Shown here piece after piece: positions 1-64,000 of a stretch of 64,000 nucleotides of DNA; position 1 is the stretch's first letter, and each line of letters opens with the position of its first letter. Source of the DNA: Jeotgalibaca arthritidis (lineage in GTDB: Bacteria; Bacillota; Bacilli; Lactobacillales; Aerococcaceae); NCBI RefSeq assembly GCF_011100465.1, contig NZ_CP049740.1, positions 1,852,001 to 1,916,000 on the forward strand, in the 5' to 3' direction. The notes below the pieces were generated by a model. The model was not told where the DNA came from. It worked only from the letters and a program-made list of their open reading frames with translations, and did not search any database. The translations under genes and the position numbers were made by a program.

Positions 1-74
1 CAGTGGCCCGTGAAACTATTAAAGAATATGATGAGCTATTTTCAGCCATCGATTATGAGAATAAGGAACTTTGA
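1..74 (+). CDS. 3' end of a phage-element gene, partial
   Basis: The third reading frame is open from the window edge and stops at TGA 72-74. Its last residues are charged and read like a normal protein tail (ending YENKEL). The ribosome binding site of the next small gene begins on this stop codon, which is typical of the tightly packed phage operon that follows. Too little is left to assign a function. The neighbouring frame is also open here from GTG 10, but ATG 82 is the better start for it. Confidence 0.4.
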   Translation, partial: VARETIKEYDELFSAIDYENKEL

Positions 75-81
75 GGAAAGG

Positions 82-204
82 ATGAGCCTAATAGTTGCTG
101 AAACGGAAAAACAAATAAAGGTGCAGGAAGCAGCAGATATAAATAACCTTGGAGATGATCCGAGCGCACACTTTGAGATGATGATGCAATTCCTGGAGAT
201 ATAG
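82..204 (+). CDS. small acidic phage-element protein, 40 aa
   Basis: ATG 82 is preceded by GAGGAAAGG at 73-81, a ribosome binding site that overlaps the stop codon of the upstream frame. The product is 40 residues, acidic and methionine-rich at its end, with no recognisable domain. It lies immediately before the terminase small-subunit gene. The frame stays open back to GTG 10, but that start has no ribosome binding site. The function is unknown; I call it a gene only on the ribosome binding site and the packing. Confidence 0.4.
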   Translation: MSLIVAETEKQIKVQEAADINNLGDDPSAHFEMMMQFLEI

Positions 205-346
205 CCGGCACTTTCGGCAGCCTAAAAAAGCATACTCACATTTCTCAGAGTGCAATAAGCCTTAAATTAGATCACGTATGCAACACGCAATAGGAGGGAG
301 ACAATGGCTCTCCCTCATTTTATTAAAGAACAGAGGTGAAAAGTTA

Positions 347-1129
347 TTGATTGAATGGGATCCAATACGTAAGGAATATGAGGAGACAGGCATTAACATG
401 ACAGACCTGGCCAACAAGTACGGCATCAAGCCCGCTACACTCCGAAAAAGAAAGTCACGTGACAGCTGGGAAAAAGTCACACAGGACGTGACTAAGAAAG
501 TGACGCGTGACCTGCAGCGGGAGACGAAGGAGGTTCTCAGTGAGTCCGATCTCTCAGACATAGAAGAAAGGTTCTGTCTTGAGTATATGGTGGACTTTAA
601 CAAAACCCAGGCATACATGCGGGCACGACCTGGAACAGCTTATAACTCAGCAGCTACCAGCGCACAGCGGTTGTTCCAAAAAGATAAAGTCCAGGAACGC
701 CTGGCCGAACTACGAGACGCAAAGGCTAACGAGCTCTTTTTGACAGCTTTGGACCTGGACGCGCAACTCCTGAAGCAGGCTATGGCCGATATGAGGCAGT
801 TTGCTGAATGGGGTACTGAAGAAATAACGTCCGAGGAGTATACCGCCGAGGGTCTAAAGATTGAACACAAGAAAATAAAGCCGTTCCTGCGCTTCAAGAA
901 TTCGGAGCAGGTAGATGGCCAACTCATCCAAGAGGTGAGCCTGGGCCGTGACGGCTTACGCGTGAAGCTTCCTGACAAGCAGCGTGCCATCGCCGAGCTA
1001 CTGAAACGCTTTGAGTTTGGGGATGACTATGATGCACACCAACAGATGGAAGATGATGGCTTCATTAAAGCTTTGGGGTTAACGGCCGCAGAATTGTGGC
1101 CAGAAGAAGAAGAGGAGGATAATACTTGA
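347..1129 (+). CDS. phage terminase small subunit (XtmA/Terminase_2 type)
   Basis: This 260-residue protein recognises phage DNA for packaging. Residues about 18-40 form a helix-turn-helix (TDLANKYGIKPATLRKRK), as in the PBSX XtmA/YqaS family. Residues about 70-130 match the Terminase_2 pattern (FCLEYMVDFNKTQAYMRA). The end (DDGFIKAL...ELWPEEEEED) is also typical of XtmA proteins. I chose TTG 347 because GAGGTGA at 333-339 lies 7 bases upstream; the frame is open further back to 278 without a good ribosome binding site. A large-subunit gene normally follows directly. Here the next gene overlaps the stop and is a small unrelated protein, so the partner ATPase must come from elsewhere or has been lost. 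Phage satellites of the PICI type also encode a lone small subunit. Confidence 0.85.
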   Translation: MIEWDPIRKEYEETGINMTDLANKYGIKPATLRKRKSRDSWEKVTQDVTKKVTRDLQRETKEVLSESDLSDIEERFCLEYMVDFNKTQAYMRARPGTAYNSAATSAQRLFQKDKVQERLAELRDAKANELFLTALDLDAQLLKQAMADMRQFAEWGTEEITSEEYTAEGLKIEHKKIKPFLRFKNSEQVDGQLIQEVSLGRDGLRVKLPDKQRAIAELLKRFEFGDDYDAHQQMEDDGFIKALGLTAAELWPEEEEEDNT

Positions 1130-1434
1130 AGAAATCAACAGAGATAGACGACATCAAAGAAAGCCTAGTTTTTGCGCTGGAAGAACTGGGGGGCTTGGCC
1201 GGATCCATGCAGTTGGCCACGATTGCAACCAACGCAATGAATCGAATGGCAGAAAATTCAGGGGCGGAAACCGCTACTAACCTGCAGCGTGCTGCGAAGA
1301 TTGGACTGCCTGAAATCATGGACGTCCAGCGGAATTGCTACCGACGCATTAAAATTGTGGAGGATCTCCTGCAGTCTGAAGTCGTGAACTTGATCCGTTT
1401 GACGAAGGAGGCAGCCGACGATGAAAGAGTCTAG
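1126..1434 (+). CDS. unknown small helical phage-element protein, 102 aa
   Basis: The start TTG 1126 overlaps the terminase stop (TTGA) and has AGGAGG at 1113-1118, 7 bases upstream. The 102-residue product is predicted by eye to be almost entirely helical, with alternating hydrophobic and charged residues, and has no signal or membrane segment. I do not recognise the family. The position directly behind a terminase small subunit suggests a role in packaging or particle assembly, but this is only context. Confidence 0.6.
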   Translation: MKKSTEIDDIKESLVFALEELGGLAGSMQLATIATNAMNRMAENSGAETATNLQRAAKIGLPEIMDVQRNCYRRIKIVEDLLQSEVVNLIRLTKEAADDERV

Positions 1435-1738
1435 TTTCGGAGCAGTACGCCCCGTTGTGGCCGTTATCTTGAAAGAGTACCCAGAGATGGTCTTGCGCCC
1501 AGGAGCAAGCGGCGTGCGTGCCTTGATTGCAACCTATGAAGATGAAGACTGTAGAAAGCTTCAGTCTGTGACTGTCTCGATGCTGAAAGGGAAAAGCTTT
1601 ACTGTTCCTGCCAGCGATATTGACCATATAAATATGGGAACGAGCAGAGCCCACCGATCCGATGACGAGAATTGGCAAGAGTTAGAAGACGCTGCTTTCC
1701 ATTACCGAAACACCATAGCAGATATCTTTGAATTTTAA
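1421..1738 (+). CDS. unknown phage-element protein, 105 aa
   Basis: ATG 1421 overlaps the end of the preceding gene by 14 bases and has AGGAGG at 1406-1411. The product is 105 residues, with a mixed beta-rich first half (VRPVVAVILKEYPEMVLRP) and an acidic, helical C-terminus. No known motif is visible. It is part of the same operon as the terminase small subunit. Confidence 0.6.
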   Translation: MKESSFGAVRPVVAVILKEYPEMVLRPGASGVRALIATYEDEDCRKLQSVTVSMLKGKSFTVPASDIDHINMGTSRAHRSDDENWQELEDAAFHYRNTIADIFEF

Positions 1739-1759
1739 CCGCTGGGAGGAAAAGGATGC

Positions 1760-2326
1760 ATGAGTTATGAAGTGACGGAGGAGGACCTGGCCACTATCAG
1801 AAGGGCAGTAGCGGAGTTAGTGGCCGAAGATTATGACCCGCCTGCTGATATCAGAAAAGATGAAGAGGAAAATCAAGATAAGTTTTTCCGCAATACGAAA
1901 CTCCTGCTAAAGAATTATAGAAAGATGAAAGAGGATGCGAAGCATGTCCCACTAATTGAGGATCAATTACTATTTGATATTGAAACAGAGATTTTCGGAG
2001 GCAACGAAGACATTGAAATCATCCTGCAATCAAAAAGGAAAAGTGCGGCCATGCTGCAGTACGTGGATGCATCCATTGCTGCCTATAAAAAGATATGTAC
2101 ATCTTATGCGTATCAGTGGGATGGTACGTTCAGCAACAACCCACAACTTGAGGACAGTTTTAGAGTAATGAAGTGGTTCTACCTAGATTATTACTCAACC
2201 TACAAGCCGCGCATAACTGAGAATCCTTTCGGAATTAACCGCTCTAATTTTTATAGACAGCTGGACAAAGCCACGAAGGACCTTTCAGTTATCTTGTTCG
2301 GAATGGACTCAGAAGTATTTGATTAA
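1760..2326 (+). CDS. possible ArpU/RinA-like phage transcription regulator
   Basis: This 188-residue acidic protein ends in a probable helix-turn-helix around residues 150-180 (GINRSNFYRQLDKATKDL), of the kind found at the C-terminus of ArpU/RinA late-gene activators, which resemble sigma region 4. ATG 1760 is used because ATG 1756 runs into a stop after four codons; GGGAGG at 1744-1749 is the ribosome binding site. In ordinary phages such activators sit before the terminase genes, whereas this one sits three genes after. The family call is by pattern only, and another HTH family is possible. Confidence 0.45.
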   Translation: MSYEVTEEDLATIRRAVAELVAEDYDPPADIRKDEEENQDKFFRNTKLLLKNYRKMKEDAKHVPLIEDQLLFDIETEIFGGNEDIEIILQSKRKSAAMLQYVDASIAAYKKICTSYAYQWDGTFSNNPQLEDSFRVMKWFYLDYYSTYKPRITENPFGINRSNFYRQLDKATKDLSVILFGMDSEVFD

Positions 2327-2345
2327 GAAGAAAAGAGGTGATCGG

Positions 2346-2486
2346 ATGCGGTACCTGCAGTATACAGTTACTTTTATCGCTGCTTTGTTACTCATTGCAT
2401 CCATCCTGGCCATCTTTGCCCTGGTAGCCGGTGTATTGATTTATGGGGCGATGGTTGTCTGGCATTTTATAGAAATGGGCGTCTAG
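2346..2486 (+). CDS. single-pass membrane miniprotein, 46 aa
   Basis: ATG 2346 follows GAGGTGATC. The 46-residue product is one long hydrophobic stretch (about residues 7-42: alanine, leucine, isoleucine, valine) with a short polar N-terminus. It could be a small holin-like or regulatory membrane peptide. No lysis enzyme is nearby to support holin. Confidence 0.5.
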   Translation: MRYLQYTVTFIAALLLIASILAIFALVAGVLIYGAMVVWHFIEMGV

Positions 2487-2502
2487 CCTGGGAGGTGAAA
2501 CA

Positions 2503-2802
2503 ATGAAAAAGAAAGCCATCATCAAAGCATATAAACGACAGAAAAAAGAGAAAAAAGCAGCAATTATCAAGAAAGTGAAGAACCCTAAAACCTTTCAAGA
2601 CGATTTCGTCAGCCGCATCGCCGTATGGATGCACGAGAAGAATCCGGAAGCTCCGGAAACCGTCAAGCTTCAACGTGAACCGCTGCAAGATATATTTGAG
2701 GAAATCTTCCTGGAGAATATGAAGCGCAACTTAACAGAAGACGAGTGGCGCATCGCGAACAAAATAATAGATGACACAATAAAAAAAGTGGAGAGTGATT
2801 AA
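2503..2802 (+). CDS. unknown phage-element protein with lysine-rich N-terminus, 99 aa
   Basis: ATG 2503 has GGGAGGTGA 6 bases upstream. The first 30 residues are strongly basic (MKKKAIIKAYKRQKKEKK), which would suit nucleic-acid binding or an interaction with an acidic partner. The remaining part is helical and acidic. I recognise no family. It lies in the same direction and with tight spacing to its neighbours. Confidence 0.55.
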   Translation: MKKKAIIKAYKRQKKEKKAAIIKKVKNPKTFQDDFVSRIAVWMHEKNPEAPETVKLQREPLQDIFEEIFLENMKRNLTEDEWRIANKIIDDTIKKVESD

Positions 2803-2803
2803 T

Positions 2804-3367
2804 ATGGAAATCGGTACAGAATTATTACAAGCGCTGCATACAACGTTTGACGCGCTACAAGCTGACATCACACAAACAGAAGAAGCGCTAGACATCGCCA
2901 ACGCAGAACTCACTGCAATGGCAGACAGCAGCACCCTGGAAGAACTACAGGCACGCAATGAAATAGCTCAAAAAGTTTTATTGCTGCAGGAGGCTCTGAG
3001 ACAAGCACAGGAGAAACATGACCGCATCCATAAAGAAAACGGTCCGTTGGTATTGGAGGACGCAACCCGCATCATTCGCGAGTACCGCACAGCTATCAAA
3101 GACAAGCATGTAGATGATTATGCACTGATCAGACAGAAAGAGGCAGAGATAGCAATCATTAAGGATACAATCAACCAAAGTGAACGCGCTGAAAAAGCCA
3201 ACATGCATGAGTTCATTGCTGAGATCCGTCAATACCTGCCAACGAACCTTTATAACCCGGATGGATCCCGTAAAATCTTTGATACCCCGGAATCTTTTTT
3301 ACATACGTACGTAGAAAAGGGCAGTAATCAAACCGCACTACTATTTAACCAAGGAGGACAAAGCTAA
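2804..3367 (+). CDS. coiled-coil phage-element protein, 187 aa
   Basis: Residues 1-150 are a long heptad-like helical region rich in Ala, Glu, Gln and Leu, with few prolines or glycines. The C-terminal 40 residues are less helical (PTNLYNPDGSRKIFDTPESF). The start at ATG 2804 is better placed than GTG 2795 with respect to GGAG 2790-2793. The stop overlaps the next start (TAATG). The position two genes before the tape measure resembles tail-assembly chaperones, and a coiled coil could equally be a scaffold; neither is shown. Confidence 0.6.
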   Translation: MEIGTELLQALHTTFDALQADITQTEEALDIANAELTAMADSSTLEELQARNEIAQKVLLLQEALRQAQEKHDRIHKENGPLVLEDATRIIREYRTAIKDKHVDDYALIRQKEAEIAIIKDTINQSERAEKANMHEFIAEIRQYLPTNLYNPDGSRKIFDTPESFLHTYVEKGSNQTALLFNQGGQS

Positions 3368-3942
3368 TGACTAAATATGCAACGGAATTAATGGAAACCG
3401 CAAAAAAAGCAAAAGCAACGATCGAGGCACTGCAGGCGCAGAAGCATGAGGCTGACTCAGCTCATTTTAATAAGCGAATAACAGACGAGGTTCATTATGA
3501 GACCAACGCCAATATAAGCAAGGCTATAACTGAAGTCAAAACTGCATTTTATAACGAGATGCGTGCGCAGCGAGATAGTTATCAAGCTGCAGCCAATAAA
3601 TGGGATACGCTTGACGCTGCCAAGTTAACGGATGATGTCAATCTTTTGAACAGCCCTATCAAACTAGGGGAAGCCGATTATACGAAACTCCTAGAGAAAT
3701 ATAAGGACAATCGGACCATGTTGCGCGCCATCACTGACTCAGCCAATGCCAATAAAGTAGAGTTTACCGTACCAAACGGCGGCGTCTTAGTATCTGCAGA
3801 GGCGAAGCTTGCAGCGTTTGACGACTTCAGCCAAAGCGTAACGCGAGGCATTGAGGATTTAAGCAGTGGCGCCAGTATGACTTTTGCGGTGATGGAGTCT
3901 ATGACAGACGTTTCCAGTGTTGATGTTGCTTTAGACGTTTGA
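3367..3942 (+). CDS. helical phage-element protein before the tape measure, 191 aa
   Basis: ATG 3367 overlaps the previous stop, with AGGAGG at 3352-3357. The N-terminal 80 residues are helical and Ala/Lys/Glu-rich; the rest is mixed, with a small residue-rich stretch near the end (EDLSSGASMTFAVMES). There is no signal or membrane segment and no family I recognise. It is immediately upstream of a hairpin terminator and the tape-measure gene, a slot usually held by tail chaperone or minor tail genes. Confidence 0.6.
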   Translation: MTKYATELMETAKKAKATIEALQAQKHEADSAHFNKRITDEVHYETNANISKAITEVKTAFYNEMRAQRDSYQAAANKWDTLDAAKLTDDVNLLNSPIKLGEADYTKLLEKYKDNRTMLRAITDSANANKVEFTVPNGGVLVSAEAKLAAFDDFSQSVTRGIEDLSSGASMTFAVMESMTDVSSVDVALDV

Positions 3943-3951
3943 TAACAAAAT

Positions 3952-3986
3952 ACCCGCTAGCTTTACGGCCGGCGGGTTTATCTTCT
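3952..3986 (+). terminator. hairpin terminator before the tape-measure gene
   Basis: CCCGC and GCGGG arms with a GC-rich extension are followed by TTTATCTTCTTT. It may set the ratio of the tape measure to upstream genes. Confidence 0.55.
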
Positions 3987-4055
3987 TTGGTAGGAGGATA
4001 GAGGTACACCAAAACGGAACCCATTAAACAAACAGAAAAAGAAAGAGGTGATTAA

Positions 4056-6860
4056 GTGGCAACACTAGAACAATCATTACAACTAACAGATAAATTTTCC
4101 GAACCACTGGAGCGGATCAACAGGATGGCGCAGGATACGCTTAAAACGTTCATTGCTTTGGACAAAGCCATGAGCGGCGGGTATGACCTGCGCATGAGTG
4201 CAGAAACGTCCGAGGTGGAAGATGCGCTCCTTGCATCCAACCGTCTTGCCGATGCAGTGGATAATGACTACAACCTCATTATTAACGCACAGGACGCATC
4301 TTTAAGGGATGCCATGCAAGAGGCCGAGAAGCTCCGAAGCTTTATGATGCAAGACATGGAAACGGCTGTAGCTGTTGATCATAGCGACATCACGCAGGCA
4401 ACGCAGCAACTAAACACGCTGGAGATTGAGCTGGCCGGAACACGCAGCACCATGAGTCAGCTTGCAAGTATTGACCCGTTGGCTGGTATGACTGCCTCCC
4501 TGGGACAAGCGCAAGCGGTAAACAACCAACTGAACAGTACCAACGTTATTTATAGCCGTTTGGCCGCCGGTGTGGACGTGGTGAGCGCTAAGATGATGCG
4601 CCTGCCATTCCTATCGGACAAGCTAAAAGCCAGCCTGGGCGCTAACGTGACCGTTTGGACGGAGATGTATTTGAGACAGTCCCGCGTGGTCCAGATGCTG
4701 GAGAAAATGCGGGCATCCATGCAGCGCGCTTCAACATCACAAAACAAACTTGTTTCGACAACAATGCGCTTTGTTTCCATCCTTGGCAGGGTGAACGCGC
4801 CCGTGACAAAATTTATAAGCCTTGTCACAAAAGGCGGGGGAGCGATACTCCGAAATTTGAACAATCAGAACCGTTTCAAGGGCTCCATAGACCGGACAAC
4901 GGCCTCCCAGGAGAAGCTAAACAGTATCAGCAGGCTCATGAACTTTGGGGTGGCCATTGCAGCGCTCCAGCGTATCAGTAGCATGATGACCGGCTTAATC
5001 AGTAAAGCAGACACGTTTATCAATACGATGGCCCGGCTCAACATGATCAATGACGGCATGCGAACCACAGCGCAATTATCAGACCAGATACTCGCTGCCG
5101 CCATTCGTTCCCGTTCTGCCTATGCCGATACGGCCAACTTTGTGGCCAGGCTGGGGATCAATGCGGGGGATGCGTTCTCCAATAACGATGAGTTGATCGC
5201 TTTCGCTGAGACACTGAACAAGGCCTACAAGATCGGCGGGGCCAGCGTTGAGGAACAAGCCAGCTCTATGCTGCAGTTAACGCAGGCTTTGGCCGCTGGG
5301 GCTTTGAGAGGCGAGGAGCTCAACTCCGTCATGGAAGGGGCGCCGCTTGTCATTCAAGCCATCCAGGACGAACTGGGCATCACGCGCGCAGAACTCCGGG
5401 AACTGGCCTCTGAAGGAGCCATCTCCTCCGACATCATTAAGAGAGCCATGTTTAACGCTGCAGACGAGATTAATGCGAAGTTTGCAACGATGCCACTGAC
5501 GTTTGCGGACATGATGACACAAATGCAAAATACAGCCGTGTATGCTTTCCAGCCGCTCATACAGGCGTTTAATGATTTCATTAATTCGACTATGGGGCAG
5601 GAGCTCTTTGCATCCATCACAAACGGCATTTTTATCCTGGCACAAGTCGCATCCTGGGCGTTTGATGTGATTGTGGCCGGCATCCAGTGGGCCCAACAGA
5701 ACGCGAACATGCTGCAGACTGCCTTTGTTATCCTGGGCGGTGTATTGGCCGCCGTGGCCGTCATCGCTTTAGGGATATGGCTTTATGCGCACGCCGGGGC
5801 AGTCCTGTTCATTGGAGCAATTGCTCTAGTGGCCTGGGCGCTCAATCAGATGGGCTTTTCAGCTATCGAGGTAGCGGGCTGGATCGTGGGCGGCTTTATG
5901 TGGGTCGGAACGGTGCTTTATAACGTCGTCGTCTTTGCGGCCGGGATCATCATCCAGCTTGGCCAGACGATCTACAACGTCTTTGCCTATGCCTGGAATG
6001 TGGTCGCTGCGTTCGTTGAGTTCTTTGCGAACGTGTGGCGAAGCCCTGTTTACAGTACGCAGATGCTCTTTTACAACTTGATCAAGAACATACTGGACTA
6101 TATGGCCAACATTGCAGATAGCTCAGGCAGTGCAGCAACGGCTTTGGGTAATGCATTTGTGAACGGTGCTAACATTGCCATACGAGCCGTGAATGGTTTG
6201 ATCGAACTGCTTAACAAGATACCAGGCGTTAATATCGGAACAGTGGGAGAGCTGGCCAGCTTTGGAGCTAACAACACAGTAGGCGATAGTATCCGGGGCA
6301 TGAGTGAGATGTTCAACCCAGGCGAGGCTCCAGATAACTATTGGAGCGCTCCGAAGATGGAACTTGCAGCCTTTACTGGTTACGAGTTTATCGGAAACAA
6401 TCTTAAGGATCCCGGGGCTTCTTTTGATACAGGTTATAACTTTGTTCAGAACCTCGGAGATATGGACTTTAACGGCTTGGGCGATTTCACGAACATGCTG
6501 GATAAGAACAACGGATTAATGGCTGGGGTTATGGATGGTTTCACGGGTTCGCCAGCAGATTACTCTGATCTTTTAGGAGCAGGAGACGATGGCGGCGCTG
6601 GTGATAAACTTGGTAAAGGCAAAGAGATCGGGGACATTGGCAAGATTAAGTCTGAGGTGTCTATCACCGAAGAGGACATCAAGCTGATGCGAGACATTGC
6701 GGAGCGCAATTTCATCATCAAGTATCAACAAGTAACACCTCAAGCGACGGTCAACCTCAACGGCTCCGGATCCACTGAAACGGACGCCAAGAAGTTGCTG
6801 CACTTGATGGAGAAGATGATTGTCGAGCAATCGTCAAATGATTTAGTACCACAAACTTAA
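4056..6860 (+). CDS. phage tail tape-measure protein, 934 aa
   Basis: The tape measure sets tail length and usually leaves the tail during DNA injection. Residues 1-310 are helical and coiled-coil-like. Residues about 315-510 match the conserved tape_meas_nterm region (INTMARLNMIND ... LRGEELNSVMEGAP ... ADMMTQMQNT). Residues about 555-640 form a long hydrophobic block of several membrane-like segments, as in other tape measures, followed by a Gly/Asp-rich tail. GTG 4056 is the start, with AGAGGTGATT just upstream. At 934 residues it would suit a long-tailed siphophage-like or myophage-like tail. No tail tube, distal tail or baseplate gene follows; the operon ends after it. Confidence 0.85.
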   Translation: MATLEQSLQLTDKFSEPLERINRMAQDTLKTFIALDKAMSGGYDLRMSAETSEVEDALLASNRLADAVDNDYNLIINAQDASLRDAMQEAEKLRSFMMQDMETAVAVDHSDITQATQQLNTLEIELAGTRSTMSQLASIDPLAGMTASLGQAQAVNNQLNSTNVIYSRLAAGVDVVSAKMMRLPFLSDKLKASLGANVTVWTEMYLRQSRVVQMLEKMRASMQRASTSQNKLVSTTMRFVSILGRVNAPVTKFISLVTKGGGAILRNLNNQNRFKGSIDRTTASQEKLNSISRLMNFGVAIAALQRISSMMTGLISKADTFINTMARLNMINDGMRTTAQLSDQILAAAIRSRSAYADTANFVARLGINAGDAFSNNDELIAFAETLNKAYKIGGASVEEQASSMLQLTQALAAGALRGEELNSVMEGAPLVIQAIQDELGITRAELRELASEGAISSDIIKRAMFNAADEINAKFATMPLTFADMMTQMQNTAVYAFQPLIQAFNDFINSTMGQELFASITNGIFILAQVASWAFDVIVAGIQWAQQNANMLQTAFVILGGVLAAVAVIALGIWLYAHAGAVLFIGAIALVAWALNQMGFSAIEVAGWIVGGFMWVGTVLYNVVVFAAGIIIQLGQTIYNVFAYAWNVVAAFVEFFANVWRSPVYSTQMLFYNLIKNILDYMANIADSSGSAATALGNAFVNGANIAIRAVNGLIELLNKIPGVNIGTVGELASFGANNTVGDSIRGMSEMFNPGEAPDNYWSAPKMELAAFTGYEFIGNNLKDPGASFDTGYNFVQNLGDMDFNGLGDFTNMLDKNNGLMAGVMDGFTGSPADYSDLLGAGDDGGAGDKLGKGKEIGDIGKIKSEVSITEEDIKLMRDIAERNFIIKYQQVTPQATVNLNGSGSTETDAKKLLHLMEKMIVEQSSNDLVPQT

Positions 6861-6897
6861 GCTAATTGTTACGGGCATTTCAAATAGCTTTGCAGGG

Positions 6898-6924
6898 CCA
6901 GGGGGCTTTCCTCCTGGTCTTTTT
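6898..6924 (+). terminator. terminator of the tape-measure operon
   Basis: An 8-bp stem (CCAGGGGG with CCTCCTGG, one G:U pair), a 4-base loop, then TCTTTTTG. Confidence 0.7.
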
Positions 6925-7052
6925 GTCGAGCCTGGAGGTCAAACAGGGGTTCGACACGAGGTCAGACATTTTCAGGAATATCTTTCTGCGCTGCTTCATA
7001 TCATAACGTGTAAGACAAATAAACAGCGTAGCGGCGCAGAAGGAGCAACAAC

Positions 7053-7211
7053 ATGATAAACGTGATTGAGATGGAGCAACTGGAACTGAAGAAGAAGCTT
7101 GAAGGTTTGACGGAGGAAGAAGAGCATGCCCTGCAGAACATTTACGGGGCGATTGATGACATGCTGGACGCTCTGGCAAGCTCAGAAGCCGGAGATATGC
7201 ACCAACATTAG
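7053..7211 (+). CDS. small acidic protein, 52 aa, last gene of the element
   Basis: ATG 7053 has AGAAGGAG at 7039-7046. The product is 52 residues, very acidic (a TEEEEHAL stretch) and helical, ending DMHQH. A terminator follows within 10 bases. No family is recognised. It is the last gene before the rpsD junction, a common place for small regulators or moron-type genes, but no role can be inferred. Confidence 0.5.
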   Translation: MINVIEMEQLELKKKLEGLTEEEEHALQNIYGAIDDMLDALASSEAGDMHQH

Positions 7212-7219
7212 AAAGAAGG

Positions 7220-7246
7220 GTCCTGGTTACCATGCCAGGGCTTTTT
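7220..7246 (+). terminator. terminator of the last element gene
   Basis: Stem GTCCTGG with CCAGGGC (one wobble) and a run of T residues. Confidence 0.65.
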
Positions 7247-7252
7247 CTATGC

Positions 7253-7282
7253 ACAAAAAAAACCACTCTCAAAGTCTGAGAG
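7253..7282 (-). terminator. minus-strand terminator downstream of rpsD
   Basis: Read on the minus strand, CTCTCA and TGAGAG arms are followed by TGGTTTTTTTT. It lies on the element side of the junction, about 165 bases past the rpsD stop. If the element integrated at the rpsD end, it probably supplies the terminator that insertion displaced. Confidence 0.6.
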
Positions 7283-7330
7283 AGGCAGCCTCATTGCCCT
7301 GCAGTTAGTTGATAGGTCCATTCAAAATTA

Positions 7331-7370
7331 AATGCCATGAAAAATGCCATTTGTGGCATTTGAATGCCAT
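7331..7370. repeat. AATGCCAT repeats near the integration junction
   Basis: AATGCCAT occurs directly at 7331, 7343 and 7363, with an inverted near-copy (TGGCATT) at 7354-7360. Clustered short repeats just inside an att site are typical of arm-type sites for tyrosine integrases. The integrase gene itself is not in the window. Confidence 0.5.
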
Positions 7371-7400
7371 GCTATGAAATGGAAATATAAAAAAAACGCT

Positions 7401-7422
7401 GATATATCAACGATATACCAAC
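7401..7422. repeat. tandem 11-bp repeat beside rpsD
   Basis: GATATATCAAC is followed directly by GATATACCAAC. It lies about 25 bases from the rpsD stop codon and may belong to the recombinase binding region of the attachment site. Confidence 0.45.
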
Positions 7423-7424
7423 GT

Positions 7425-7475
7425 ATTCAATCATATGAAAGGTGATTAACCTAATTTGTTGTAGTATTCAACGAT
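7425..7475. other. probable right attachment site (attR) at the rpsD 3' end
   Basis: GC-rich phage genes stop within 240 bases of the intact rpsD stop codon, and the repeats described above sit between. The 3' end of a conserved ribosomal gene is a common type of integration target because the core sequence restores the coding end. The exact core cannot be fixed without the left junction, which is outside the window. Confidence 0.4.
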
Positions 7476-8057
7476 GTATGACTCATCAACATCAGCAGTT
7501 AACTCTTCACGTAATGGAAGACGGTTTAGAGAACCAGTTAATGCTTCTGCATCAAAAGTGATGAATTCTGGACGACCAAATAGTGCATCAACAGCAGCAC
7601 GGATTGTAGTCATGTCTTTAGATTTTTCACGAACAGCGATAACTTGACCAACTTCCACTTGGTAAGAAGGGATGTCGATACGTTTACCGTTAACTGTGAT
7701 ATGACCGTGGTTTACTAATTGACGAGCTTGACGACGAGTTGAAGCCAATCCCATACGGTAAACAACGTTATCTAAACGACGTTCTAGAAGGATCATGAAG
7801 TTTTCACCGTGAGTTCCTTCAGTCATTTTACCAGCTCTCTTGAATAGAGTAGCAAATTGACGTTCGTTCATACCATACATATGACGTAGTTTTTGTTTTT
7901 CTTGCAATTGCAATCCATATTCAGAAAGTTTTTTACGGTTTGTTGGTCCGTGTTGTCCTGGAACGTATGGACGGCGTTCTAATTCTTTACCTGTACCTGA
8001 AAGTGAAATGCCTAGACGGCGAGATTTTTTCCAGCTTGGTCCTGTATAACGTGACAT
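7446..8057 (-). CDS. rpsD: 30S ribosomal protein S4
   Basis: S4 is a primary 16S rRNA binding protein that starts assembly of the 30S body and represses its own mRNA. The 203-residue product has the usual N-terminus ([16 protein letters not shown]) and the S4 RNA-binding domain in the middle ([29 protein letters not shown]). The start ATG at 8057 has GGAGGAAT upstream; the frame continues further but that extension is leader RNA. The gene is monocistronic and divergent from ezrA. Its 3' end borders the phage-derived element and is intact. Confidence 0.97.
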
Positions 8058-8074
8058 AATTTTATTCCTCCAAT

Positions 8075-8235
8075 AATGTTTGTTTGGAGTAAAATAATTT
8101 GTTTGAAAGCGAAGCTTTACGTGCAGGTTATCCTTCAATCTTCACCTTATGCAGCCGGCAGGGTACGCAATTGAACCACTGTGGGCGATAAACTGTTGAC
8201 GCGGAAGCTTTTCTTTCGCTGCATTATTTTACACG
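8075..8235 (-). promoter_or_regulatory. S4 autoregulatory leader RNA
   Basis: The roughly 150-base 5' UTR of rpsD contains distant complementary arms, with AAGCTT flanked by GAAAG on one side and CTTTC on the other, enclosing a GC-rich core. This fits the Firmicutes S4 leader, where free S4 binds the leader and blocks translation. It is inferred from position and pairing, not from an alignment. Confidence 0.6.
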
Positions 8236-8241
8236 AAGACT

Positions 8242-8270
8242 ATGTTAACACGATTAGCAGAATAATGCAA
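8242..8270 (-). promoter_or_regulatory. rpsD promoter
   Basis: On the minus strand TTGCAT and TAACAT are separated by 17 bases, just upstream of the S4 leader. Confidence 0.65.
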
Positions 8271-8350
8271 GATAATCACAATAAAGCTCATAAAAAAAGC
8301 CAGAAATAAAAAAAATGACTTCTTTCATAAAAAACGTCACAGCCTTGCTT

Positions 8351-8515
8351 TTTTTATAGACTAGGGGATTATAAGTTCAGCCATCAATGTCTAGCTCCCA
8401 AGTCCTGGCCTACTGAAAAAAAGATAAATTTGCCCCATTGCGCGCTTCGCTGCTCATTCAGGGTCAAATTTCCTATTTTTTCATAGGCCAAGGCGGACTT
8501 GTCCGCTTTTCTTAT
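8351..8515. repeat. dispersed structured repeat, short copy
   Basis: This is nearly identical to 30409-30623, except that 50 internal bases are missing. It begins around CTAGGGGATTATAAGTTCAG and ends with a GCGGAC-TT-GTCCGC hairpin followed by a T-rich tail. The two halves form a long imperfect hairpin (GGCCTACTG... with ...CATAGGCC). It lies between the divergent rpsD and ezrA genes, so ezrA transcription must begin after it. No coding frame is present. Confidence 0.85.
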
Positions 8516-8599
8516 GAATTCTTCTATGATATACTGGTTGTTGATATCGTGGCCTCTTTTACAAAAAGGGCATCAGTTGAATAGACGGAGGATTCTTAA

Positions 8600-10318
8600 A
8601 TGAACTTACTTTATTGGTTAGCAGGTATATTCATCATTGTCTTGATTGGATATGGCGTTGTATATTACTTAAATCGAAAACAAGCAACTCGTATAAAAGA
8701 GCTAGATGAAAAGAAATATCAAATGATGGCAATACCCGTTGCCGACAATTTGTATACATTAAAACACCTTAACTTAACAGGACAAACGAAACGAGCGTAT
8801 GAAAATTGGCAAGCAACTTGGCAAACTGTAACTCGTTTCCAATTCCCTGAAATCGAAGCAACTCTTCTAAGTGCAGAGCAAAGCATTCAGCAAATGAATT
8901 TTGTTAATGCTAAAAAAGCAATTGATGATGCCGAAAAGCTGCTTGATGAAACGAATAGTAGTGTTGAGAAAATCAATAAAGCTTTGGAAGAGTTATTAGA
9001 AAGTGCACAAAAAAATCGTAAAGAACTAGAAGACGTTCAAGAACGCTACAATGTGATTCGTAAACAATTGTTAGCACATAGCTTCACTTTTGGTCCTTCT
9101 TTAGAAACATTAGAGAAAAACGTCAACTATATGGAGCTTGACTTCACCAAGTTTAATTCTCTAACAAACGAAGGCGATCATATGGAAGCTAAAGAAATTC
9201 TAGATCGTATTTCCCAAGACTTAACTTTAATGGAAGGTCTAATCAAAACAATTCCAGAATTGAATAAGACAATTAATGAAGAGTATGAAGAGCAAATTAA
9301 AGATTTACAAGAAGGGTATCAACGACTAATCAATGATAACTATGTCTTTGATAAAGTTGATATACCAGAAAAGATTAAAGATATTGAAGCAGTTATTAAA
9401 GAAGTAAAAGAATCTATTAAACTTGCTGATGTGGATGAAGCACAGAAGAAAATGGATAAAGTTGAGCGCCAGGTTGATGACACTTACGCTATCATGGAAA
9501 AAGAAATGGAAGCAAAAGAATTTATTGACCGCCATCAGACCAATTTGTCTCGCAAAATGGATCACGTTATACAAAGTAATCGTTATGTTCTTTTGGAGAT
9601 TGATCGTGTGTCTCAGAACTTCTTCTTAAATCAAAATGAGCTTGCACGTTCGCAAGATTTTGAAACACAACTATTAAAAGAAAATGAAGCATTACGCCAC
9701 TATGAAAAAGTGTTAGCAGAGCATGAAATAGCATATAGCTCAGCAAAAGGTTACTTTGAAAAGTTAAACCAAAAATTAAATGAAATTGATAAAGAACAAT
9801 CTGATTTAGTTGCTAAACTAAGTAACTTGCGCAATCGTGAAAAAGAAGCTAAAGATGCTATCGATTTGTTTGAGATGGATATGCGTAACATGAAACGTAC
9901 ATTGGAAAAACAACATTTGCCTGGTCTACCTAAAGTTTACTTAGATTTATTCTTTGCTGTTTCGGATCGTATTGAAGATGTTTCAGCAAAATTAAACAGA
10001 GTTAAAATTGATGTCGATGAGATTGAATCGCTTGTTAAAATGTGTGAAGAAGATATTGAGATGCTTGAAAATCGTACACAAGATATTTTGGATAATGCCA
10101 ACTTAACGGAGTATGCGATTCAATACGCAAACCGTTATCGTCATTCTAATCCAGAAGTAGAGCATGCGATTTCAGAAGCATTAAGTTTATTCCAAGAAGA
10201 CTATGAGTTTGAAAAGTCTCTAGCAGTGATGACAGATATTCTCAACCGTGTTGAACCTGGTTCTGCAAAACGAGTAGAAAATAACTACTTGGAAGATAAA
10301 TCACGTAAATCTTTTTAA
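8600..10318 (+). CDS. ezrA: septation ring formation regulator EzrA
   Basis: EzrA is a membrane-anchored negative regulator of FtsZ ring formation and a divisome scaffold in Firmicutes. The 572-residue protein has one N-terminal membrane segment (about residues 3-23) followed by a short basic stretch and then a cytoplasmic domain made almost entirely of coiled coil, as in the spectrin-like EzrA structure. Length matches the family (about 560-575). ACGGAGGA precedes ATG 8600. The gene stands alone, followed by a strong terminator. Confidence 0.93.
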   Translation: MNLLYWLAGIFIIVLIGYGVVYYLNRKQATRIKELDEKKYQMMAIPVADNLYTLKHLNLTGQTKRAYENWQATWQTVTRFQFPEIEATLLSAEQSIQQMNFVNAKKAIDDAEKLLDETNSSVEKINKALEELLESAQKNRKELEDVQERYNVIRKQLLAHSFTFGPSLETLEKNVNYMELDFTKFNSLTNEGDHMEAKEILDRISQDLTLMEGLIKTIPELNKTINEEYEEQIKDLQEGYQRLINDNYVFDKVDIPEKIKDIEAVIKEVKESIKLADVDEAQKKMDKVERQVDDTYAIMEKEMEAKEFIDRHQTNLSRKMDHVIQSNRYVLLEIDRVSQNFFLNQNELARSQDFETQLLKENEALRHYEKVLAEHEIAYSSAKGYFEKLNQKLNEIDKEQSDLVAKLSNLRNREKEAKDAIDLFEMDMRNMKRTLEKQHLPGLPKVYLDLFFAVSDRIEDVSAKLNRVKIDVDEIESLVKMCEEDIEMLENRTQDILDNANLTEYAIQYANRYRHSNPEVEHAISEALSLFQEDYEFEKSLAVMTDILNRVEPGSAKRVENNYLEDKSRKSF

Positions 10319-10341
10319 TTGAATCATGATGTAGTTTATAA

Positions 10342-10385
10342 AAAGCTGAGACGTAGATTTCTACCTATGTCTCAGCTTTAGCTTT
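10342..10385 (+). terminator. ezrA terminator
   Basis: AAAGCTGAGAC pairs with GTCTCAGCTTT, followed by a T-rich stretch. Confidence 0.75.
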
Positions 10386-10410
10386 GTTTTAAAAAAGGAA
10401 GAGTGAAAAA

Positions 10411-11550
10411 ATGATATATTTTGACAATAGTGCCACTACGCAACTATATCCCCAAGCACTGGATACATTTGTAAAGGTTAGCCAACAGGTTTATGGTAAC
10501 CCGTCCAGTTTGCATAAGTTAGGAACCGTTGCCGACCGTTTGCTACAACAATCTCGCCAACAAGTAGCAGATTTGCTAAAGGTATCGCCTCAAGAAATAT
10601 TCTTTACTAGTGGTGGAACAGAAGGAGATAACTGGATTGTAAAAGGGACTGCTATTGAAAAGAAAGGGTTCGGTCGTCATATTATTACAACAATGATAGA
10701 ACATCCCGCTGTGTCGAAATCAATGCAACAACTGGAGCAGTTGGGATTCGATGTCACTTATTTAGAAGTTGATGAACGTGGACTTATTTCAGTAGCAGAT
10801 TTGAAAGACGCAATTCGAGAAGATACGATCTTAGTTTCTATTATTGCTGTTAATAACGAAGTGGGCGCTGTTCAACCGATTCAAGAAATTGGTGATGTAT
10901 TAGTAGACTACCCAACCATTCATTTTCATATAGATGCGGTTCAAGCAGTTACCGAATTTGATAACTTAATTCCCCATCCAAGGGTCGATTTTTTAGTTTT
11001 GTCTGCTCATAAATTTCATGGACCTAGAGGGGTAGGTATTGTTTATAAGAAACAAGGTAGAAGACTAGCCCCCTTGTTAACAGGAGGTGGCCAAGAATCC
11101 GGCCAGCGAAGCACCACTGAAAATATAGCTGGTATTGCTGCAACAGCTAAGGCGTTGAGAATGACTTTGGAAGCAAGAGAGACCTCCAAAGAGAATGAAG
11201 GTCAGATAAAAGACCACATTCGTCAATTTTTATCATCTTATGATAATGTGCAAATCTATAGTCAAGAAGACGGAGCGGCTCACATCCTTTGTTTTGCTTT
11301 ACAGGATGTAAGAGGAGAAGTCATGGTTCATGCCTTGGAAGAGGAAAACATTATTATTTCTACGACAAGTGCTTGTTCAAGTAAAAAGGGTGAATTACCT
11401 GCAACTTTAGAGGCCATGCACGTGCCTGCAAAATGGTCGAAATGTGCGGTACGTTTAAGTTTTGGTGAAGGAAATACACTAGCAGAAGCCGATCAGTTTA
11501 TTCAAGTCTTTAAACAACTACACGAAAAATTCAAAGTCATTCAAAAATAG
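10411..11550 (+). CDS. cysteine desulfurase (NifS/NifZ-like) paired with ThiI
   Basis: This pyridoxal-phosphate enzyme takes sulfur from cysteine and holds it as a persulfide. The 379-residue protein has the cofactor lysine at about K201 (SAHKFHGP) and the catalytic loop cysteine at C322 ([10 protein letters not shown]). The gene ends 13 bases before thiI, an arrangement known from Bacillus, where the desulfurase serves as a dedicated sulfur donor to ThiI. A second desulfurase occurs at 36896. AAAAGGAAGAG is the ribosome binding site. Confidence 0.9.
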
Positions 11551-11563
11551 AGAGGGTCATATT

Positions 11564-12778
11564 ATGGAAACACGTATTCAAGTTCGCTTTGGTGAACTTT
11601 CAACAAAAGGACGCAACAAAAAACGATTTATTCAAAAACTAGCTCAAAATATTCGCGGAGCAATGCCAGAATATGATCAGATTAAGGTTAAATACGATCA
11701 TGATTTTATTTTTATTGATCTAAATGGCGCTGACGAAGTAGGTGTCAGAGAAAAATTAAAAGATGTCTTTGGTATCCAAAGTTTCTCACCCATCTATATT
11801 ATTGAGCGTGATTTGGAACTTGCTAAATCAGTTATTATCGATCTAGTGAAAGAAATGGAGCCAAGCGGCAAGACCTTTAAAATTGCTACACGCCGTGCTG
11901 ATCACAGCTATGAGCATGACACTAATTGGTTGAATGCAGAACTAGGTGCAGTTGTTCTAGACGCTATTCCTGACATTGCCGTAGAAGTTAAAAAGCCAGA
12001 TATACGCGTTCGAGTTGACGTGAAAAAAGAGCACTTTTTTATTTCAACGAAGACTTACCAAGGAGCAGGCGGTTTGCCTGTTGGAACAAGTGGTCGCGGA
12101 GTAGTGATGTTATCGGGTGGGATTGACTCGCCGGTAGCAGCTTACCTAGCTTTAAAACGTGGTGTTGAAATTGAAGCTGTTCATTTCCACAGCCCACCTT
12201 ATACAAGCCCACAAGCTTTACAAAAAGCGAAAGACTTAACAGCTAAAGTCACTCGTTTTGGAGGTAGCATTCAATTTATTGAAGTGCCATTTACTGAAAT
12301 TCAAGAAGCAATTAAAGAACATGTTCCAGAAGGTTATCTGATGACCGTAACCCGTCGAATGATGTTACGTTTAACCGATGCTATTCGTGAGAAACGAAAC
12401 GCCTTAGCTATTTTTAATGGTGAGAGTTTAGGTCAAGTGGCGTCACAAACGATGGAAAGTATGATTGCCATTAATGATGTCACTAATACACCAATTATTC
12501 GTCCTGTTGCAACTATGGACAAACAAGAGATTATTGAGATTTCTCAACAGATTGATACTTTTGATTTATCCATCCAACCGTTTGAGGATTGCTGTACGAT
12601 ATTTGCACCGACTGCACCCAAAACAAAACCGAGACTGGAAAAAGCCCGTTACTATGAAAGCCGTCTTGATGTAGAAGGGTTAATTGATCGTGCGATGGCG
12701 AATCTTGTCATTACACACATTAAGCCTGACTATACAACAGACGTTCAAGAGGAGCTTGATTTTTCAGATTTGTTGTAA
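11564..12778 (+). CDS. thiI: tRNA 4-thiouridine synthase ThiI
   Basis: ThiI adenylates U8 of tRNA and transfers sulfur to give 4-thiouridine; in some bacteria it also serves thiamine synthesis. The 404-residue protein contains an N-terminal ferredoxin-like and THUMP region (about residues 1-165) and a PP-loop ATPase with SGGIDS near residue 184. Two adjacent cysteines, C343-C344 (EDCCTIFAP), include the conserved reactive cysteine. The rhodanese domain of the E. coli enzyme is absent, as is normal in Gram-positives, so sulfur should come directly from the upstream desulfurase. Confidence 0.95.
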
Positions 12779-12813
12779 AAAGAGAAATAGCTTCTTTTTC
12801 TAAGTGGAATTGG

Positions 12814-12819
12814 TATAAT
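12814..12819 (+). promoter_or_regulatory. tpx promoter -10 element
   Basis: TATAAT with an upstream TGG forms an extended -10. No good -35 box is visible. Confidence 0.5.
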
Positions 12820-12847
12820 AGACCTATTGATAAAAGGGGGAAGTATA

Positions 12848-13339
12848 ATGGAAATTACATTTAAAGGTACAACTGTTCAACTAGAAGGTTCTGAATTAAA
12901 AGTAGGCGACCAAGCACCTGCATTTGCTTTAGAAAATTTAGCTGGTAAACAAATCACAACGGATAGTCTAAAAGGAAAAGTAACCATTATTAGTGTTTTC
13001 CCAAAAATTAACACACGCGTTTGTGACCAACAAACACGTCGTTTTAACGAAATGGCATCGACAATTGAAGGCGTACGTTTAATTTCGATTTCAAAAAATG
13101 ATAAAGATGAACTAAGCGACTGGTGTGCAGCTGAAGGCTTAGACATGGAAATGCTTGTTGATGATGGTTCATTCGGTAAAGCATTCGGTGTTTACATGCC
13201 AGAAATTGATTTATTAGCACGTAGTGTCTTTGTATTAGACGAGACAGGTCTACTTGGCTATAAGGAAATTTTACCTGAAGCAGGCGGACCAGAACCAAAC
13301 TATGAAGCAGCAGTAGAAGCTGCAAAAGATTTAGTTTAA
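12848..13339 (+). CDS. tpx: thiol peroxidase
   Basis: Tpx is a two-cysteine atypical peroxiredoxin that reduces hydrogen peroxide and alkyl peroxides with electrons from thioredoxin. The 163-residue product has the peroxidatic cysteine at C59 (NTRVCDQQTRRFN) and the resolving cysteine at C93 (SDWCAAEG). ATG 12848 has AAGGGGGA upstream; the in-frame extension to 12827 is not needed. It has its own promoter and precedes the valS leader. Confidence 0.95.
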   Translation: MEITFKGTTVQLEGSELKVGDQAPAFALENLAGKQITTDSLKGKVTIISVFPKINTRVCDQQTRRFNEMASTIEGVRLISISKNDKDELSDWCAAEGLDMEMLVDDGSFGKAFGVYMPEIDLLARSVFVLDETGLLGYKEILPEAGGPEPNYEAAVEAAKDLV

Positions 13340-13342
13340 ATA

Positions 13343-13371
13343 TTGAGATTTTGATGAACTGATGATAAACT
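13343..13371 (+). promoter_or_regulatory. promoter of the valS T-box leader
   Basis: TTGAGA and TAAACT with a 17-base spacer. Confidence 0.65.
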
Positions 13372-13377
13372 AAATAA

Positions 13378-13634
13378 GAATAATGATGCGTTGACTAGGG
13401 AAGAGTAAACGACTTGTCACTACTTAGAGAGAAAAGCATTTGCTGAAAGCTTTTTTAGGACATGAGTTGAAGGTAGCCCTGCGAGCAAATAGAATGATGA
13501 CCCTAATTGGTTGCCATAAACTATTCGGAGATATCTCCGTTACAAAAAAAGAGAAGCAGGCTTATTCAGTCTGTAAACTTAGGTGGTACCACGATAAAAT
13601 CGTCCTACATATATGATGTAGGGCGGTTTTTTTA
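13378..13634 (+). promoter_or_regulatory. T-box riboswitch upstream of valS
   Basis: The leader carries the T-box sequence AGGTGGTACCACG at 13581-13593, an AGAGAG motif in stem I, and a terminator (TCCTACAT with ATGTAGGG, then T7) at about 13602-13632. The best specifier candidate is GTA (valine) at 13473-13475 after GAAG. Uncharged tRNA-Val should stabilise the antiterminator and allow valS transcription. Confidence 0.9.
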
Positions 13635-13653
13635 ATTTAGAAAGGAAGAGTAA

Positions 13654-16305
13654 ATGATGACAATTGAGCAATCAATGCCAACCAAATATCAACCAACTAC
13701 GGTTGAAGAAGGAAAATACAAAAATTGGGTAGAAAAGAAACTATTTAAACCAAATGGAAATAAAGAGGCAAAGCCGTATTCTATCGTTATCCCGCCTCCG
13801 AACGTAACAGGTAAATTACACTTAGGCCATGCTTGGGATGTAACCTTACAAGATATGCTTATCCGTATGAAACGGATGCAAGGCTATGATACCTTATGGT
13901 TACCAGGAATGGACCACGCTGGTATTGCTACTCAAGCTAAAGTAGAAGCGAAGCTAGCAGAAGATGGTATCTCTCGTCATGACTTAGGACGTGAAGCCTT
14001 TGTTGATAAAGTATGGGAGTGGAAAGAAGACTATGCTGGTTTCATCCGTGACCAATGGGAAAAAATGGGTATTTCAGTTGATTATGATCGTGAACGATTT
14101 ACACTGGATGATGGTTTATCAGATGCTGTACGTAAAGTATTTGTGACTTTATATGAAAAAGGGCTCATTTACCGTGGCGCATACTTGATTAACTGGGATC
14201 CTAAAGCTCAAACAGCATTATCTGATATTGAAGTGATTCATAAAGATGTGAATGGTGCGTTCTACCATTTCCGTTACCCATTAACAGATGGTTCAGGTTT
14301 TGTTGAATTAGCAACAACTCGTCCTGAAACCATGCTAGGTGATACAGCAGTTGCTGTTCATCCAGAAGATGAGCGTTACGCTCACTTAATTGGAAAAACA
14401 ATTACATTGCCATTAATGAACCGTGAAATTCCAATTATTGCAGATGATTACGTTGATAAAGACTTTGGAACGGGTGTTGTAAAAATTACACCTGCCCATG
14501 ACCCTAATGACTTTGAAGTTGGTTTACGCCATAACTTGCCACAAATCAATGTGATGAACAAGGATGCAACTATGAATGCTGAAGCTGGAAAATACGAAGG
14601 TATGGATCGCTTCCAAGCACGTAAAGCAGTTGTTAAAGACATGGAAGCAGAAGGCTACCTTGTTAAGATTGAAGAGATGGTTCACTCTGTTGGTCACTCT
14701 GAACGGACAGATGTTGTTGTAGAACCATTAATCTCAACACAATGGTTTGTGAAAATGGCTCCATTAGCAGAAAAATCAATTCAAAATCAAAGTACAGATG
14801 AAAAAGTGACCTTCTTCCCGGAGCGATTTGAAGCGACCTTTACCCGTTGGATGGATAACATTCATGATTGGGTTATTTCTCGTCAACTATGGTGGGGACA
14901 TCGTATCCCAGCTTGGTATCATAAAGAAACAGGCGAGATGTATGTTGGTATGGAAGCACCAGCAGATATCGAAAATTGGGAACAAGATACTGACGTTTTA
15001 GATACATGGTTTAGTTCAGCTCTATGGCCATTTTCAACAATGGGTTGGCCAGATGAAGAATCAGAAGACTTTAAACGTTATTTCCCAACGAGCACATTAG
15101 TAACGGGTTATGATATTATTTCTTTCTGGGTAAGTCGAATGATTTTCCAATCGCTTGAATTTACAGAAAAACGTCCATTTGAAAATGTTTTGATTCATGG
15201 TTTAATCCGTGATGAGCAAGGCCGTAAAATGAGTAAATCACTCGGTAATGGAATCGATCCTATGGAAGTGATTGACCAATACGGGGCAGATGCCTTGAGA
15301 TGGTTCTTAGCGAATGGTTCGTCACCAGGACAAGATGTTCGTTTTAGCTATGAAAAAATGGATGCAGCTTGGAACTTTATCAATAAGATTTGGAACGCAA
15401 GCCGTTATGTATTGATGAATCTAGATGGCTTAACTTATGAAGAGATTGATTTGTCAGGTGAGAAGACATTAGCTGATAAATGGATTCTATCTAGTTTGAA
15501 CCGTACGATTGAAAAAGTAACCGAATTGTATGAAAAGTTTGAATTTGGTGAAGCAGGCCGTATTCTTTACCACTTTATCTGGGATGAGTACTGTGACTGG
15601 TATATTGAAATGACTAAGGAAGTCTTGCAAGGTGAAGACGAAGCAGCTAAGAAAACAGCTCGTAGTATCCTCGCGTATGTTCTAGACAATATCTTACGCT
15701 TGCTACACCCAGTGATGCCTTTCGTAACAGAAGAAATCTGGCAAAATGCTCCTCACCAAGGTGAATCAATCGTTGTGGCTGATTACCCAGTTGCCGATGC
15801 TAGCTTTGTTGATATTGAGTCAGAACAAGCAATGGAAAAATTAATTGGTTTAATTCGTGGCGTTCGTAACATCCGTAACGAAATGAATACACCGATTTCT
15901 AAACAAGTTCCAATGCAAATTAATACAACAGATGCTGAAACAGAAGCTATTTTCGCACGTAACAAAGCATATATTGTCCGTTTCTGTAACCCATCTGATT
16001 TAGAAATTGGTCAAAACCTAGTAGCAGACGGTGAAACAGTCACAGCTGTTATTTCTGGTGGTGAAGTACGTATGCCATTGGCAGGACTTGTAAAACTAGA
16101 AGACGAGATTGCTCGTTTAGAAACAGAAGCTGAGAAACTACAAAAAGAAGTTGACCGTGTTGTTAAAAAATTAGCAAATGAAAAATTTGTAAGTAAAGCA
16201 CCTGACGCAGTTGTCGAAGGTGAACGTGCAAAAGAAAAAGACTATCGTGAGAAATTAACGATTGTCGAGGAACGTATCGCAACATTGAAAAAACAAATCG
16301 GTTAA
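13654..16305 (+). CDS. valS: valyl-tRNA synthetase
   Basis: ValRS is a class I synthetase that charges tRNA-Val and edits mischarged threonine. The 883-residue protein has the HIGH-type motif HLGHAW near residue 57, the CP1 editing domain in the first half, KMSKS ([11 protein letters not shown]) near residue 530 and the C-terminal coiled coil. AAAGGAAGAG precedes ATG 13654. Expression is controlled by the T-box leader. folC follows after a hairpin, the usual Firmicutes order. Confidence 0.97.
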
Positions 16306-16323
16306 CCGATGATATATAATTTT

Positions 16324-16352
16324 AAGCGGCTGAAGTAATTTAGCCGCTTTTA
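16324..16352 (+). terminator. hairpin between valS and folC
   Basis: AAGCGGCT pairs with AGCCGCTT and is followed by T residues. It lies close to the folC ribosome binding site, so it may be an attenuating rather than a full terminator. Confidence 0.6.
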
Positions 16353-16369
16353 TGTAAGGTGATGATAAG

Positions 16370-17671
16370 ATGTTTAAGACATATGAAGAAGCATTAGCAT
16401 GGATTCATACAAGACGAGGCATGGGACCAAAACCTGGTATTCGTCGTATGGAATGGATGATGGAAAAATTGAATCATCCCCAACAAAAATTTAAATCCAT
16501 TCATATCGCTGGAACGAATGGTAAAGGCTCTACGGTTGCTTATTTAACCGCATTATTTCAAGCTCATGACTATAGTGTAGGCAGTTTTACATCACCTCAT
16601 ATTATGAAGTTTAATGAGCGTATTAGTGTGAATGGTCAACCGATAGCAGATGAAGACATTTTGGCTTTAGCTAATCGCATCCAACCCCTATATGATGAGA
16701 TAGCTCAAACGGAACTAGGTGGTCTAACAGAATTTGAAGTCATTACATCCATGATGTTTCTTTATTTTTCTGAAGTTCAACCGGATGTTGTCTTACTTGA
16801 AGTAGGATTAGGTGGTTTGTTTGATAGTACAAATGTTGTTACACCAAACCTATCGCTAATAACAACGATTGGCTTAGATCATATTAAAATTCTCGGCAAT
16901 ACCATTGAAGCTATTGCGTTTCAAAAGGCAGGGATTATTAAAAAAGGTGTTCCGGTTGTTTTGGGTAATATTGGACCAGCAGCTAAGAGCGTGTTACTAG
17001 ATATTGCAAACCAACAACACTCAGAAGTTGCAGAATATCACGTTGATTTTCATGCACAAAGCAAACCATCTGTAGATGTCTTCCACGAACGGTTTGATTA
17101 TCAAACAGATGATTGCCTTATAGAAGATATTACGATTTCCTTGATGGGGCAGCACCAGGTTGATAATGCTACAACTGCCTTGCATGCTTTTCGAGTGTTT
17201 TGTCGTCAAAATGAGTTTACTTATGATAAAGAATCAATTAAGCTTGGGTTTGAACGTGCCTTTTGGCCAGTACGGATGGAAGTTGTTTCCCATTCACCAT
17301 TAACGATTCTAGATGGCGCTCACAATGAGCCGGCGATGGAAGCTTTAGTCAATGCTTTAGAAACACATTTCCCTAACCGTCGTCTACACATTCTCTATGC
17401 ATCACTAACGACCAAAGAGCTCGATAAAATTGGTGAGTGGTTGAATAAACTCCCACAGGCATCGATTCATTTAACAACCTTTGATTTTGATCAAGTGGCG
17501 TCAATTGAAGAGCTGAAGAAAGGGTTAGGAATTGAAGCTGTCGGTGAGCATGAGAATTGGCAGGAAGCCATTCAAACCATAAGCAAAGCTGTTGATGAGC
17601 AGGATATTTTCCTCATTACCGGTTCTTTATACTTTTTATCAGAAGTGAGACATTTCTTACTAGAAAAATAA
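16370..17671 (+). CDS. folC: folylpolyglutamate / dihydrofolate synthase
   Basis: FolC adds glutamate residues to folates so that they are retained and used by C1 enzymes. The 433-residue protein is a Mur-ligase-type ATPase with the P-loop GTNGKGST near residue 48, the magnesium-binding GLDHIKILG region and the C-terminal Rossmann domain. AAGGTGATGATAAG is upstream of ATG 16370. Its place between valS and radC is conserved in the group. Confidence 0.94.
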   Translation: MFKTYEEALAWIHTRRGMGPKPGIRRMEWMMEKLNHPQQKFKSIHIAGTNGKGSTVAYLTALFQAHDYSVGSFTSPHIMKFNERISVNGQPIADEDILALANRIQPLYDEIAQTELGGLTEFEVITSMMFLYFSEVQPDVVLLEVGLGGLFDSTNVVTPNLSLITTIGLDHIKILGNTIEAIAFQKAGIIKKGVPVVLGNIGPAAKSVLLDIANQQHSEVAEYHVDFHAQSKPSVDVFHERFDYQTDDCLIEDITISLMGQHQVDNATTALHAFRVFCRQNEFTYDKESIKLGFERAFWPVRMEVVSHSPLTILDGAHNEPAMEALVNALETHFPNRRLHILYASLTTKELDKIGEWLNKLPQASIHLTTFDFDQVASIEELKKGLGIEAVGEHENWQEAIQTISKAVDEQDIFLITGSLYFLSEVRHFLLEK

Positions 17672-17673
17672 TG

Positions 17674-17727
17674 ATAATTCCACCATTTGCGTATCTATTA
17701 GTAGAGACGTTAAAGGAGTGGAATTAT
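17674..17727 (+). promoter_or_regulatory. inverted repeat covering the radC start codon
   Basis: ATAATTCCAC at 17674-17683 is the exact complement of GTGGAATTAT at 17718-17727, which includes the first two bases of the radC ATG. In RNA it would form a 10-bp stem around the start codon and next to the AAAGGAG ribosome binding site. Confidence 0.5.
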
Positions 17728-18412
17728 GCAAAAGACAAATTTATTAAATGAAATGCCAGTAACCTCGAGACCGCGCGAGCGACTTGAAAAATATGGTGAA
17801 AAAGCATTGGCAACACATGAGTTACTCGCAATTTTGTTGAGGACTGGCCCGAGAGAGAGTAATGTTGTTCAATTGGCATTGGGATTACTCATGGAGTTTG
17901 AGGACTTATATGCCTTAAAAATGGCAACCTTGGAAGAACTCAATGCTGTCAAAGGGATAGGCAAAGTAAAGGCCATTGAAATAAAAGCCTGTATTGAGTT
18001 GGGACTTCGTATTGCGCAAGCAACTCAGCTAAAAGATGGGACGATTACTTCAACTAAAGAGGCGGGCACCTTGTTCATGGCTGAGATGCGAGACTTACAG
18101 CAAGAACACGTTGTTGCCTTATACTTAAATACTAAGAATGAAATTATCAAAAAGAAAACTATTTTTATAGGCAGCTTGAATAGTAGTGTCGCTCATCCTA
18201 GGGAAATATTTCGAGAAGCCGTTCGCTTTTCAGCTGCTCGGATTATTCTGGCGCACAATCATCCGTCTGGGAATCCTGATCCATCAGAAGCGGATTTGGT
18301 TTTCACTAAACGCATGGTGGAGTGTGGGGATATGATGGGCATTGAATTGTTGGATCATTTTATTATTGGCAATAAAACCTATTTGAGTTTAAAAGAATAT
18401 GGTGTCATTTAA
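17726..18412 (+). CDS. radC: RadC family protein (JAB/MPN domain)
   Basis: The 228-residue protein has an N-terminal helix-hairpin-helix (LNAVKGIGKVKAIEIKA, about residues 72-88) and a C-terminal MPN/JAB domain with the zinc motif HNHPSGNPDPSEAD. The family name refers to DNA repair, but the biochemical role is not settled. The start codon lies inside a predicted hairpin. A terminator follows, separating it from the broken glucosidase. Confidence 0.93.
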   Translation: MQKTNLLNEMPVTSRPRERLEKYGEKALATHELLAILLRTGPRESNVVQLALGLLMEFEDLYALKMATLEELNAVKGIGKVKAIEIKACIELGLRIAQATQLKDGTITSTKEAGTLFMAEMRDLQQEHVVALYLNTKNEIIKKKTIFIGSLNSSVAHPREIFREAVRFSAARIILAHNHPSGNPDPSEADLVFTKRMVECGDMMGIELLDHFIIGNKTYLSLKEYGVI

Positions 18413-18422
18413 TGACTGAAAG

Positions 18423-18450
18423 GCTAGGACGATTTTGTCCCAGTCTTTTT
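18423..18450 (+). terminator. radC terminator
   Basis: GGAC pairs with GTCC in an imperfect extended stem followed by TCTTTTTG. Confidence 0.6.
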
Positions 18451-18456
18451 GTATAG

Positions 18457-19116
<660 letters not shown>

Positions 19117-19165
19117 ACAGATAAAGTGTTTATAAAAAAAAGCTTAAAAAGAATTTTTGATTCGC

Positions 19166-19194
19166 TTGCAATGGGTTGAAATCTACGTTATACT
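19166..19194 (+). promoter_or_regulatory. cspA promoter
   Basis: TTGCAA and TATACT with a 17-base spacer. It gives a 5' UTR of about 100 bases, as usual for cold-shock mRNAs whose leader folding responds to temperature. Confidence 0.75.
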
Positions 19195-19300
19195 TTATAT
19201 ATGTTTTTGTAAGGTAAAGAAAGTTATGTCATGAACATTCCGATCGTACCATTTGCAATAACAATAATAAATTGTGCAAACGCACGAGGAGGAATTTTTC

Positions 19301-19501
19301 ATGGAAAATGGAACAGTAAAATGGTTTAACTCAGAAAAAGGATTTGGATTTATCGAACGCGAAGCAGGAGATGACGTATTCGTACACTTCTCAGCTATCA
19401 ATACTGACGGATTCAAAACTTTAGAAGAAGGTCAAGCAGTATCTTTCGACATCGTTGATGGAAACCGTGGACCACAAGCTGCTAACGTAGAAAAAATCTA
19501 A
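19301..19501 (+). CDS. cold-shock protein
   Basis: This 66-residue OB-fold protein binds single-stranded RNA and DNA and acts as an RNA chaperone. Both RNP motifs are present: KGFGFIE (RNP1) and DVFVHF (RNP2). The start ATG 19301 follows CGAGGAGGAA; the frame upstream is leader. The long 5' UTR fits cold-shock control. A terminator follows. Confidence 0.96.
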
Positions 19502-19517
19502 TTTAACTTTAGCTAAT

Positions 19518-19552
19518 AAAAGGGCTGGAACATTCATTTGTTCCAGCCTTTT
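19518..19552 (+). terminator. cold-shock gene terminator
   Basis: GGGCTGGAAC pairs with GTTCCAGCC, then TTTTCTGTTT. Confidence 0.8.
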
Positions 19553-19692
19553 CTGTTTCTTTAAAATAAAAACAAGTTCTTAAAATATTTTATAGTTTTC
19601 CTGTTTTGAGTTTTTCCTTGTTGCTTTTGTGGTAAAATGTTATGGACTTTTAATTGTTAAAAGTAGGAAACGATGGAAGGATTGAAGGATGT

Positions 19693-20724
19693 TTGGCAGT
19701 ATTTAGTTTTAGGCCGCAACGAATCGCCATTGATTTGGGAACGGCTAATACCATAGTGTTTATTGACGGACAAGGCATTGTCTATAAAGAACCTTCTGTC
19801 GTTGCAAGAACTATTTATACGGGCGATATTCTAGGAGTAGGTAATCAAGCACTTGAGTTGGTGAAAAATCAACCAGCTGAATTAGTAGCTTCTCGTCCAA
19901 TGAAAGAAGGCGTCGTAACGGATTATGATACGACGGTACAAATGCTTCAATACTTTTTAAAAAAAGCAAGTAAGTTCGCCCTCCAGAAACCCTATGTTAT
20001 GATTTGTGTACCGAGCAGTATTACGGCAGTAGAGAAACGAGCAGTTATGGATGCTGCGCGTGCTGCAGGCGCAAAGGAAACATTTTTAATTGAAGAGCCA
20101 TTCGCAGCAGCTATCGGCGCCAAGCTACCCGTTCACCATCCAGTAGGGAATATGGTTGTTGACATCGGAGGCGGAACAACCGATGTTGCTATATTATCCT
20201 TGGGCGGCATTGTGACGAGTCAAGTGACCCAAGTGGCTGGGGATGCTATGGATGAGGCAATTATTCAATATATAAAAAAGAAATTTAAGTTAACGATTAG
20301 TGATAAGGTAGCAGAAGAACTAAAAATCGCAATTGGTACGGCATCTCTATCTGCTGATGCCCGATATGGTGTTATGTCAGTAAAGGGAAGAGATGTCGAT
20401 ACGGGTATGCCGAGACAGATTCGTGTGATGTCTGAAGACCTTGCGGAGGCTTTACAGAAACCTGTAGAGGCAATCATTAATACGATAAAACGTTTATTAG
20501 AAGAGGCACCTCCTGAAATTTCCGCTGATGTCATTAGTCATGGTATTATTATGACGGGTGGGGGAGCGTTATTAAGAGATTTTGACCGTGTTGTAGCGGA
20601 TGTAATGAGACTCCCTGTTAGGATTGCTGAAAATCCTATGGACTGTGTCGTCATAGGAACAGGCAAATCCCTAGAAACAATTAACCAATTAATAAAGAGA
20701 CGTTACCAAGAAGAGGATCGGTAA
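19693..20724 (+). CDS. mreB: rod-shape determining protein MreB (start in doubt)
   Basis: MreB is a bacterial actin that guides cell-wall synthesis along the cell side. The 343-residue frame has all actin-fold motifs: phosphate 1 (IAIDLGTANT), connect and phosphate 2 (VVDIGGGTTDVA), and adenosine (IIMTGGGALLRD). The start is odd. The best ribosome binding site (GGAAGG 19675-19680) serves ATG 19689, but that frame reads MFGSI and then stops. TTG 19693 or the distant TTG 19654 would start the correct frame. Removing one base near 19701 would give a normal MreB N-terminus (MFGSFSFRPQRIAIDLG). Either a weak TTG start or a one-base insertion is present. mreC and mreD follow. Confidence 0.85.
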   Translation: MAVFSFRPQRIAIDLGTANTIVFIDGQGIVYKEPSVVARTIYTGDILGVGNQALELVKNQPAELVASRPMKEGVVTDYDTTVQMLQYFLKKASKFALQKPYVMICVPSSITAVEKRAVMDAARAAGAKETFLIEEPFAAAIGAKLPVHHPVGNMVVDIGGGTTDVAILSLGGIVTSQVTQVAGDAMDEAIIQYIKKKFKLTISDKVAEELKIAIGTASLSADARYGVMSVKGRDVDTGMPRQIRVMSEDLAEALQKPVEAIINTIKRLLEEAPPEISADVISHGIIMTGGGALLRDFDRVVADVMRLPVRIAENPMDCVVIGTGKSLETINQLIKRRYQEEDR

Positions 20725-20747
20725 TATAAAAGAAATGAGGAATTAAG

Positions 20748-21605
20748 GTGAAACAGTTTTTCAATAACAAGCGGATGATTGTACTGTTGATTTCAGTCAT
20801 AATATTTATAAGTACAGTTGCGTTTTCAATTTCCCGTAACCGGGAAGATGCATCCATTCCGCAACTGTTTGCCAATGACATGGCAGGTTTAGCAACAGGC
20901 ATTTTTGCAAAACCAGCGGAGGCAGTAAATAAATTTGTCGATTCAGTCGATAACTTACTCAATACCTATGATGAGAATCAGTCATTAAAAGAAAAAATAG
21001 ATGCTTTAGATGAGATGCAAGCGCGTATTGTTAGCCTTGAGAATGAAAATGCAACGATGAAAAAAGAGCTTGATCTCCAAAGTGTCTTAACAGATTATGA
21101 TAAAACAGTTGCGACAGTCATCTCGAGAAATCCTGACAATTGGCTAGAGCAGATTATTATCGATAAGGGTAGCGAAGATGGCATTGCCGTTAATATGTCT
21201 GTAATGGCAGGTAATGGGCTGATTGGTCGCGTCTCAGAAGTGAGTCCAACAACAGCTAAAGTGTTACTGATGTCGACCACTAATGAATTGGTTAATCGTT
21301 TTTCTGCTGAAATACAAATGAAAGATAAATCGATCCATGGTATCGTTGATGGTTATGACAGCCAAAATGAATTAATGATTATGTCTGAAATTGACCCTGA
21401 AGTAACCATTGAAGTAGGAACAAATGTAGTGACATCTGGTTTAGGCGGTGTTTCACCAAGTTCATTATTAATTGGTAAAGTGAAGGAAGTTCGTATGGAT
21501 GAATACGGCTTGTTCCAAGAGGTAACGATTGAACCAGCTGGAAACTTAAAAGATATTCGTTTTGTAACGGTTATTATTAGAAAAAGCGAGGGGGCGAGTG
21601 AATGA
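20748..21605 (+). CDS. mreC: rod-shape determining protein MreC
   Basis: MreC links MreB to the elongasome outside the membrane. The 285-residue protein has an N-terminal membrane segment (about residues 9-27), a coiled coil (about 65-110) and the beta-rich MreC domain. GTG 20748 is the start with GAGGAATTAAG upstream. The stop overlaps the mreD start (ATGA), so the two are translationally coupled. Confidence 0.94.
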   Translation: MKQFFNNKRMIVLLISVIIFISTVAFSISRNREDASIPQLFANDMAGLATGIFAKPAEAVNKFVDSVDNLLNTYDENQSLKEKIDALDEMQARIVSLENENATMKKELDLQSVLTDYDKTVATVISRNPDNWLEQIIIDKGSEDGIAVNMSVMAGNGLIGRVSEVSPTTAKVLLMSTTNELVNRFSAEIQMKDKSIHGIVDGYDSQNELMIMSEIDPEVTIEVGTNVVTSGLGGVSPSSLLIGKVKEVRMDEYGLFQEVTIEPAGNLKDIRFVTVIIRKSEGASE

Positions 21606-22129
21606 GTCAGAATCGTTCCCTTAACCATGCTTATTTAATCCCGATCTTTCTATTTTTAGCCTTAATTCTTGATGGGGTTTTAATGAATCTATTTGCAGGT
21701 CAGTTTATTACAGCTAACTACATTTTAACGCCACGGTTATTTTTACTGGTGCTCGTTTTATTTACCGTGTTATTTCCGAAACAGCCGCTGTTTTTATATG
21801 CCTTGTTATTTGGAGTCATTTATGACAGTTACTATGCCGGGATTATAGGCTTATATGCTGCTGGATTTGCATTGGTTATTTACTTATTAAAAAAAGTGCA
21901 GAATTATCTGAATCCATCAGTATTTATTTCTTTATTGTTGTTTGTATTTTCTCAATCCTTTTTGGAGAGTTTTATTTTTGCGTGTTATAGCATGTTAGGG
22001 TATACTCAGCTCACTTTTGAAAATTTTGTATCACTGCGGTTAGGACCGACCTTACTTCTCAATATTTTATTTTTTATCGCTGTCTATTATCCTTTTTATA
22101 AGCTAAGCCAATGGATGTACGAAAGATAA
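21602..22129 (+). CDS. mreD: rod-shape determining protein MreD
   Basis: This 175-residue integral membrane protein has about five to six hydrophobic segments and belongs to the MreD family of elongasome partners. It overlaps the end of mreC by 4 bases. In many relatives minCD follow; here a T-box leader for a transporter follows instead. Confidence 0.9.
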   Translation: MSQNRSLNHAYLIPIFLFLALILDGVLMNLFAGQFITANYILTPRLFLLVLVLFTVLFPKQPLFLYALLFGVIYDSYYAGIIGLYAAGFALVIYLLKKVQNYLNPSVFISLLLFVFSQSFLESFIFACYSMLGYTQLTFENFVSLRLGPTLLLNILFFIAVYYPFYKLSQWMYER

Positions 22130-22153
22130 TGAGAGAAAGATGAGAAAAAAGTC

Positions 22154-22181
22154 TTGCAATTTGAAAAAGCTGTGATATGAT
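22154..22181 (+). promoter_or_regulatory. promoter of the transporter T-box leader
   Basis: TTGCAA and TATGAT with a 16-base spacer and an extended -10 (TGA before TATGAT). Confidence 0.65.
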
Positions 22182-22189
22182 AACTTTAC

Positions 22190-22485
22190 CTAATAGAAAT
22201 GCGAAGAAGAGAAAAAGTAATTTTTCAAGATCAATAGAGAGCTTGCGGTTGGTGGAAGCAAGTGGTTGAGTAAAATGAACACACATCTCTGAGCAAAAGA
22301 ATTGAAAAGACTCCTGTCGCGAGTAAGTTCTTTCGGTAGTGCCCGTTACAGCACTAGTGTTTAGATGTTTTGAACACAATAAGGCATAGGTTGTAAGGCT
22401 TATGTAAAAAAAGGTGGAACCACGAAGCAAAAGCTATCGTCCTTTGATTTCCTATAATTTTTAGGAAATCAAAGGACTTTTTTTA
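22190..22485 (+). promoter_or_regulatory. T-box riboswitch, probably histidine-responsive
   Basis: The leader has AGGTGGAACCACG at about 22412-22424 (one base off the usual T-box), AGAGAG in stem I and a perfect 15-bp terminator (GTCCTTTGATTTCCT with its complement, then T6) at 22439-22484. The specifier region reads GAACACACATCTC, giving CAC (histidine, followed by A) at 22282-22284 or, less likely, ACA (threonine). Histidine T-boxes are known for hisXYZ-type transporters in Lactobacillales, which fits the genes downstream. Confidence 0.85.
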
Positions 22486-22573
22486 TGTTATTGTGCTGCA
22501 GCCTCTAACGTAATATCAGGTTAGCCATAGTCATTTCATAGGGAAAACAAACAGACCCAAGGAGGAAAAGGAA

Positions 22574-23368
22574 ATGAAAAAACAATTATTAGGATTATTC
22601 GTAACAGCAGGATTACTGGCAGCATGTGGCAATAGTGAAGTCAATGAATCAACCAATGAGACAACAGATGCAGCTTTGAAAGACACATATATTATTGGGT
22701 TAGATGACACCTTTGCACCAATGAGCTTTAGAGATACAGATGGTCAAATTGTAGGTTTCGATGTGGATTTAGCAGAAGCAATCGGTGAAGATATTGGCGT
22801 TAGCTTTGAATTCCAAGCCATTGATTGGACAATGAAAGAGACTGAATTAAATACAGGGAATATTGACTTGATTTGGAATGGCTATACGATTACAGACGAG
22901 CGCAAAGAAAAAGTAGCCTTTTCTGATTCTTATTTAGAAAATAAACAGATTATCGTAACATTAGCAGATAGTGATATTCAAACAAAAGCTGATCTAGCAG
23001 GAAAGACTGTTTCAACGCAACAAGCTTCTGCATCTCAAGATGCAATTGAAGCCGATGTATCAGGTATTATCGCTGAAATTGAAGGTGGACAACCAGTCCT
23101 TTATGCGACTTTTACTGACGTTTTTAATGACTTAGACAGTGGTCGAAGCGATGCTATTGTTGTTGACGAAGTTTTAGGGCGTTACATTATGAAACAAAAA
23201 GGTGCAGACAATTATAAGGTACTCGATGATAACTTTGGTGAAGAAGAGTACGGCGTTGGGATGAGAAAAGAAGATACTCGCTTGCAAGATGCGATTAACC
23301 AAGGATTGGCTGATTTACAAGAGAATGGTCAATACCAAGAAATCTACCAAACATGGTTTGCTGAATAA
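22574..23368 (+). CDS. amino-acid ABC transporter substrate-binding lipoprotein (hisX-like)
   Basis: This polar amino-acid binding protein (SBP_bac_3 family, 264 residues) has a lipoprotein signal ending LLAAC, so C18 should be lipidated and anchor it outside the membrane. The IGLDDTFAPMSFRD and NIDLIWNGYTIT segments are family hallmarks. CAAGGAGGAAA precedes ATG 22574. The T-box leader suggests histidine as substrate. It partners with the permease at 24203 and the ATPase at 24850. A decayed second copy lies immediately downstream. Confidence 0.9.
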   Translation: MKKQLLGLFVTAGLLAACGNSEVNESTNETTDAALKDTYIIGLDDTFAPMSFRDTDGQIVGFDVDLAEAIGEDIGVSFEFQAIDWTMKETELNTGNIDLIWNGYTITDERKEKVAFSDSYLENKQIIVTLADSDIQTKADLAGKTVSTQQASASQDAIEADVSGIIAEIEGGQPVLYATFTDVFNDLDSGRSDAIVVDEVLGRYIMKQKGADNYKVLDDNFGEEEYGVGMRKEDTRLQDAINQGLADLQENGQYQEIYQTWFAE

Positions 23369-23395
23369 GCCACTTCCTAAAAGGGAGTCCAACTA

Positions 23396-24185
23396 ATGCC
23401 AATCAAAAAACTATTATTACTGGCTAGTGGTATTTTACTTTTTGCTGTTTGTTCAAACCAAACATAAGAATCAGTTGCTTCAGAAACCGAATCAATAAAG
23501 TCAATTACTGTTGGTCTGGATGAAACATTTGCGCCAATGGGATTTAGAGATGGTAATAATGAAATCGTTGGTTTTGATGTCGACTTAGCCAAAGAAACAC
23601 TCGGCAGATTAGGTTACGAGGTTGTTTTCCAACCGATTGATTGAGCAATGAAGGAGACTGAATTAAATACAGGAAATATCGATTTAATCTGGAACGGTTA
23701 TGCGATCACACCTGAACGAGAAGAAAAAGTTCTCTTAAGTGAACCTTATCTATCAGACTCACAAATGATTGTTGTTCGTAAGGACAGTGCTATTAAAGTC
23801 AAAGCTGATTTAGAAGGAAAATCGTTTCAATGCAACAATCATCTAGCTCGATTAATAAGATTAAAAACAATGAATTAGGTATTTATAATAAATTAAATGG
23901 AGACAGGGTCCTTTACCCATCTAATAGTAATAATTTTCTTGATTTGGAAGCGAAACGAGTGGACGCTATTGTAGTTGGAGAAAGCTATGGCTGTTATTTC
24001 ATTAAAAAAAGTAATAACGAAGACCCCTTTGCCATTATTGAAGAGAATTTCGGTGAAGATCACGTAGGGTTGCCATGCGAAAAGAAGACACAGATTTAAA
24101 AGCTCAAATTGATCGAACGATTGAGGAAATGCGAGCAGATGGAACATATGATGAAATTTATCAAAATTGGTTCTTCTCTGAATAA
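23396..24185 (+). pseudogene. decayed tandem copy of the substrate-binding protein
   Basis: The region is homologous along its whole length to the intact gene just upstream (for example AMKETELNTGNIDLIWNGYAIT). It carries an in-frame TAA after the signal peptide (23465-23467), a TGA replacing the conserved tryptophan of IDW (23642-23644) and frameshifts near 23830 and 24075. The true C-terminus (TYDEIYQNWFFSE) is still readable. Its lipobox region (LLFAVCSN) and ribosome binding site survive. It is a tandem duplicate that has lost function, while downstream permease and ATPase stay intact. Confidence 0.93.
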
Positions 24186-24202
24186 ATGAAAGAAGGATAA
24201 TC

Positions 24203-24838
24203 ATGGAACTAATACAAACGATTTGGCCATCTTTATTAGATGGTCTCATCATGTCAATGAAAATATTTTTAATCGTGGGAATCACTAGTATTCCCTTGGG
24301 TTTTTTAGTCGCTATTATTCGTGTTTATGCACCTAAATGGATTGGTGCTATTATACAACTCTATGTATTTGTTATGCGGGGAACACCCTTACTATTACAA
24401 TTGATGTTCTTTTTCTTTGGACTACCATTTGTTGGTATTGTAATGGACCGATTTACAGCTGCTATTCTAGCCTTTATTATTAATTATGCAGCCTACTATG
24501 CAGAAATTTTTAGAGGCGGAATTATGGCTATTCCACAAGGGCAGTTTGAATCAATTGAAGTGCTCGGCATTGGTAAAATAAGAGGATTTTTCCGTATTAT
24601 TATTCCACAAGTCTTCCGAATTGTTCTTCCCTCAGTAGGAAATGAAATTATTTCTTTAGTGAAGGATACGTCACTCGTCTATATTCTAGGTATCGGCGAA
24701 TTGTTACGTGCTGGCCAGATCGCTGCTAATACCTATGCCTCACTTGTACCGTTTTTAGGAGTGGGTCTTTTATACTTAGCGATTACAGGTATTATTACAG
24801 TCGGTCTGAATTGGTTTGAAGCCAGAGGAAAATACTAG
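24203..24838 (+). CDS. amino-acid ABC transporter permease (hisY-like)
   Basis: The 211-residue HisM/GlnP-family permease has about five membrane segments and the coupling EAA loop (YAEIFRGGIMAIPQGQFE...LG). AGAAGGATAATC precedes ATG 24203. It ends 11 bases before the ATPase gene and probably forms a homodimer in the transporter. Confidence 0.92.
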   Translation: MELIQTIWPSLLDGLIMSMKIFLIVGITSIPLGFLVAIIRVYAPKWIGAIIQLYVFVMRGTPLLLQLMFFFFGLPFVGIVMDRFTAAILAFIINYAAYYAEIFRGGIMAIPQGQFESIEVLGIGKIRGFFRIIIPQVFRIVLPSVGNEIISLVKDTSLVYILGIGELLRAGQIAANTYASLVPFLGVGLLYLAITGIITVGLNWFEARGKY

Positions 24839-24849
24839 GAGGATTAAGA

Positions 24850-25524
24850 ATGTTATTACAAGCAAACAATATTTCTAAAAAATTTCAAAATCAAGCCGTT
24901 CTTGATCAATTCTCTTTTAGTATTGATGCCGGTGAAATTGTCGTTTTGACAGGTAAATCGGGTACAGGGAAAACAACTCTGATGCGTATTTTAAATAATT
25001 TAGAAGCTGCTGACCAAGGCACAGTTGTGATTGATCAAAATTACCTTTGCCGTGAAGGTGAAAAAGGAGCAGACTATGTCTCTCGCAAAGAGCGTCGTGC
25101 TTATCAAAATCAAATTGGGATGGTTTTTCAAGATTACGCTTTATTTCCAAATCTAACGATTCGTGAAAATTTGATGGAAGCACCACTTGCTCAAAAATTA
25201 GGTTCTAAAAATGAACTCAACCAAAAAGTAGAAGAACTTTTAGAAGAAATGGGAATCGCAGATCAGTTGGAGAAAATGCCATCTATGTTATCAGGTGGGC
25301 AAAAACAACGTGTAGCCATTGCGCGTGCGATGATGTTAAATCCTAAAATTCTTTGCTTTGATGAACCAACGTCTGCGTTAGACCGAGAGTCTGCTGATAG
25401 TGTTGGTAAACTCATTCAAGATATAGCCGCAAGTGGAACAGGGATTTTAATTGTGACGCATGATATTGATTTTGGTGAAAAATTCGGCACACGACTTATT
25501 TCATCATCAGAATTTTCTAAATAG
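24850..25524 (+). CDS. amino-acid ABC transporter ATPase (hisZ-like)
   Basis: This 224-residue ATPase energises the uptake system. It has Walker A GKSGTGKTT (near residue 36), signature LSGGQKQR, Walker B CFDEPTSALD and the switch histidine in IVTHD. AGGAGGATTAAG is the ribosome binding site. A terminator follows, closing the T-box operon. Confidence 0.94.
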   Translation: MLLQANNISKKFQNQAVLDQFSFSIDAGEIVVLTGKSGTGKTTLMRILNNLEAADQGTVVIDQNYLCREGEKGADYVSRKERRAYQNQIGMVFQDYALFPNLTIRENLMEAPLAQKLGSKNELNQKVEELLEEMGIADQLEKMPSMLSGGQKQRVAIARAMMLNPKILCFDEPTSALDRESADSVGKLIQDIAASGTGILIVTHDIDFGEKFGTRLISSSEFSK

Positions 25525-25530
25525 AGTTGA

Positions 25531-25562
25531 TAGGCTGGAACAAAAGTTCCAGCCTATTTCTT
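25531..25562 (+). terminator. transporter operon terminator
   Basis: AGGCTGGAAC and GTTCCAGCCT with a 4-base loop, then ATTTCTTTCTT. Confidence 0.75.
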
Positions 25563-25647
25563 TCTTGCAAAATAAGTGCTGAGCTGTATAATGAGTAAGA
25601 AATAAAATAACGAATGACGAGAGCATTCATTTTCAGGAGAGATAAAT

Positions 25648-26880
25648 ATGGATAAAAATAAAATACGGGTGCAACGTGCCGCAATCATAGGGTCAGGAAC
25701 AGACGATTTAACGAATATGTTTCTGTCTCTTTCTTTGTCTACCATTATTTTAGACCTAGGCATCAGTAAAACACAGGCGGGTTCGATCTCGACGATTACG
25801 AACTTTGGGATGCTATTAGGTGGTCTATTATTTGGTTATTTAGCAGACAAATATGGTAGCTTGAAATTATTTAAAACCACTTTATTATTATTCTCTTTTG
25901 CAACAGCAGCCATGTATTTTGCGACTAACTTGCCGACTGTCTATCTTCTTCGCTTTTTAGCTGGAGTAGGAACGGGTGGGGAGTATGGCATTGCCATAAG
26001 TCTTCTAGCTAAAGTGACACCAGGTTATAAAATGGGTAAGATGTCTGCCTATAATGGAGTAGCCGGTATGGTAGGTAATATTGTAGCTGCACTTTGTGCT
26101 TCTATTATTTTACCTCGGTTTGGTTGGAACGCTTTATTTTTATTAGGCTTATTACCGTTACTGATTGTTGCTTGGGTACAGTTCAATGTAACGGATGAGA
26201 TGATTGAGCAAACAACTGAAAAAGAGCCACAAACCGCTGTTACAGAAGAAAAGGTTTCCTATAAAGAGCTATTTAAAACAGCTAAACTCAGCCGTCAAAC
26301 GGTATCGTTAATGTTTATGGCAATCATTCAAATCGGTGGTTACTTTGGATTGATGAACTGGTTACCACAAATCATGCAAGAAAGTCTAGGTTTGTCAGTA
26401 TCAGGAAGCTCGTTATGGATGATTTCAACGATTATTGGTATGTCTATTGGGATGTTATGTTTTGGTAAATTATTAGATGCGGTAGGTCCACGAATCGCTT
26501 ATGGTAGTTTCCTAATAGCGTCTGCTTCAGCTGTTTATTTATTTACTTTAGTGACAAATGAATTTGCTATGTTAATTGGTGGAGCTATCGTGGGCTTCTT
26601 TGTAAATGGTATGTTTGCAGGCTATGGGGCAATTGTAAGTAAGCTGTATCCAAAACATGTTCATTCAATGGCCAATAACTTAATCATTAATGTCGGGCGA
26701 GCTGTAGGTGGTTTTTCATCAATGATTATTGGATTTTTAATGGATGTGGGAACTGTTCAGACAGTCATGATTTTCTTAGCAGCTGCCTACCTATCAAGCT
26801 TTGTTGTCATGATGACGATAAAAGAATTTTCAAAGTTAAACTATCACACAGCTGAAATGAGTCCAGTTGCTGAAATATAA
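25648..26880 (+). CDS. major facilitator superfamily transporter
   Basis: The 410-residue protein has about 12 membrane segments with a cytoplasmic central loop (residues about 190-215). The motif GYLADKYG between helices 2 and 3 and GVGTGGEYG in helix 4 are typical of the sugar/organic acid or aromatic acid MFS groups. The substrate cannot be read from sequence. CAGGAGAGA precedes ATG 25648. It is a single-gene unit. Confidence 0.85.
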   Translation: MDKNKIRVQRAAIIGSGTDDLTNMFLSLSLSTIILDLGISKTQAGSISTITNFGMLLGGLLFGYLADKYGSLKLFKTTLLLFSFATAAMYFATNLPTVYLLRFLAGVGTGGEYGIAISLLAKVTPGYKMGKMSAYNGVAGMVGNIVAALCASIILPRFGWNALFLLGLLPLLIVAWVQFNVTDEMIEQTTEKEPQTAVTEEKVSYKELFKTAKLSRQTVSLMFMAIIQIGGYFGLMNWLPQIMQESLGLSVSGSSLWMISTIIGMSIGMLCFGKLLDAVGPRIAYGSFLIASASAVYLFTLVTNEFAMLIGGAIVGFFVNGMFAGYGAIVSKLYPKHVHSMANNLIINVGRAVGGFSSMIIGFLMDVGTVQTVMIFLAAAYLSSFVVMMTIKEFSKLNYHTAEMSPVAEI

Positions 26881-26889
26881 ATATTTTTG

Positions 26890-26918
26890 TTGACTGCTTA
26901 TCGGTATTTTGGTAAACT
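26890..26918 (+). promoter_or_regulatory. rplU operon promoter
   Basis: TTGACT and TAAACT with a 17-base spacer. Confidence 0.75.
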
Positions 26919-26925
26919 ATTCATG

Positions 26926-27020
26926 TTGTAAATGTGCGCACCACAGCTACAACCGCTCGATTTGAAGTTTACAAGTCCTTACGGCACTTCATTCGGCGAG
27001 TCTAAGTATATAAGGAGGTG
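26926..27020 (+). promoter_or_regulatory. ribosomal L21 leader RNA
   Basis: A structured leader of about 90 bases lies between the promoter and the rplU ribosome binding site, at the same place as the Firmicutes L21 leader. It is rich in short GC stems (GTGCGCACC, CGGCACTTCATTCGGCG). It probably mediates autoregulation by L21. Identified by position and general look. Confidence 0.65.
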
Positions 27021-27027
27021 CAGAAAT

Positions 27028-27336
27028 ATGTACGCAATTATCAAAACAGGTGGTAAACAATTAAAAGTTGAAGTTGGTCAACCAATCTACGTTGAAAAAC
27101 TTAACGTAAACGAAGGTGACAAAGTTACTTTTGAAGAAGTTGTTTTCGTAGGTGGAGAAGATACAAAAATCGGTTCTCCATTAGTAGAAGGCGCAACTGT
27201 CGTTGGAACTGTTGAAAAACAAGGCCGCGAGAAAAAAGTTACGACTTTCCGTTACAAGAGAAGAAAAGACTCTCACCGTAAGCAAGGTCATCGTCAACCT
27301 TACACTAAGGTTATGATCGAAGCAATCAACGCATAA
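27028..27336 (+). CDS. rplU: 50S ribosomal protein L21
   Basis: The 102-residue protein has the typical start [11 protein letters not shown] and the basic C-terminus ([19 protein letters not shown]) that binds 23S rRNA. ATG 27028 follows AAGGAGGTGCAG; the in-frame region before it is the L21 leader. First gene of the conserved rplU-prp-rpmA operon. Confidence 0.97.
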
Positions 27337-27351
27337 GAGAAGTGATTAACT

Positions 27352-27687
27352 ATGATTGAAGCAAGATTTAACCATAATGAATCAGGCGCCATTGTCTCAT
27401 TTGAGATTACGGGTCATGCTGGTTATGCAGATATGGGTGAGGATATCGTTTGTGCTGCTGTCTCTGTTCTAGCTATTGAAACTGTCAATAGTTTAGATAA
27501 AATGGCTAATCATCAAATGATTGTCGAACAAGCAGATAAAGAGGGCGGTTACTTGTATGCGGAAGTTCAAACTGAGCTAACGGATCAACAAGATAGCGTG
27601 ACTCAAATTTTGTTGAAGCATTTGTATTTATCGCTAGAGGATGTCTCTGAGACTTATCCTGACTATGTTAAACTAATAAACCATTAA
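27352..27687 (+). CDS. prp: ribosomal-processing cysteine protease Prp
   Basis: Prp removes the N-terminal extension of ribosomal protein L27 in Firmicutes, an essential step for ribosome function. The 111-residue protein keeps the catalytic histidine and cysteine (GHAGYADMGEDIVCAAVS, H22 and C34). The L27 gene downstream does carry the matching extension. AGAAGTGATTAACT precedes ATG 27352. Confidence 0.93.
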   Translation: MIEARFNHNESGAIVSFEITGHAGYADMGEDIVCAAVSVLAIETVNSLDKMANHQMIVEQADKEGGYLYAEVQTELTDQQDSVTQILLKHLYLSLEDVSETYPDYVKLINH

Positions 27688-27725
27688 TACTTAAATAAAA
27701 TCTAAAACCAAGGAGGTGCAAACTC

Positions 27726-28010
27726 ATGTTGAAACTTAACCTTCAATTGTTCGCTACGAAAAAAGGGGGCGGTTCTACTTCTAACGGCCGTGACTCTCAT
27801 GCTAAACGTTTAGGTGCTAAACGAGCAGACGGACAACACGTATCTGGTGGATCTATTTTGTACCGTCAACGCGGAACAAAAATCCATCCAGGATTGAACG
27901 TTGGTAAAGGTGGAGACGATACTTTGTATGCTAAGACAGACGGAATTGTACGTTTCGAACGTCTAGGACGTAACAAAAAACAAGTATCAGTTTACCCTGT
28001 TGCTCAATAA
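27726..28010 (+). CDS. rpmA: 50S ribosomal protein L27 with cleavable N-terminus
   Basis: The 94-residue protein starts [18 protein letters not shown]. The LNLQLF segment is the Prp cleavage extension seen in Firmicutes; cut after the FA region, it exposes the TKKGGGST tail that reaches the peptidyl transferase centre. AAGGAGGTG is the ribosome binding site. A terminator follows. Confidence 0.97.
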
Positions 28011-28045
28011 TAAATAAATGTTTTTCCAATTTACATACACAAAAG

Positions 28046-28081
28046 AACTTGCGAAGGTATTTCCTGACGCAAGTTTTTTTT
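28046..28081 (+). terminator. rpmA terminator
   Basis: AACTTGCG pairs with CGCAAGTT, followed by a T8 run. Confidence 0.8.
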
Positions 28082-28112
28082 CTAGCAAAGAAAGGCGAAA
28101 GGTGGGTCTTTT

Positions 28113-29126
28113 ATGGACACAACAAAACTTGAACACTTATTTTCGACACTCGATCAAGCCGTTCTTCTCCTACAAGAGGAATTAGATGTTTCCTATATCG
28201 AAGCATTAGCAGAAACAATTCAGAATATCGCTTACGATAACCAGGCACAACAAATGGATGGTTTACCCTCCGAGGAAACAGTTAAGCAGTTGAATCGCCT
28301 TTACCGTCAACTAAAATTAAATGAAGAATCACGAGAAGTGACACACAAACTCTTACAATTAAGCTATATCAAAGCTATTAAAGAAGATAAAATCCAAGTC
28401 AATCACCAAATTACACCGGATACCATTGCTTCTTTAATTGCCTATTTCACTGCTGTAGTTCTGGGAGATAATAAGGAAGCCATTCATGTTCACGACTTAG
28501 CAGTTGGAACAGGTAACCTCTTGTCCGTTGTTATGGAAGCTCTTGAAGGTAAAGGAAAGTCCGTTACAGCTGAATTAGTTGATAATGATGATTTGTTAAT
28601 CTCGCTAGCGTCCAATGGATTGCATCTGCAAGGATGGGGAGAAAACGTTCAATTCACACATTCTGATAGCCTTCAAGAACTATTGATTCAGCCAGCTGAC
28701 TTGGCAGTTTCTGATTTACCAGTTGGTTATTATCCAGTCGATGATCGTGCGAAGAAATTCCAAACGTCATTTAAAGAAGGTCATTCCTTTGCCCATTATT
28801 TGTTGATTGAACAGCACTTGAAATACTTAAAAGAGGGCGGATGGGGTGTCTTTATTGTCCCGAAAGACCTGTTTGAAAGTGATAACCAAGGCGTTCTAAT
28901 GAAATGGTTGAAGGGAGCGGGGTACTTACAAGCTATGCTTCATTTACCTCAAACCTTGTTCCAGTCTGAAAAAATTCAAAAATCAATTGTCATGATTCAA
29001 AAGAAAGGCAACGGATCAAAGCAAGCTAAACAAGTTTTACTTGCTAATATGCCAGACTTGAAAGATGCGCGTCGAATGAAAGAGTTTTTAGGAAATTTTA
29101 ACAATTGGCGTGAAAAGATGTTATAA
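28113..29126 (+). CDS. YtxK-like class I methyltransferase
   Basis: This 337-residue protein resembles the N6-adenine DNA methylase fold, with SAM motif I (HDLAVGTGNLLS, near residue 130) and a motif IV variant SDLPVGYYP in place of NPPY. In Bacillus and Lactobacillales this family (YtxK) lies directly before ackA, as here, often at the end of a competence operon, though its substrate is unknown. No restriction gene is present, so it is not a restriction-modification system. AAAGGTGGG precedes ATG 28113. Confidence 0.88.
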   Translation: MDTTKLEHLFSTLDQAVLLLQEELDVSYIEALAETIQNIAYDNQAQQMDGLPSEETVKQLNRLYRQLKLNEESREVTHKLLQLSYIKAIKEDKIQVNHQITPDTIASLIAYFTAVVLGDNKEAIHVHDLAVGTGNLLSVVMEALEGKGKSVTAELVDNDDLLISLASNGLHLQGWGENVQFTHSDSLQELLIQPADLAVSDLPVGYYPVDDRAKKFQTSFKEGHSFAHYLLIEQHLKYLKEGGWGVFIVPKDLFESDNQGVLMKWLKGAGYLQAMLHLPQTLFQSEKIQKSIVMIQKKGNGSKQAKQVLLANMPDLKDARRMKEFLGNFNNWREKML

Positions 29127-29127
29127 T
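29122..29127 (+). promoter_or_regulatory. ackA promoter -10 element
   Basis: TATAAT with an upstream TGT (extended -10) overlaps the stop codon of the preceding gene. The -35 region is weak. Confidence 0.45.
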
Positions 29128-29172
29128 ACTTTTGATATCATCATAAAACTTTGTTAGGAGCGAAAAAAACGA

Positions 29173-30366
29173 ATGTCAAAAATTATTGCAATTAACGCTG
29201 GAAGTTCCAGTCTGAAATTTACTTTATACCAAATGCCAGAAGAAGAAGCTGTTTCATCAGGTATTATTGAGAGAATTGGTTTGAAAGATTCTATTTTCAC
29301 AATTAAATATGGTGAAGGTAAAAAGTATTCCGTTACAGAAGATATTGATAACCATGAAATTGCTGTTGAGAAATTAATGACTCAATTAGTAGAACTAGGA
29401 ATTATCACAGACTTCAACGAAATCACTGGCGTTGGACACCGTATTGTAGCTGGTGGAGAAGACTTCAAAGAATCAGCACTAATTGATGACGAAGCTCTTG
29501 CTAAGATTGAAGCACTAGGTGAATTAGCACCACTGCACAACCCTGCAAATGCAACAGGAATTCGTGCCTTCAAAAAATTATTACCAGAAATCACAAGCGT
29601 AGCTGTTTTCGATACAGCATTCCACGCCGACATGCCAGCTGTAAACTACCTATATAGCATTCCAATGGAGTACTATGAAGATTTCGCAGCTCGTAAGTAC
29701 GGTGCTCACGGAACAAGCCACCAATACGTTTCAGAACGTGCAGCTGAGTTATTAGGCAAACCACTAGAAGACTTGAAAATCATTACTTGTCACTTAGGTA
29801 ATGGTGCGTCTATTACTGCTGTAGATGGCGGAAAATCAATCGATACATCTATGGGATTCACACCACTAGCTGGTCTTACAATGGGAACTCGCTCTGGTGA
29901 TATCGATGCATCATTATTACCATACTTGATGAATAAACTTGAAATTACTGATATTAATGAAATGGTTAATATTTTAAACAAAAAATCAGGTTTACTAGGT
30001 CTTTCTGGTGTATCAAGTGATATGCGTGACGTTGAAACTGAAGCTGAAGCTGGAGATGAGCGTTCACAACTAGCATTAGATATTTTCTACAACCGCGTTC
30101 AAAAATACATTGGTCAATACATTGCAACAATGAATGGTGTTGATGCAATTGTCTTCACTGCTGGTATTGGTGAAAACTCTGCTATGACACGTCAAATCAT
30201 CATCGACGGCATTAGCTGGTTCGGTTGTGACATTGACGAAGAAAGAAATAACGTTCGTGGAGAAGAAAGAATCATCTCAACAGATGCTGCTAAAGTACAA
30301 GTTCTTCTTATTCCAACTGATGAAGAAAAAGTTATCTTAAATGACGTTATTCGTTTAAGCAAATAA
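29173..30366 (+). CDS. ackA: acetate kinase
   Basis: AckA makes ATP and acetate from acetyl phosphate and ADP, a main energy step of fermentation. The 397-residue protein has the signatures [12 protein letters not shown] at the start, [10 protein letters not shown] and HLGNGASI, and the C-terminal [10 protein letters not shown]. Start preceded by TTAGGAGCG. It fits with the partial pdhA at the window end, which would feed acetyl-CoA into the same route. Confidence 0.97.
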
Positions 30367-30376
30367 GTTAAATAGA

Positions 30377-30412
30377 AAATGACGGAAGGGCATGAGTCCT
30401 TCCGTCATTTTT
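30377..30412 (+). terminator. ackA terminator
   Basis: AAAATGACGGAAGG pairs with CCTTCCGTCATTTT, with TTATAG after. Confidence 0.8.
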
Positions 30413-30623
30413 TATAGTCTAGGGGATTATAAGTTCAGCCATCAATGTCTAGCTCCCAAGTCCTGGCCTACTGAAAAAAAGATAAATTTGCCCCATTGCG
30501 CGCTTCGCTGCTCGCTAACGCATATCATTCGACTAACCCGCTGAAGCGCGAAGTCTCCTGACAATTCAGGGTCAAATTTCCTATTTTTTCATAGGCCAAG
30601 GCGGACTTGTCCGCTTTTCTTAT
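30409..30623. repeat. dispersed structured repeat, long copy
   Basis: This is the full form of the element also present at 8351-8515. It holds 50 extra bases (30514-30563) whose GAAGCGCG arm pairs with CGCGCTTC of the shared part. The outer halves form a long imperfect hairpin, and the end carries GCGGAC-TT-GTCCGC with a T-rich tail. It lies directly after the ackA terminator. It is probably a non-autonomous, MITE-like or regulatory element; no coding frame is present. Confidence 0.85.
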
Positions 30624-30628
30624 AGTCA

Positions 30629-30770
30629 GCTGTACGATACAGCAGTAATAATAAAAAGATAAAAAGTTAATAAAAGAGTTGTATCTTACATTTCTGCCCT
30701 CAAATGTATCATACAGTTCGATATCTTAGTGCTGTATCTTACATTTGGCTATGTAAATGTAAGATACAGC
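30629..30770. repeat. cluster of five TGTA-N3-TACA sites with two hairpins
   Basis: TGTA-N3-TACA occurs at 30631, 30680, 30705, 30733 and 30758. The last two are the arms of a perfect 16-bp hairpin (GCTGTATCTTACATTT at 30731-30746 and its complement at 30755-30770), followed by CAGTTTTT. The second and third form a similar imperfect hairpin. The same 11-mer appears once more at 38480. The flanking genes ackA and usp converge here, so this is not an ordinary promoter operator. Confidence 0.7.
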
Positions 30771-30802
30771 CAGTTTTTAAACGCTGTATCGACAAAAATG
30801 GC

Positions 30803-30836
30803 ATAAAAAAACAAGGTTGGCTTAAATTGCCAACCT
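30803..30836 (-). terminator. usp terminator
   Basis: On the minus strand AGGTTGGC and GCCAACCT arms are followed by a T-rich tract. Confidence 0.75.
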
Positions 30837-30850
30837 CGTAACTTTTTTGA

Positions 30851-31312
30851 TTAGTTTACTTTTTTATTTTCCAAATCAGTTCGCACAACCATGACGTCAC
30901 ATGGGGCATGGCGAATCACATATTCAGAAACCGAGCCGATGAAGAGACGTTCAACAGCATTTAAGCCTGTTGCGCCAATCATAATTAAGTCGGCATGGTA
31001 TTCTTCAGGTAAATCTTTACCAATCATCACTTTAGGTGAGCCGTATTCAATGCGACTTTCAATGTCGCTTAAGCCAGCATCACGAGCGACTTTTTCATAG
31101 CTATCCATCATGACTTTTGTCTGACGGATAATTTCGTCTGTAAAACTACCTTCGAAGCCTGAAGGGGTTTGGATGGCTCTGGTATCGATAACGTGGACGA
31201 TAACCAGTTTTGAATGATTTCGTTTTGAAACTTCAATTGCTTTTCGAAATGCCAATTCTGACTCGCTTGAACCATCGACAGGGGCCAAAATTGTTGTGTA
31301 TTCTTGTAACAT
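30851..31312 (-). CDS. universal stress protein, UspA family
   Basis: The 153-residue single-domain Usp has the ATP-binding motif G-2x-G-9x-G-S (GATGLNAVERLFIGS), so it is probably of the nucleotide-binding subgroup. I use ATG 31312 because GGAGTGA lies just upstream; GTG 31321 overlaps that ribosome binding site. Its exact role is unknown. Together with rarA it flanks the probable 6S RNA locus. Confidence 0.92.
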   Translation of the reverse strand: MLQEYTTILAPVDGSSESELAFRKAIEVSKRNHSKLVIVHVIDTRAIQTPSGFEGSFTDEIIRQTKVMMDSYEKVARDAGLSDIESRIEYGSPKVMIGKDLPEEYHADLIMIGATGLNAVERLFIGSVSEYVIRHAPCDVMVVRTDLENKKVN

Positions 31313-31392
31313 AACGATCACTCCATTTCTTCTTTGCTTACATCTTTATTGTAACGCATTTTTGAAGAAATAAAAAGGAAGTAATGAAAGCG

Positions 31393-31683
31393 TTATTTTA
31401 ATCGTTTAGATAGACTGTTTGAAAAATAAGCTGAATAGAGCGAAACGATCACGATGAAGACAAGATAAACGATTTTTTGATCGACAATTAAGGTAATGAC
31501 TGATGATAGGGCAAAGGCTGCAAAAATTATCCCATTTATTGTAAAGAATTGATTTAATTGTTGTTTTTGAGCATCTGTGAATTTTTCTGGAAATAAAAGA
31601 AAAGCATCGTTAGCTTTCTTAGTCAAAAACCAACTAACGACTAGTAAGAGTATGCCAAATGTGATTATTAATCCTTTAATCAT
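31393..31683 (-). CDS. small membrane protein, 96 aa, unknown
   Basis: The product has three hydrophobic segments (about residues 3-22, 48-67 and 70-88) and a basic C-terminus (NSLSKRLK). The start ATG 31683 has AAAGGAG upstream. It is directly downstream of the probable 6S RNA terminator in the same direction. I do not recognise the family. Confidence 0.65.
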   Translation of the reverse strand: MIKGLIITFGILLLVVSWFLTKKANDAFLLFPEKFTDAQKQQLNQFFTINGIIFAAFALSSVITLIVDQKIVYLVFIVIVSLYSAYFSNSLSKRLK

Positions 31684-31699
31684 CAGAAGAAGAACTCCT

Positions 31700-31732
31700 T
31701 TCAAAAATAAAAAGCCGCTCAAAGAGCGGCTT
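31700..31732 (-). terminator. terminator of the probable 6S RNA
   Basis: On the minus strand AAGCCGCTC and GAGCGGCTT arms are followed by TTTATTTTTG. Confidence 0.8.
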
Positions 31733-31890
31733 CTAAAGTATAGAACTTTATAGAGAAAATCCGATGGTGCCGGTTTATGTTATTCTACTAGTTTTGAACC
31801 CGCAGTATTAGCAGGTGGGCTCCACAGAATGTCTTGCTAGCTTCCACATGACATGGCTTGCTATCCGACATAAATCAAGGATCCCAATAT
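31712..31890 (-). ncRNA. ssrS: probable 6S RNA
   Basis: A gene-free stretch of about 180 bases between rarA and a small membrane protein gene ends in its own strong terminator and has TTGACC upstream at 31906-31911. Distant segments pair (TTTATGT near the 5' end with ACATAAA near 31775). In Firmicutes, 6S RNA, which binds RNA polymerase and lowers sigma-A transcription, is found beside rarA, and I recall universal stress protein genes as neighbours. The -10 spacing is not clean, so the 5' end is uncertain. Identification is by location, size and terminator. Confidence 0.6.
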
Positions 31891-32046
31891 AGTAATTATT
31901 TGTTCGGTCAACACATTGAGAATATATCGTACACCTCAGAACTTCTTATAAGTATAGTAGCACACACCTGAATAGGATGCAAGAATTCTTACTTAATTTT
32001 TATTTAAAAAGCTGTTTTAATAAGGATGTAAGCGTAACCCATTTTT

Positions 32047-33321
32047 TTATTTTCCAGATGATTTTCTTAGAGAATCTGCTTGTTGAGCAAGTGCTTTTTC
32101 ATATTTACCAGTGATCACTGCTTCGTAATACTGAGACGATTTTAGACTGTCTGGCAAGTATTGTTGCGCCACCCAGTGGTTGTCGTAAGCATGTGGGTAT
32201 TTATAATTAACGCCTCTGCCTAATTTTTCAGCACCTTGATAATGAGCATCTTTGAGGTGTAAGGGCACATCTCCTGATTTTCCCTGACGAACGTCATTTA
32301 AAGCTGCGTCAATGGCATCAATCGCTGAATTTGATTTGGGAGATAGGGCTAAATCAATGACTGCGTGTGCCAGTGGAATTCGTGCTTCCGGTAGACCTAA
32401 TTTTTCAGCAGCTTGAACGGCAGATACTGTTCGTGCCACGGCTGCTGGGTTACCAAATCCAATATCCTCATAAGCGCAAACTAATAGTCTTCTGCATATA
32501 ATAACCAGTTCACCAGCTTCAATTAAACGAGCCAAGTAGTGAAGAGAGGCATCGACATCACTACCACGTAATGATTTTTGAAAAGCAGAAATAACGTCAT
32601 AATGAGCATCGCCATCTTTATCATGGACCAGTGCTTTTCTTTGTAAGCATTCCTCAGCAATAGTAAGCGTAATATGAATGTCGCCCTCATCATTTTCAGG
32701 AGTTGAACGAGCGGCTAATTCTAATGCATTAAGTGACCCTCTTAAATCACCCATAGAACTTCTTGCGAAATGCTGGAGAGCATTATCATCCAATTTAATC
32801 GCTAAGTGGCCAAGACCATTTTTTTCATCTGTTAAGGCGCGCTGTAAAGCTACTTCAATATCAGTTATAGCAAGCGGTTTGACCTCAAAAATTTGCGTTC
32901 GACTTCTAATCGCAGGGTTAATACTAATATAAGGGTTCTCTGTTGTTGCGCCAATGAGAACAATGAGGCCACTTTCTAAATGAGGAAGTAAAAAATCTTG
33001 TTTAGGCTTATCTAAACGATGAATTTCATCGAGTAACAAAATAACCTGACCTGAAAACTTAGCTTCTTCAACAACAATTTGTAAATCTTTTTTAGAATCA
33101 GTTGCAGCATTTAATTGGCGGAAGGCAGACTGTGTTGATCCTGAAATGGCACTTGCGATACTTGTTTTCCCTGTACCTGGTGGACCATAGAGAATCATCG
33201 ATGATAGCATGCGAGCGTCTACCATTCGTCTAATAATTTTATTTGGACCAACTAAGTGTTGCTGTCCGACAACTTCGTCGATATTGGTTGGTCTCATGCG
33301 AAAGGCGAGCGGTTTTTTCAT
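32047..33321 (-). CDS. rarA: replication-associated recombination protein RarA (MgsA)
   Basis: RarA is a clamp-loader-like AAA+ ATPase that acts at stalled forks. The 424-residue protein has Walker A GPPGTGKTS, Walker B LLDEIHR and the C-terminal MgsA tetramerisation region. ATG 33321 is preceded by AAAGGAATAACC, while the upstream in-frame ATG 33339 overlaps that site. Single gene on the minus strand. Confidence 0.95.
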   Translation of the reverse strand: MKKPLAFRMRPTNIDEVVGQQHLVGPNKIIRRMVDARMLSSMILYGPPGTGKTSIASAISGSTQSAFRQLNAATDSKKDLQIVVEEAKFSGQVILLLDEIHRLDKPKQDFLLPHLESGLIVLIGATTENPYISINPAIRSRTQIFEVKPLAITDIEVALQRALTDEKNGLGHLAIKLDDNALQHFARSSMGDLRGSLNALELAARSTPENDEGDIHITLTIAEECLQRKALVHDKDGDAHYDVISAFQKSLRGSDVDASLHYLARLIEAGELVIICRRLLVCAYEDIGFGNPAAVARTVSAVQAAEKLGLPEARIPLAHAVIDLALSPKSNSAIDAIDAALNDVRQGKSGDVPLHLKDAHYQGAEKLGRGVNYKYPHAYDNHWVAQQYLPDSLKSSQYYEAVITGKYEKALAQQADSLRKSSGK

Positions 33322-33352
33322 AATGGTTATTCCTTTCATTCATTCTGATACT

Positions 33353-33381
33353 ATTATAAGCGACATAATGAAATAGAACAA
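33353..33381 (-). promoter_or_regulatory. rarA promoter
   Basis: On the minus strand TTGTTC and TATAAT with a 17-base spacer. Confidence 0.6.
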
Positions 33382-33423
33382 ATATTCGTTTTTAAGCTTT
33401 TTTAAATAAAAAAAGTAAGTGAC

Positions 33424-33452
33424 TTATCAAATGCATGGTTTATAGCTATAAT
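33424..33452 (+). promoter_or_regulatory. gshF promoter
   Basis: TTATCA and TATAAT with a 17-base spacer, about 40 bases before the start. Confidence 0.65.
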
Positions 33453-33492
33453 AGAACTAGTGTAAAAATGTAGATGAAAGAGAGTAGTGTAG

Positions 33493-35790
33493 ATGAATAT
33501 CAAAACAATCATCAAAGATAATAAGTTCGAGAACTTATTTACAAAAGCGATTTTTGGGGTAGAAAAAGAATCCCAACGCATTTTGAGGGACGGAACGATT
33601 ACGGAGAGTGAGCACCCTCATTTATTTGGTAACCGAACTTTTCATCCTTATATTCAAACGGACTTTGCAGAAAGTCAGTTGGAACTTGTTACACCACCAG
33701 TAGAGAGTGTGCAAGAAGTTGAAGATTGGTTGGCTGCTATTCATGATGTGGTCCATGCTTCGCTTAATGAAGATGAGTATATGCTTCCTTTCAGTTTGCC
33801 GATTCACATGCCTGAAGAAGACATGATTCACATTGCTAAATTGGATAATAAAGAAGACGTTCGCTACCGCGATTATTTAGCAAAAGTCTATGGAAAGAAA
33901 AAACAAATGATGAGTGGCATCCACTTTAACTTTGAATTTCATCCTGACTTTCTTCAAGCACTCTATGAAAAACAAAATGATATTCAAACATTTCGTGAAT
34001 TTCAAACAGCGGTTTACTTTAAATTAACCCACAATTTCCTAAGATACCAGTGGATGTTAACTTATCTATTAGGTGCTTCAGTTGAAGTAAAAGATAACTA
34101 CTTCCAAGATAATACCATCCCAGATGATATTCCAAGTGGCTATATTAGAAGTTTAAGAAGTAGCAAGTATGGCTATGTCAATAACGAGGATGTCAACGTA
34201 TCGTTTAATAGTTTAGAAGAATATGTTGAAAGCATTGAACGAATGGTTTCAGAAGGAAAATTAATTGAAGAAAAAGAATTCTATTCACCCGTTCGTTTTC
34301 GTGGTGGTAAAAAAGCTAGACAAGTTCTTGAAAATGGCGTTGCCTATCTGGAGTTCCGTTTGTTTGACCTGAACCCCTTTAGTAAATATGGTATTTCTAA
34401 AGCAGACATGTCCTTTGTTCATAGCTTCTTTATGTATTTATTATGGATAGACGAAGCAACTAATGAAGCTGATTGGCAAAAGGGTCGTGACATGAATAGT
34501 CAAACTGCCTTTGAACACCCTTTACAGCTATCTGCCTTCCAAGAAGAGGGGCTTCAAATGATGACAGGTTTGTTAGCCATGTTGGAAGAAATAGACGCAC
34601 CACTTGACTTAGTTAGCATTGCTAAAGACAAATACCAAGCCTTTCTTCAACCTGAAAAAACAATTAGTGGTCAATTAGTCACTATGGAAGAAGAGGGTAT
34701 TGACTTATCTGAGTGGGCTACTCAATCAGCTGTTCACTATAAAGAGACATCATTAGAGCGTCCTTATGCCTTAACAGGATTTGAGGATATGGAATTATCG
34801 ACTCAAATTTTGTTATTTGATGCCATTCAACAAGGGTTAGAGATTTCTATCCTTGACCGCAGCGACCAATTTATTTCGTTGAAATATGGCGACCATTTAG
34901 AGTACGTTAAAAATGGTAATATGACCGCTCTTGATAGCTACATATCACCACTCATTATGGAAAATAAAGTCGTCACAAAAAAAATACTAGCTAAACACGG
35001 GTTTTCTGTGCCAGCTAGTATGGAATATACAAATCAAGAACAAGCGGTTAGAGACTATCAACTCTTTGCCAACAAAGCTTTTGTTGTTAAGCCAAAATCT
35101 ACTAACTATGGTTTAGGTATTTCTATTTTTAAAGAAGGAGCTAATTTAGCTAACTTTACTAAAGCCGTTGCTATTGCTCTTAAAGAGGACGATACCATTT
35201 TAGTAGAGGATTTTGTTGAAGGAACAGAATATCGTTTCTTTGTTATTGGTGAAGAAACCAAGGCTGTTTTGCTTCGTGTGCCGGCGAATGTGACGGGGGA
35301 TGGCATTCATACGATTAAAGAATTAGTCGCTATGAAAAATGAAGACCCATTAAGAGGGAAAAACCACCGCAGCCCGCTTGAAAAAATAGAACTAGGAGAC
35401 ATTGAGTTGATGACCTTGGAAGAACAAGGCTATCAAGTAGATGATATTCCTGAAGCAGCTAGTCGTGTTTATTTAAGAGATAATTCCAATGTGAGTACCG
35501 GTGGCGATTCGATTGATTATACGGATAAGATGGATGAGTCATACAAGCAATTAGCAGCACAGATGGCAACTGTTTTAGGCGCAACCATTTCAGGCATGGA
35601 TATGATGATTAAAGACTATCAGCAACCATCAACAAAAGAAAACCCAGGCTATGGTGTGATCGAAGCGAACTTCAACCCCATGATGATGATGCATATTTAT
35701 CCATTTGAAGGGGAATCACGACGCTTAACACGTGATATACTAGATCGCTTATTCCCGGAAATGACAATTAAAGAAAAAGGTGGGAAATAA
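33493..35790 (+). CDS. gshF: bifunctional glutamate-cysteine ligase / glutathione synthetase
   Basis: GshF performs both steps of glutathione synthesis in some Firmicutes. The 765-residue protein has the GshA-type ligase in residues about 1-470 (FGVEKESQRI, ESQLELVTPPV) and an ATP-grasp synthetase in the C-terminal third (FVVKPKSTNYGLGISIF, EDFVEGTEYRFFVIG, EANFNPMM). Length matches the family. The gene has its own promoter, and the M50-like protease gene starts 2 bases after its stop. It indicates a thiol-protected, oxygen-exposed lifestyle. Confidence 0.95.
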   Translation: MNIKTIIKDNKFENLFTKAIFGVEKESQRILRDGTITESEHPHLFGNRTFHPYIQTDFAESQLELVTPPVESVQEVEDWLAAIHDVVHASLNEDEYMLPFSLPIHMPEEDMIHIAKLDNKEDVRYRDYLAKVYGKKKQMMSGIHFNFEFHPDFLQALYEKQNDIQTFREFQTAVYFKLTHNFLRYQWMLTYLLGASVEVKDNYFQDNTIPDDIPSGYIRSLRSSKYGYVNNEDVNVSFNSLEEYVESIERMVSEGKLIEEKEFYSPVRFRGGKKARQVLENGVAYLEFRLFDLNPFSKYGISKADMSFVHSFFMYLLWIDEATNEADWQKGRDMNSQTAFEHPLQLSAFQEEGLQMMTGLLAMLEEIDAPLDLVSIAKDKYQAFLQPEKTISGQLVTMEEEGIDLSEWATQSAVHYKETSLERPYALTGFEDMELSTQILLFDAIQQGLEISILDRSDQFISLKYGDHLEYVKNGNMTALDSYISPLIMENKVVTKKILAKHGFSVPASMEYTNQEQAVRDYQLFANKAFVVKPKSTNYGLGISIFKEGANLANFTKAVAIALKEDDTILVEDFVEGTEYRFFVIGEETKAVLLRVPANVTGDGIHTIKELVAMKNEDPLRGKNHRSPLEKIELGDIELMTLEEQGYQVDDIPEAASRVYLRDNSNVSTGGDSIDYTDKMDESYKQLAAQMATVLGATISGMDMMIKDYQQPSTKENPGYGVIEANFNPMMMMHIYPFEGESRRLTRDILDRLFPEMTIKEKGGK

Positions 35791-35792
35791 AA

Positions 35793-36872
35793 ATGAAAAT
35801 CGGTCAACGTTTGCTCGTATTCATGGTATTAATTGCTATGGGAGCTGCCTACTTTATCGCTAATCAATTGAGCTTTACGGTAGTTTTTCAAGATATTCCA
35901 TTTTTAGAGTTATTTTTAGTTTTCTTATTAGCCCTTTATTCAGTAATGTTTCATCTTGTTTTACACGAATTGGGACATTTATTTTTTGGTTGGTTAACAG
36001 GTTATAAATTACTTTATTTACAACTGCCATTTTTTCAATACGATGCCAATTCTAAAACGCCGACGCGTAAAAATCGTCAGTCACCTGGTTTAGCTGGTCA
36101 GTGTTTGATGGCGCCTCCGACAGATAAACAACCCTACCTTCTTTATTTAGCAGGTGGGTTAATTGTAAACTTATTAACTGCTGGCTTTTTATATGGCGGT
36201 GCCTTTTTCCTAGAAGGTAAATGGAGTGTATTTGCGTTTATCTTCTCACTGGTACCCATGTATTTATTTTTAGCCAACGCTTTGCCATATGGCTTGTCAG
36301 ATGGCCTCACAATCAGCCAAATTAGCAAATCACCCCTAGAAAAACAGTTGTACTTTAAGCAAATGACTGTTGTCGCTTTGTTAAAATCAGGGAAAACCTA
36401 TGGGGAATTGGATGCTGATTACTTTACAGAAGTTAAATCTGGCCAAGCGCAAACAAGCTTATTAGGGGAGTACCTTGTTCTTATTTATTATCAACAGCTT
36501 TTAGAAAAGTTAGATTTTCCAGAAGCAGACAAAATTTTAACGAGTTTGACTTCTAAAGAGAGCTATTTAAAATCTCCTTATGTCAGAATTATTATGGTAG
36601 AAAAAGTATTTTGTAATGCTATTTTTGGACGTAAGGACGCCGTTCAGGCAGATATGACGATTATTGAAGAGTATCCAGCTTTAAAGAATTACTATAGTCG
36701 TGTAGCGATTCCGCAAGCTGCCTATGCCTTGTTTATTGAAAAAGACATTGAGAAAGCCCATCAATTGATACCAACAATCGATGAGAAAGCAGAGCGCTTG
36801 TTTACTAAAGCAGAGCTTGAATTGAACCGTCAATTATCGGAGTGGCTTAAGAGCTATACCTTAACTGTCTAA
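35793..36872 (+). CDS. M50-like membrane metalloprotease
   Basis: The 359-residue protein has several membrane segments in its first half, with the zinc motif HELGH (LVLHELGHLFFG, near residue 58) inside one, and a later SDG in ALPYGLSDG that matches the third ligand motif of site-2 proteases. The C-terminal half (about residues 190-359) is a soluble helical region resembling tetratricopeptide repeats. It begins 2 bases after gshF and probably shares its mRNA. The substrate is unknown, and inactivity cannot be ruled out. It ends 23 bases before a cysteine desulfurase gene. Confidence 0.75.
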   Translation: MKIGQRLLVFMVLIAMGAAYFIANQLSFTVVFQDIPFLELFLVFLLALYSVMFHLVLHELGHLFFGWLTGYKLLYLQLPFFQYDANSKTPTRKNRQSPGLAGQCLMAPPTDKQPYLLYLAGGLIVNLLTAGFLYGGAFFLEGKWSVFAFIFSLVPMYLFLANALPYGLSDGLTISQISKSPLEKQLYFKQMTVVALLKSGKTYGELDADYFTEVKSGQAQTSLLGEYLVLIYYQQLLEKLDFPEADKILTSLTSKESYLKSPYVRIIMVEKVFCNAIFGRKDAVQADMTIIEEYPALKNYYSRVAIPQAAYALFIEKDIEKAHQLIPTIDEKAERLFTKAELELNRQLSEWLKSYTLTV

Positions 36873-36895
36873 CCGAAGAGAAAGAAGGAAATCAG

Positions 36896-38035
36896 ATGAT
36901 TTATTTAGACCATGCCGCAACTACACCGATTGATGCAGATGTGGTCAGTGTGATAGAAGAAGCACTACGCCATCAATATGGCAATCCCTCAAGCCTGTAT
37001 CAAAAAGGAAGAGACGCTCGTAAGCTAGTAGAAGATGCTAGACGGGTGTTTGCGAATTCGATTGGTGCTGAGGCAAGAGATTTGATTATAACAAGTGGTG
37101 CATCGGAATCGAATAATACCGCAATTATTGGCACTGCTTTAGCTAGAAGAGAGTCAGGTCAGCATCTCATTACGACGGCAGTCGAGCACCATTCCGTACT
37201 TCATCCGATGCAGTATTTAGAAACACTCGGCTTTGAGGTGACCTATTTGCCAGTTGATGATACAGGCTGCGTGACTGCGCAACAAGTTGCTGAAGCGCTA
37301 AGACCGGATACTATTTTAGTTTCGATTATTTATGGGAACAATGAAGTCGGAGCGATTAATCCGATTAAGGAAATTGGTGAAATTGTAAGAGAACACCAAG
37401 CACTCTTTCATACAGATGCTGTTCAAGCATACGGATCGCAGGAGATAGCAGTGGATGATCATCATATCGATTTGTTATCAGTGACTGCCCACAAAATCAA
37501 TGGACCAAAAGGCATTGGCTTTTTATTCCGTCGCAATGATTTGCATTTACCTCATTATATTCATGGTGGCACACAAGAAAATGACCACCGTGCAGGAACT
37601 GAGAATACACCCTATATTGTTGGTTTTGCAAAAGCAGTTGAGAATATGCTAGCTAAGCGTCAAGCTAACAATCTCTATAAAGCTGAATTAAAACAACATT
37701 TACTAGATGAGCTGACTAAGCGAGATGTTGCTTACCAAGTGAACGGCATGGTAGATGATGGCTTGCCGCATATTCTAAGTCTTTATTTACCAAACATTCA
37801 ATCGGATAAATTTTTGATTCAATGCGACTTAAAACAAATCTTTATTTCAGCTGGATCAGCTTGTACAGCTGGCAGTCTTGAACCTAGCCATGTTTTAACA
37901 GCCATGTACGGTAAGGATAGCCGCCGCATCCTTGAATCCATTCGTCTTTCTTTTGGAAAAGAAAATACGAAAGAAGACATGGTCATATTGGCTGACTTAA
38001 TCGCACACATTCAAAGTCGTTACTCAGACAACTAG
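36896..38035 (+). CDS. cysteine desulfurase (IscS/YrvO-like)
   Basis: This is the second desulfurase in the window, 379 residues, with the PLP lysine at about K200 (TAHKINGPKG) and the active-site cysteine at C323 (GSACTAGS). In Bacillus the equivalent (YrvO) sits next to mnmA and donates sulfur for 2-thiouridine at tRNA position 34. Here three other genes come between it and mnmA. GAGAAAGAAGGAAATC precedes ATG 36896. The two desulfurases differ clearly in sequence, so they are not a recent duplication. Confidence 0.9.
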   Translation: MIYLDHAATTPIDADVVSVIEEALRHQYGNPSSLYQKGRDARKLVEDARRVFANSIGAEARDLIITSGASESNNTAIIGTALARRESGQHLITTAVEHHSVLHPMQYLETLGFEVTYLPVDDTGCVTAQQVAEALRPDTILVSIIYGNNEVGAINPIKEIGEIVREHQALFHTDAVQAYGSQEIAVDDHHIDLLSVTAHKINGPKGIGFLFRRNDLHLPHYIHGGTQENDHRAGTENTPYIVGFAKAVENMLAKRQANNLYKAELKQHLLDELTKRDVAYQVNGMVDDGLPHILSLYLPNIQSDKFLIQCDLKQIFISAGSACTAGSLEPSHVLTAMYGKDSRRILESIRLSFGKENTKEDMVILADLIAHIQSRYSDN

Positions 38036-38087
38036 CAAGTGGCCTAGTCTTGTGCTAGAATAAAATAAAAAAGGTAGGAGTCGCAAT

Positions 38088-38426
38088 ATGGCATATGATA
38101 AAGTAACAACTTTAAAAGGGTCATCAAAAAGCTACCGTCTTCACGATGATGTCAAACGCTACGCACTAAGAGATAATGGCTTTCAGGAAACGAAAACAGG
38201 GAATTTTCAATATTTCCGTGACGTGAGCCCACTAAATAGTAATCAGTCGGTTATGTTAAAAATTCTTGTTTCTAAAGACTTAGACAGCTTACGTATGTCA
38301 ACAACAACAGCTAATGGATTAAAAACTTTAGATGTCTATGGTAAAGCCAATATGGAAACAGTTGTTGAAAACATTAACTATATTTTAGCAAGTTTGATTG
38401 AAGAAAACGTCATACGAGAAGCTTAA
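38088..38426 (+). CDS. DUF1831 family protein
   Basis: This 112-residue protein (MAYDKVTTLKGSSKSYRLHDDVKRYALRDNGF-type start) matches the DUF1831 family of Lactobacillales, which usually lies directly after a cysteine desulfurase gene, as here. A function in sulfur transfer is suggested by this linkage but not shown. GGTAGGAGTC is the ribosome binding site. A very strong terminator follows. Confidence 0.8.
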   Translation: MAYDKVTTLKGSSKSYRLHDDVKRYALRDNGFQETKTGNFQYFRDVSPLNSNQSVMLKILVSKDLDSLRMSTTTANGLKTLDVYGKANMETVVENINYILASLIEENVIREA

Positions 38427-38428
38427 AA

Positions 38429-38473
38429 CTAGCAGCAAAACGTTATTTAAACGTTTTGCTGCTAGTTTTTTTC
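38429..38473 (+). terminator. terminator after the DUF1831 gene
   Basis: A perfect 17-bp stem (ACTAGCAGCAAAACGTT with its complement) followed by TTTTTTTT. Confidence 0.9.
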
Positions 38474-38601
38474 TGCAGGTGTAAGATACAATTTAAAATG
38501 ACGGGCTCTATATACAAAACAGACTAAGCTGTTCTTATTGTCACATAGGGATTAAATGTGAACAAACATTGTGTTTTCAACTTTTATAGTCAATATCTCT
38601 A

Positions 38602-38629
38602 TTGCTGTTTTCTTGAAATATGCTATACT
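38602..38629 (+). promoter_or_regulatory. promoter of the FNT gene
   Basis: TTGCTG and TATACT with a 16-base spacer and an extended -10 (TGC). A TGTAAGATACA motif lies upstream at 38480-38490. Confidence 0.6.
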
Positions 38630-38662
38630 AATTCAGTAAATCACAAAAGGGAGTTGACATGA

Positions 38663-39463
38663 TTGGAACTGGATAACCAAGGTCTAATGTCAGTCATTGA
38701 TAAAAATGCAAGAAAGAAAGACCACTTATTTACACACTCTATTCCTAAATATATGGTAAGAGCTTTTTTTTCAGGTATGTTTTTAACCATCGGAACAGCT
38801 ATAGCAGTGATGGTAGGCGATAAAGGGAATCATATTGATCCCTCATTAGGTAAGTTTTTCTATTCATTTATGTTTTCATGGTCGTTAGTGATGATTATCT
38901 ATATGGATGCTGAACTCGGAACAAGTAACATGATGTATATGACAGCCGGCATGCACCGCCGTGTTGTTTCTCCTAAACGAGCAGGCCAAATTTTATTGAC
39001 GTGTATTATTTGTAACCTAGTTGGTGGAATTATCTCGGCTTGGTTAATCTGTCAAACGTCAACTTTTCAACAATTAGCAAGTGATCACTATTTATATACA
39101 ACGGTTACTGCTAAACTTTCTAAAACAACCTCTCAAATACTATCGGAAGGTATTTTTGCTAATATTATTGTTAATACAGCTATTATTGCATCAGCTCGTA
39201 TGAAAGATGATGCCGGAAAATTATTTGCAACAGTCTTTATTATTTTTATTTTTGCTTTCCTAGGATTTGAGCACGTTATTGCCAACTTCTCATCATTTGC
39301 CATGGCATTCTTTTCAAATGGAGGCATGATTGAAGGAATGAGCGTACTAGCTGTTTTGAAAAATTGGCTATTTGCTTTGATTGGTAATTATGTAGGTGGC
39401 GGTTTGTTAATCGGTTTGCTTTATTCTTGGCTTAACAAGGGAGAAACAGTATACTTTGATTAA
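38663..39463 (+). CDS. formate/nitrite transporter family channel
   Basis: The 266-residue protein has six membrane segments and family landmarks: FEHVIANFSSF in the middle and GNYVGGGLLIG near the end. FNT channels pass formate, nitrite, hydrosulfide or lactate; the substrate cannot be fixed here. Placement beside sulfur-transfer genes makes hydrosulfide (HSC-like) a possibility worth noting. The start is TTG 38663 with AGGGAG 9 bases upstream; ATG 38659 is out of frame. Confidence 0.8.
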   Translation: MELDNQGLMSVIDKNARKKDHLFTHSIPKYMVRAFFSGMFLTIGTAIAVMVGDKGNHIDPSLGKFFYSFMFSWSLVMIIYMDAELGTSNMMYMTAGMHRRVVSPKRAGQILLTCIICNLVGGIISAWLICQTSTFQQLASDHYLYTTVTAKLSKTTSQILSEGIFANIIVNTAIIASARMKDDAGKLFATVFIIFIFAFLGFEHVIANFSSFAMAFFSNGGMIEGMSVLAVLKNWLFALIGNYVGGGLLIGLLYSWLNKGETVYFD

Positions 39464-39467
39464 AGAT

Positions 39468-39499
39468 AAAAGGAGTGGACAGCTGTCTTCTCCTTTTTT
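39468..39499 (+). terminator. terminator after the FNT gene
   Basis: AAAGGAG with CTCCTTT arms around an inner ACAGCTGT, then T residues. It lies only about 20 bases before the traX start. Confidence 0.6.
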
Positions 39500-39517
39500 A
39501 GTTAGAGAGGAGACGTT

Positions 39518-40105
39518 ATGAATCAAAAAACGAATACCATTAAGTGGCTAGCCATTATAACGATGACGATTGATCATATTGGTTACTTTTTATTTCCTTC
39601 TCAACTATGGCTAAGAATCATTGGACGATTGGCATTTCCCCTATTCCTTTACACGACCATAGAAGGGGTTCAGCGGACAAAGAATATGAATCACTACCTA
39701 CTGAGGCTTGTTGTTACGGGGCTAATCAGTATGATCGTTACAATCCAGATTGGCAATCCGTTTAATATCCTATTCACATTAGCGATTTTTGCCTTTTCCT
39801 TAGAACATATAAAACTATTTCCGATTGCATTGTTATTAAGCAACCTAACAGAATATGGGATCTATGGTTTTTTAATGGGATGGGGTATTTATATCATGCT
39901 CTATAAAAATAAATGGTGGGGCATAGTCAGTTTACTAGTTTTACACGTTTTCTTCGCATCAACCATTCAATCCGTTGCTTTGTTGGCATTGATTCCGATT
40001 CTTGTCAAAATGAATTGGCGATTGCCACCTTTGCCCAAGTGGCTAGGGTACAGCTATTACCCGTTGCACCAATTGGTATTATTACTACTTACTTTTATAA
40101 AGTAA
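39518..40105 (+). CDS. TraX family membrane protein
   Basis: This 195-residue protein has about six to seven membrane segments and TraX hallmarks (IKWLAIITMTIDHIGYF near the start, GRLAFPLFLY, and YPLHQLVLL at the end). The family is named after an F-plasmid pilin acetylase, but chromosomal copies in Firmicutes have no assigned role, and membrane acyltransferase activity is only a guess. GAGAGGAGACG precedes ATG 39518. No conjugation genes are nearby. Confidence 0.85.
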   Translation: MNQKTNTIKWLAIITMTIDHIGYFLFPSQLWLRIIGRLAFPLFLYTTIEGVQRTKNMNHYLLRLVVTGLISMIVTIQIGNPFNILFTLAIFAFSLEHIKLFPIALLLSNLTEYGIYGFLMGWGIYIMLYKNKWWGIVSLLVLHVFFASTIQSVALLALIPILVKMNWRLPPLPKWLGYSYYPLHQLVLLLLTFIK

Positions 40106-40115
40106 GTAAAAGGGC

Positions 40116-40144
40116 TTGAAATATAGAGATGAATAGTGTAATAT
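40116..40144 (+). promoter_or_regulatory. mnmA promoter
   Basis: TTGAAA and TAATAT with a 17-base spacer. Confidence 0.6.
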
Positions 40145-40182
40145 TTTATCTTGTGTAAATGCTACTTATTTTTTGGAAGTAG

Positions 40183-41331
<1,149 letters not shown>

Positions 41332-41341
41332 TCATTATCGA

Positions 41342-41372
41342 GCTGGGACAAGAGTCCTGGCTTTTTTTATAG
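41342..41372 (+). terminator. mnmA terminator
   Basis: GCTGGGAC pairs with GTCCTGGC (one wobble) and is followed by T7. Confidence 0.7.
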
Positions 41373-41461
41373 CTAAGACTTAGGTGAGAGGCAGTTTTTT
41401 TAAGACTGATTTTAGGTTATAATGAAAACTATGATAACAAAGGGAAAGGAGAGGTCGACTT

Positions 41462-43894
41462 ATGGAAACGAATGAGCAGCCTTATTTATTAGGAGAATTA
41501 AAAGCTGTCTTTTTTGAAAATCCATCGAACTTTTATAAAGTTCTCTTAATCGAACTTCATGAAAATAATTTCCCTATTGATAAGGACGAAATTGTTGTCA
41601 CTGGTAATTTTGGTGATATTAGCTTGGATACCGTTTATCGTTTTACAGGTACAGCTGTCACTCATCCAAAGTATGGTATTCAATTTCAAGCCATCAGTTA
41701 CGAAAGAGAGAAACCGACTGGAAAAAATGGGATGATTGCCTTCCTATCTAGTGACCGTTTCCCTGGAATAGGTAAGCGAACAGCTGAGAAAATCGTTGAT
41801 ACGCTTGGGGAACAAGCCATAGATGCTATTTTAGATCATCCAGATTGTTTGAAGCAGGTTTCAGGTTTAAATGAGAAAAAAAGACAGATGATTTACGATG
41901 TCCTCCAACAAGTTCAAGGGACTGAAAAGACGATTATTGAACTTGCTAATTTAGGGTTTACGAATCATCAAGCTGCGGCTATTATGCAAGTTTATAAAAC
42001 AGAAACACTGCAAATCGTGAGAGAAAATCCTTATCAGTTAATCCAAGATATCGATGGTATTGGCTTTAAACGAGCCGATCAACTCGCTATGGAGCTTGAT
42101 ATTGAAGCAGACGATAAGAACCGAATTAAAGGGGCTATTATTTCAACCGTTCAAGATCTATGTTTGTCCAATGGTGATACTTATGTTGAAAGTAATGAAT
42201 TATTTGATCGTTCGTTGCAACTGCTTGAAACAAGCCGCCGTTTCGTTATCGAGGATCAACTCTTGATTGAAAGTGTCGTTGAAATGGTCGAGAATATGGA
42301 ACTCGTCGAGGATCAAAAACGCTTTGCATTGCCCTCTTTATTTTTTGCAGAAGAGGGAATTGCATCTAGTCTGTACCGCTTTTTGAAGAAGGATAAAAGT
42401 ATTGACTATCCAGGTGTCGATTTCAAAAAAGAAATTAGTAAAATGGAAGATAAACTGAACATTCAATATGACGATATTCAAGCTGATGCGATTGAGCAAG
42501 CCTTAACGCGGCCGTTTTTTATCTTAACGGGTGGCCCTGGTACGGGGAAAACGACGGTATTAAATGGGATTGTTAATCTGTTTTGTGAATTGAATGATCT
42601 TCCTGTTAATTCAATGGAGTACCTCAATGGTATTTATCCCATTATTATGGCAGCACCAACAGGTCGGGCTGCTAAACGGATGAATGAAATGACTGGTATT
42701 CCAAGTAGTACCATTCACCGTCTACTAGGATTAACCGGTCAAGAAAATCCCAATGATGACGTCTATACACAAGAATTAGAGGGGAAACTGCTAATTATTG
42801 ATGAGTCATCTATGGTCGATACATGGCTGATGAATCGTTTGTTAAAATCTATTCCTGCCGGTATGCAAGTTATTTTTGTTGGTGATAAAGATCAATTACC
42901 ATCAGTTGGACCAGGACAAGTCTTGTTTGATTTATTGAGTAGCCAAGTTATTCCTCAGGTTGAACTAAGACGTATCTATCGCCAAGCGGGTGGATCTTCA
43001 ATTATTCCTTTAGCCCATGAAATCAAAGAAGGGCAACTTGCTCCTGACTTTACTCGTAATCATAATGACCGGTCGTTTTTTACTTGTCAGGCGAATCAGA
43101 TTGAACCACTCATTCGTACTGTTGTGGAAAAAGCAAAGGCCAAAGGATATACTGCTAAGGATATTCAAATACTGGCACCTATGTATAAGGGGCCGGCTGG
43201 TATTAATGCTTTGAATGTCATGATGCAAGATATTCTAAATCCAAATCCTGATAAACGAAGAAGAGAAGCTCAGTATTTCGATGCCTTATACCGAGTAGGC
43301 GATAAAATTCTTCAGTTAGTTAATCAGCCGGAACTAAATATTTTTAATGGTGATATTGGTGAAATTGTCAGCATTCAATATGCGAAGGAAACAGAAGATA
43401 AAGTAGATGAGATAACGGTTGTTTTTGATAGTGTGGAAGTCACCTATAAAAGGAATGATTGGAACAAATTTACATTAGCCTACTGCTGCTCCATCCATAA
43501 GGCTCAAGGTAGCGAGTTTTCGATGGTCATTTTACCCATGGTGCGTCAATATGGCCGTATGCTAAAGCGGAATTTACTTTATACAGCCGTAACTCGTAGT
43601 AAAAGTAAGTTAATTTTGTGTGGTGAAGTGGAAGCATTTGAATTTGCTATTAAAAATACTGGTGATTTGAGAAAAACCATGTTGATTGAGAAAGTGGTTC
43701 GCCATCAAAATAGCGATAAAATTATTATTGAAGCTGAACCGATTAAGCAAGAAACAATTAGTCAAGTCGTTGAAGAGTTTGAAACCACTGTAACTGAACC
43801 TGATTATCAGCTAACAATTGAAAAAATCCAAAAGGGTAATATTGATCCAATGATTGGGATGGCTGATATGTCACCTTATGACTTTATTCATTAA
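41462..43894 (+). CDS. recD2: RecD2-type ATP-dependent helicase
   Basis: RecD2 is a 5'-3' DNA helicase involved in replication fork maintenance, not part of a RecBCD complex. The 810-residue protein has helix-hairpin-helix repeats in the N-terminal 230 residues (FPGIGKRTAEKIV, IDGIGFKRADQLA), Walker A GGPGTGKTT near residue 357, Walker B LLIIDESSMVD and the late helicase motif YTAVTRSK. Gene order after mnmA matches Bacillus. The C-terminal 80 residues are variable and acidic. Confidence 0.94.
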   Translation: METNEQPYLLGELKAVFFENPSNFYKVLLIELHENNFPIDKDEIVVTGNFGDISLDTVYRFTGTAVTHPKYGIQFQAISYEREKPTGKNGMIAFLSSDRFPGIGKRTAEKIVDTLGEQAIDAILDHPDCLKQVSGLNEKKRQMIYDVLQQVQGTEKTIIELANLGFTNHQAAAIMQVYKTETLQIVRENPYQLIQDIDGIGFKRADQLAMELDIEADDKNRIKGAIISTVQDLCLSNGDTYVESNELFDRSLQLLETSRRFVIEDQLLIESVVEMVENMELVEDQKRFALPSLFFAEEGIASSLYRFLKKDKSIDYPGVDFKKEISKMEDKLNIQYDDIQADAIEQALTRPFFILTGGPGTGKTTVLNGIVNLFCELNDLPVNSMEYLNGIYPIIMAAPTGRAAKRMNEMTGIPSSTIHRLLGLTGQENPNDDVYTQELEGKLLIIDESSMVDTWLMNRLLKSIPAGMQVIFVGDKDQLPSVGPGQVLFDLLSSQVIPQVELRRIYRQAGGSSIIPLAHEIKEGQLAPDFTRNHNDRSFFTCQANQIEPLIRTVVEKAKAKGYTAKDIQILAPMYKGPAGINALNVMMQDILNPNPDKRRREAQYFDALYRVGDKILQLVNQPELNIFNGDIGEIVSIQYAKETEDKVDEITVVFDSVEVTYKRNDWNKFTLAYCCSIHKAQGSEFSMVILPMVRQYGRMLKRNLLYTAVTRSKSKLILCGEVEAFEFAIKNTGDLRKTMLIEKVVRHQNSDKIIIEAEPIKQETISQVVEEFETTVTEPDYQLTIEKIQKGNIDPMIGMADMSPYDFIH

Positions 43895-43897
43895 TAG

Positions 43898-43934
43898 AAA
43901 AAGCGTTAGAGAATAAGATTCTCTAACGCTTTTT
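43898..43934. terminator. bidirectional terminator between recD2 and dagK
   Basis: AAAAAGCGTTAGAGAAT and its exact complement, with a 3-base loop; serves both converging genes. Confidence 0.9.
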
Positions 43935-43936
43935 CT

Positions 43937-44872
43937 TTACTGCCACAGTAAAAATGATGCTAATTCAAAATTAAAGTGGTAGTCATCTTCTGCTAGGGAT
44001 TCACCATCCACTTGGGTAGGGGCAGTGGCCATAACTTGAATAGCAATTTCTTTGCCACTGATACGGCGAAAATGCTCAGAGTGAATATGACTGCCAGTTG
44101 TTAGTACCTTAGTCAATAATTTAACGAGCTCTGGAAAGGCCATGTTTTTAATCATCATCACTGCTAATTCATGATTGTTGGATTGGGATTCAGGATCAAT
44201 CTTAATTCCCCCGCCAAAATAAGGATGGTTCATCGCACCTACAATAAGAATATCTGAATCAGTATAGGTTTCACCGTCAACAGTGACAGAAATGTCAAAG
44301 GTTTTTCTGTCTTTAAAGGCAGAAGAAATACTCTTTAAGTAAATAAGTTTTTCTAAGCCAACAGCTGATAGTATTGTTTTTTTAGTGTGTTTGTCATTAA
44401 GAATTTGAATGATTTTACCGTCAAAGCCCATACCTAAGCTATTAAGACCGATGCCTTTCACGTCTTTCTCCTCGTCACGATAGATAAAACATTCAATGAG
44501 AGTAGGGTGGTCAGCTTTTAGAATAGCTTTCAAAACAGTTTTATAATGGCTACTCATTCCAATCGATCGTGCGAAGTCATTGCCAGTTCCTGCTGGCAAG
44601 TAGGCAACTGGAATCTTTAAATTAGCTTGAATTAACCCTGTGACAGCTTCATGTAAGGTACCGTCACCGCCAATAATGAGGATTCGCTCGTCTTGTTTAA
44701 GTTGTCTAGCAATAGTTTGGATAAGCGTAATAGTGTGTTTGCGGTATTCAGTTTGGTAAAAGGTAAAAGGAATCGCTTGTTTATCCAGAATACGGTGAAC
44801 ATCTAGGGCAATTTTTCTACCCTTTCCCGATCCTGAATGAAGATTGGCGATGATATGATAGCGAATGGTCAT
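43937..44872 (-). CDS. diacylglycerol/lipid kinase family protein
   Basis: This 311-residue soluble lipid kinase (DAGK catalytic domain) has the nucleotide motif IIGGDGTLHEAVTGL near residue 66 and the PAGTGNDFARS motif. It is likely DagK/YegS-like, recycling diacylglycerol released by teichoic acid synthesis. It is monocistronic on the minus strand between recD2 and alaS. Confidence 0.88.
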   Translation of the reverse strand: MTIRYHIIANLHSGSGKGRKIALDVHRILDKQAIPFTFYQTEYRKHTITLIQTIARQLKQDERILIIGGDGTLHEAVTGLIQANLKIPVAYLPAGTGNDFARSIGMSSHYKTVLKAILKADHPTLIECFIYRDEEKDVKGIGLNSLGMGFDGKIIQILNDKHTKKTILSAVGLEKLIYLKSISSAFKDRKTFDISVTVDGETYTDSDILIVGAMNHPYFGGGIKIDPESQSNNHELAVMMIKNMAFPELVKLLTKVLTTGSHIHSEHFRRISGKEIAIQVMATAPTQVDGESLAEDDYHFNFELASFLLWQ

Positions 44873-44910
44873 CAGATACTCCTTCTAATAAACGTAAGAT
44901 ATAATGTCTA

Positions 44911-44939
44911 ATCTTATCACGATTATGAACTTTTAACAA
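44911..44939 (-). promoter_or_regulatory. promoter of the lipid kinase gene
   Basis: On the minus strand TTGTTA and TAAGAT with a 17-base spacer. Confidence 0.55.
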
Positions 44940-44972
44940 ATTGTGATAGTGGGTTGAAATGTCAAAATATGC

Positions 44973-45001
44973 TTGCTTCAAGGCTTTATTTTAGCTATAC
45001 T
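44973..45001 (+). promoter_or_regulatory. promoter of the alaS T-box leader
   Basis: TTGCTT and TATACT with a 17-base spacer. Confidence 0.65.
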
Positions 45002-45007
45002 TATAAC

Positions 45008-45230
45008 GATTATAAAAGGCCATATCATTTAGAAACAGTAGAGAGTCTGCCATTGGTGAAAGGGGACAGTCTGGATGATGCTCCCTTTTAGTAATGTGGT
45101 AGAAATACCATCGCTGCCAGCGATATCGGCTTTTAAGAAGTAATGAAGAATGGTAACATTCCATTGCAATCAAGGTGGTACCGCGGTCAAACGCCCTTGA
45201 ATGCTGTGGGGTGTTTTTTTGTTTCTTCAA
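45008..45230 (+). promoter_or_regulatory. T-box riboswitch upstream of alaS
   Basis: The T-box sequence AGGTGGTACCGCG is at 45173-45185, with AGAGAG in stem I and a terminator (AACGCCC with GGGGTGTT, then T7) at about 45188-45222. The likely specifier is GCT (alanine) at 45080-45082; another GCT at 45113-45115 is possible. Uncharged tRNA-Ala should permit alaS expression. Confidence 0.88.
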
Positions 45231-45258
45231 AATAAGAAGATATAAGGAGTCGAAATAA

Positions 45259-47904
45259 ATGAAACAAATGAAAAGTAGTGAGGTTCGTCAATTATTCTTA
45301 GACTTTTGGGCTTCAAAAGGCCATCAGGTTGAACCAAGTGCGTCCTTAGTACCTGTTAATGATCCAACCTTGTTATGGATTAACTCAGGTGTTGCAACAC
45401 TTAAAAAATATTTTGATGGTACAATTGTTCCAGAAAATCCAAGAATTACCAATGCACAAAAGAGTATCCGTACTAACGATATTGAAAATGTTGGGGTAAC
45501 AGCAAGACACCACACGCTATTCGAAATGTTAGGTAACTTCTCAATTGGTGAGTATTTCAAGGAAGAGGTTATTCCTTGGGCATGGGAGTTTTTAACTGGT
45601 GAAGAATGGTTAGCGTTTGATCCTGAATTACTTTATGTGACTTACTACCCGCAAGACGAAGATACAAAACGAATTTGGATGGAAAAAGTAGGATTATCAG
45701 AAGACCATATTGTTCCTATTGAAGATAACTTCTGGGATATTGGTGCCGGACCTTGTGGACCAGATACTGAAATCTTTTATGATCGTGGACCAGCTTACCA
45801 AGATCTTCCGGATGAAGATCCAGAAATGTATCCAGGTGGCGAAAATGAGCGTTATTTAGAAATCTGGAACTTAGTATTTTCTGAATTCAATCACAAACCA
45901 GATGGTAGCTATGAAGCATTGCCACACAAAAACGTTGATACGGGTATGGGATTAGAGCGCGTTGTTAGCATTATTCAAGATGCACCGACAAACTTCGAAA
46001 CCGATTTATTTATGCCGATTATCAAAAAGATTGAAGCTTTAAGCAACGGTGTTCGTTATGGAGAAGATAATAAAGTTGATACATCATTCAAAGTTATTGC
46101 AGACCACATCCGTGCCGTTAGTTTTGCGATTGGTGATCGTGCACTTCCTTCTAATGAAGGTAGAGGCTACATCTTACGCCGTTTAATTCGCCGTTCTGTC
46201 ATGCACGGCCAAAAACTGGGTATCAATCGTTTATTCTTATTTGAGTTGGTTCCTGTTGTCGCTGAAATTATGGAAGACTATTATCCAGAAGTTAAGGCAG
46301 ACCAAGATTTTATTATCAAAGTGATTACTAACGAAGAACAACGTTTCCAAGAAACCATTCATGGTGGCTTAGACATTTTACAAGACGTTTTTGCAAAAAT
46401 GACTGATCGTAAGGAAACTGTTATTTCTGGCGAAGATGCGTTTAAATTGTATGATACTTATGGATTCCCGCTTGAATTAACAGAAGAATATGCGGAGGAA
46501 AAAGGCTTTACTGTTGACCGTGATGGCTTCAATGAAGCCATGCAAGACCAACGTAACCGTGCACGTGCGGCTAGACAAGTGGAAGATTCATTTAACGTGC
46601 AATCAGCTATCTTAGCGGACATTATTGTTCCGAGTGAATTCGTGGGTTACAACCGTACAGAATTAACAGCGGAGTTGTCTGCTATAGTTGCTGATGATGA
46701 ATTAAAAGAACAAATTGAAGATGGCCAAACAGCACAATTCATTTTCAATCAAACACCATTTTATGCTGAAATGGGTGGTCAAGTAGCTGATACAGGCGTT
46801 ATCAAAGACGATAACAATCAAGTTGTTGCTCTTGTAACAGATGTTAAACGTGCACCAAATGGTCAAAACTTACATATTGTTGAAGTTAAGGCAACCATGA
46901 CAGCAAACACTGTTTACACACTTGAAGTTGATGCAGGTCGTCGTAGAAGTATTACGAAAAACCATACAGCAACTCACTTGTTACACCAAGCATTACGTGA
47001 TGTTTTAGGTAGTCATGCAACCCAAGCGGGTTCACTTGTATCAGAAAATCATTTGCGTTTTGACTTTACTCATTTTGGACAAGTAACAGCTGAGGAACTT
47101 ATCGAAATGGAAAGCCAAGTTAACCAAAAGATTTGGGATGCTTTACAAGTTGAAACAATCGAAACAAGCATTGACCATGCGAAAGAATTAGGCGCGATGG
47201 CACTGTTTGGTGAGAAATACGGCTCAGAAGTTCGTGTTGTTAAAATTGGGAACTACTCGATTGAATTATGTGGTGGTGTCCACGTTCAAAACAGTCAAGA
47301 TATTGGCTTGTTTAAAATTCTATCTGAATCAGGAATTGGCGCTGGAACACGACGTATCGAAGCTGTCACAGGTCAAGGAGCATATGAATATTTCCGACAA
47401 AAAGAAATGCAACTGCAAGAAGCTGCGCACTTAGTCAAAGCACCACAAACTAAAGAAGTAGCGAAACGTATTGAAACCTTGAAGGAAGAACTAAAAGACC
47501 TTCAAGCTGAAAATGACTCACTTAATGCAAAATTAATGAAGGCAGAATCACAAAGTATCTTTGATGATATTCAAGATGCTAACGGTGTAAGTGTGATTAC
47601 GTATCACATTCAAAACCAAGATATGAATGCCTTGCGTCAATTAGCTGACCAATGGCGTCAACAATCCGTTTCAGATGTTTTTGTTGTCGCATCAGACTTA
47701 GATGGGAAAGTTAGCTTATTAGCTGCTGTTTCTAAAGATAAGGTAACAGCAGGTATTAAGGCGGGTGACCTTATTAAGGAAATCGCACCTCTAGTAGGTG
47801 GTGGTGGCGGAGGCCGTCCAGACATGGCTCAAGCAGGTGGAAAGAACCCGGCCGGTATTTCAGATGCCTTAAAACGAGCAGTCACTTACTTATCAGAGAA
47901 ATAG
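45259..47904 (+). CDS. alaS: alanyl-tRNA synthetase
   Basis: This class II synthetase charges tRNA-Ala. The 881-residue protein has the catalytic domain (ARHHTLFEMLGNFS, motif 2 region), the editing domain with zinc motif HTATHLLH (near residue 568) and CGGVH (near 670), and the C-terminal DHHA1 domain with the GGGGGGRPDMAQAGG motif. ATAAGGAGTCG is the ribosome binding site. It is governed by the T-box leader and followed by ireB, the usual order. Confidence 0.97.
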   Translation: MKQMKSSEVRQLFLDFWASKGHQVEPSASLVPVNDPTLLWINSGVATLKKYFDGTIVPENPRITNAQKSIRTNDIENVGVTARHHTLFEMLGNFSIGEYFKEEVIPWAWEFLTGEEWLAFDPELLYVTYYPQDEDTKRIWMEKVGLSEDHIVPIEDNFWDIGAGPCGPDTEIFYDRGPAYQDLPDEDPEMYPGGENERYLEIWNLVFSEFNHKPDGSYEALPHKNVDTGMGLERVVSIIQDAPTNFETDLFMPIIKKIEALSNGVRYGEDNKVDTSFKVIADHIRAVSFAIGDRALPSNEGRGYILRRLIRRSVMHGQKLGINRLFLFELVPVVAEIMEDYYPEVKADQDFIIKVITNEEQRFQETIHGGLDILQDVFAKMTDRKETVISGEDAFKLYDTYGFPLELTEEYAEEKGFTVDRDGFNEAMQDQRNRARAARQVEDSFNVQSAILADIIVPSEFVGYNRTELTAELSAIVADDELKEQIEDGQTAQFIFNQTPFYAEMGGQVADTGVIKDDNNQVVALVTDVKRAPNGQNLHIVEVKATMTANTVYTLEVDAGRRRSITKNHTATHLLHQALRDVLGSHATQAGSLVSENHLRFDFTHFGQVTAEELIEMESQVNQKIWDALQVETIETSIDHAKELGAMALFGEKYGSEVRVVKIGNYSIELCGGVHVQNSQDIGLFKILSESGIGAGTRRIEAVTGQGAYEYFRQKEMQLQEAAHLVKAPQTKEVAKRIETLKEELKDLQAENDSLNAKLMKAESQSIFDDIQDANGVSVITYHIQNQDMNALRQLADQWRQQSVSDVFVVASDLDGKVSLLAAVSKDKVTAGIKAGDLIKEIAPLVGGGGGGRPDMAQAGGKNPAGISDALKRAVTYLSEK

Positions 47905-47947
47905 CATTCAGACTATGATAATGGTTTCATTTCTTTGACCGATACGG

Positions 47948-47976
47948 TTGTAGTTTGAGTTTAAGTCCTGTAAAAT
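47948..47976 (+). promoter_or_regulatory. ireB promoter
   Basis: TTGTAG and TAAAAT with a 17-base spacer. Confidence 0.55.
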
Positions 47977-48006
47977 ATGGGTATATCATAAAAATGGGGT
48001 GTCTAA

Positions 48007-48276
48007 ATGAATTCAAAAGACGAAACGATGTTATTCAACTTCGATGACTATCAAAAAGAGAATGTGAGAGATACCTTGACAACAGTCTATGCAGCACTAG
48101 AAGAAAAAGGTTACAACCCGGTTAATCAAATTGTAGGATTCCTCTTGTCAGGAGACCCAGCTTATATTCCACGTCATAACGATGCGAGAAACATGATCCG
48201 TCGTTTTGAACGTGATGAAATTATGGAAGAATTACTGAAAAGTTATTTATCAGTAACTGATCGTGAACAATCATGA
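48007..48276 (+). CDS. ireB: IreB family regulatory phosphoprotein (UPF0297)
   Basis: The 89-residue IreB is a dimeric regulator phosphorylated by the PASTA kinase IreK in Enterococcus and linked to cephalosporin tolerance. The conserved parts ([15 protein letters not shown] near the start and [20 protein letters not shown]) are intact. Overlaps ruvX by 4 bases (ATGA). Confidence 0.94.
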
Positions 48277-48689
48277 GAATAATGGGATTAGATGTGGGGT
48301 CTAAAACAGTAGGTGTTGCTGTAAGTGATCTAATGGGATGGACCGCACAAGGTATTGAAACGATTCAAATCAATGAAGAAGAAGAAAAGTTTGGCATGGA
48401 CCGTTTAAAAGAGCTCATTGCTGAATATGAAGTTGAGAAAGTCGTGATTGGCCTTCCTAAGAATATGGATAACAGTATCGGTTTTAGAGCAGAAGCTTCT
48501 ATAGCCTATGGCGATTTAGTTAAGGCTGAGACTGGTTTAGAAGTTGATTATGTTGACGAGCGACTAACAACAGTTCAAGCTGAAAAGATGCTGATTAATG
48601 AAGGCAATGTATCACGTAAGAAAAGAAAAAAAGTTATTGATAAACTAGCTGCGGTTATTCTATTGCAAAATTATTTGGATGCACATTGA
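48273..48689 (+). CDS. ruvX: Holliday junction resolvase-like protein RuvX/YqgF
   Basis: The 138-residue RNase H-fold protein carries [15 protein letters not shown] at the start and [10 protein letters not shown]. In E. coli the homologue takes part in 16S rRNA 5' maturation, which may be the main role. ATG 48273 overlaps the ireB stop. Confidence 0.94.
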
Positions 48690-48754
48690 AATATCATTAG
48701 CAATTGAATCTGAATAAGGTTAAAATGACTTAAATACTATAACGAGGTGTTAAT

Positions 48755-49078
48755 ATGACAGAACATAATCACGATCATAACCATGATCACGACCATGACC
48801 ACCATAACCATGAACATATTACAATTGTAGATGAAAATGGTAATGAAGAACTATACGAAGTATTATTTACGTTTGAATCAGATGATTTTGGTAAATCATA
48901 CGTTTTAGTTTACCCAGCAGGTGTTCCTGAAGGTGACGAAATTGAATTACAAGCTTACTCTTACGTTGAAAATGCTGACGGAACTGAGGGCGATTTAGAA
49001 CCAATCGAAACCGAAGAAGAATGGGATATGATTGAAGAAGTTCTAAACACATTTATCGAAGACGAAGACATGAACTAA
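48755..49078 (+). CDS. DUF1292 protein with His/Asp-rich N-terminus
   Basis: The 107-residue DUF1292 protein (YrzB-like) always follows ruvX in this cluster and has no known function. Its first 22 residues alternate histidine with aspartate or asparagine (about ten His), which could bind zinc, nickel or copper. The rest is the acidic family domain ([22 protein letters not shown]). ACGAGGTG precedes ATG 48755. A terminator follows. Confidence 0.9.
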
Positions 49079-49086
49079 AGACTATG

Positions 49087-49124
49087 AAATAAAGGGTTGG
49101 GACAAAAATCCCAACCCTTTATTT
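49087..49124 (+). terminator. terminator after the DUF1292 gene
   Basis: AAATAAAGGGTTGGGA with its exact complement, a 6-base loop and a T-rich tail. Confidence 0.9.
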
Positions 49125-49245
49125 TGGTGAAAACTTTAGAAATAGATAAAAAATAGTTAAAATTACTCACTTTTCATAGTTTTCATGTATAATGATTTGA
49201 GTTAAGTATGTTATGACTGAAAATGTTGGAGAAGGAGGTTCGTAT

Positions 49246-50448
49246 TTGGTGAAAGACGATACCAGACAAACCGAAAAGATGCGTAGCAAGAATAAGAAGC
49301 CAGCTACGCCACAAACAGAATTTGAGGAAAAATGGGTTATGAGAAAAAAAGAAAACTCACTAATTAAGAAAATTGTTTTTTCAATTATTTTTGTAGGTAT
49401 TCTCTTAATTTTGATTGTCGGAATTGTAGGTTACAACTACATCACGACTGCTCTCAAACCGCTTGATTCTAATAATCAAACGACTGTAGAAGTCGAAATA
49501 CCCATGGGTTCTTCAACAAAACGAATCGCAGAGATATTGGAAGAAGAGACCATAATTAAAGATGCAACGGTCTTTAATTATTATATGAAGACACAAAATG
49601 CATCTGATTTTCAAGCTGGTTTTTATGAATTCTCTCCATCTATGGAATTAGACCAAGTGATTGCAACGCTAGAGGCTGGTGGAACATCAGCACCATTATC
49701 AGAAGATAATAAAATCTTGGTGAAAGAAGGAGCCATGGTTGCTGAAATTGCTCAGGAGTTTTCAGAAAAAACAGATTATACTGAACAAGAATTTTTATCA
49801 GTCATTGCGGATGTTACCTTTATCGATAAACTTGCAGCTGATTTTCCAGAGCTTATAACGGAAGATTTGAAGCAAGAAGACTTGTATTATTATCGATTAG
49901 AAGGCTATTTGTTCCCAGCGACCTATGATATTTTGTCAGACTATACAGTTGAAGATCTCATTTATGAAATGGTCAGAAAAACGAATGAGGTTATTAAACC
50001 CTATTTGACTGAGATTAAAGAATCTGGAATGACCGTGCATCAAGTATTAACACTCGCTTCTCTAGTAGAAAAAGAGGGTGTTAGCTATGAAGACCGTCAA
50101 ATGATTGCGGATGTTTTCTTAAATCGTTTAGAAACGGATATGGCTATTCAATCAGATATTAGTATTCTTTACGCATTAGGAGAACATAAAGAGTTTGTAA
50201 CCTATGCAGATACAGAAGTTGACTCACCTTATAACCTTTATGTTAACAAAGGCTTGGGGCCAGGGCCATTTAATAACCCAGGAGAAGACGCCATTAAAGC
50301 GGTATTAGATCCAATTGAAACGGATTATTATTACTTCTTGGCTGATCTAGAGACAGGGGAAGTTTACTTCGCTGAAACTTACGAAGAACACCTAGAGCTG
50401 TCAGACAAGTACATTAAAGTGCCCGATAGCGAATCAGAAGCAGAATAA
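49246..50448 (+). CDS. mltG: endolytic transglycosylase MltG
   Basis: MltG cuts nascent glycan strands and sets their length near the elongasome. The roughly 400-residue protein has a basic cytoplasmic N-terminus, one membrane segment (about residues 45-67) and the YceG domain with catalytic glutamate in LASLVEKEG. AGGAGG 49233-49238 favours TTG 49246 (or GTG 49249); the frame is open from ATG 49213 without a ribosome binding site. Confidence 0.93.
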   Translation: MVKDDTRQTEKMRSKNKKPATPQTEFEEKWVMRKKENSLIKKIVFSIIFVGILLILIVGIVGYNYITTALKPLDSNNQTTVEVEIPMGSSTKRIAEILEEETIIKDATVFNYYMKTQNASDFQAGFYEFSPSMELDQVIATLEAGGTSAPLSEDNKILVKEGAMVAEIAQEFSEKTDYTEQEFLSVIADVTFIDKLAADFPELITEDLKQEDLYYYRLEGYLFPATYDILSDYTVEDLIYEMVRKTNEVIKPYLTEIKESGMTVHQVLTLASLVEKEGVSYEDRQMIADVFLNRLETDMAIQSDISILYALGEHKEFVTYADTEVDSPYNLYVNKGLGPGPFNNPGEDAIKAVLDPIETDYYYFLADLETGEVYFAETYEEHLELSDKYIKVPDSESEAE

Positions 50449-50478
50449 TTATTAAGATAGATGGAAGTGAACGTAAAT

Positions 50479-51111
50479 ATGAAGAGACCAATCGTGATTG
50501 GGGTTACCGGTGGATCGGGTAGTGGAAAAACATCGGTTAGCCGAGCGATTTTTGAGAAGTTTTCGGACTTATCAATATTACTATTAGAACAAGATTATTA
50601 TTATAAGGATCAAAGTCATTTACCGTTTGAAGAGCGCTTAAAGACAAACTATGACCACCCGTTTGCCTTTGACAATGATCGCTTTATTTCGGATTTAGAA
50701 GACTTGATTCATTATAAGAGTATCGAGCAACCTGTTTATGATTATGCAAACCACACTAGAAGTAATCAAGTGATTCCAAGAGACCCTAAGGAAGTTATTA
50801 TTGTTGAAGGGATTCTGATTCTAGAGGACGAAAGATTACGTAACCTGATGGACATTAAGGTGTATGTTGATACGGATGACGATATTCGCATTATTCGTCG
50901 TATTAAGCGTGATATTGAAGAGAGAGGCCGTACACTTGATAGTGTTATTGATCAATACCTATCAGTTGTTAAGCCAATGCATCACCAATTTATTGAGCCG
51001 ACTAAAAAGTTTGCCGATATTATTATTCCTGAAGGTGGTAAGAATCAGGTTGCCATTGATTTAATGACGACGAAAATTGCCTCTATTCTTCAAGAGTCAT
51101 CAAAAGACTAG
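50479..51111 (+). CDS. udk: uridine kinase
   Basis: Udk phosphorylates uridine and cytidine in pyrimidine salvage. The 210-residue protein has the P-loop [12 protein letters not shown] and the DHPFAFD motif. ATG 50479 gives the usual N-terminus (MKRPIVIGV) with GGAAGTGA upstream; an in-frame ATG at 50461 lacks a ribosome binding site. It follows mltG closely. Confidence 0.95.
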
Positions 51112-51207
51112 AAAAAATAAAATAATAATTGCTTTTTTATGCAGATGATGTTATTTTATTATCATTGTTAAGCAGAAACAACGAAACAGTAAAAATAGCC
51201 GTTGATA

Positions 51208-51237
51208 CAGGTATTCGCATAGCCTTGCGAATGCCTG
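51208..51237 (+). other. strong hairpin between udk and greA
   Basis: CAGGTATTCGCA and TGCGAATGCCTG pair over 12 bp (one G:U) with a 6-base loop. No T tract follows, so it is not a standard terminator; it lies in the greA 5' region. Confidence 0.5.
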
Positions 51238-51330
51238 ATTTCGTAAAAATAAACTCTCTTTCCAGTAGAAAGAATTAAAACGCTATCATTTTTATTGTGG
51301 ATTAAACATGGCAAAAAAGGAGAAGGTAGT

Positions 51331-51810
51331 ATGATTGAAAAAGTTTATCCAATGACTTTAGATGGAAAACGTAAATTAGAAGATGAATTAGAAGATTTAA
51401 AAATTAACAAACGAAAAGAAATCGTAGAACGCATTAAAATTGCACGTAGCTATGGTGACTTATCCGAAAATTCAGAATACGAATCAGCTAAGGATGAACA
51501 AGCATTTGTTGAAGGTCGTATTTCAACGCTTGAAAAAATGATTCGTTTCGCTGAAATTATTGATGATAAAAATATTGAAGCAGATGTGGTATCACTGGGA
51601 CGTACAGTGACATTTGTTGAACTACCTTACGATGATGAGGAATCCTATTCAATCGTTGGTAGTGCAGAAGCTAACCCGCTAGAAGGTAAAATTTCAAACG
51701 ATTCACCTATTGCTAAAGCTTTATTAGGTAAAAAAGTCGGTGACGAAGTCAGCATCGCAACACCAGGTGGCGAAATGATTGTAAAAATTACTGACGTAAA
51801 AATGATTTAA
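51331..51810 (+). CDS. greA: transcription elongation factor GreA
   Basis: GreA rescues backtracked RNA polymerase by stimulating transcript cleavage. The 159-residue protein has the N-terminal coiled coil (with the acidic tip of the [17 protein letters not shown] region) and the C-terminal FKBP-like domain ([20 protein letters not shown]). ATG 51331 follows AAAGGAGAAGG. Confidence 0.96.
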
Positions 51811-51825
51811 TAGTCTTAAAATAAG

Positions 51826-51858
51826 AAATCAGAACATTTATTGTTCTGATTTTTTTCG
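51826..51858 (+). terminator. greA terminator
   Basis: AAATCAGAACA with TGTTCTGATTT arms and a T-run. Confidence 0.85.
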
Positions 51859-51919
51859 TTTAATGATAAGATGAAGCTGACTAAGACTTTAGGCTGAGAG
51901 AAGCTTCCATCTTAGGTGC

Positions 51920-51949
51920 ACATCTTCATGTGTCATAATTCGGTATAAT
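51920..51949 (+). promoter_or_regulatory. lia operon promoter with a possible operator
   Basis: TATAAT at 51944-51949 lacks a good -35 box; in its place is an inverted repeat CACAT-cttc-ATGTG (51920-51933). A weak -35 overlapped by a palindrome suits an activated promoter such as LiaR control. Confidence 0.4.
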
Positions 51950-51977
51950 AAAAGAAAAGGTGAAGGAGGGGAAGCAT

Positions 51978-52712
51978 TTGCGCCGCCAAACATTTAAACT
52001 ATTTCTTTTCTTGGAAGCAATGTTGCTCCTATTAACGTTATTTTTATTGATTGAAAATAACGAATTGTTAGCAGTTATTATCGGTGGTTCCATTTTGCTA
52101 AAATTAGGCAGTAGAAAAGGCCGTAAAAATGGTCTGTTATTTTGGATCGGGCTATCCTTAATCATTTTTAGTCTACTATCTGTTTTTACAGTTTGGTTTA
52201 TGCTGATTTTAGCAGTCTTTTATTTAATTATGAATGGGGATCAATTATTCTCAGATTTGAATATTAGTAATTGGGTTGATTTTCCATGGAATAAAAAAAG
52301 TTATACAGGAATAGAAGTTGAAAGGCCCATTGATCATTCAGGTGAACGTTTAAAGCAAAAGTGGATGGGCAATCAAACGATTGGGAACCACATTTTTGAA
52401 TGGAATAATATCAATATGTCTGTTTTAATGGGAGATACGATTATTGATTTAGGTAATACACTATTGCCGGCTGAAGAAAACATAATATTGATTAGAAAAG
52501 GTTTCGGACAGACTCGGATTATCGTACCAGCAGGTGTAGGGGTTTCTCTTCATCATTCTACGCTTCAAGGGCAGGTGACGTTTCAACATGAAACCTATCA
52601 ATTATCAAATGAGACTTTAATTCTTTATAGTGATGATTATGCTGAAGCGAGTCGGAAAATAAAAATTGTCTCAAATAGTTTTTTTGGTGATTTTGAGGTG
52701 ATTTATTTATGA
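51978..52712 (+). CDS. liaF: LiaF-type membrane regulator
   Basis: LiaF keeps the LiaS kinase in check until cell-envelope damage. The 244-residue protein has four hydrophobic segments in the first 90 residues and a C-terminal beta-rich LiaF domain (VLMGDTIIDLGNTLLPAEE...). TTG 51978 is the likely start, with AGGAGG 8 bases upstream; GTG 51960 is in frame but lacks a ribosome binding site. The stop overlaps liaS. Confidence 0.9.
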   Translation: MRRQTFKLFLFLEAMLLLLTLFLLIENNELLAVIIGGSILLKLGSRKGRKNGLLFWIGLSLIIFSLLSVFTVWFMLILAVFYLIMNGDQLFSDLNISNWVDFPWNKKSYTGIEVERPIDHSGERLKQKWMGNQTIGNHIFEWNNINMSVLMGDTIIDLGNTLLPAEENIILIRKGFGQTRIIVPAGVGVSLHHSTLQGQVTFQHETYQLSNETLILYSDDYAEASRKIKIVSNSFFGDFEVIYL

Positions 52713-53761
52713 GAAGAAAACTTTTTTTCAAAACCTTTCTCATTATTTTATCCATACTCTTAGTCACTGTTTTTGCAACATTATTCTCGATTCGACCTCT
52801 TTTAAATTTTAGAGACTTAGTTGATATTGAAAATTTATTTAAAGTTCCTATTTTTATGGTCATGCCGGTATTTATTATTGGCTTCTCGCTTGTTTTTTCA
52901 TGGGTTATTTACTATAACTTAACTCGGATCGAACGCAACGTTGTTGATAGACTACATAGTTTAAATATAGGTAATTATAATTTGGACGAGCAATTAGATG
53001 GCTTGGAGTCTTCAGTCCTTTCGAGAGATGGGTCTAGTGCCATTAGGGAAGAGATAAGCCAGTTGCGAAACAAGTTGGTTCATTTATCAAGGGAAGTACA
53101 AGAATTGAGCAGTGCACCCCAATTAATTGGTAAAGAAAGCAAAGAAGAAATTCTAGAAAATGAGCGTCATCGGATTGCAAGAGAATTGCATGATTCAGTG
53201 AGTCAACAATTGTTTGCAGCAATGATGATGTTATCGGCATTGAATGAACGTTCTGATACCTTACCTGAAAAGATCCAACAATCGTTGCGATTGGTGGAGT
53301 CAATTGTCAACGAGTCACAATCGGAAATGAGAGCCTTACTGCTTCATTTGAGACCTGTTAAGCTTGAAGGGAAGACCCTTAAAAAAGGAATTGAGCAATT
53401 ATTAAACGAACTGAAAACAAAAATACAAATCAAAATTAAGTGGGAGATTATGCCGATTGATACGATTCCTGGTGTCGAAGACCATCTTTTTCGGATTATC
53501 CAGGAACTATTGTCGAATACCCTTCGTCACGCTAAGGCAAAAACATTAGAAGTATACCTGACTCAGAATATCAACGAAATTAGTTTGCGCGTTTTTGATG
53601 ACGGTGTGGGCTTTGATAGCCAAGTGAAAAAAGCAGGGTCTTATGGCTTAGCAAATATTCAAGAGAGAGTGAGTGGTCTAGGTGGGACTTGTAAGATAAT
53701 CAGTTTCCCATCTCAAGGGACTATTGTTGAAATTCGAATTCCTAATACGATGAATGATTGA
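52709..53761 (+). CDS. liaS: LiaS-type sensor histidine kinase
   Basis: The 350-residue kinase has two N-terminal membrane segments with a short external loop (intramembrane-sensing type), a coiled linker, a HisKA_3 domain with phospho-acceptor histidine near residue 160 (ARELHDSVSQQ) and an ATPase domain (DDGVGFD, GLANIQERV). Overlaps liaF by 4 bases. Senses cell-wall antibiotics through LiaF. Confidence 0.92.
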   Translation: MRRKLFFKTFLIILSILLVTVFATLFSIRPLLNFRDLVDIENLFKVPIFMVMPVFIIGFSLVFSWVIYYNLTRIERNVVDRLHSLNIGNYNLDEQLDGLESSVLSRDGSSAIREEISQLRNKLVHLSREVQELSSAPQLIGKESKEEILENERHRIARELHDSVSQQLFAAMMMLSALNERSDTLPEKIQQSLRLVESIVNESQSEMRALLLHLRPVKLEGKTLKKGIEQLLNELKTKIQIKIKWEIMPIDTIPGVEDHLFRIIQELLSNTLRHAKAKTLEVYLTQNINEISLRVFDDGVGFDSQVKKAGSYGLANIQERVSGLGGTCKIISFPSQGTIVEIRIPNTMND

Positions 53762-53778
53762 AAAGGTTGTGAAATGAA

Positions 53779-54411
53779 ATGATCCGTGTGTTAATTGTAG
53801 ACGACCATGAAATGGTCCGCTTAGGCTATTCAGCCTACCTATCGATTCAAGACGATATTGAGGTAATCGGAGAAGCGAGCGATGGTCAGGAAGGGTATAA
53901 AATGGCGCTAGAACATCGTCCAGATATTATTTTGATGGATTTGGTGATGGACGTCATGGATGGGATAGAATCCACAAAACTAATTCTAAAGGAATGGCCA
54001 GAAGCAAAGATTATTATTGTAACGAGCTTTATTGATGATGAGAAGGTTTATCCTGCTTTAGAAGCAGGTGCAGCAGGCTATATGTTAAAAACCTCATCTG
54101 CTCATGAAATTGCGGATGCTATTCGATCTTCTTATAAAGGTGAGCGTGTCTTAGAACCTGAAGTGACCGATAAAATGCTTGAAAAACTGACACGAAAAGC
54201 AGAGCATTACTTACATGAAGATTTAACATCTCGTGAGATGGAAGTGCTCCTATTAGTTGCAGAAGGACACTCCAATCAGGATATTGCTGATCAACTCTTC
54301 ATTACGCTGAAGACCGTTAAGACTCATGTATCGAACATATTATCGAAACTACAAGTGGAAGATCGGACACAAGCAACTATTTATGCCTTCAAACATCAGC
54401 TAATCAAATAA
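53779..54411 (+). CDS. liaR: LiaR-type response regulator
   Basis: The 210-residue NarL/FixJ-family regulator has a receiver domain with phospho-acceptor D54 (ILMDLVMD) and a LuxR-type HTH at the end (LTSREMEVLLLVAEGHSNQDIA). It is 17 bases downstream of liaS and is the output of the envelope-stress system. Confidence 0.94.
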   Translation: MIRVLIVDDHEMVRLGYSAYLSIQDDIEVIGEASDGQEGYKMALEHRPDIILMDLVMDVMDGIESTKLILKEWPEAKIIIVTSFIDDEKVYPALEAGAAGYMLKTSSAHEIADAIRSSYKGERVLEPEVTDKMLEKLTRKAEHYLHEDLTSREMEVLLLVAEGHSNQDIADQLFITLKTVKTHVSNILSKLQVEDRTQATIYAFKHQLIK

Positions 54412-54494
54412 GCTGTTATTATTTTATTTAACTACTGTTTTTTCTCTAATTAACCCTGTTTTAATAAGTTTTGTTTTACGATAAGTTCATAATG

Positions 54495-54524
54495 TTGATA
54501 CAGTTTGTTTATCTGTGTTATAAT
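54495..54524 (+). promoter_or_regulatory. promoter of the HesB-like gene
   Basis: TTGATA and TATAAT with an 18-base spacer and an extended -10 (TGT). Confidence 0.6.
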
Positions 54525-54558
54525 TGATTTAGCAAGAAATTGAGAGGAGGAGTCGGAA

Positions 54559-54576
54559 GTGTTTGATCCGGCGTAA
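54559..54576 (+). other. five-codon mini-ORF before the HesB-like gene
   Basis: The only good ribosome binding site here (AGGAGG 54545-54550) is placed 8 bases before GTG 54559, which opens a five-codon frame (MFDPA, stop) ending 4 bases before ATG 54581. It may couple translation to the next gene, or the gene may start at TTG 54563. Confidence 0.35.
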
Positions 54577-54580
54577 GCAT

Positions 54581-54880
54581 ATGGAAATTACAGTTACAGA
54601 AAAAGCACAAAAATGGTTTGAAGAAGAAATGGCTATTACAAACAATAATGGTGTTCGTTTTTTAGCAAAGATTTATGGCGATAGCCCGATTCATGACGGT
54701 TTTTCTGTTGGTATCCAAGTTGCAGAACCAGAAAATGTCGTTGCTCTTAAAAGAGTGAATGATATCTCTTACTTTATCGAAGAGAATGATGAATGGTTTT
54801 TTGCAGGGTATAATTTGGAAGTTGCCTTTGATGAGAAATTAAATGAACCGGCTTACCTTTTCCACAAAATAACAGAATAA
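54581..54880 (+). CDS. HesB/YneR-like iron-sulfur-type protein
   Basis: The 99-residue protein aligns by eye with the small HesB/YadR group of Firmicutes (MEITVTEKAQKWFEEEM..GVRFLAKIYG). It lacks the cysteines of A-type iron-sulfur carriers, as the YneR group does, so cluster binding is doubtful. The ATG 54581 start gives the usual N-terminus, though the ribosome binding site is far upstream; TTG 54563 would add six residues. Confidence 0.8.
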   Translation: MEITVTEKAQKWFEEEMAITNNNGVRFLAKIYGDSPIHDGFSVGIQVAEPENVVALKRVNDISYFIEENDEWFFAGYNLEVAFDEKLNEPAYLFHKITE

Positions 54881-54888
54881 ATGTAAAC

Positions 54889-54918
54889 GAGGCTGTCTTA
54901 AAAAGATGGCTTTTTTTA
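54889..54918 (+). terminator. terminator after the HesB-like gene
   Basis: GCTGTCT with AGATGGC (two wobbles) and a T7 run. Confidence 0.6.
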
Positions 54919-54932
54919 TAGTTTTAACAGCA

Positions 54933-54965
54933 AAAAAGGTTGGAGAAAAATTCTCCAACCTTTTT
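54933..54965. terminator. rnjA terminator, bidirectional
   Basis: AAAAAGGTTGGAGAA with TTCTCCAACCTTTTT, converging genes on both sides. Confidence 0.85.
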
Positions 54966-54972
54966 ATTGTCA

Positions 54973-56649
54973 TTATAACGGCATGATAACCGGTACAACC
55001 ATTGGACGGCGTTCTGTTTTCTCGAATAAGAAAGGTTGAACAACATCGATAATGGCATCTTTTAGACGTTTTTCATTTATTTTATCATCATGTGATAGTG
55101 TCCGATTAACTTCTTGTTTAATCAATGACTGTGCTTCGCTAATTAAAGAGCCCGATTCACGCATATAAATGAATCCGCGTGATAAGATATCTGGACCAGC
55201 AGCTAATTGTTTTGTTTTGAAATCGACTGTTAGGACGACAACAACCAAACCATCTTGTGATAGGATGCGACGGTCACGTAAAACGATATTTCCGATATCG
55301 CCGATTCCTTTACCATCAACATAAACATCAGCAGCAGGGAAGTTACCCGCTGGACGAGCAGTATCGTTTGTTAAGGCAAGAATGTCACCATTTTCCATGA
55401 TAAAGCTATTTTCTTTTGGAATACCACATTGCTCAGCTAGGCTAGCGTGGATTTTCAACATGCGAAACTCACCGTGGACCGGCATAAAGTATTTTGGTTT
55501 CATTAGACGAAGCATCAATTTCTGTTCTTCTTGTCCACCGTGTCCAGAAGTATGGACATTATTTACTTTACCGTGAATCACACGTGCACCAGCTTCTAAA
55601 AGTTGGTTGATGACGCGATTAACACTACCAGTGTTACCTGGAATCGGTGAGCTTGAGAAAATAACAGTGTCGCTTGGTTGGATGCTGATTTGACGGTGAG
55701 TGCCATTAGCGATACGACTTAACGCAGCCATCGGTTCACCCTGAGCACCTGTACATAGAATTAAAACTTTATCAGCAGGGTATTGGTTAATTTCACGAGC
55801 ATCGATAAACGTATCATCTGGTGCAACAATATAACCTAATTCTCTAGCTGTCTGGAACGAATTCTCCATACTTCTGCCAAAGACCGCCAATTTTCTTCCC
55901 GTCTCCAATGCTACCTCGGTTACCTGTTGTAGACGAGAGATATTAGAAGCAAAAGAGGCAAAGATAATCCGACCATCGATACGTTGAATGATGTTGGATA
56001 ACGATTGGCCAACAGTGCGTTCAGACTGTGTGAAGCCAGGCACTTCAGCGTTGGTACTGTCACTCATTAGAAGTAACACACCTTCATCGCCAAGCTTTGC
56101 CATGCGATGCAAGTCAGCAGGGTTGCCATCAACCGGTGTTAAGTCGAACTTAAAGTCACCTGTAAAGACAATGTTACCTGGTGGTGTTTTTACAACAATA
56201 CTTCTTGTATCTGGGATACTGTGAGTTGTTCTAAAAAAGCTAACGCTTGTCTTTCTGAACTTTACAACTGTTTCATCTTTAATAACATGTAATTCTGCAT
56301 CTCTTAAAAGGCCGTGTTCATCAAGTTTATTACGGATTAATGCAAGCGCAATTTCACCTGCATAAATAGGGATGTTCAGCTCTTTTAAGAGGAAAGGTAC
56401 GCCACCGATATGGTCTTCATGACCATGAGAGATGAAAAGACCTTTAATTTTACTTTGGTTTTGCACTAAATAAGAATAATCTGGAATAACATAATCGATT
56501 CCTAGAAGATCATCTTCTGGGAACATTACGCCGGAATCCAAAATGATAATTTCATCTTGGTATTGTACGGCATACATGTTTTTTCCGATTTCGCCTAGTC
56601 CCCCTAAGGCGAATACTCCTACTTCGTTGTTACGAATATTTGGTTTCAT
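54973..56649 (-). CDS. rnjA: ribonuclease J1
   Basis: RNase J1 is the main 5'-3' exoribonuclease and endonuclease of Firmicutes mRNA decay. The 558-residue protein has the metallo-beta-lactamase motif [10 protein letters not shown] near residue 75, the beta-CASP region and the C-terminal domain. It overlaps the rpoY stop by 4 bases (ATGA), a conserved pairing. Confidence 0.95.
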
Positions 56650-56864
56650 TGAGGAAACACCGTTACTTGGAAGTCTGGATTTTGTTGTTCATACTCCAGA
56701 TGCTTTCCTTCTAATGGTTGTATAAACTCAATATTATAGGGGGTATTTTCTTCTAATATACGTCTTGCTTCAACTTGGTTTTCAGCTTCGATGTAAAGCG
56801 ATTCTGTGGATTCTCTTGTCGGAATCACAATTTTGTTTTCTTGATAAGTCACTTTAAATAACAT
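56646..56864 (-). CDS. rpoY: RNA polymerase epsilon subunit
   Basis: The 72-residue epsilon subunit (formerly DUF1447) binds RNA polymerase near the secondary channel side. It starts at ATG 56864 ([11 protein letters not shown]) with AGGAGTGATC upstream; the longer frame is leader. Translationally coupled to rnjA. Confidence 0.93.
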
Positions 56865-57126
56865 ATGATCACTCCTGGTATTTCTATATTTTTCGCATTG
56901 AAAAAACAATTTAACGCCAAACTGGTCTTTTTTGTATTTTCGATACAATCGTTAGTATAAGTTTACCACAATCCATCTAAATGCGCATAGAAATCTAACG
57001 TAATGTGAGGTGGAAATGTTATAGTTAAAAAAATAAACAAAAAATATGATCTGACTATAGACATTTGTTGCAACTTTGGCTAATGTATAATGATGATTAT
57101 TATAAAATGTAATGGAGGATGAAAAA

Positions 57127-58857
57127 GTGGGTTTAATCTGGAAATATATTAAGCGCTATAAATTGTTTTTGCTGCTTAATGTGATTGGTTCATTCGGATT
57201 TATTTTCGTTGAGCTTGGCTTACCAACTATGCTTGCTCGTTTAATAAACGGGACAATAGCTGGGATGAGTCGAGAGTTATTTATAAATACAATTTTAGTT
57301 ATGCTTGCTTTTACAGTTCTCGGTTTTATTGGCCGCAGTGTTGTTTCATATGCCACGAGTCAATTAACAACTAAAATGATTGAGGAAATGCGTAACGATA
57401 TGTATCACGTTATCCAAACTTTCTCTCATGAAGAATTTGATCGGTTGGGTGTGTCATCTCTGGTTACTCGCGTCACGAATGATGCATTTGTTTTAATGCA
57501 ATTTAGTCAAATGATTTTGCGTATGGGACTAGCAACTTTATTAATGTTGTTTTCAAGTTTTTATATGATTTTTCAGACGAGTCGCTCTTTATCTGCTGTG
57601 CTGATTCCGGCATTTCCAATTCTATTAGGATCAGTATTGCTTATAGGGAAGAAATCACGTCCTTTATCTGAGTCCCAACAATCTAATTTAGATGATATTA
57701 ACTTAATTCTAAGAGAAGCATTGTCTGGTTTAAGAGTAATTCGGGCATTTGTTAGAGAAAAATTTCAAATGAAACGTTTTGCCGTTGTAAATGAAGCTTA
57801 TAGCAATGTCAGCAAGCGATTGTTTTATTTGATGGCATGGACACAGCCAATTTTTTCTCATGTTATTAATTGGATTATTATTGGGATTATGTGGTTTGGA
57901 GCTTCTCAACTAGAAGCAGGGACTTTGCAAATTGGTAATATGGTTGCTTATATTGAATATTCATTCCATGCCTTATTCTCATTCTTAAACTTTGCCATTG
58001 TCTTTATGATGTATCCTCGTGCGGCGGTTTCAGCTGGCCGTATTCAAGAAGTCTTCGATACAAAGAGTTCAATTTCAATCAATGAGGATGGTATTACTGA
58101 AACTGAGACGCATGGTTACATTCAATTTGAAAACGTGTCATTCTCTTATCCTGGGAACCATGACACGCCTGTTATCGACCAGGTTAGTTTTTCTGCTGAA
58201 CCGGGTCAAACCATCGCCTTTATCGGAAGTACGGGGAGTGGGAAATCAACATTGTTGCAATTGATTCCACGTTTCTATGATGTTACGGACGGTCGAATTC
58301 TTATCGATGGTCATGATGTTAGGGACTATAACCTTGATGCCTTAAGAAATAAGATTGGTTACATCCCGCAAAAATCGCTGCTATTTACAGGAACGATTGC
58401 TGATAACTTGCGTTATGGAAAATGGGATGCTTCGGAAAATGATTTAATTGATGCATCTGATATTTCTCAAGCGAAAGACTTTATTTTAAAGAAAAGTGAT
58501 CGCTTTGAGGAACATTTGGCTGAAGGGGGAAGTAACTTATCCGGTGGCCAAAAGCAGCGCTTATCTATTGCGCGTGCCGTTGTTCGTAAGCCGGATATTT
58601 ATATTTTTGATGATAGTTTCTCTGCTCTGGACTATGCGACTGATGTGAAATTAAGAGGGCGCTTAAAACAAGAAACAGGTCAGTCTACTGTTATTATTGT
58701 TGCGCAACGTGTCAGCACGATTTTACATGCTGATAAAATTATTGTATTGGATGAAGGTAAGAAAGTAGCTGAAGGAACGCATTCAGAGTTATTGAAGACA
58801 AGTGATATTTATTATGACATTGCTTCTTCTCAATTAAGGGAGGAGGAACTCGCATGA
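57127..58857 (+). CDS. heterodimeric multidrug ABC exporter, subunit with degenerate site
   Basis: The 576-residue half-transporter has six membrane segments and one ATPase domain: Walker A GSTGSGKST, signature LSGGQKQR, Walker B IFDDSFSALD with Asp in place of the catalytic Glu, and Gln in place of the switch His (VAQRVST). These are the marks of the inactive-site partner in BmrCD/LmrCD/PatAB-type exporters. GTG 57127 has GGAGG 8 bases upstream; ATG 57112 overlaps that site. Stop overlaps the partner gene. Confidence 0.9.
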   Translation: MGLIWKYIKRYKLFLLLNVIGSFGFIFVELGLPTMLARLINGTIAGMSRELFINTILVMLAFTVLGFIGRSVVSYATSQLTTKMIEEMRNDMYHVIQTFSHEEFDRLGVSSLVTRVTNDAFVLMQFSQMILRMGLATLLMLFSSFYMIFQTSRSLSAVLIPAFPILLGSVLLIGKKSRPLSESQQSNLDDINLILREALSGLRVIRAFVREKFQMKRFAVVNEAYSNVSKRLFYLMAWTQPIFSHVINWIIIGIMWFGASQLEAGTLQIGNMVAYIEYSFHALFSFLNFAIVFMMYPRAAVSAGRIQEVFDTKSSISINEDGITETETHGYIQFENVSFSYPGNHDTPVIDQVSFSAEPGQTIAFIGSTGSGKSTLLQLIPRFYDVTDGRILIDGHDVRDYNLDALRNKIGYIPQKSLLFTGTIADNLRYGKWDASENDLIDASDISQAKDFILKKSDRFEEHLAEGGSNLSGGQKQRLSIARAVVRKPDIYIFDDSFSALDYATDVKLRGRLKQETGQSTVIIVAQRVSTILHADKIIVLDEGKKVAEGTHSELLKTSDIYYDIASSQLREEELA

Positions 58858-60632
58858 AAAATGAACGAAAATTAAATGACCTATTCCGTATTTGGGAATA
58901 CGTTGGTGTTTACAGAGGACGCTTTATTACGTCAATTCTATTAACAGTTCTGATGTCAATTTTAAATGTACTAGAGCCATTTATATTGGGCTTGGCTGTT
59001 ACTGAATTAGGAAACAATGCTGCAGCCATGCTTCAAAATTTACCAGGAGCGGGTATTAACTATCCTTATTTAAGAAATATTTTGATTCTTTATTTCTTAC
59101 GTGCTTTAGGTTATCAATTAACTAACCTCTTTTCACAGCGTTTGATGACGAGTGTTGTCCAATACGCTATGCGTGATTTGAGATGTGATTTGGACTCCAA
59201 AATAAATCGTCTACCGGTTTCGTTTTTTGACAGTCAATCATTTGGTGATGTGCTGAGTCGTGTAACCAATGATGTTGACGCTATTTCAAATGCTTTGCAA
59301 CAATCGTTACTACAAATTGTGAATGCTATTTTAGGTATCAGTTTCGCATTAGTGATGCTTGTTTTAATTAGTTGGAAGCTAACGCTAGTGGCGCTTATTA
59401 TGATTCCAGCAGCCTATGTCATCTCTCGTAAAATTACAGAACTTTCTCAACCTTATTTTACAAAACAAGCGAAATATTTGGGTGAACTAAATGGCTTTGT
59501 ACAAGAGAATTTAACTGGGTTTTCAGTTGTCAAATTGTACAGTAAAGAGGACGACTCTGTTGCAGAGTTCCAGAGAATTAATGGTAATTTACAAAAGAGT
59601 GGATTTAAAGCAGCCTTTGTATCAGGATTGATGACACCATTTACTGCTCTTGTTTCTAATAGTGCTTATATTGTGGTTGCTGTCTTAGGAATTTTAGAAG
59701 TGCTTGCTGGTGGCATGACAATTGGGAATGTACAAGCAGTTGCCCAATATGTATGGCAAATTAACCAACCGATTTCGACGATTACGCAGCTGTCGGCTAT
59801 TATTCAGTCCGCAGCAGCAGCAACACAACGTATTTTTGGTTTCCTTGATGAAGAGGAAATAATGGAAGAGAATAACCAATCACTTCCTGATAGGATTGAA
59901 GGTCAAATTAGTTTTGAAAATGTCTCATTTAGTTATACAGAAAATCAAACACTAATTAAAAACTTTAATGTTGATGTGAAGAGTGGGGATACAGTTGCGA
60001 TTGTCGGTCCAACGGGTGCAGGTAAAACAACCATGATTAATCTGTTGATGCGTTTTTATGATGTGGATTCAGGTGCAATTAAGTTAGATGGTCATGACAT
60101 TCGTGATTTTAGTCGCCAAGATTATCGTTCTCAATTTGGGATGGTATTACAAGACGCTTGGTTGTACCAAGATACGATTGAGGAAAACATTCGATTTGGA
60201 CGTTTGGATGCAACAGACGATGACGTTGTAAGTGCCGCAGAAGCTGCAAACGTGAATCACTTTATCCAAACCTTAGGGGAAGGCTATCAAACGGTTATCA
60301 ACCAAGAAGCATCTAATATTTCCTTAGGTCAAAAACAATTACTAACGATTGCCCGAACCTTTATTGCTGATCCTAAAGTATTAATTTTAGACGAAGCAAC
60401 AAGTTCAGTGGACACGCGACTAGAAGCGTTAATTCAAAAAGCGATGGCTAAGATTATGAAGGGACGGACTAGCTTTGTGATTGCCCACCGTTTATCTACG
60501 ATTCGTGATGCTGATTTGATATTGGTAATGGATCAAGGACAAATTATAGAACAAGGTAATCATGACGAGCTAATGAGTCAAGAAGGATTTTATTACAATT
60601 TATATAACAGTCAATTCCAAGAAGAAGCCTAA
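58854..60632 (+). CDS. heterodimeric multidrug ABC exporter, catalytic subunit
   Basis: The 592-residue partner has Walker A GPTGAGKTT, a complete Walker B LILDEATSSVD and switch His (IAHRLST) but a degenerate signature ISLGQKQ. Together with subunit one this yields one active ATP site (its own Walker motifs with the partner's LSGGQ) and one inactive site. Starts within the stop of the first gene (ATGA). Export of drugs or lipids is likely; substrate unknown. Confidence 0.92.
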   Translation: MKNERKLNDLFRIWEYVGVYRGRFITSILLTVLMSILNVLEPFILGLAVTELGNNAAAMLQNLPGAGINYPYLRNILILYFLRALGYQLTNLFSQRLMTSVVQYAMRDLRCDLDSKINRLPVSFFDSQSFGDVLSRVTNDVDAISNALQQSLLQIVNAILGISFALVMLVLISWKLTLVALIMIPAAYVISRKITELSQPYFTKQAKYLGELNGFVQENLTGFSVVKLYSKEDDSVAEFQRINGNLQKSGFKAAFVSGLMTPFTALVSNSAYIVVAVLGILEVLAGGMTIGNVQAVAQYVWQINQPISTITQLSAIIQSAAAATQRIFGFLDEEEIMEENNQSLPDRIEGQISFENVSFSYTENQTLIKNFNVDVKSGDTVAIVGPTGAGKTTMINLLMRFYDVDSGAIKLDGHDIRDFSRQDYRSQFGMVLQDAWLYQDTIEENIRFGRLDATDDDVVSAAEAANVNHFIQTLGEGYQTVINQEASNISLGQKQLLTIARTFIADPKVLILDEATSSVDTRLEALIQKAMAKIMKGRTSFVIAHRLSTIRDADLILVMDQGQIIEQGNHDELMSQEGFYYNLYNSQFQEEA

Positions 60633-60635
60633 TAA

Positions 60636-60670
60636 AAAGCCACAAGCGGATGTTTTCCACTTGTGGCTTT
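60636..60670. terminator. terminator between the ABC exporter and def
   Basis: AAAGCCACAAG with CTTGTGGCTTT, between converging genes. Confidence 0.8.
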
Positions 60671-60685
60671 CGTTATTATCCTATA

Positions 60686-61249
60686 TTAACCAATGACACT
60701 GACTTGATCATCCAGTTCAAATGGTTCTTTCTCATTGATGTGATCATAGAACATCACGCCGTTTAGGTGATCAATTTCATGTTGAATAACGATGGCATTA
60801 TAACCTTTATAACGTTTTTTATAACTTTTGCCTGTGACGTCTTGATAAGTTAGTGTAATTCGGCTGTGTCTGACAACAAAACCAGGCACTTCACGATCAA
60901 CTGATAAGCAACCTTCGCCTTCTTTCAGGCAGACACCTTCAACAGAATGGCTTACGATTTTAGGGTTAATCATAACTTCCTCAATTTCAGGAGGATCATC
61001 TTCGTATTCACCTGGTATAAGTAAAGCAATCATCCGTTTTGAAATGGCAAGTTGTGGTGCTGCTAGACCAACCCCTGCCCGAAGTTCATACTGTTCAGAA
61101 AGTTCAGGGTCCTGGCTGTTTTTTAAAAACGTCATCATGTCATTAGCGAGTATCATTTCTTCTTTTGTTAAGGGGAATGTTAGCTCAGCTGCCTTCTCAC
61201 GAAGAGCAGGGTGGCCTTCCCGAACGATGTCATCCATTGTAATCATCAT
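60686..61249 (-). CDS. def: peptide deformylase
   Basis: This zinc/iron hydrolase removes the formyl group of new proteins. The 187-residue type II (Gram-positive) enzyme has motifs [14 protein letters not shown] and [12 protein letters not shown] 61249 is 6 bases after AAAGGAG; the upstream in-frame region is probably untranslated. Single gene. Confidence 0.95.
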
Positions 61250-61449
61250 GCATAGCTCCTTTGATAATAGAATCATTAAATAAAAAAGAACAGGTGATGT
61301 TCTTAAAAATATCATTATTATATTACTATATAATATTTAAATAGTATAGAATTACAAATTAATTTTCAACTGAATTTGATTTATTTTCATTGAAAAAGGT
61401 TAATATACTCTTATTTATAAGGTTTTTTTTAAAATGGACTAAAAATTAA

Positions 61450-61477
61450 TTGACTTAATGTCAAAAAAATGTAAAAT
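61450..61477 (+). promoter_or_regulatory. gdhA promoter with overlapping palindrome
   Basis: TTGACT and TAAAAT with a 16-base spacer. The -35 region is part of TTGAC-ttaat-GTCAA, a possible operator. Confidence 0.6.
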
Positions 61478-61525
61478 AATAAAATGAGAATTAGATTAAA
61501 AATATAAGAAGGAAGGTCGAATGCC

Positions 61526-62872
61526 ATGACTGCAGCAAAAGACTATATTGAAACTGTCTATCAGAAAGTCGAAAAGAGAGGCCCTCACCAAGCAGAGTTT
61601 TTACAAGCTGTTCGCGAGATGTTTGATACAATTGAACCGGCTATCGAAAAGAATCCTCAATTTATCAAATGGAATATATTAGAACAACTGGCTGAGCCAG
61701 AACGAGTGATTTCATTCCGAGTTCCTTGGGTAGCAGACGATGGAACTGTTCAAATTAACAAGGGATTTCGAGTTCAATATAATTCTGCACTAGGACCTTA
61801 TAAAGGTGGCATTCGCTTCCACCCAACTGTTAATGAAAGTATTCTAAAATTTTTAGGCTTTGAGCAGATGTTTAAGAATAGTTTAACAGGACTACCAATT
61901 GGTGGTGGTAAAGGTGGCGCTGATTTTGACCCTAAAGGGAAATCAGATGAAGAAATCATGCGTTTCTGTCAGTCATTTATGACTGAATTACAAAAATATA
62001 TTGGTCCTATCCAAGATGTCCCGGCGGGAGATATTGGTGTTTCAGGTCGTGAAATTGGCTATATGTATGGTCAGTATAAACGCTTAAACGGGGCACATTC
62101 AGGCGTATTAACCGGAAAACCTGTTAGTATGAATGGTAGTTTAGCTAGAACAGAAGCAACCGGTTATGGTTTAGTTTATTATACAGAAGAAATGCTTCAA
62201 TCAAACGGTAAATCATTTAAAGATCAAAAAGTGGTTGTTTCTGGAAGTGGTAACGTTGCAACTTACGCTATTGAGAAAGTTCATGAGTTTGGTGGAACTG
62301 TTATTGCTTGTTCTGATTCAAATGGCTATATCTATGATGAATCAGGCATTGATTTGGCACTACTTAAGCAAATAAAAGAAGTAGAGCGCAAACGTTTAAC
62401 TGAATACGCTGATCGAAAAGACAGTGCTGACTATGTAGAAGGTAGTGTTTGGGATATTGATGTTCCGTTTGCTATTGCTCTTCCGTGTGCAACACAAAAT
62501 GAAATTAGTGGCAATCAAGCAGCGCAGATGGTTAAAAATGGTGTGTATTGCGTTAGTGAAGGGGCAAATATGCCAAGTGACTTGGATGCTATTCATGTTT
62601 ATTTGGAAAATGGCGTTTACTATGGACCTGCTAAGGCAGCTAATGCTGGTGGGGTTGCAACGAGTGCGTTAGAAATGGCGCAAAATGCACAGCACGGCCA
62701 TTGGACGTTTGAACGTGTTGATGAAGAATTGAAAGCAATAATGAAAAATATCTTTAAAACCGTTGAAGAAACAGCTAAAGAATATGATTTAGAGGGTAAT
62801 TATTTAGCTGGCGTTAATATTGCATCATTTTTAAATGTAGCAAATGCAATGGTATTCCAAGGTGTCGTTTAA
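61526..62872 (+). CDS. gdhA: NADP-dependent glutamate dehydrogenase
   Basis: GdhA makes glutamate from 2-oxoglutarate and ammonia. The 448-residue length and motifs (KGGIRFHPTV, PIGGGKGGADFDPKGKS, GSGNVATYA) fit the hexameric assimilatory type; NADP preference is inferred from family. GGAAGGTCG lies upstream of ATG 61526. Strong terminator after. Confidence 0.95.
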   Translation: MTAAKDYIETVYQKVEKRGPHQAEFLQAVREMFDTIEPAIEKNPQFIKWNILEQLAEPERVISFRVPWVADDGTVQINKGFRVQYNSALGPYKGGIRFHPTVNESILKFLGFEQMFKNSLTGLPIGGGKGGADFDPKGKSDEEIMRFCQSFMTELQKYIGPIQDVPAGDIGVSGREIGYMYGQYKRLNGAHSGVLTGKPVSMNGSLARTEATGYGLVYYTEEMLQSNGKSFKDQKVVVSGSGNVATYAIEKVHEFGGTVIACSDSNGYIYDESGIDLALLKQIKEVERKRLTEYADRKDSADYVEGSVWDIDVPFAIALPCATQNEISGNQAAQMVKNGVYCVSEGANMPSDLDAIHVYLENGVYYGPAKAANAGGVATSALEMAQNAQHGHWTFERVDEELKAIMKNIFKTVEETAKEYDLEGNYLAGVNIASFLNVANAMVFQGVV

Positions 62873-62882
62873 TAAGTAAGAG

Positions 62883-62920
62883 GTAAAAGAGGCTGTTTGT
62901 CAGAAAATAGCCTCTTTTAC
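62883..62920 (+). terminator. gdhA terminator
   Basis: GTAAAAGAGGCT with AGCCTCTTTTAC, then CTCTTTTATTTTG. Confidence 0.85.
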
Positions 62921-62929
62921 CTCTTTTAT

Positions 62930-63290
62930 TTTGAATAATTTTTCATTGTGATGTAATTAACTAATGGATTTTTTTGGAAAAATAAAAAACAAAGTCCTTT
63001 TTTTCTTTAAGAATAGTTAAAATAGCCCAATGTGTTGATAAAATTAACTTTTCTTAGGCTGTTATAACATGACTTGTCTTAAAATAACGTTTTTAATTTC
63101 AAGACTAATACAGTTTAAATTCTATACTAAAACAGATTAGCACAGAAAAAGTGCTTTAAACAACTAAAAAAAGACAAAAATCAGCAAAAATTCGAGCGTT
63201 TCAAACCTGTTAATAATTGAGCAATAATAAAATAATAACCGTTTCCATCCTTGCTAAGACAAACAATTTTATAAAAAAAGCAATCAACAC
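62930..63290. other. AT-rich gene-free region upstream of pdhA
   Basis: About 360 bases without a convincing gene, ribosome binding site or strong hairpin; only a short AGCAC/GTGCT stem near 63138-63154. No clear catabolite (cre) site was seen. The region probably holds upstream control of the pyruvate dehydrogenase operon. Confidence 0.4.
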
Positions 63291-63291
63291 C

Positions 63292-63320
63292 TTGCATAAA
63301 GTACAAGTCAGTGGTAAATT
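63292..63320 (+). promoter_or_regulatory. pdhA promoter
   Basis: TTGCAT and TAAATT with a 17-base spacer, about 90 bases before the start codon. Confidence 0.6.
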
Positions 63321-63366
63321 TATGTTGTGAGGTAACAAGAATAATACAGTTCGTCAGGCTGTATAA

Positions 63367-64000
<634 letters not shown>

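Follow-up and report, generated by a model that had tools for sequence, protein, structure and literature searches.

Why should one short motif be packed five times between the ends of two genes? The question is raised by a 64-kb stretch of the Jeotgalibaca arthritidis genome (G000, a single contig of 2,348,096 bases), which spans positions 1852001–1916000 and is called here the window. Between a converging ackA gene and a usp gene it holds a cluster of TGTA-N3-TACA motifs, for which the first-pass annotation suggested a protein-titrating decoy, a small RNA locus or a repeat element. We found that the cluster consists of three hairpins and is one copy of a palindromic repeat scattered over the genome, with the build of BIMEs or chained REPINs. 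Of the three suggestions, the repeat element is borne out, the decoy is not supported and a small RNA looks doubtful. Comparison of sequences within the genus suggests that the array belongs to a wider class, whose arms differ by family and by species while the alternation of the arms and a period of 51–53 bp are kept.

Three hairpins between ackA and usp

The left gene, ackA for acetate kinase (Pfam Acetate_kinase), lies on the plus strand at 29173–30366 and the right gene, usp for a universal stress protein (Pfam Usp), on the minus strand at 30851–31321, and they converge as annotated at first. Among named sequences, the AckA protein is closest to that of J. caeni (88%). The five exact sites start at 30631, 30680, 30705, 30733 and 30758 and cover 138 bases. 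An additional site noted earlier at 38480 is present, and two unlisted ones at 18450 and 49425 bring the window total to eight, against 0.95 expected and with none of 100 shuffles reaching eight. The hairpins read from the letters are also there. The perfect one pairs 30731–30746 with 30755–30770 (16/16 complementary), and two others pair 30680–30693 with 30702–30715 (86%) and 30701–30716 with 30732–30747 (88%).

A sixth arm, CTGTATCGACAA at 30784–30795, is part of the cluster, and the six arms make three hairpins in a row. Hairpin 1 (30631–30690) joins the arms at 30631–30642 (TGTACGATACAG) and 30679–30690 (TTGTATCTTACA), the inner hairpin 2 (30705–30743) those at 30705–30716 (TGTATCATACAG) and 30732–30743 (CTGTATCTTACA) over a loop of 15 bases, and the outer hairpin 3 (30758–30795) those at 30758–30769 (TGTAAGATACAG) and 30784–30795 over a loop of 14 bases with a T5 tract. 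Tail-to-tail spacers of 14 bases each separate hairpins 1 and 2 (30691–30704) and hairpins 2 and 3 (30744–30757), and the second spacer with its flanks forms the perfect 16-bp stem of 30731–30770. The window array follows the plan of other three-hairpin copies, with the A/T-rich loop of hairpin 1 enlarged to 36 bases, 22 above the usual 14, and with a sixth arm that is not an exact TGTA-N3-TACA.

A directional unit on a fixed grid

The first-pass annotation proposed a genome-wide count and would have dropped the cluster if the motif were equally frequent in random AT-rich intergenic sequence. Genome-wide, however, the motif is above chance: it has 101 sites where the reversed control pattern has 30, and many of these 101 stand in clusters of fixed spacing. 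When the clusters are set side by side, a single directional unit emerges, AAATGTAAGATACAGC, in alternating orientation. Counted over pairs of units with at most two mismatches, the spacing from a plus to a minus unit is 26 in 24/40, 27 in 15/40 and 48 in 1/40, that from a minus to a plus unit is 26 in 28/31, and units on the same strand are 52 or 53 apart in 46/51.

The window cluster is one of 31 array loci, a locus being counted if it has a recognised hairpin and lies in the stretches chosen through motif hits, with lone arms excluded. At least three hairpins are found in 11 of them and one or two in the remainder. At the three-hairpin loci the outer loops are mostly of 14 bases and the inner ones of 15. 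A run of four or more A or T occurs in 31/42 outer loops, where shuffles average 10.5 and 0/1000 reach 31, and in 1/15 inner loops.

Conservation was scored over 132 arms from 66 loosely defined hairpins, a few of which are probably chance; a stricter rule leaves 57 hairpins and 114 arms. The conserved core is GATACAG with 1.39–2.0 bits at its positions. Position 4, within TGTA, has 0.6 bit and its mirror position 8 has 1.77 bits. This asymmetry around the dyad indicates that the TGTA-N3-TACA symmetry is incidental, a by-product of the longer directional unit. Pairing beyond column conservation is weak, being confined to positions 4 (35 vs 25.7 expected) and 5 (38 vs 30.7) of the 12, and related copies account for part of it. 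The arms thus appear to be conserved in sequence and not only as stems.

Eight related copies align well and differ by whole hairpin units. Their borders are not crisp, because they share a terminator-like flank on the left and, in several of them, palindromes on the right. A long palindrome, GCAATGAAACAATC...GATTGTTTCATTGC or a close variant, is shared to the right of the array at four loci (L045, L053, L054 and L055). In the window, lone or degenerate arms at 38480–38490 and 18450–18460 also sit after a T-tract and are possibly remnants of the GATACAG repeat.

Among the genomes searched, the repeat is confined to this one. G000 has 37 copies of its core 13-mer, CTGTATCTTACAT, the 79 relatives that make up the rest of the 80 genomes have none, and GATACAR..YTGTATC pairs number 51 in G000 vs 1–7 in each of five congeners. 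The exact tail-to-tail pairs gave no match in the genome_contigs scan, a set from which the window's own genome is possibly absent, and the exact pair pattern gave none in viral_contigs. The interval 30620–30810 had no blastn match in plasmids or phages.

Placement behind terminators

With open reading frames taken by a simple longest-ORF rule, 18 of the 31 loci lie between convergent and 12 between codirectional genes, one is inside a doubtful ORF of 75 aa and none is between divergent genes. The background, intergenic spaces over 400 kb of G000, has 29 convergent, 109 codirectional and 46 divergent. By Fisher's test on 30 loci, with the one in the ORF dropped, the convergent excess has p = 9e-7 and the divergent lack p = 4e-4. 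The opinion that the motifs are not ordinary operators fits this placement, 0/30 loci being between divergent genes. Eight proteins from three of the stretches with arrays are ordinary ones, namely Acyl-CoA dehydrogenase, L31, thioredoxin-like, glycosyl hydrolase 1, adenylosuccinate synthetase, VanZ, acetate kinase and Usp.

A terminator-like hairpin with a T-tract, reading towards the array from the 3′ side of a gene, lies within 100 bp at all 31 loci. The distance from the stem end to the first arm is 9–21 bp in 29/31, and 53 and 66 bp in the other two. In mononucleotide shuffles, the sole control here, a mean of 0.65 and a maximum of 3 of the 31 loci had such a hairpin. On the left side of the window array, the terminator call probably scores the end of a separate 201-bp repeat, while the presumed ackA terminator, an inverted repeat with 18-nt arms of 94% followed by a T-tract, is at 30372–30415 on the plus strand. 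On the right side, a terminator-like hairpin that scores on both strands occupies 30811–30839 in the interval to usp, 15 bp from the array.

The same geometry with other arms

At the ackA–usp site of a congener, G002, a different alternating array is found, made of GAGTGCGC/GCGCACTC, and in G001, G003, G004 and G005 no array was seen there by eye. All 39 head-head pairs of the GAGTGCGC/GCGCACTC family counted over the six genomes are in G002. In the sampled stretches of G002, with 8–24 bases allowed, its loops have 17 bases in 37/37 of one set and 18 bases in 42/42 of the other, and a site has up to 19 arms. Nine such sites comprise 5 convergent, 3 codirectional and 1 divergent. The last one, L154 (2054–2521 of G002:C1:1953000–1957600), has 19 arms with a period of 51 between apparently divergent genes and is the sole such site of the nine.

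Other families exist too. G000 itself holds a second one, AGAGGTTC, with 48 head-head pairs (compared with a single one in G001 and none in four further genomes), and a CACTGGATG family has 4 head-head pairs in G001 only. Along several units of the AGAGGTTC array at G000:C1:927029–927572, two loop types (…TTTTCGATGC and …TTTTAGGCTC) take turns, in the manner of a higher-order satellite. Two families besides GATACAG, with four loop sets between them, have a similar excess of A/T runs in three of the sets; the value of the fourth is reached by 22 of 1000 shuffles.

A de novo scan looked for an arm, a reversed arm and an arm again at any lag of 24–130, and was so strict that it missed the window array. 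In 1.49 Mb of G000, G001, G002, G004 and G005 it yielded 13 loci with a lag of 51 bp, a further 7 with 52, 2 with 50 and 1 with 53, and among the other lags only 87 exceeded two loci (4). Within the bands of 50–54 and 101–107, the five species had 4, 8, 11, 2 and 4 loci vs 0.7, 0.2, 0.1, 0.1 and 0.5 in Markov controls. Lags outside the bands gave 42 thinly spread loci vs about 13 in the controls of the five species, so ordinary hairpins make up some of what the scan picks up. Several in-band loci look like chance, namely L237, L270, both in G003 and three inside ORFs (L198, L180 and L186:17004).

Outside the genus, G008 has 3 loci in 80 kb, one of which is weak, other genera of the family have 2 chance-like loci in 407 kb, and neither the 118 kb sampled from one further family nor the 275 kb of ackA loci gave any. 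About 20 arm types, some perhaps related, were seen in the sampled congeners with a period of mostly 51–53 bp. The samples including G003 and G008 contain 34 in-band arrays, of which 25 have two flanking genes, 5 are in ORFs and 4 are at stretch edges. Those 25 are 10 convergent, 12 codirectional and 3 divergent, against a background of 97, 470 and 156 (p = 0.001 for convergent).

Comparison with BIMEs and REPINs

BIMEs and REPINs are known mainly from Gram-negative bacteria. In a BIME, REPs follow one another at regular intervals with alternating orientation; these chains are ascribed to RAYT transposases, and REPs stand on both sides of the RAYT genes (PMC2817692). A REPIN is an inverted pair of REPs around a spacer that is short and varied (PMC8049555). 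In another account, REPs sit mainly behind genes and also between convergent genes, and the CGTC REPs apparently have no dedicated transposase (PMC3733652). REPs are also reported to bind gyrase, to occur between convergent genes and to be targets of insertion sequences (PMC1525189).

The arrays resemble BIMEs in the regular alternation of units, with the spacing of 26 or 27 in 67/71 neighbour pairs on opposite strands, in the copy number, 132 arms loosely or 114 strictly vs more than 100 REPs per genome, and in the intergenic seat behind genes that are often convergent. They resemble REPINs in the inverted pairs around short, varied spacers, and REPs in being species-specific in sequence and in having been targeted by another insertion, the 201-bp repeat at locus L050. 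The near-constant loop lengths of the arrays differ from REP spacers, reported mostly as 20–100 bp, and the single period shared by about 20 unrelated arm sequences differs from both BIMEs and REPINs. Like the CGTC REPs, for which no dedicated transposase is apparent, they are palindromic repeats behind genes, but neither a CGTC nor a GTAG tag was noticed by eye in the arm list. The outer copies often have GTCGA adjoining the arm.

The six genus genomes have Y1_Tnp genes at six places: one interrupted by a stop in G000, three near-identical in G002 (96–99% over 700 bases) and one each in G001 and G004, with none in G003 or in G005, which nevertheless has arrays. Paired arms, sought as the known arm words of each genome, were beside none of the six, and a lone 8-mer of AGAGGTTC at L071 was the only arm word near any of them. 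No mobiliser was thus found and no RAYT is evident in these genomes, so we term the arrays BIME-like and do not class them as members of the REP/RAYT system. They may have had a RAYT that was later lost. A search of the open-access literature by title and abstract start returned no description of such arrays in Carnobacteriaceae, and among the Jeotgalibaca matches listed there was no repeat study by title.

Origin of the arrays and alternative explanations

The arrays are probably non-autonomous BIME-like repeats. We consider it probable, too, that they were copied by a factor that reads the arms, inserted or survived just behind terminators, and grew and shrank in steps of a unit. The factor and the copying are what we infer, as is a benefit to the host, if there is one. 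By this mechanism, the copies would have arisen by copying of a non-autonomous element, which would go in, or survive, behind terminators. The arms would be kept alike since a trans-acting, sequence-specific factor reads them, the specificity of this factor would shift between lineages, and the arrays would expand or contract by entire units. Selfish copying alone does not account for the constant period across unrelated arms.

The main alternative is that the host uses the arrays: a protein of the nucleoid or of DNA topology, such as gyrase, which is reported for E. coli REPs, would dock there and act behind terminators and in convergent intervals, in which positive supercoils accumulate. The period of 51–53 bp would be about five helical turns and hold sites and bends in phase. 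The near-constant spacing, the convergent enrichment (18/31), the A/T runs in outer loops with a similar excess in other families, and the gyrase binding and convergent placement reported for REPs all agree with it. The arms, however, are wholly different between species and even between families of one genome, unlike the conserved sites of a housekeeping protein, and 12/31 loci are codirectional, so we regard this explanation as unlikely. A role at the RNA level, the arrays serving as back-up terminators, 3′-end stabilisers or a source of small RNA from the hairpins, seems to us more doubtful still. Because every locus is behind a terminator-like hairpin, read-through RNA would carry the array; both strands of 30610–30860 fold far better than shuffles (z of −7.3 and −6.7), and the stem of 30731–30770 followed by CAGTTTTTAA scores terminator-like on the plus strand. 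Yet only positions 4 and 5 of the 12 have pair changes in excess of conservation, so the stems look conserved as sequence, promoter-like matches stay at the shuffle level (3 vs 2.4), and over 30300–32100 only a 6S RNA exceeds its Rfam cut-off, leaving no known structured RNA at the array.

That the cluster serves a dimeric regulator of TGTA-N3-TACA specificity, as operators or as a decoy, is very improbable and largely refuted, even though the 11-mer is a local palindrome and overrepresented. The dyad is not the conserved object, as its conservation is asymmetric, no locus is between divergent genes, and by eye most arm families that share the geometry lack such a dyad. The asymmetry, with the placement not upstream of genes, speaks against the operator of a dimeric regulator in particular. 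For annotators, such motif clusters are to be read as repeats, not as operators.

Returning to the copied, non-autonomous repeat, we tentatively extend it to the whole class. Short hairpin 'satellite' arrays of constant geometry (alternating arms, 51–53 bp or about five helical turns, near-fixed loops with A/T tracts, a seat behind terminators) could be a feature of Jeotgalibaca and apparently of a second genus in its family. Their arm sequence would turn over completely between lineages, and they would be upheld by a RAYT-independent, sequence-specific factor coevolving with the arms. This would be a regularity at the level of the class, with fixed geometry, changing letters and a fixed seat behind terminators. 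Here a Gram-positive genus has BIME-like arrays in several families per genome, with no linked RAYT found and with a seat 9–21 bp behind terminators. One period across unrelated sequences raises the question of how the geometry is maintained and by what means the units are copied.

The neighbouring 201-bp repeat and 6S RNA

Between the ackA terminator and the array, a separate dispersed repeat of 201 bp occupies 30420–30620 on the plus strand, with TATAG at 30413–30417 and 30621–30625. G000 has at least 40 copies of it and G001 at least 47, four further congeners have none, and the copies are often flanked by TATAG or TA. Relatives are on 13 Enterococcus plasmids, 11 with 74.7% identity over 96% and 2 with 95% over 35% of it. 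It is perhaps bcr- or EFAR-like. The EFAR of Enterococcus faecalis, a lactic acid bacterium, are modular palindromic elements that enter stem-loop targets, and the 201-bp repeat may stand nearer to EFAR than the array does.

At L050 (around G000:C1:1567182–1567426), the 201-bp repeat sits inside the loop of a GATACAG hairpin. Joining its flanks restores a loop of exactly 14 bases, so this hairpin predates the insertion. At L140, L143, L144 and in the window, the 201-bp repeat or a form of about 151 bp is found 7–14 bp from a GATACAG hairpin.

The 6S RNA of the window (Rfam RF00013, 75.3 bits, over its cut-off) is encoded on the minus strand at 31754–31945, upstream of the usp gene. We take it to be the 'Lacto-usp' motif of lactic acid bacteria.
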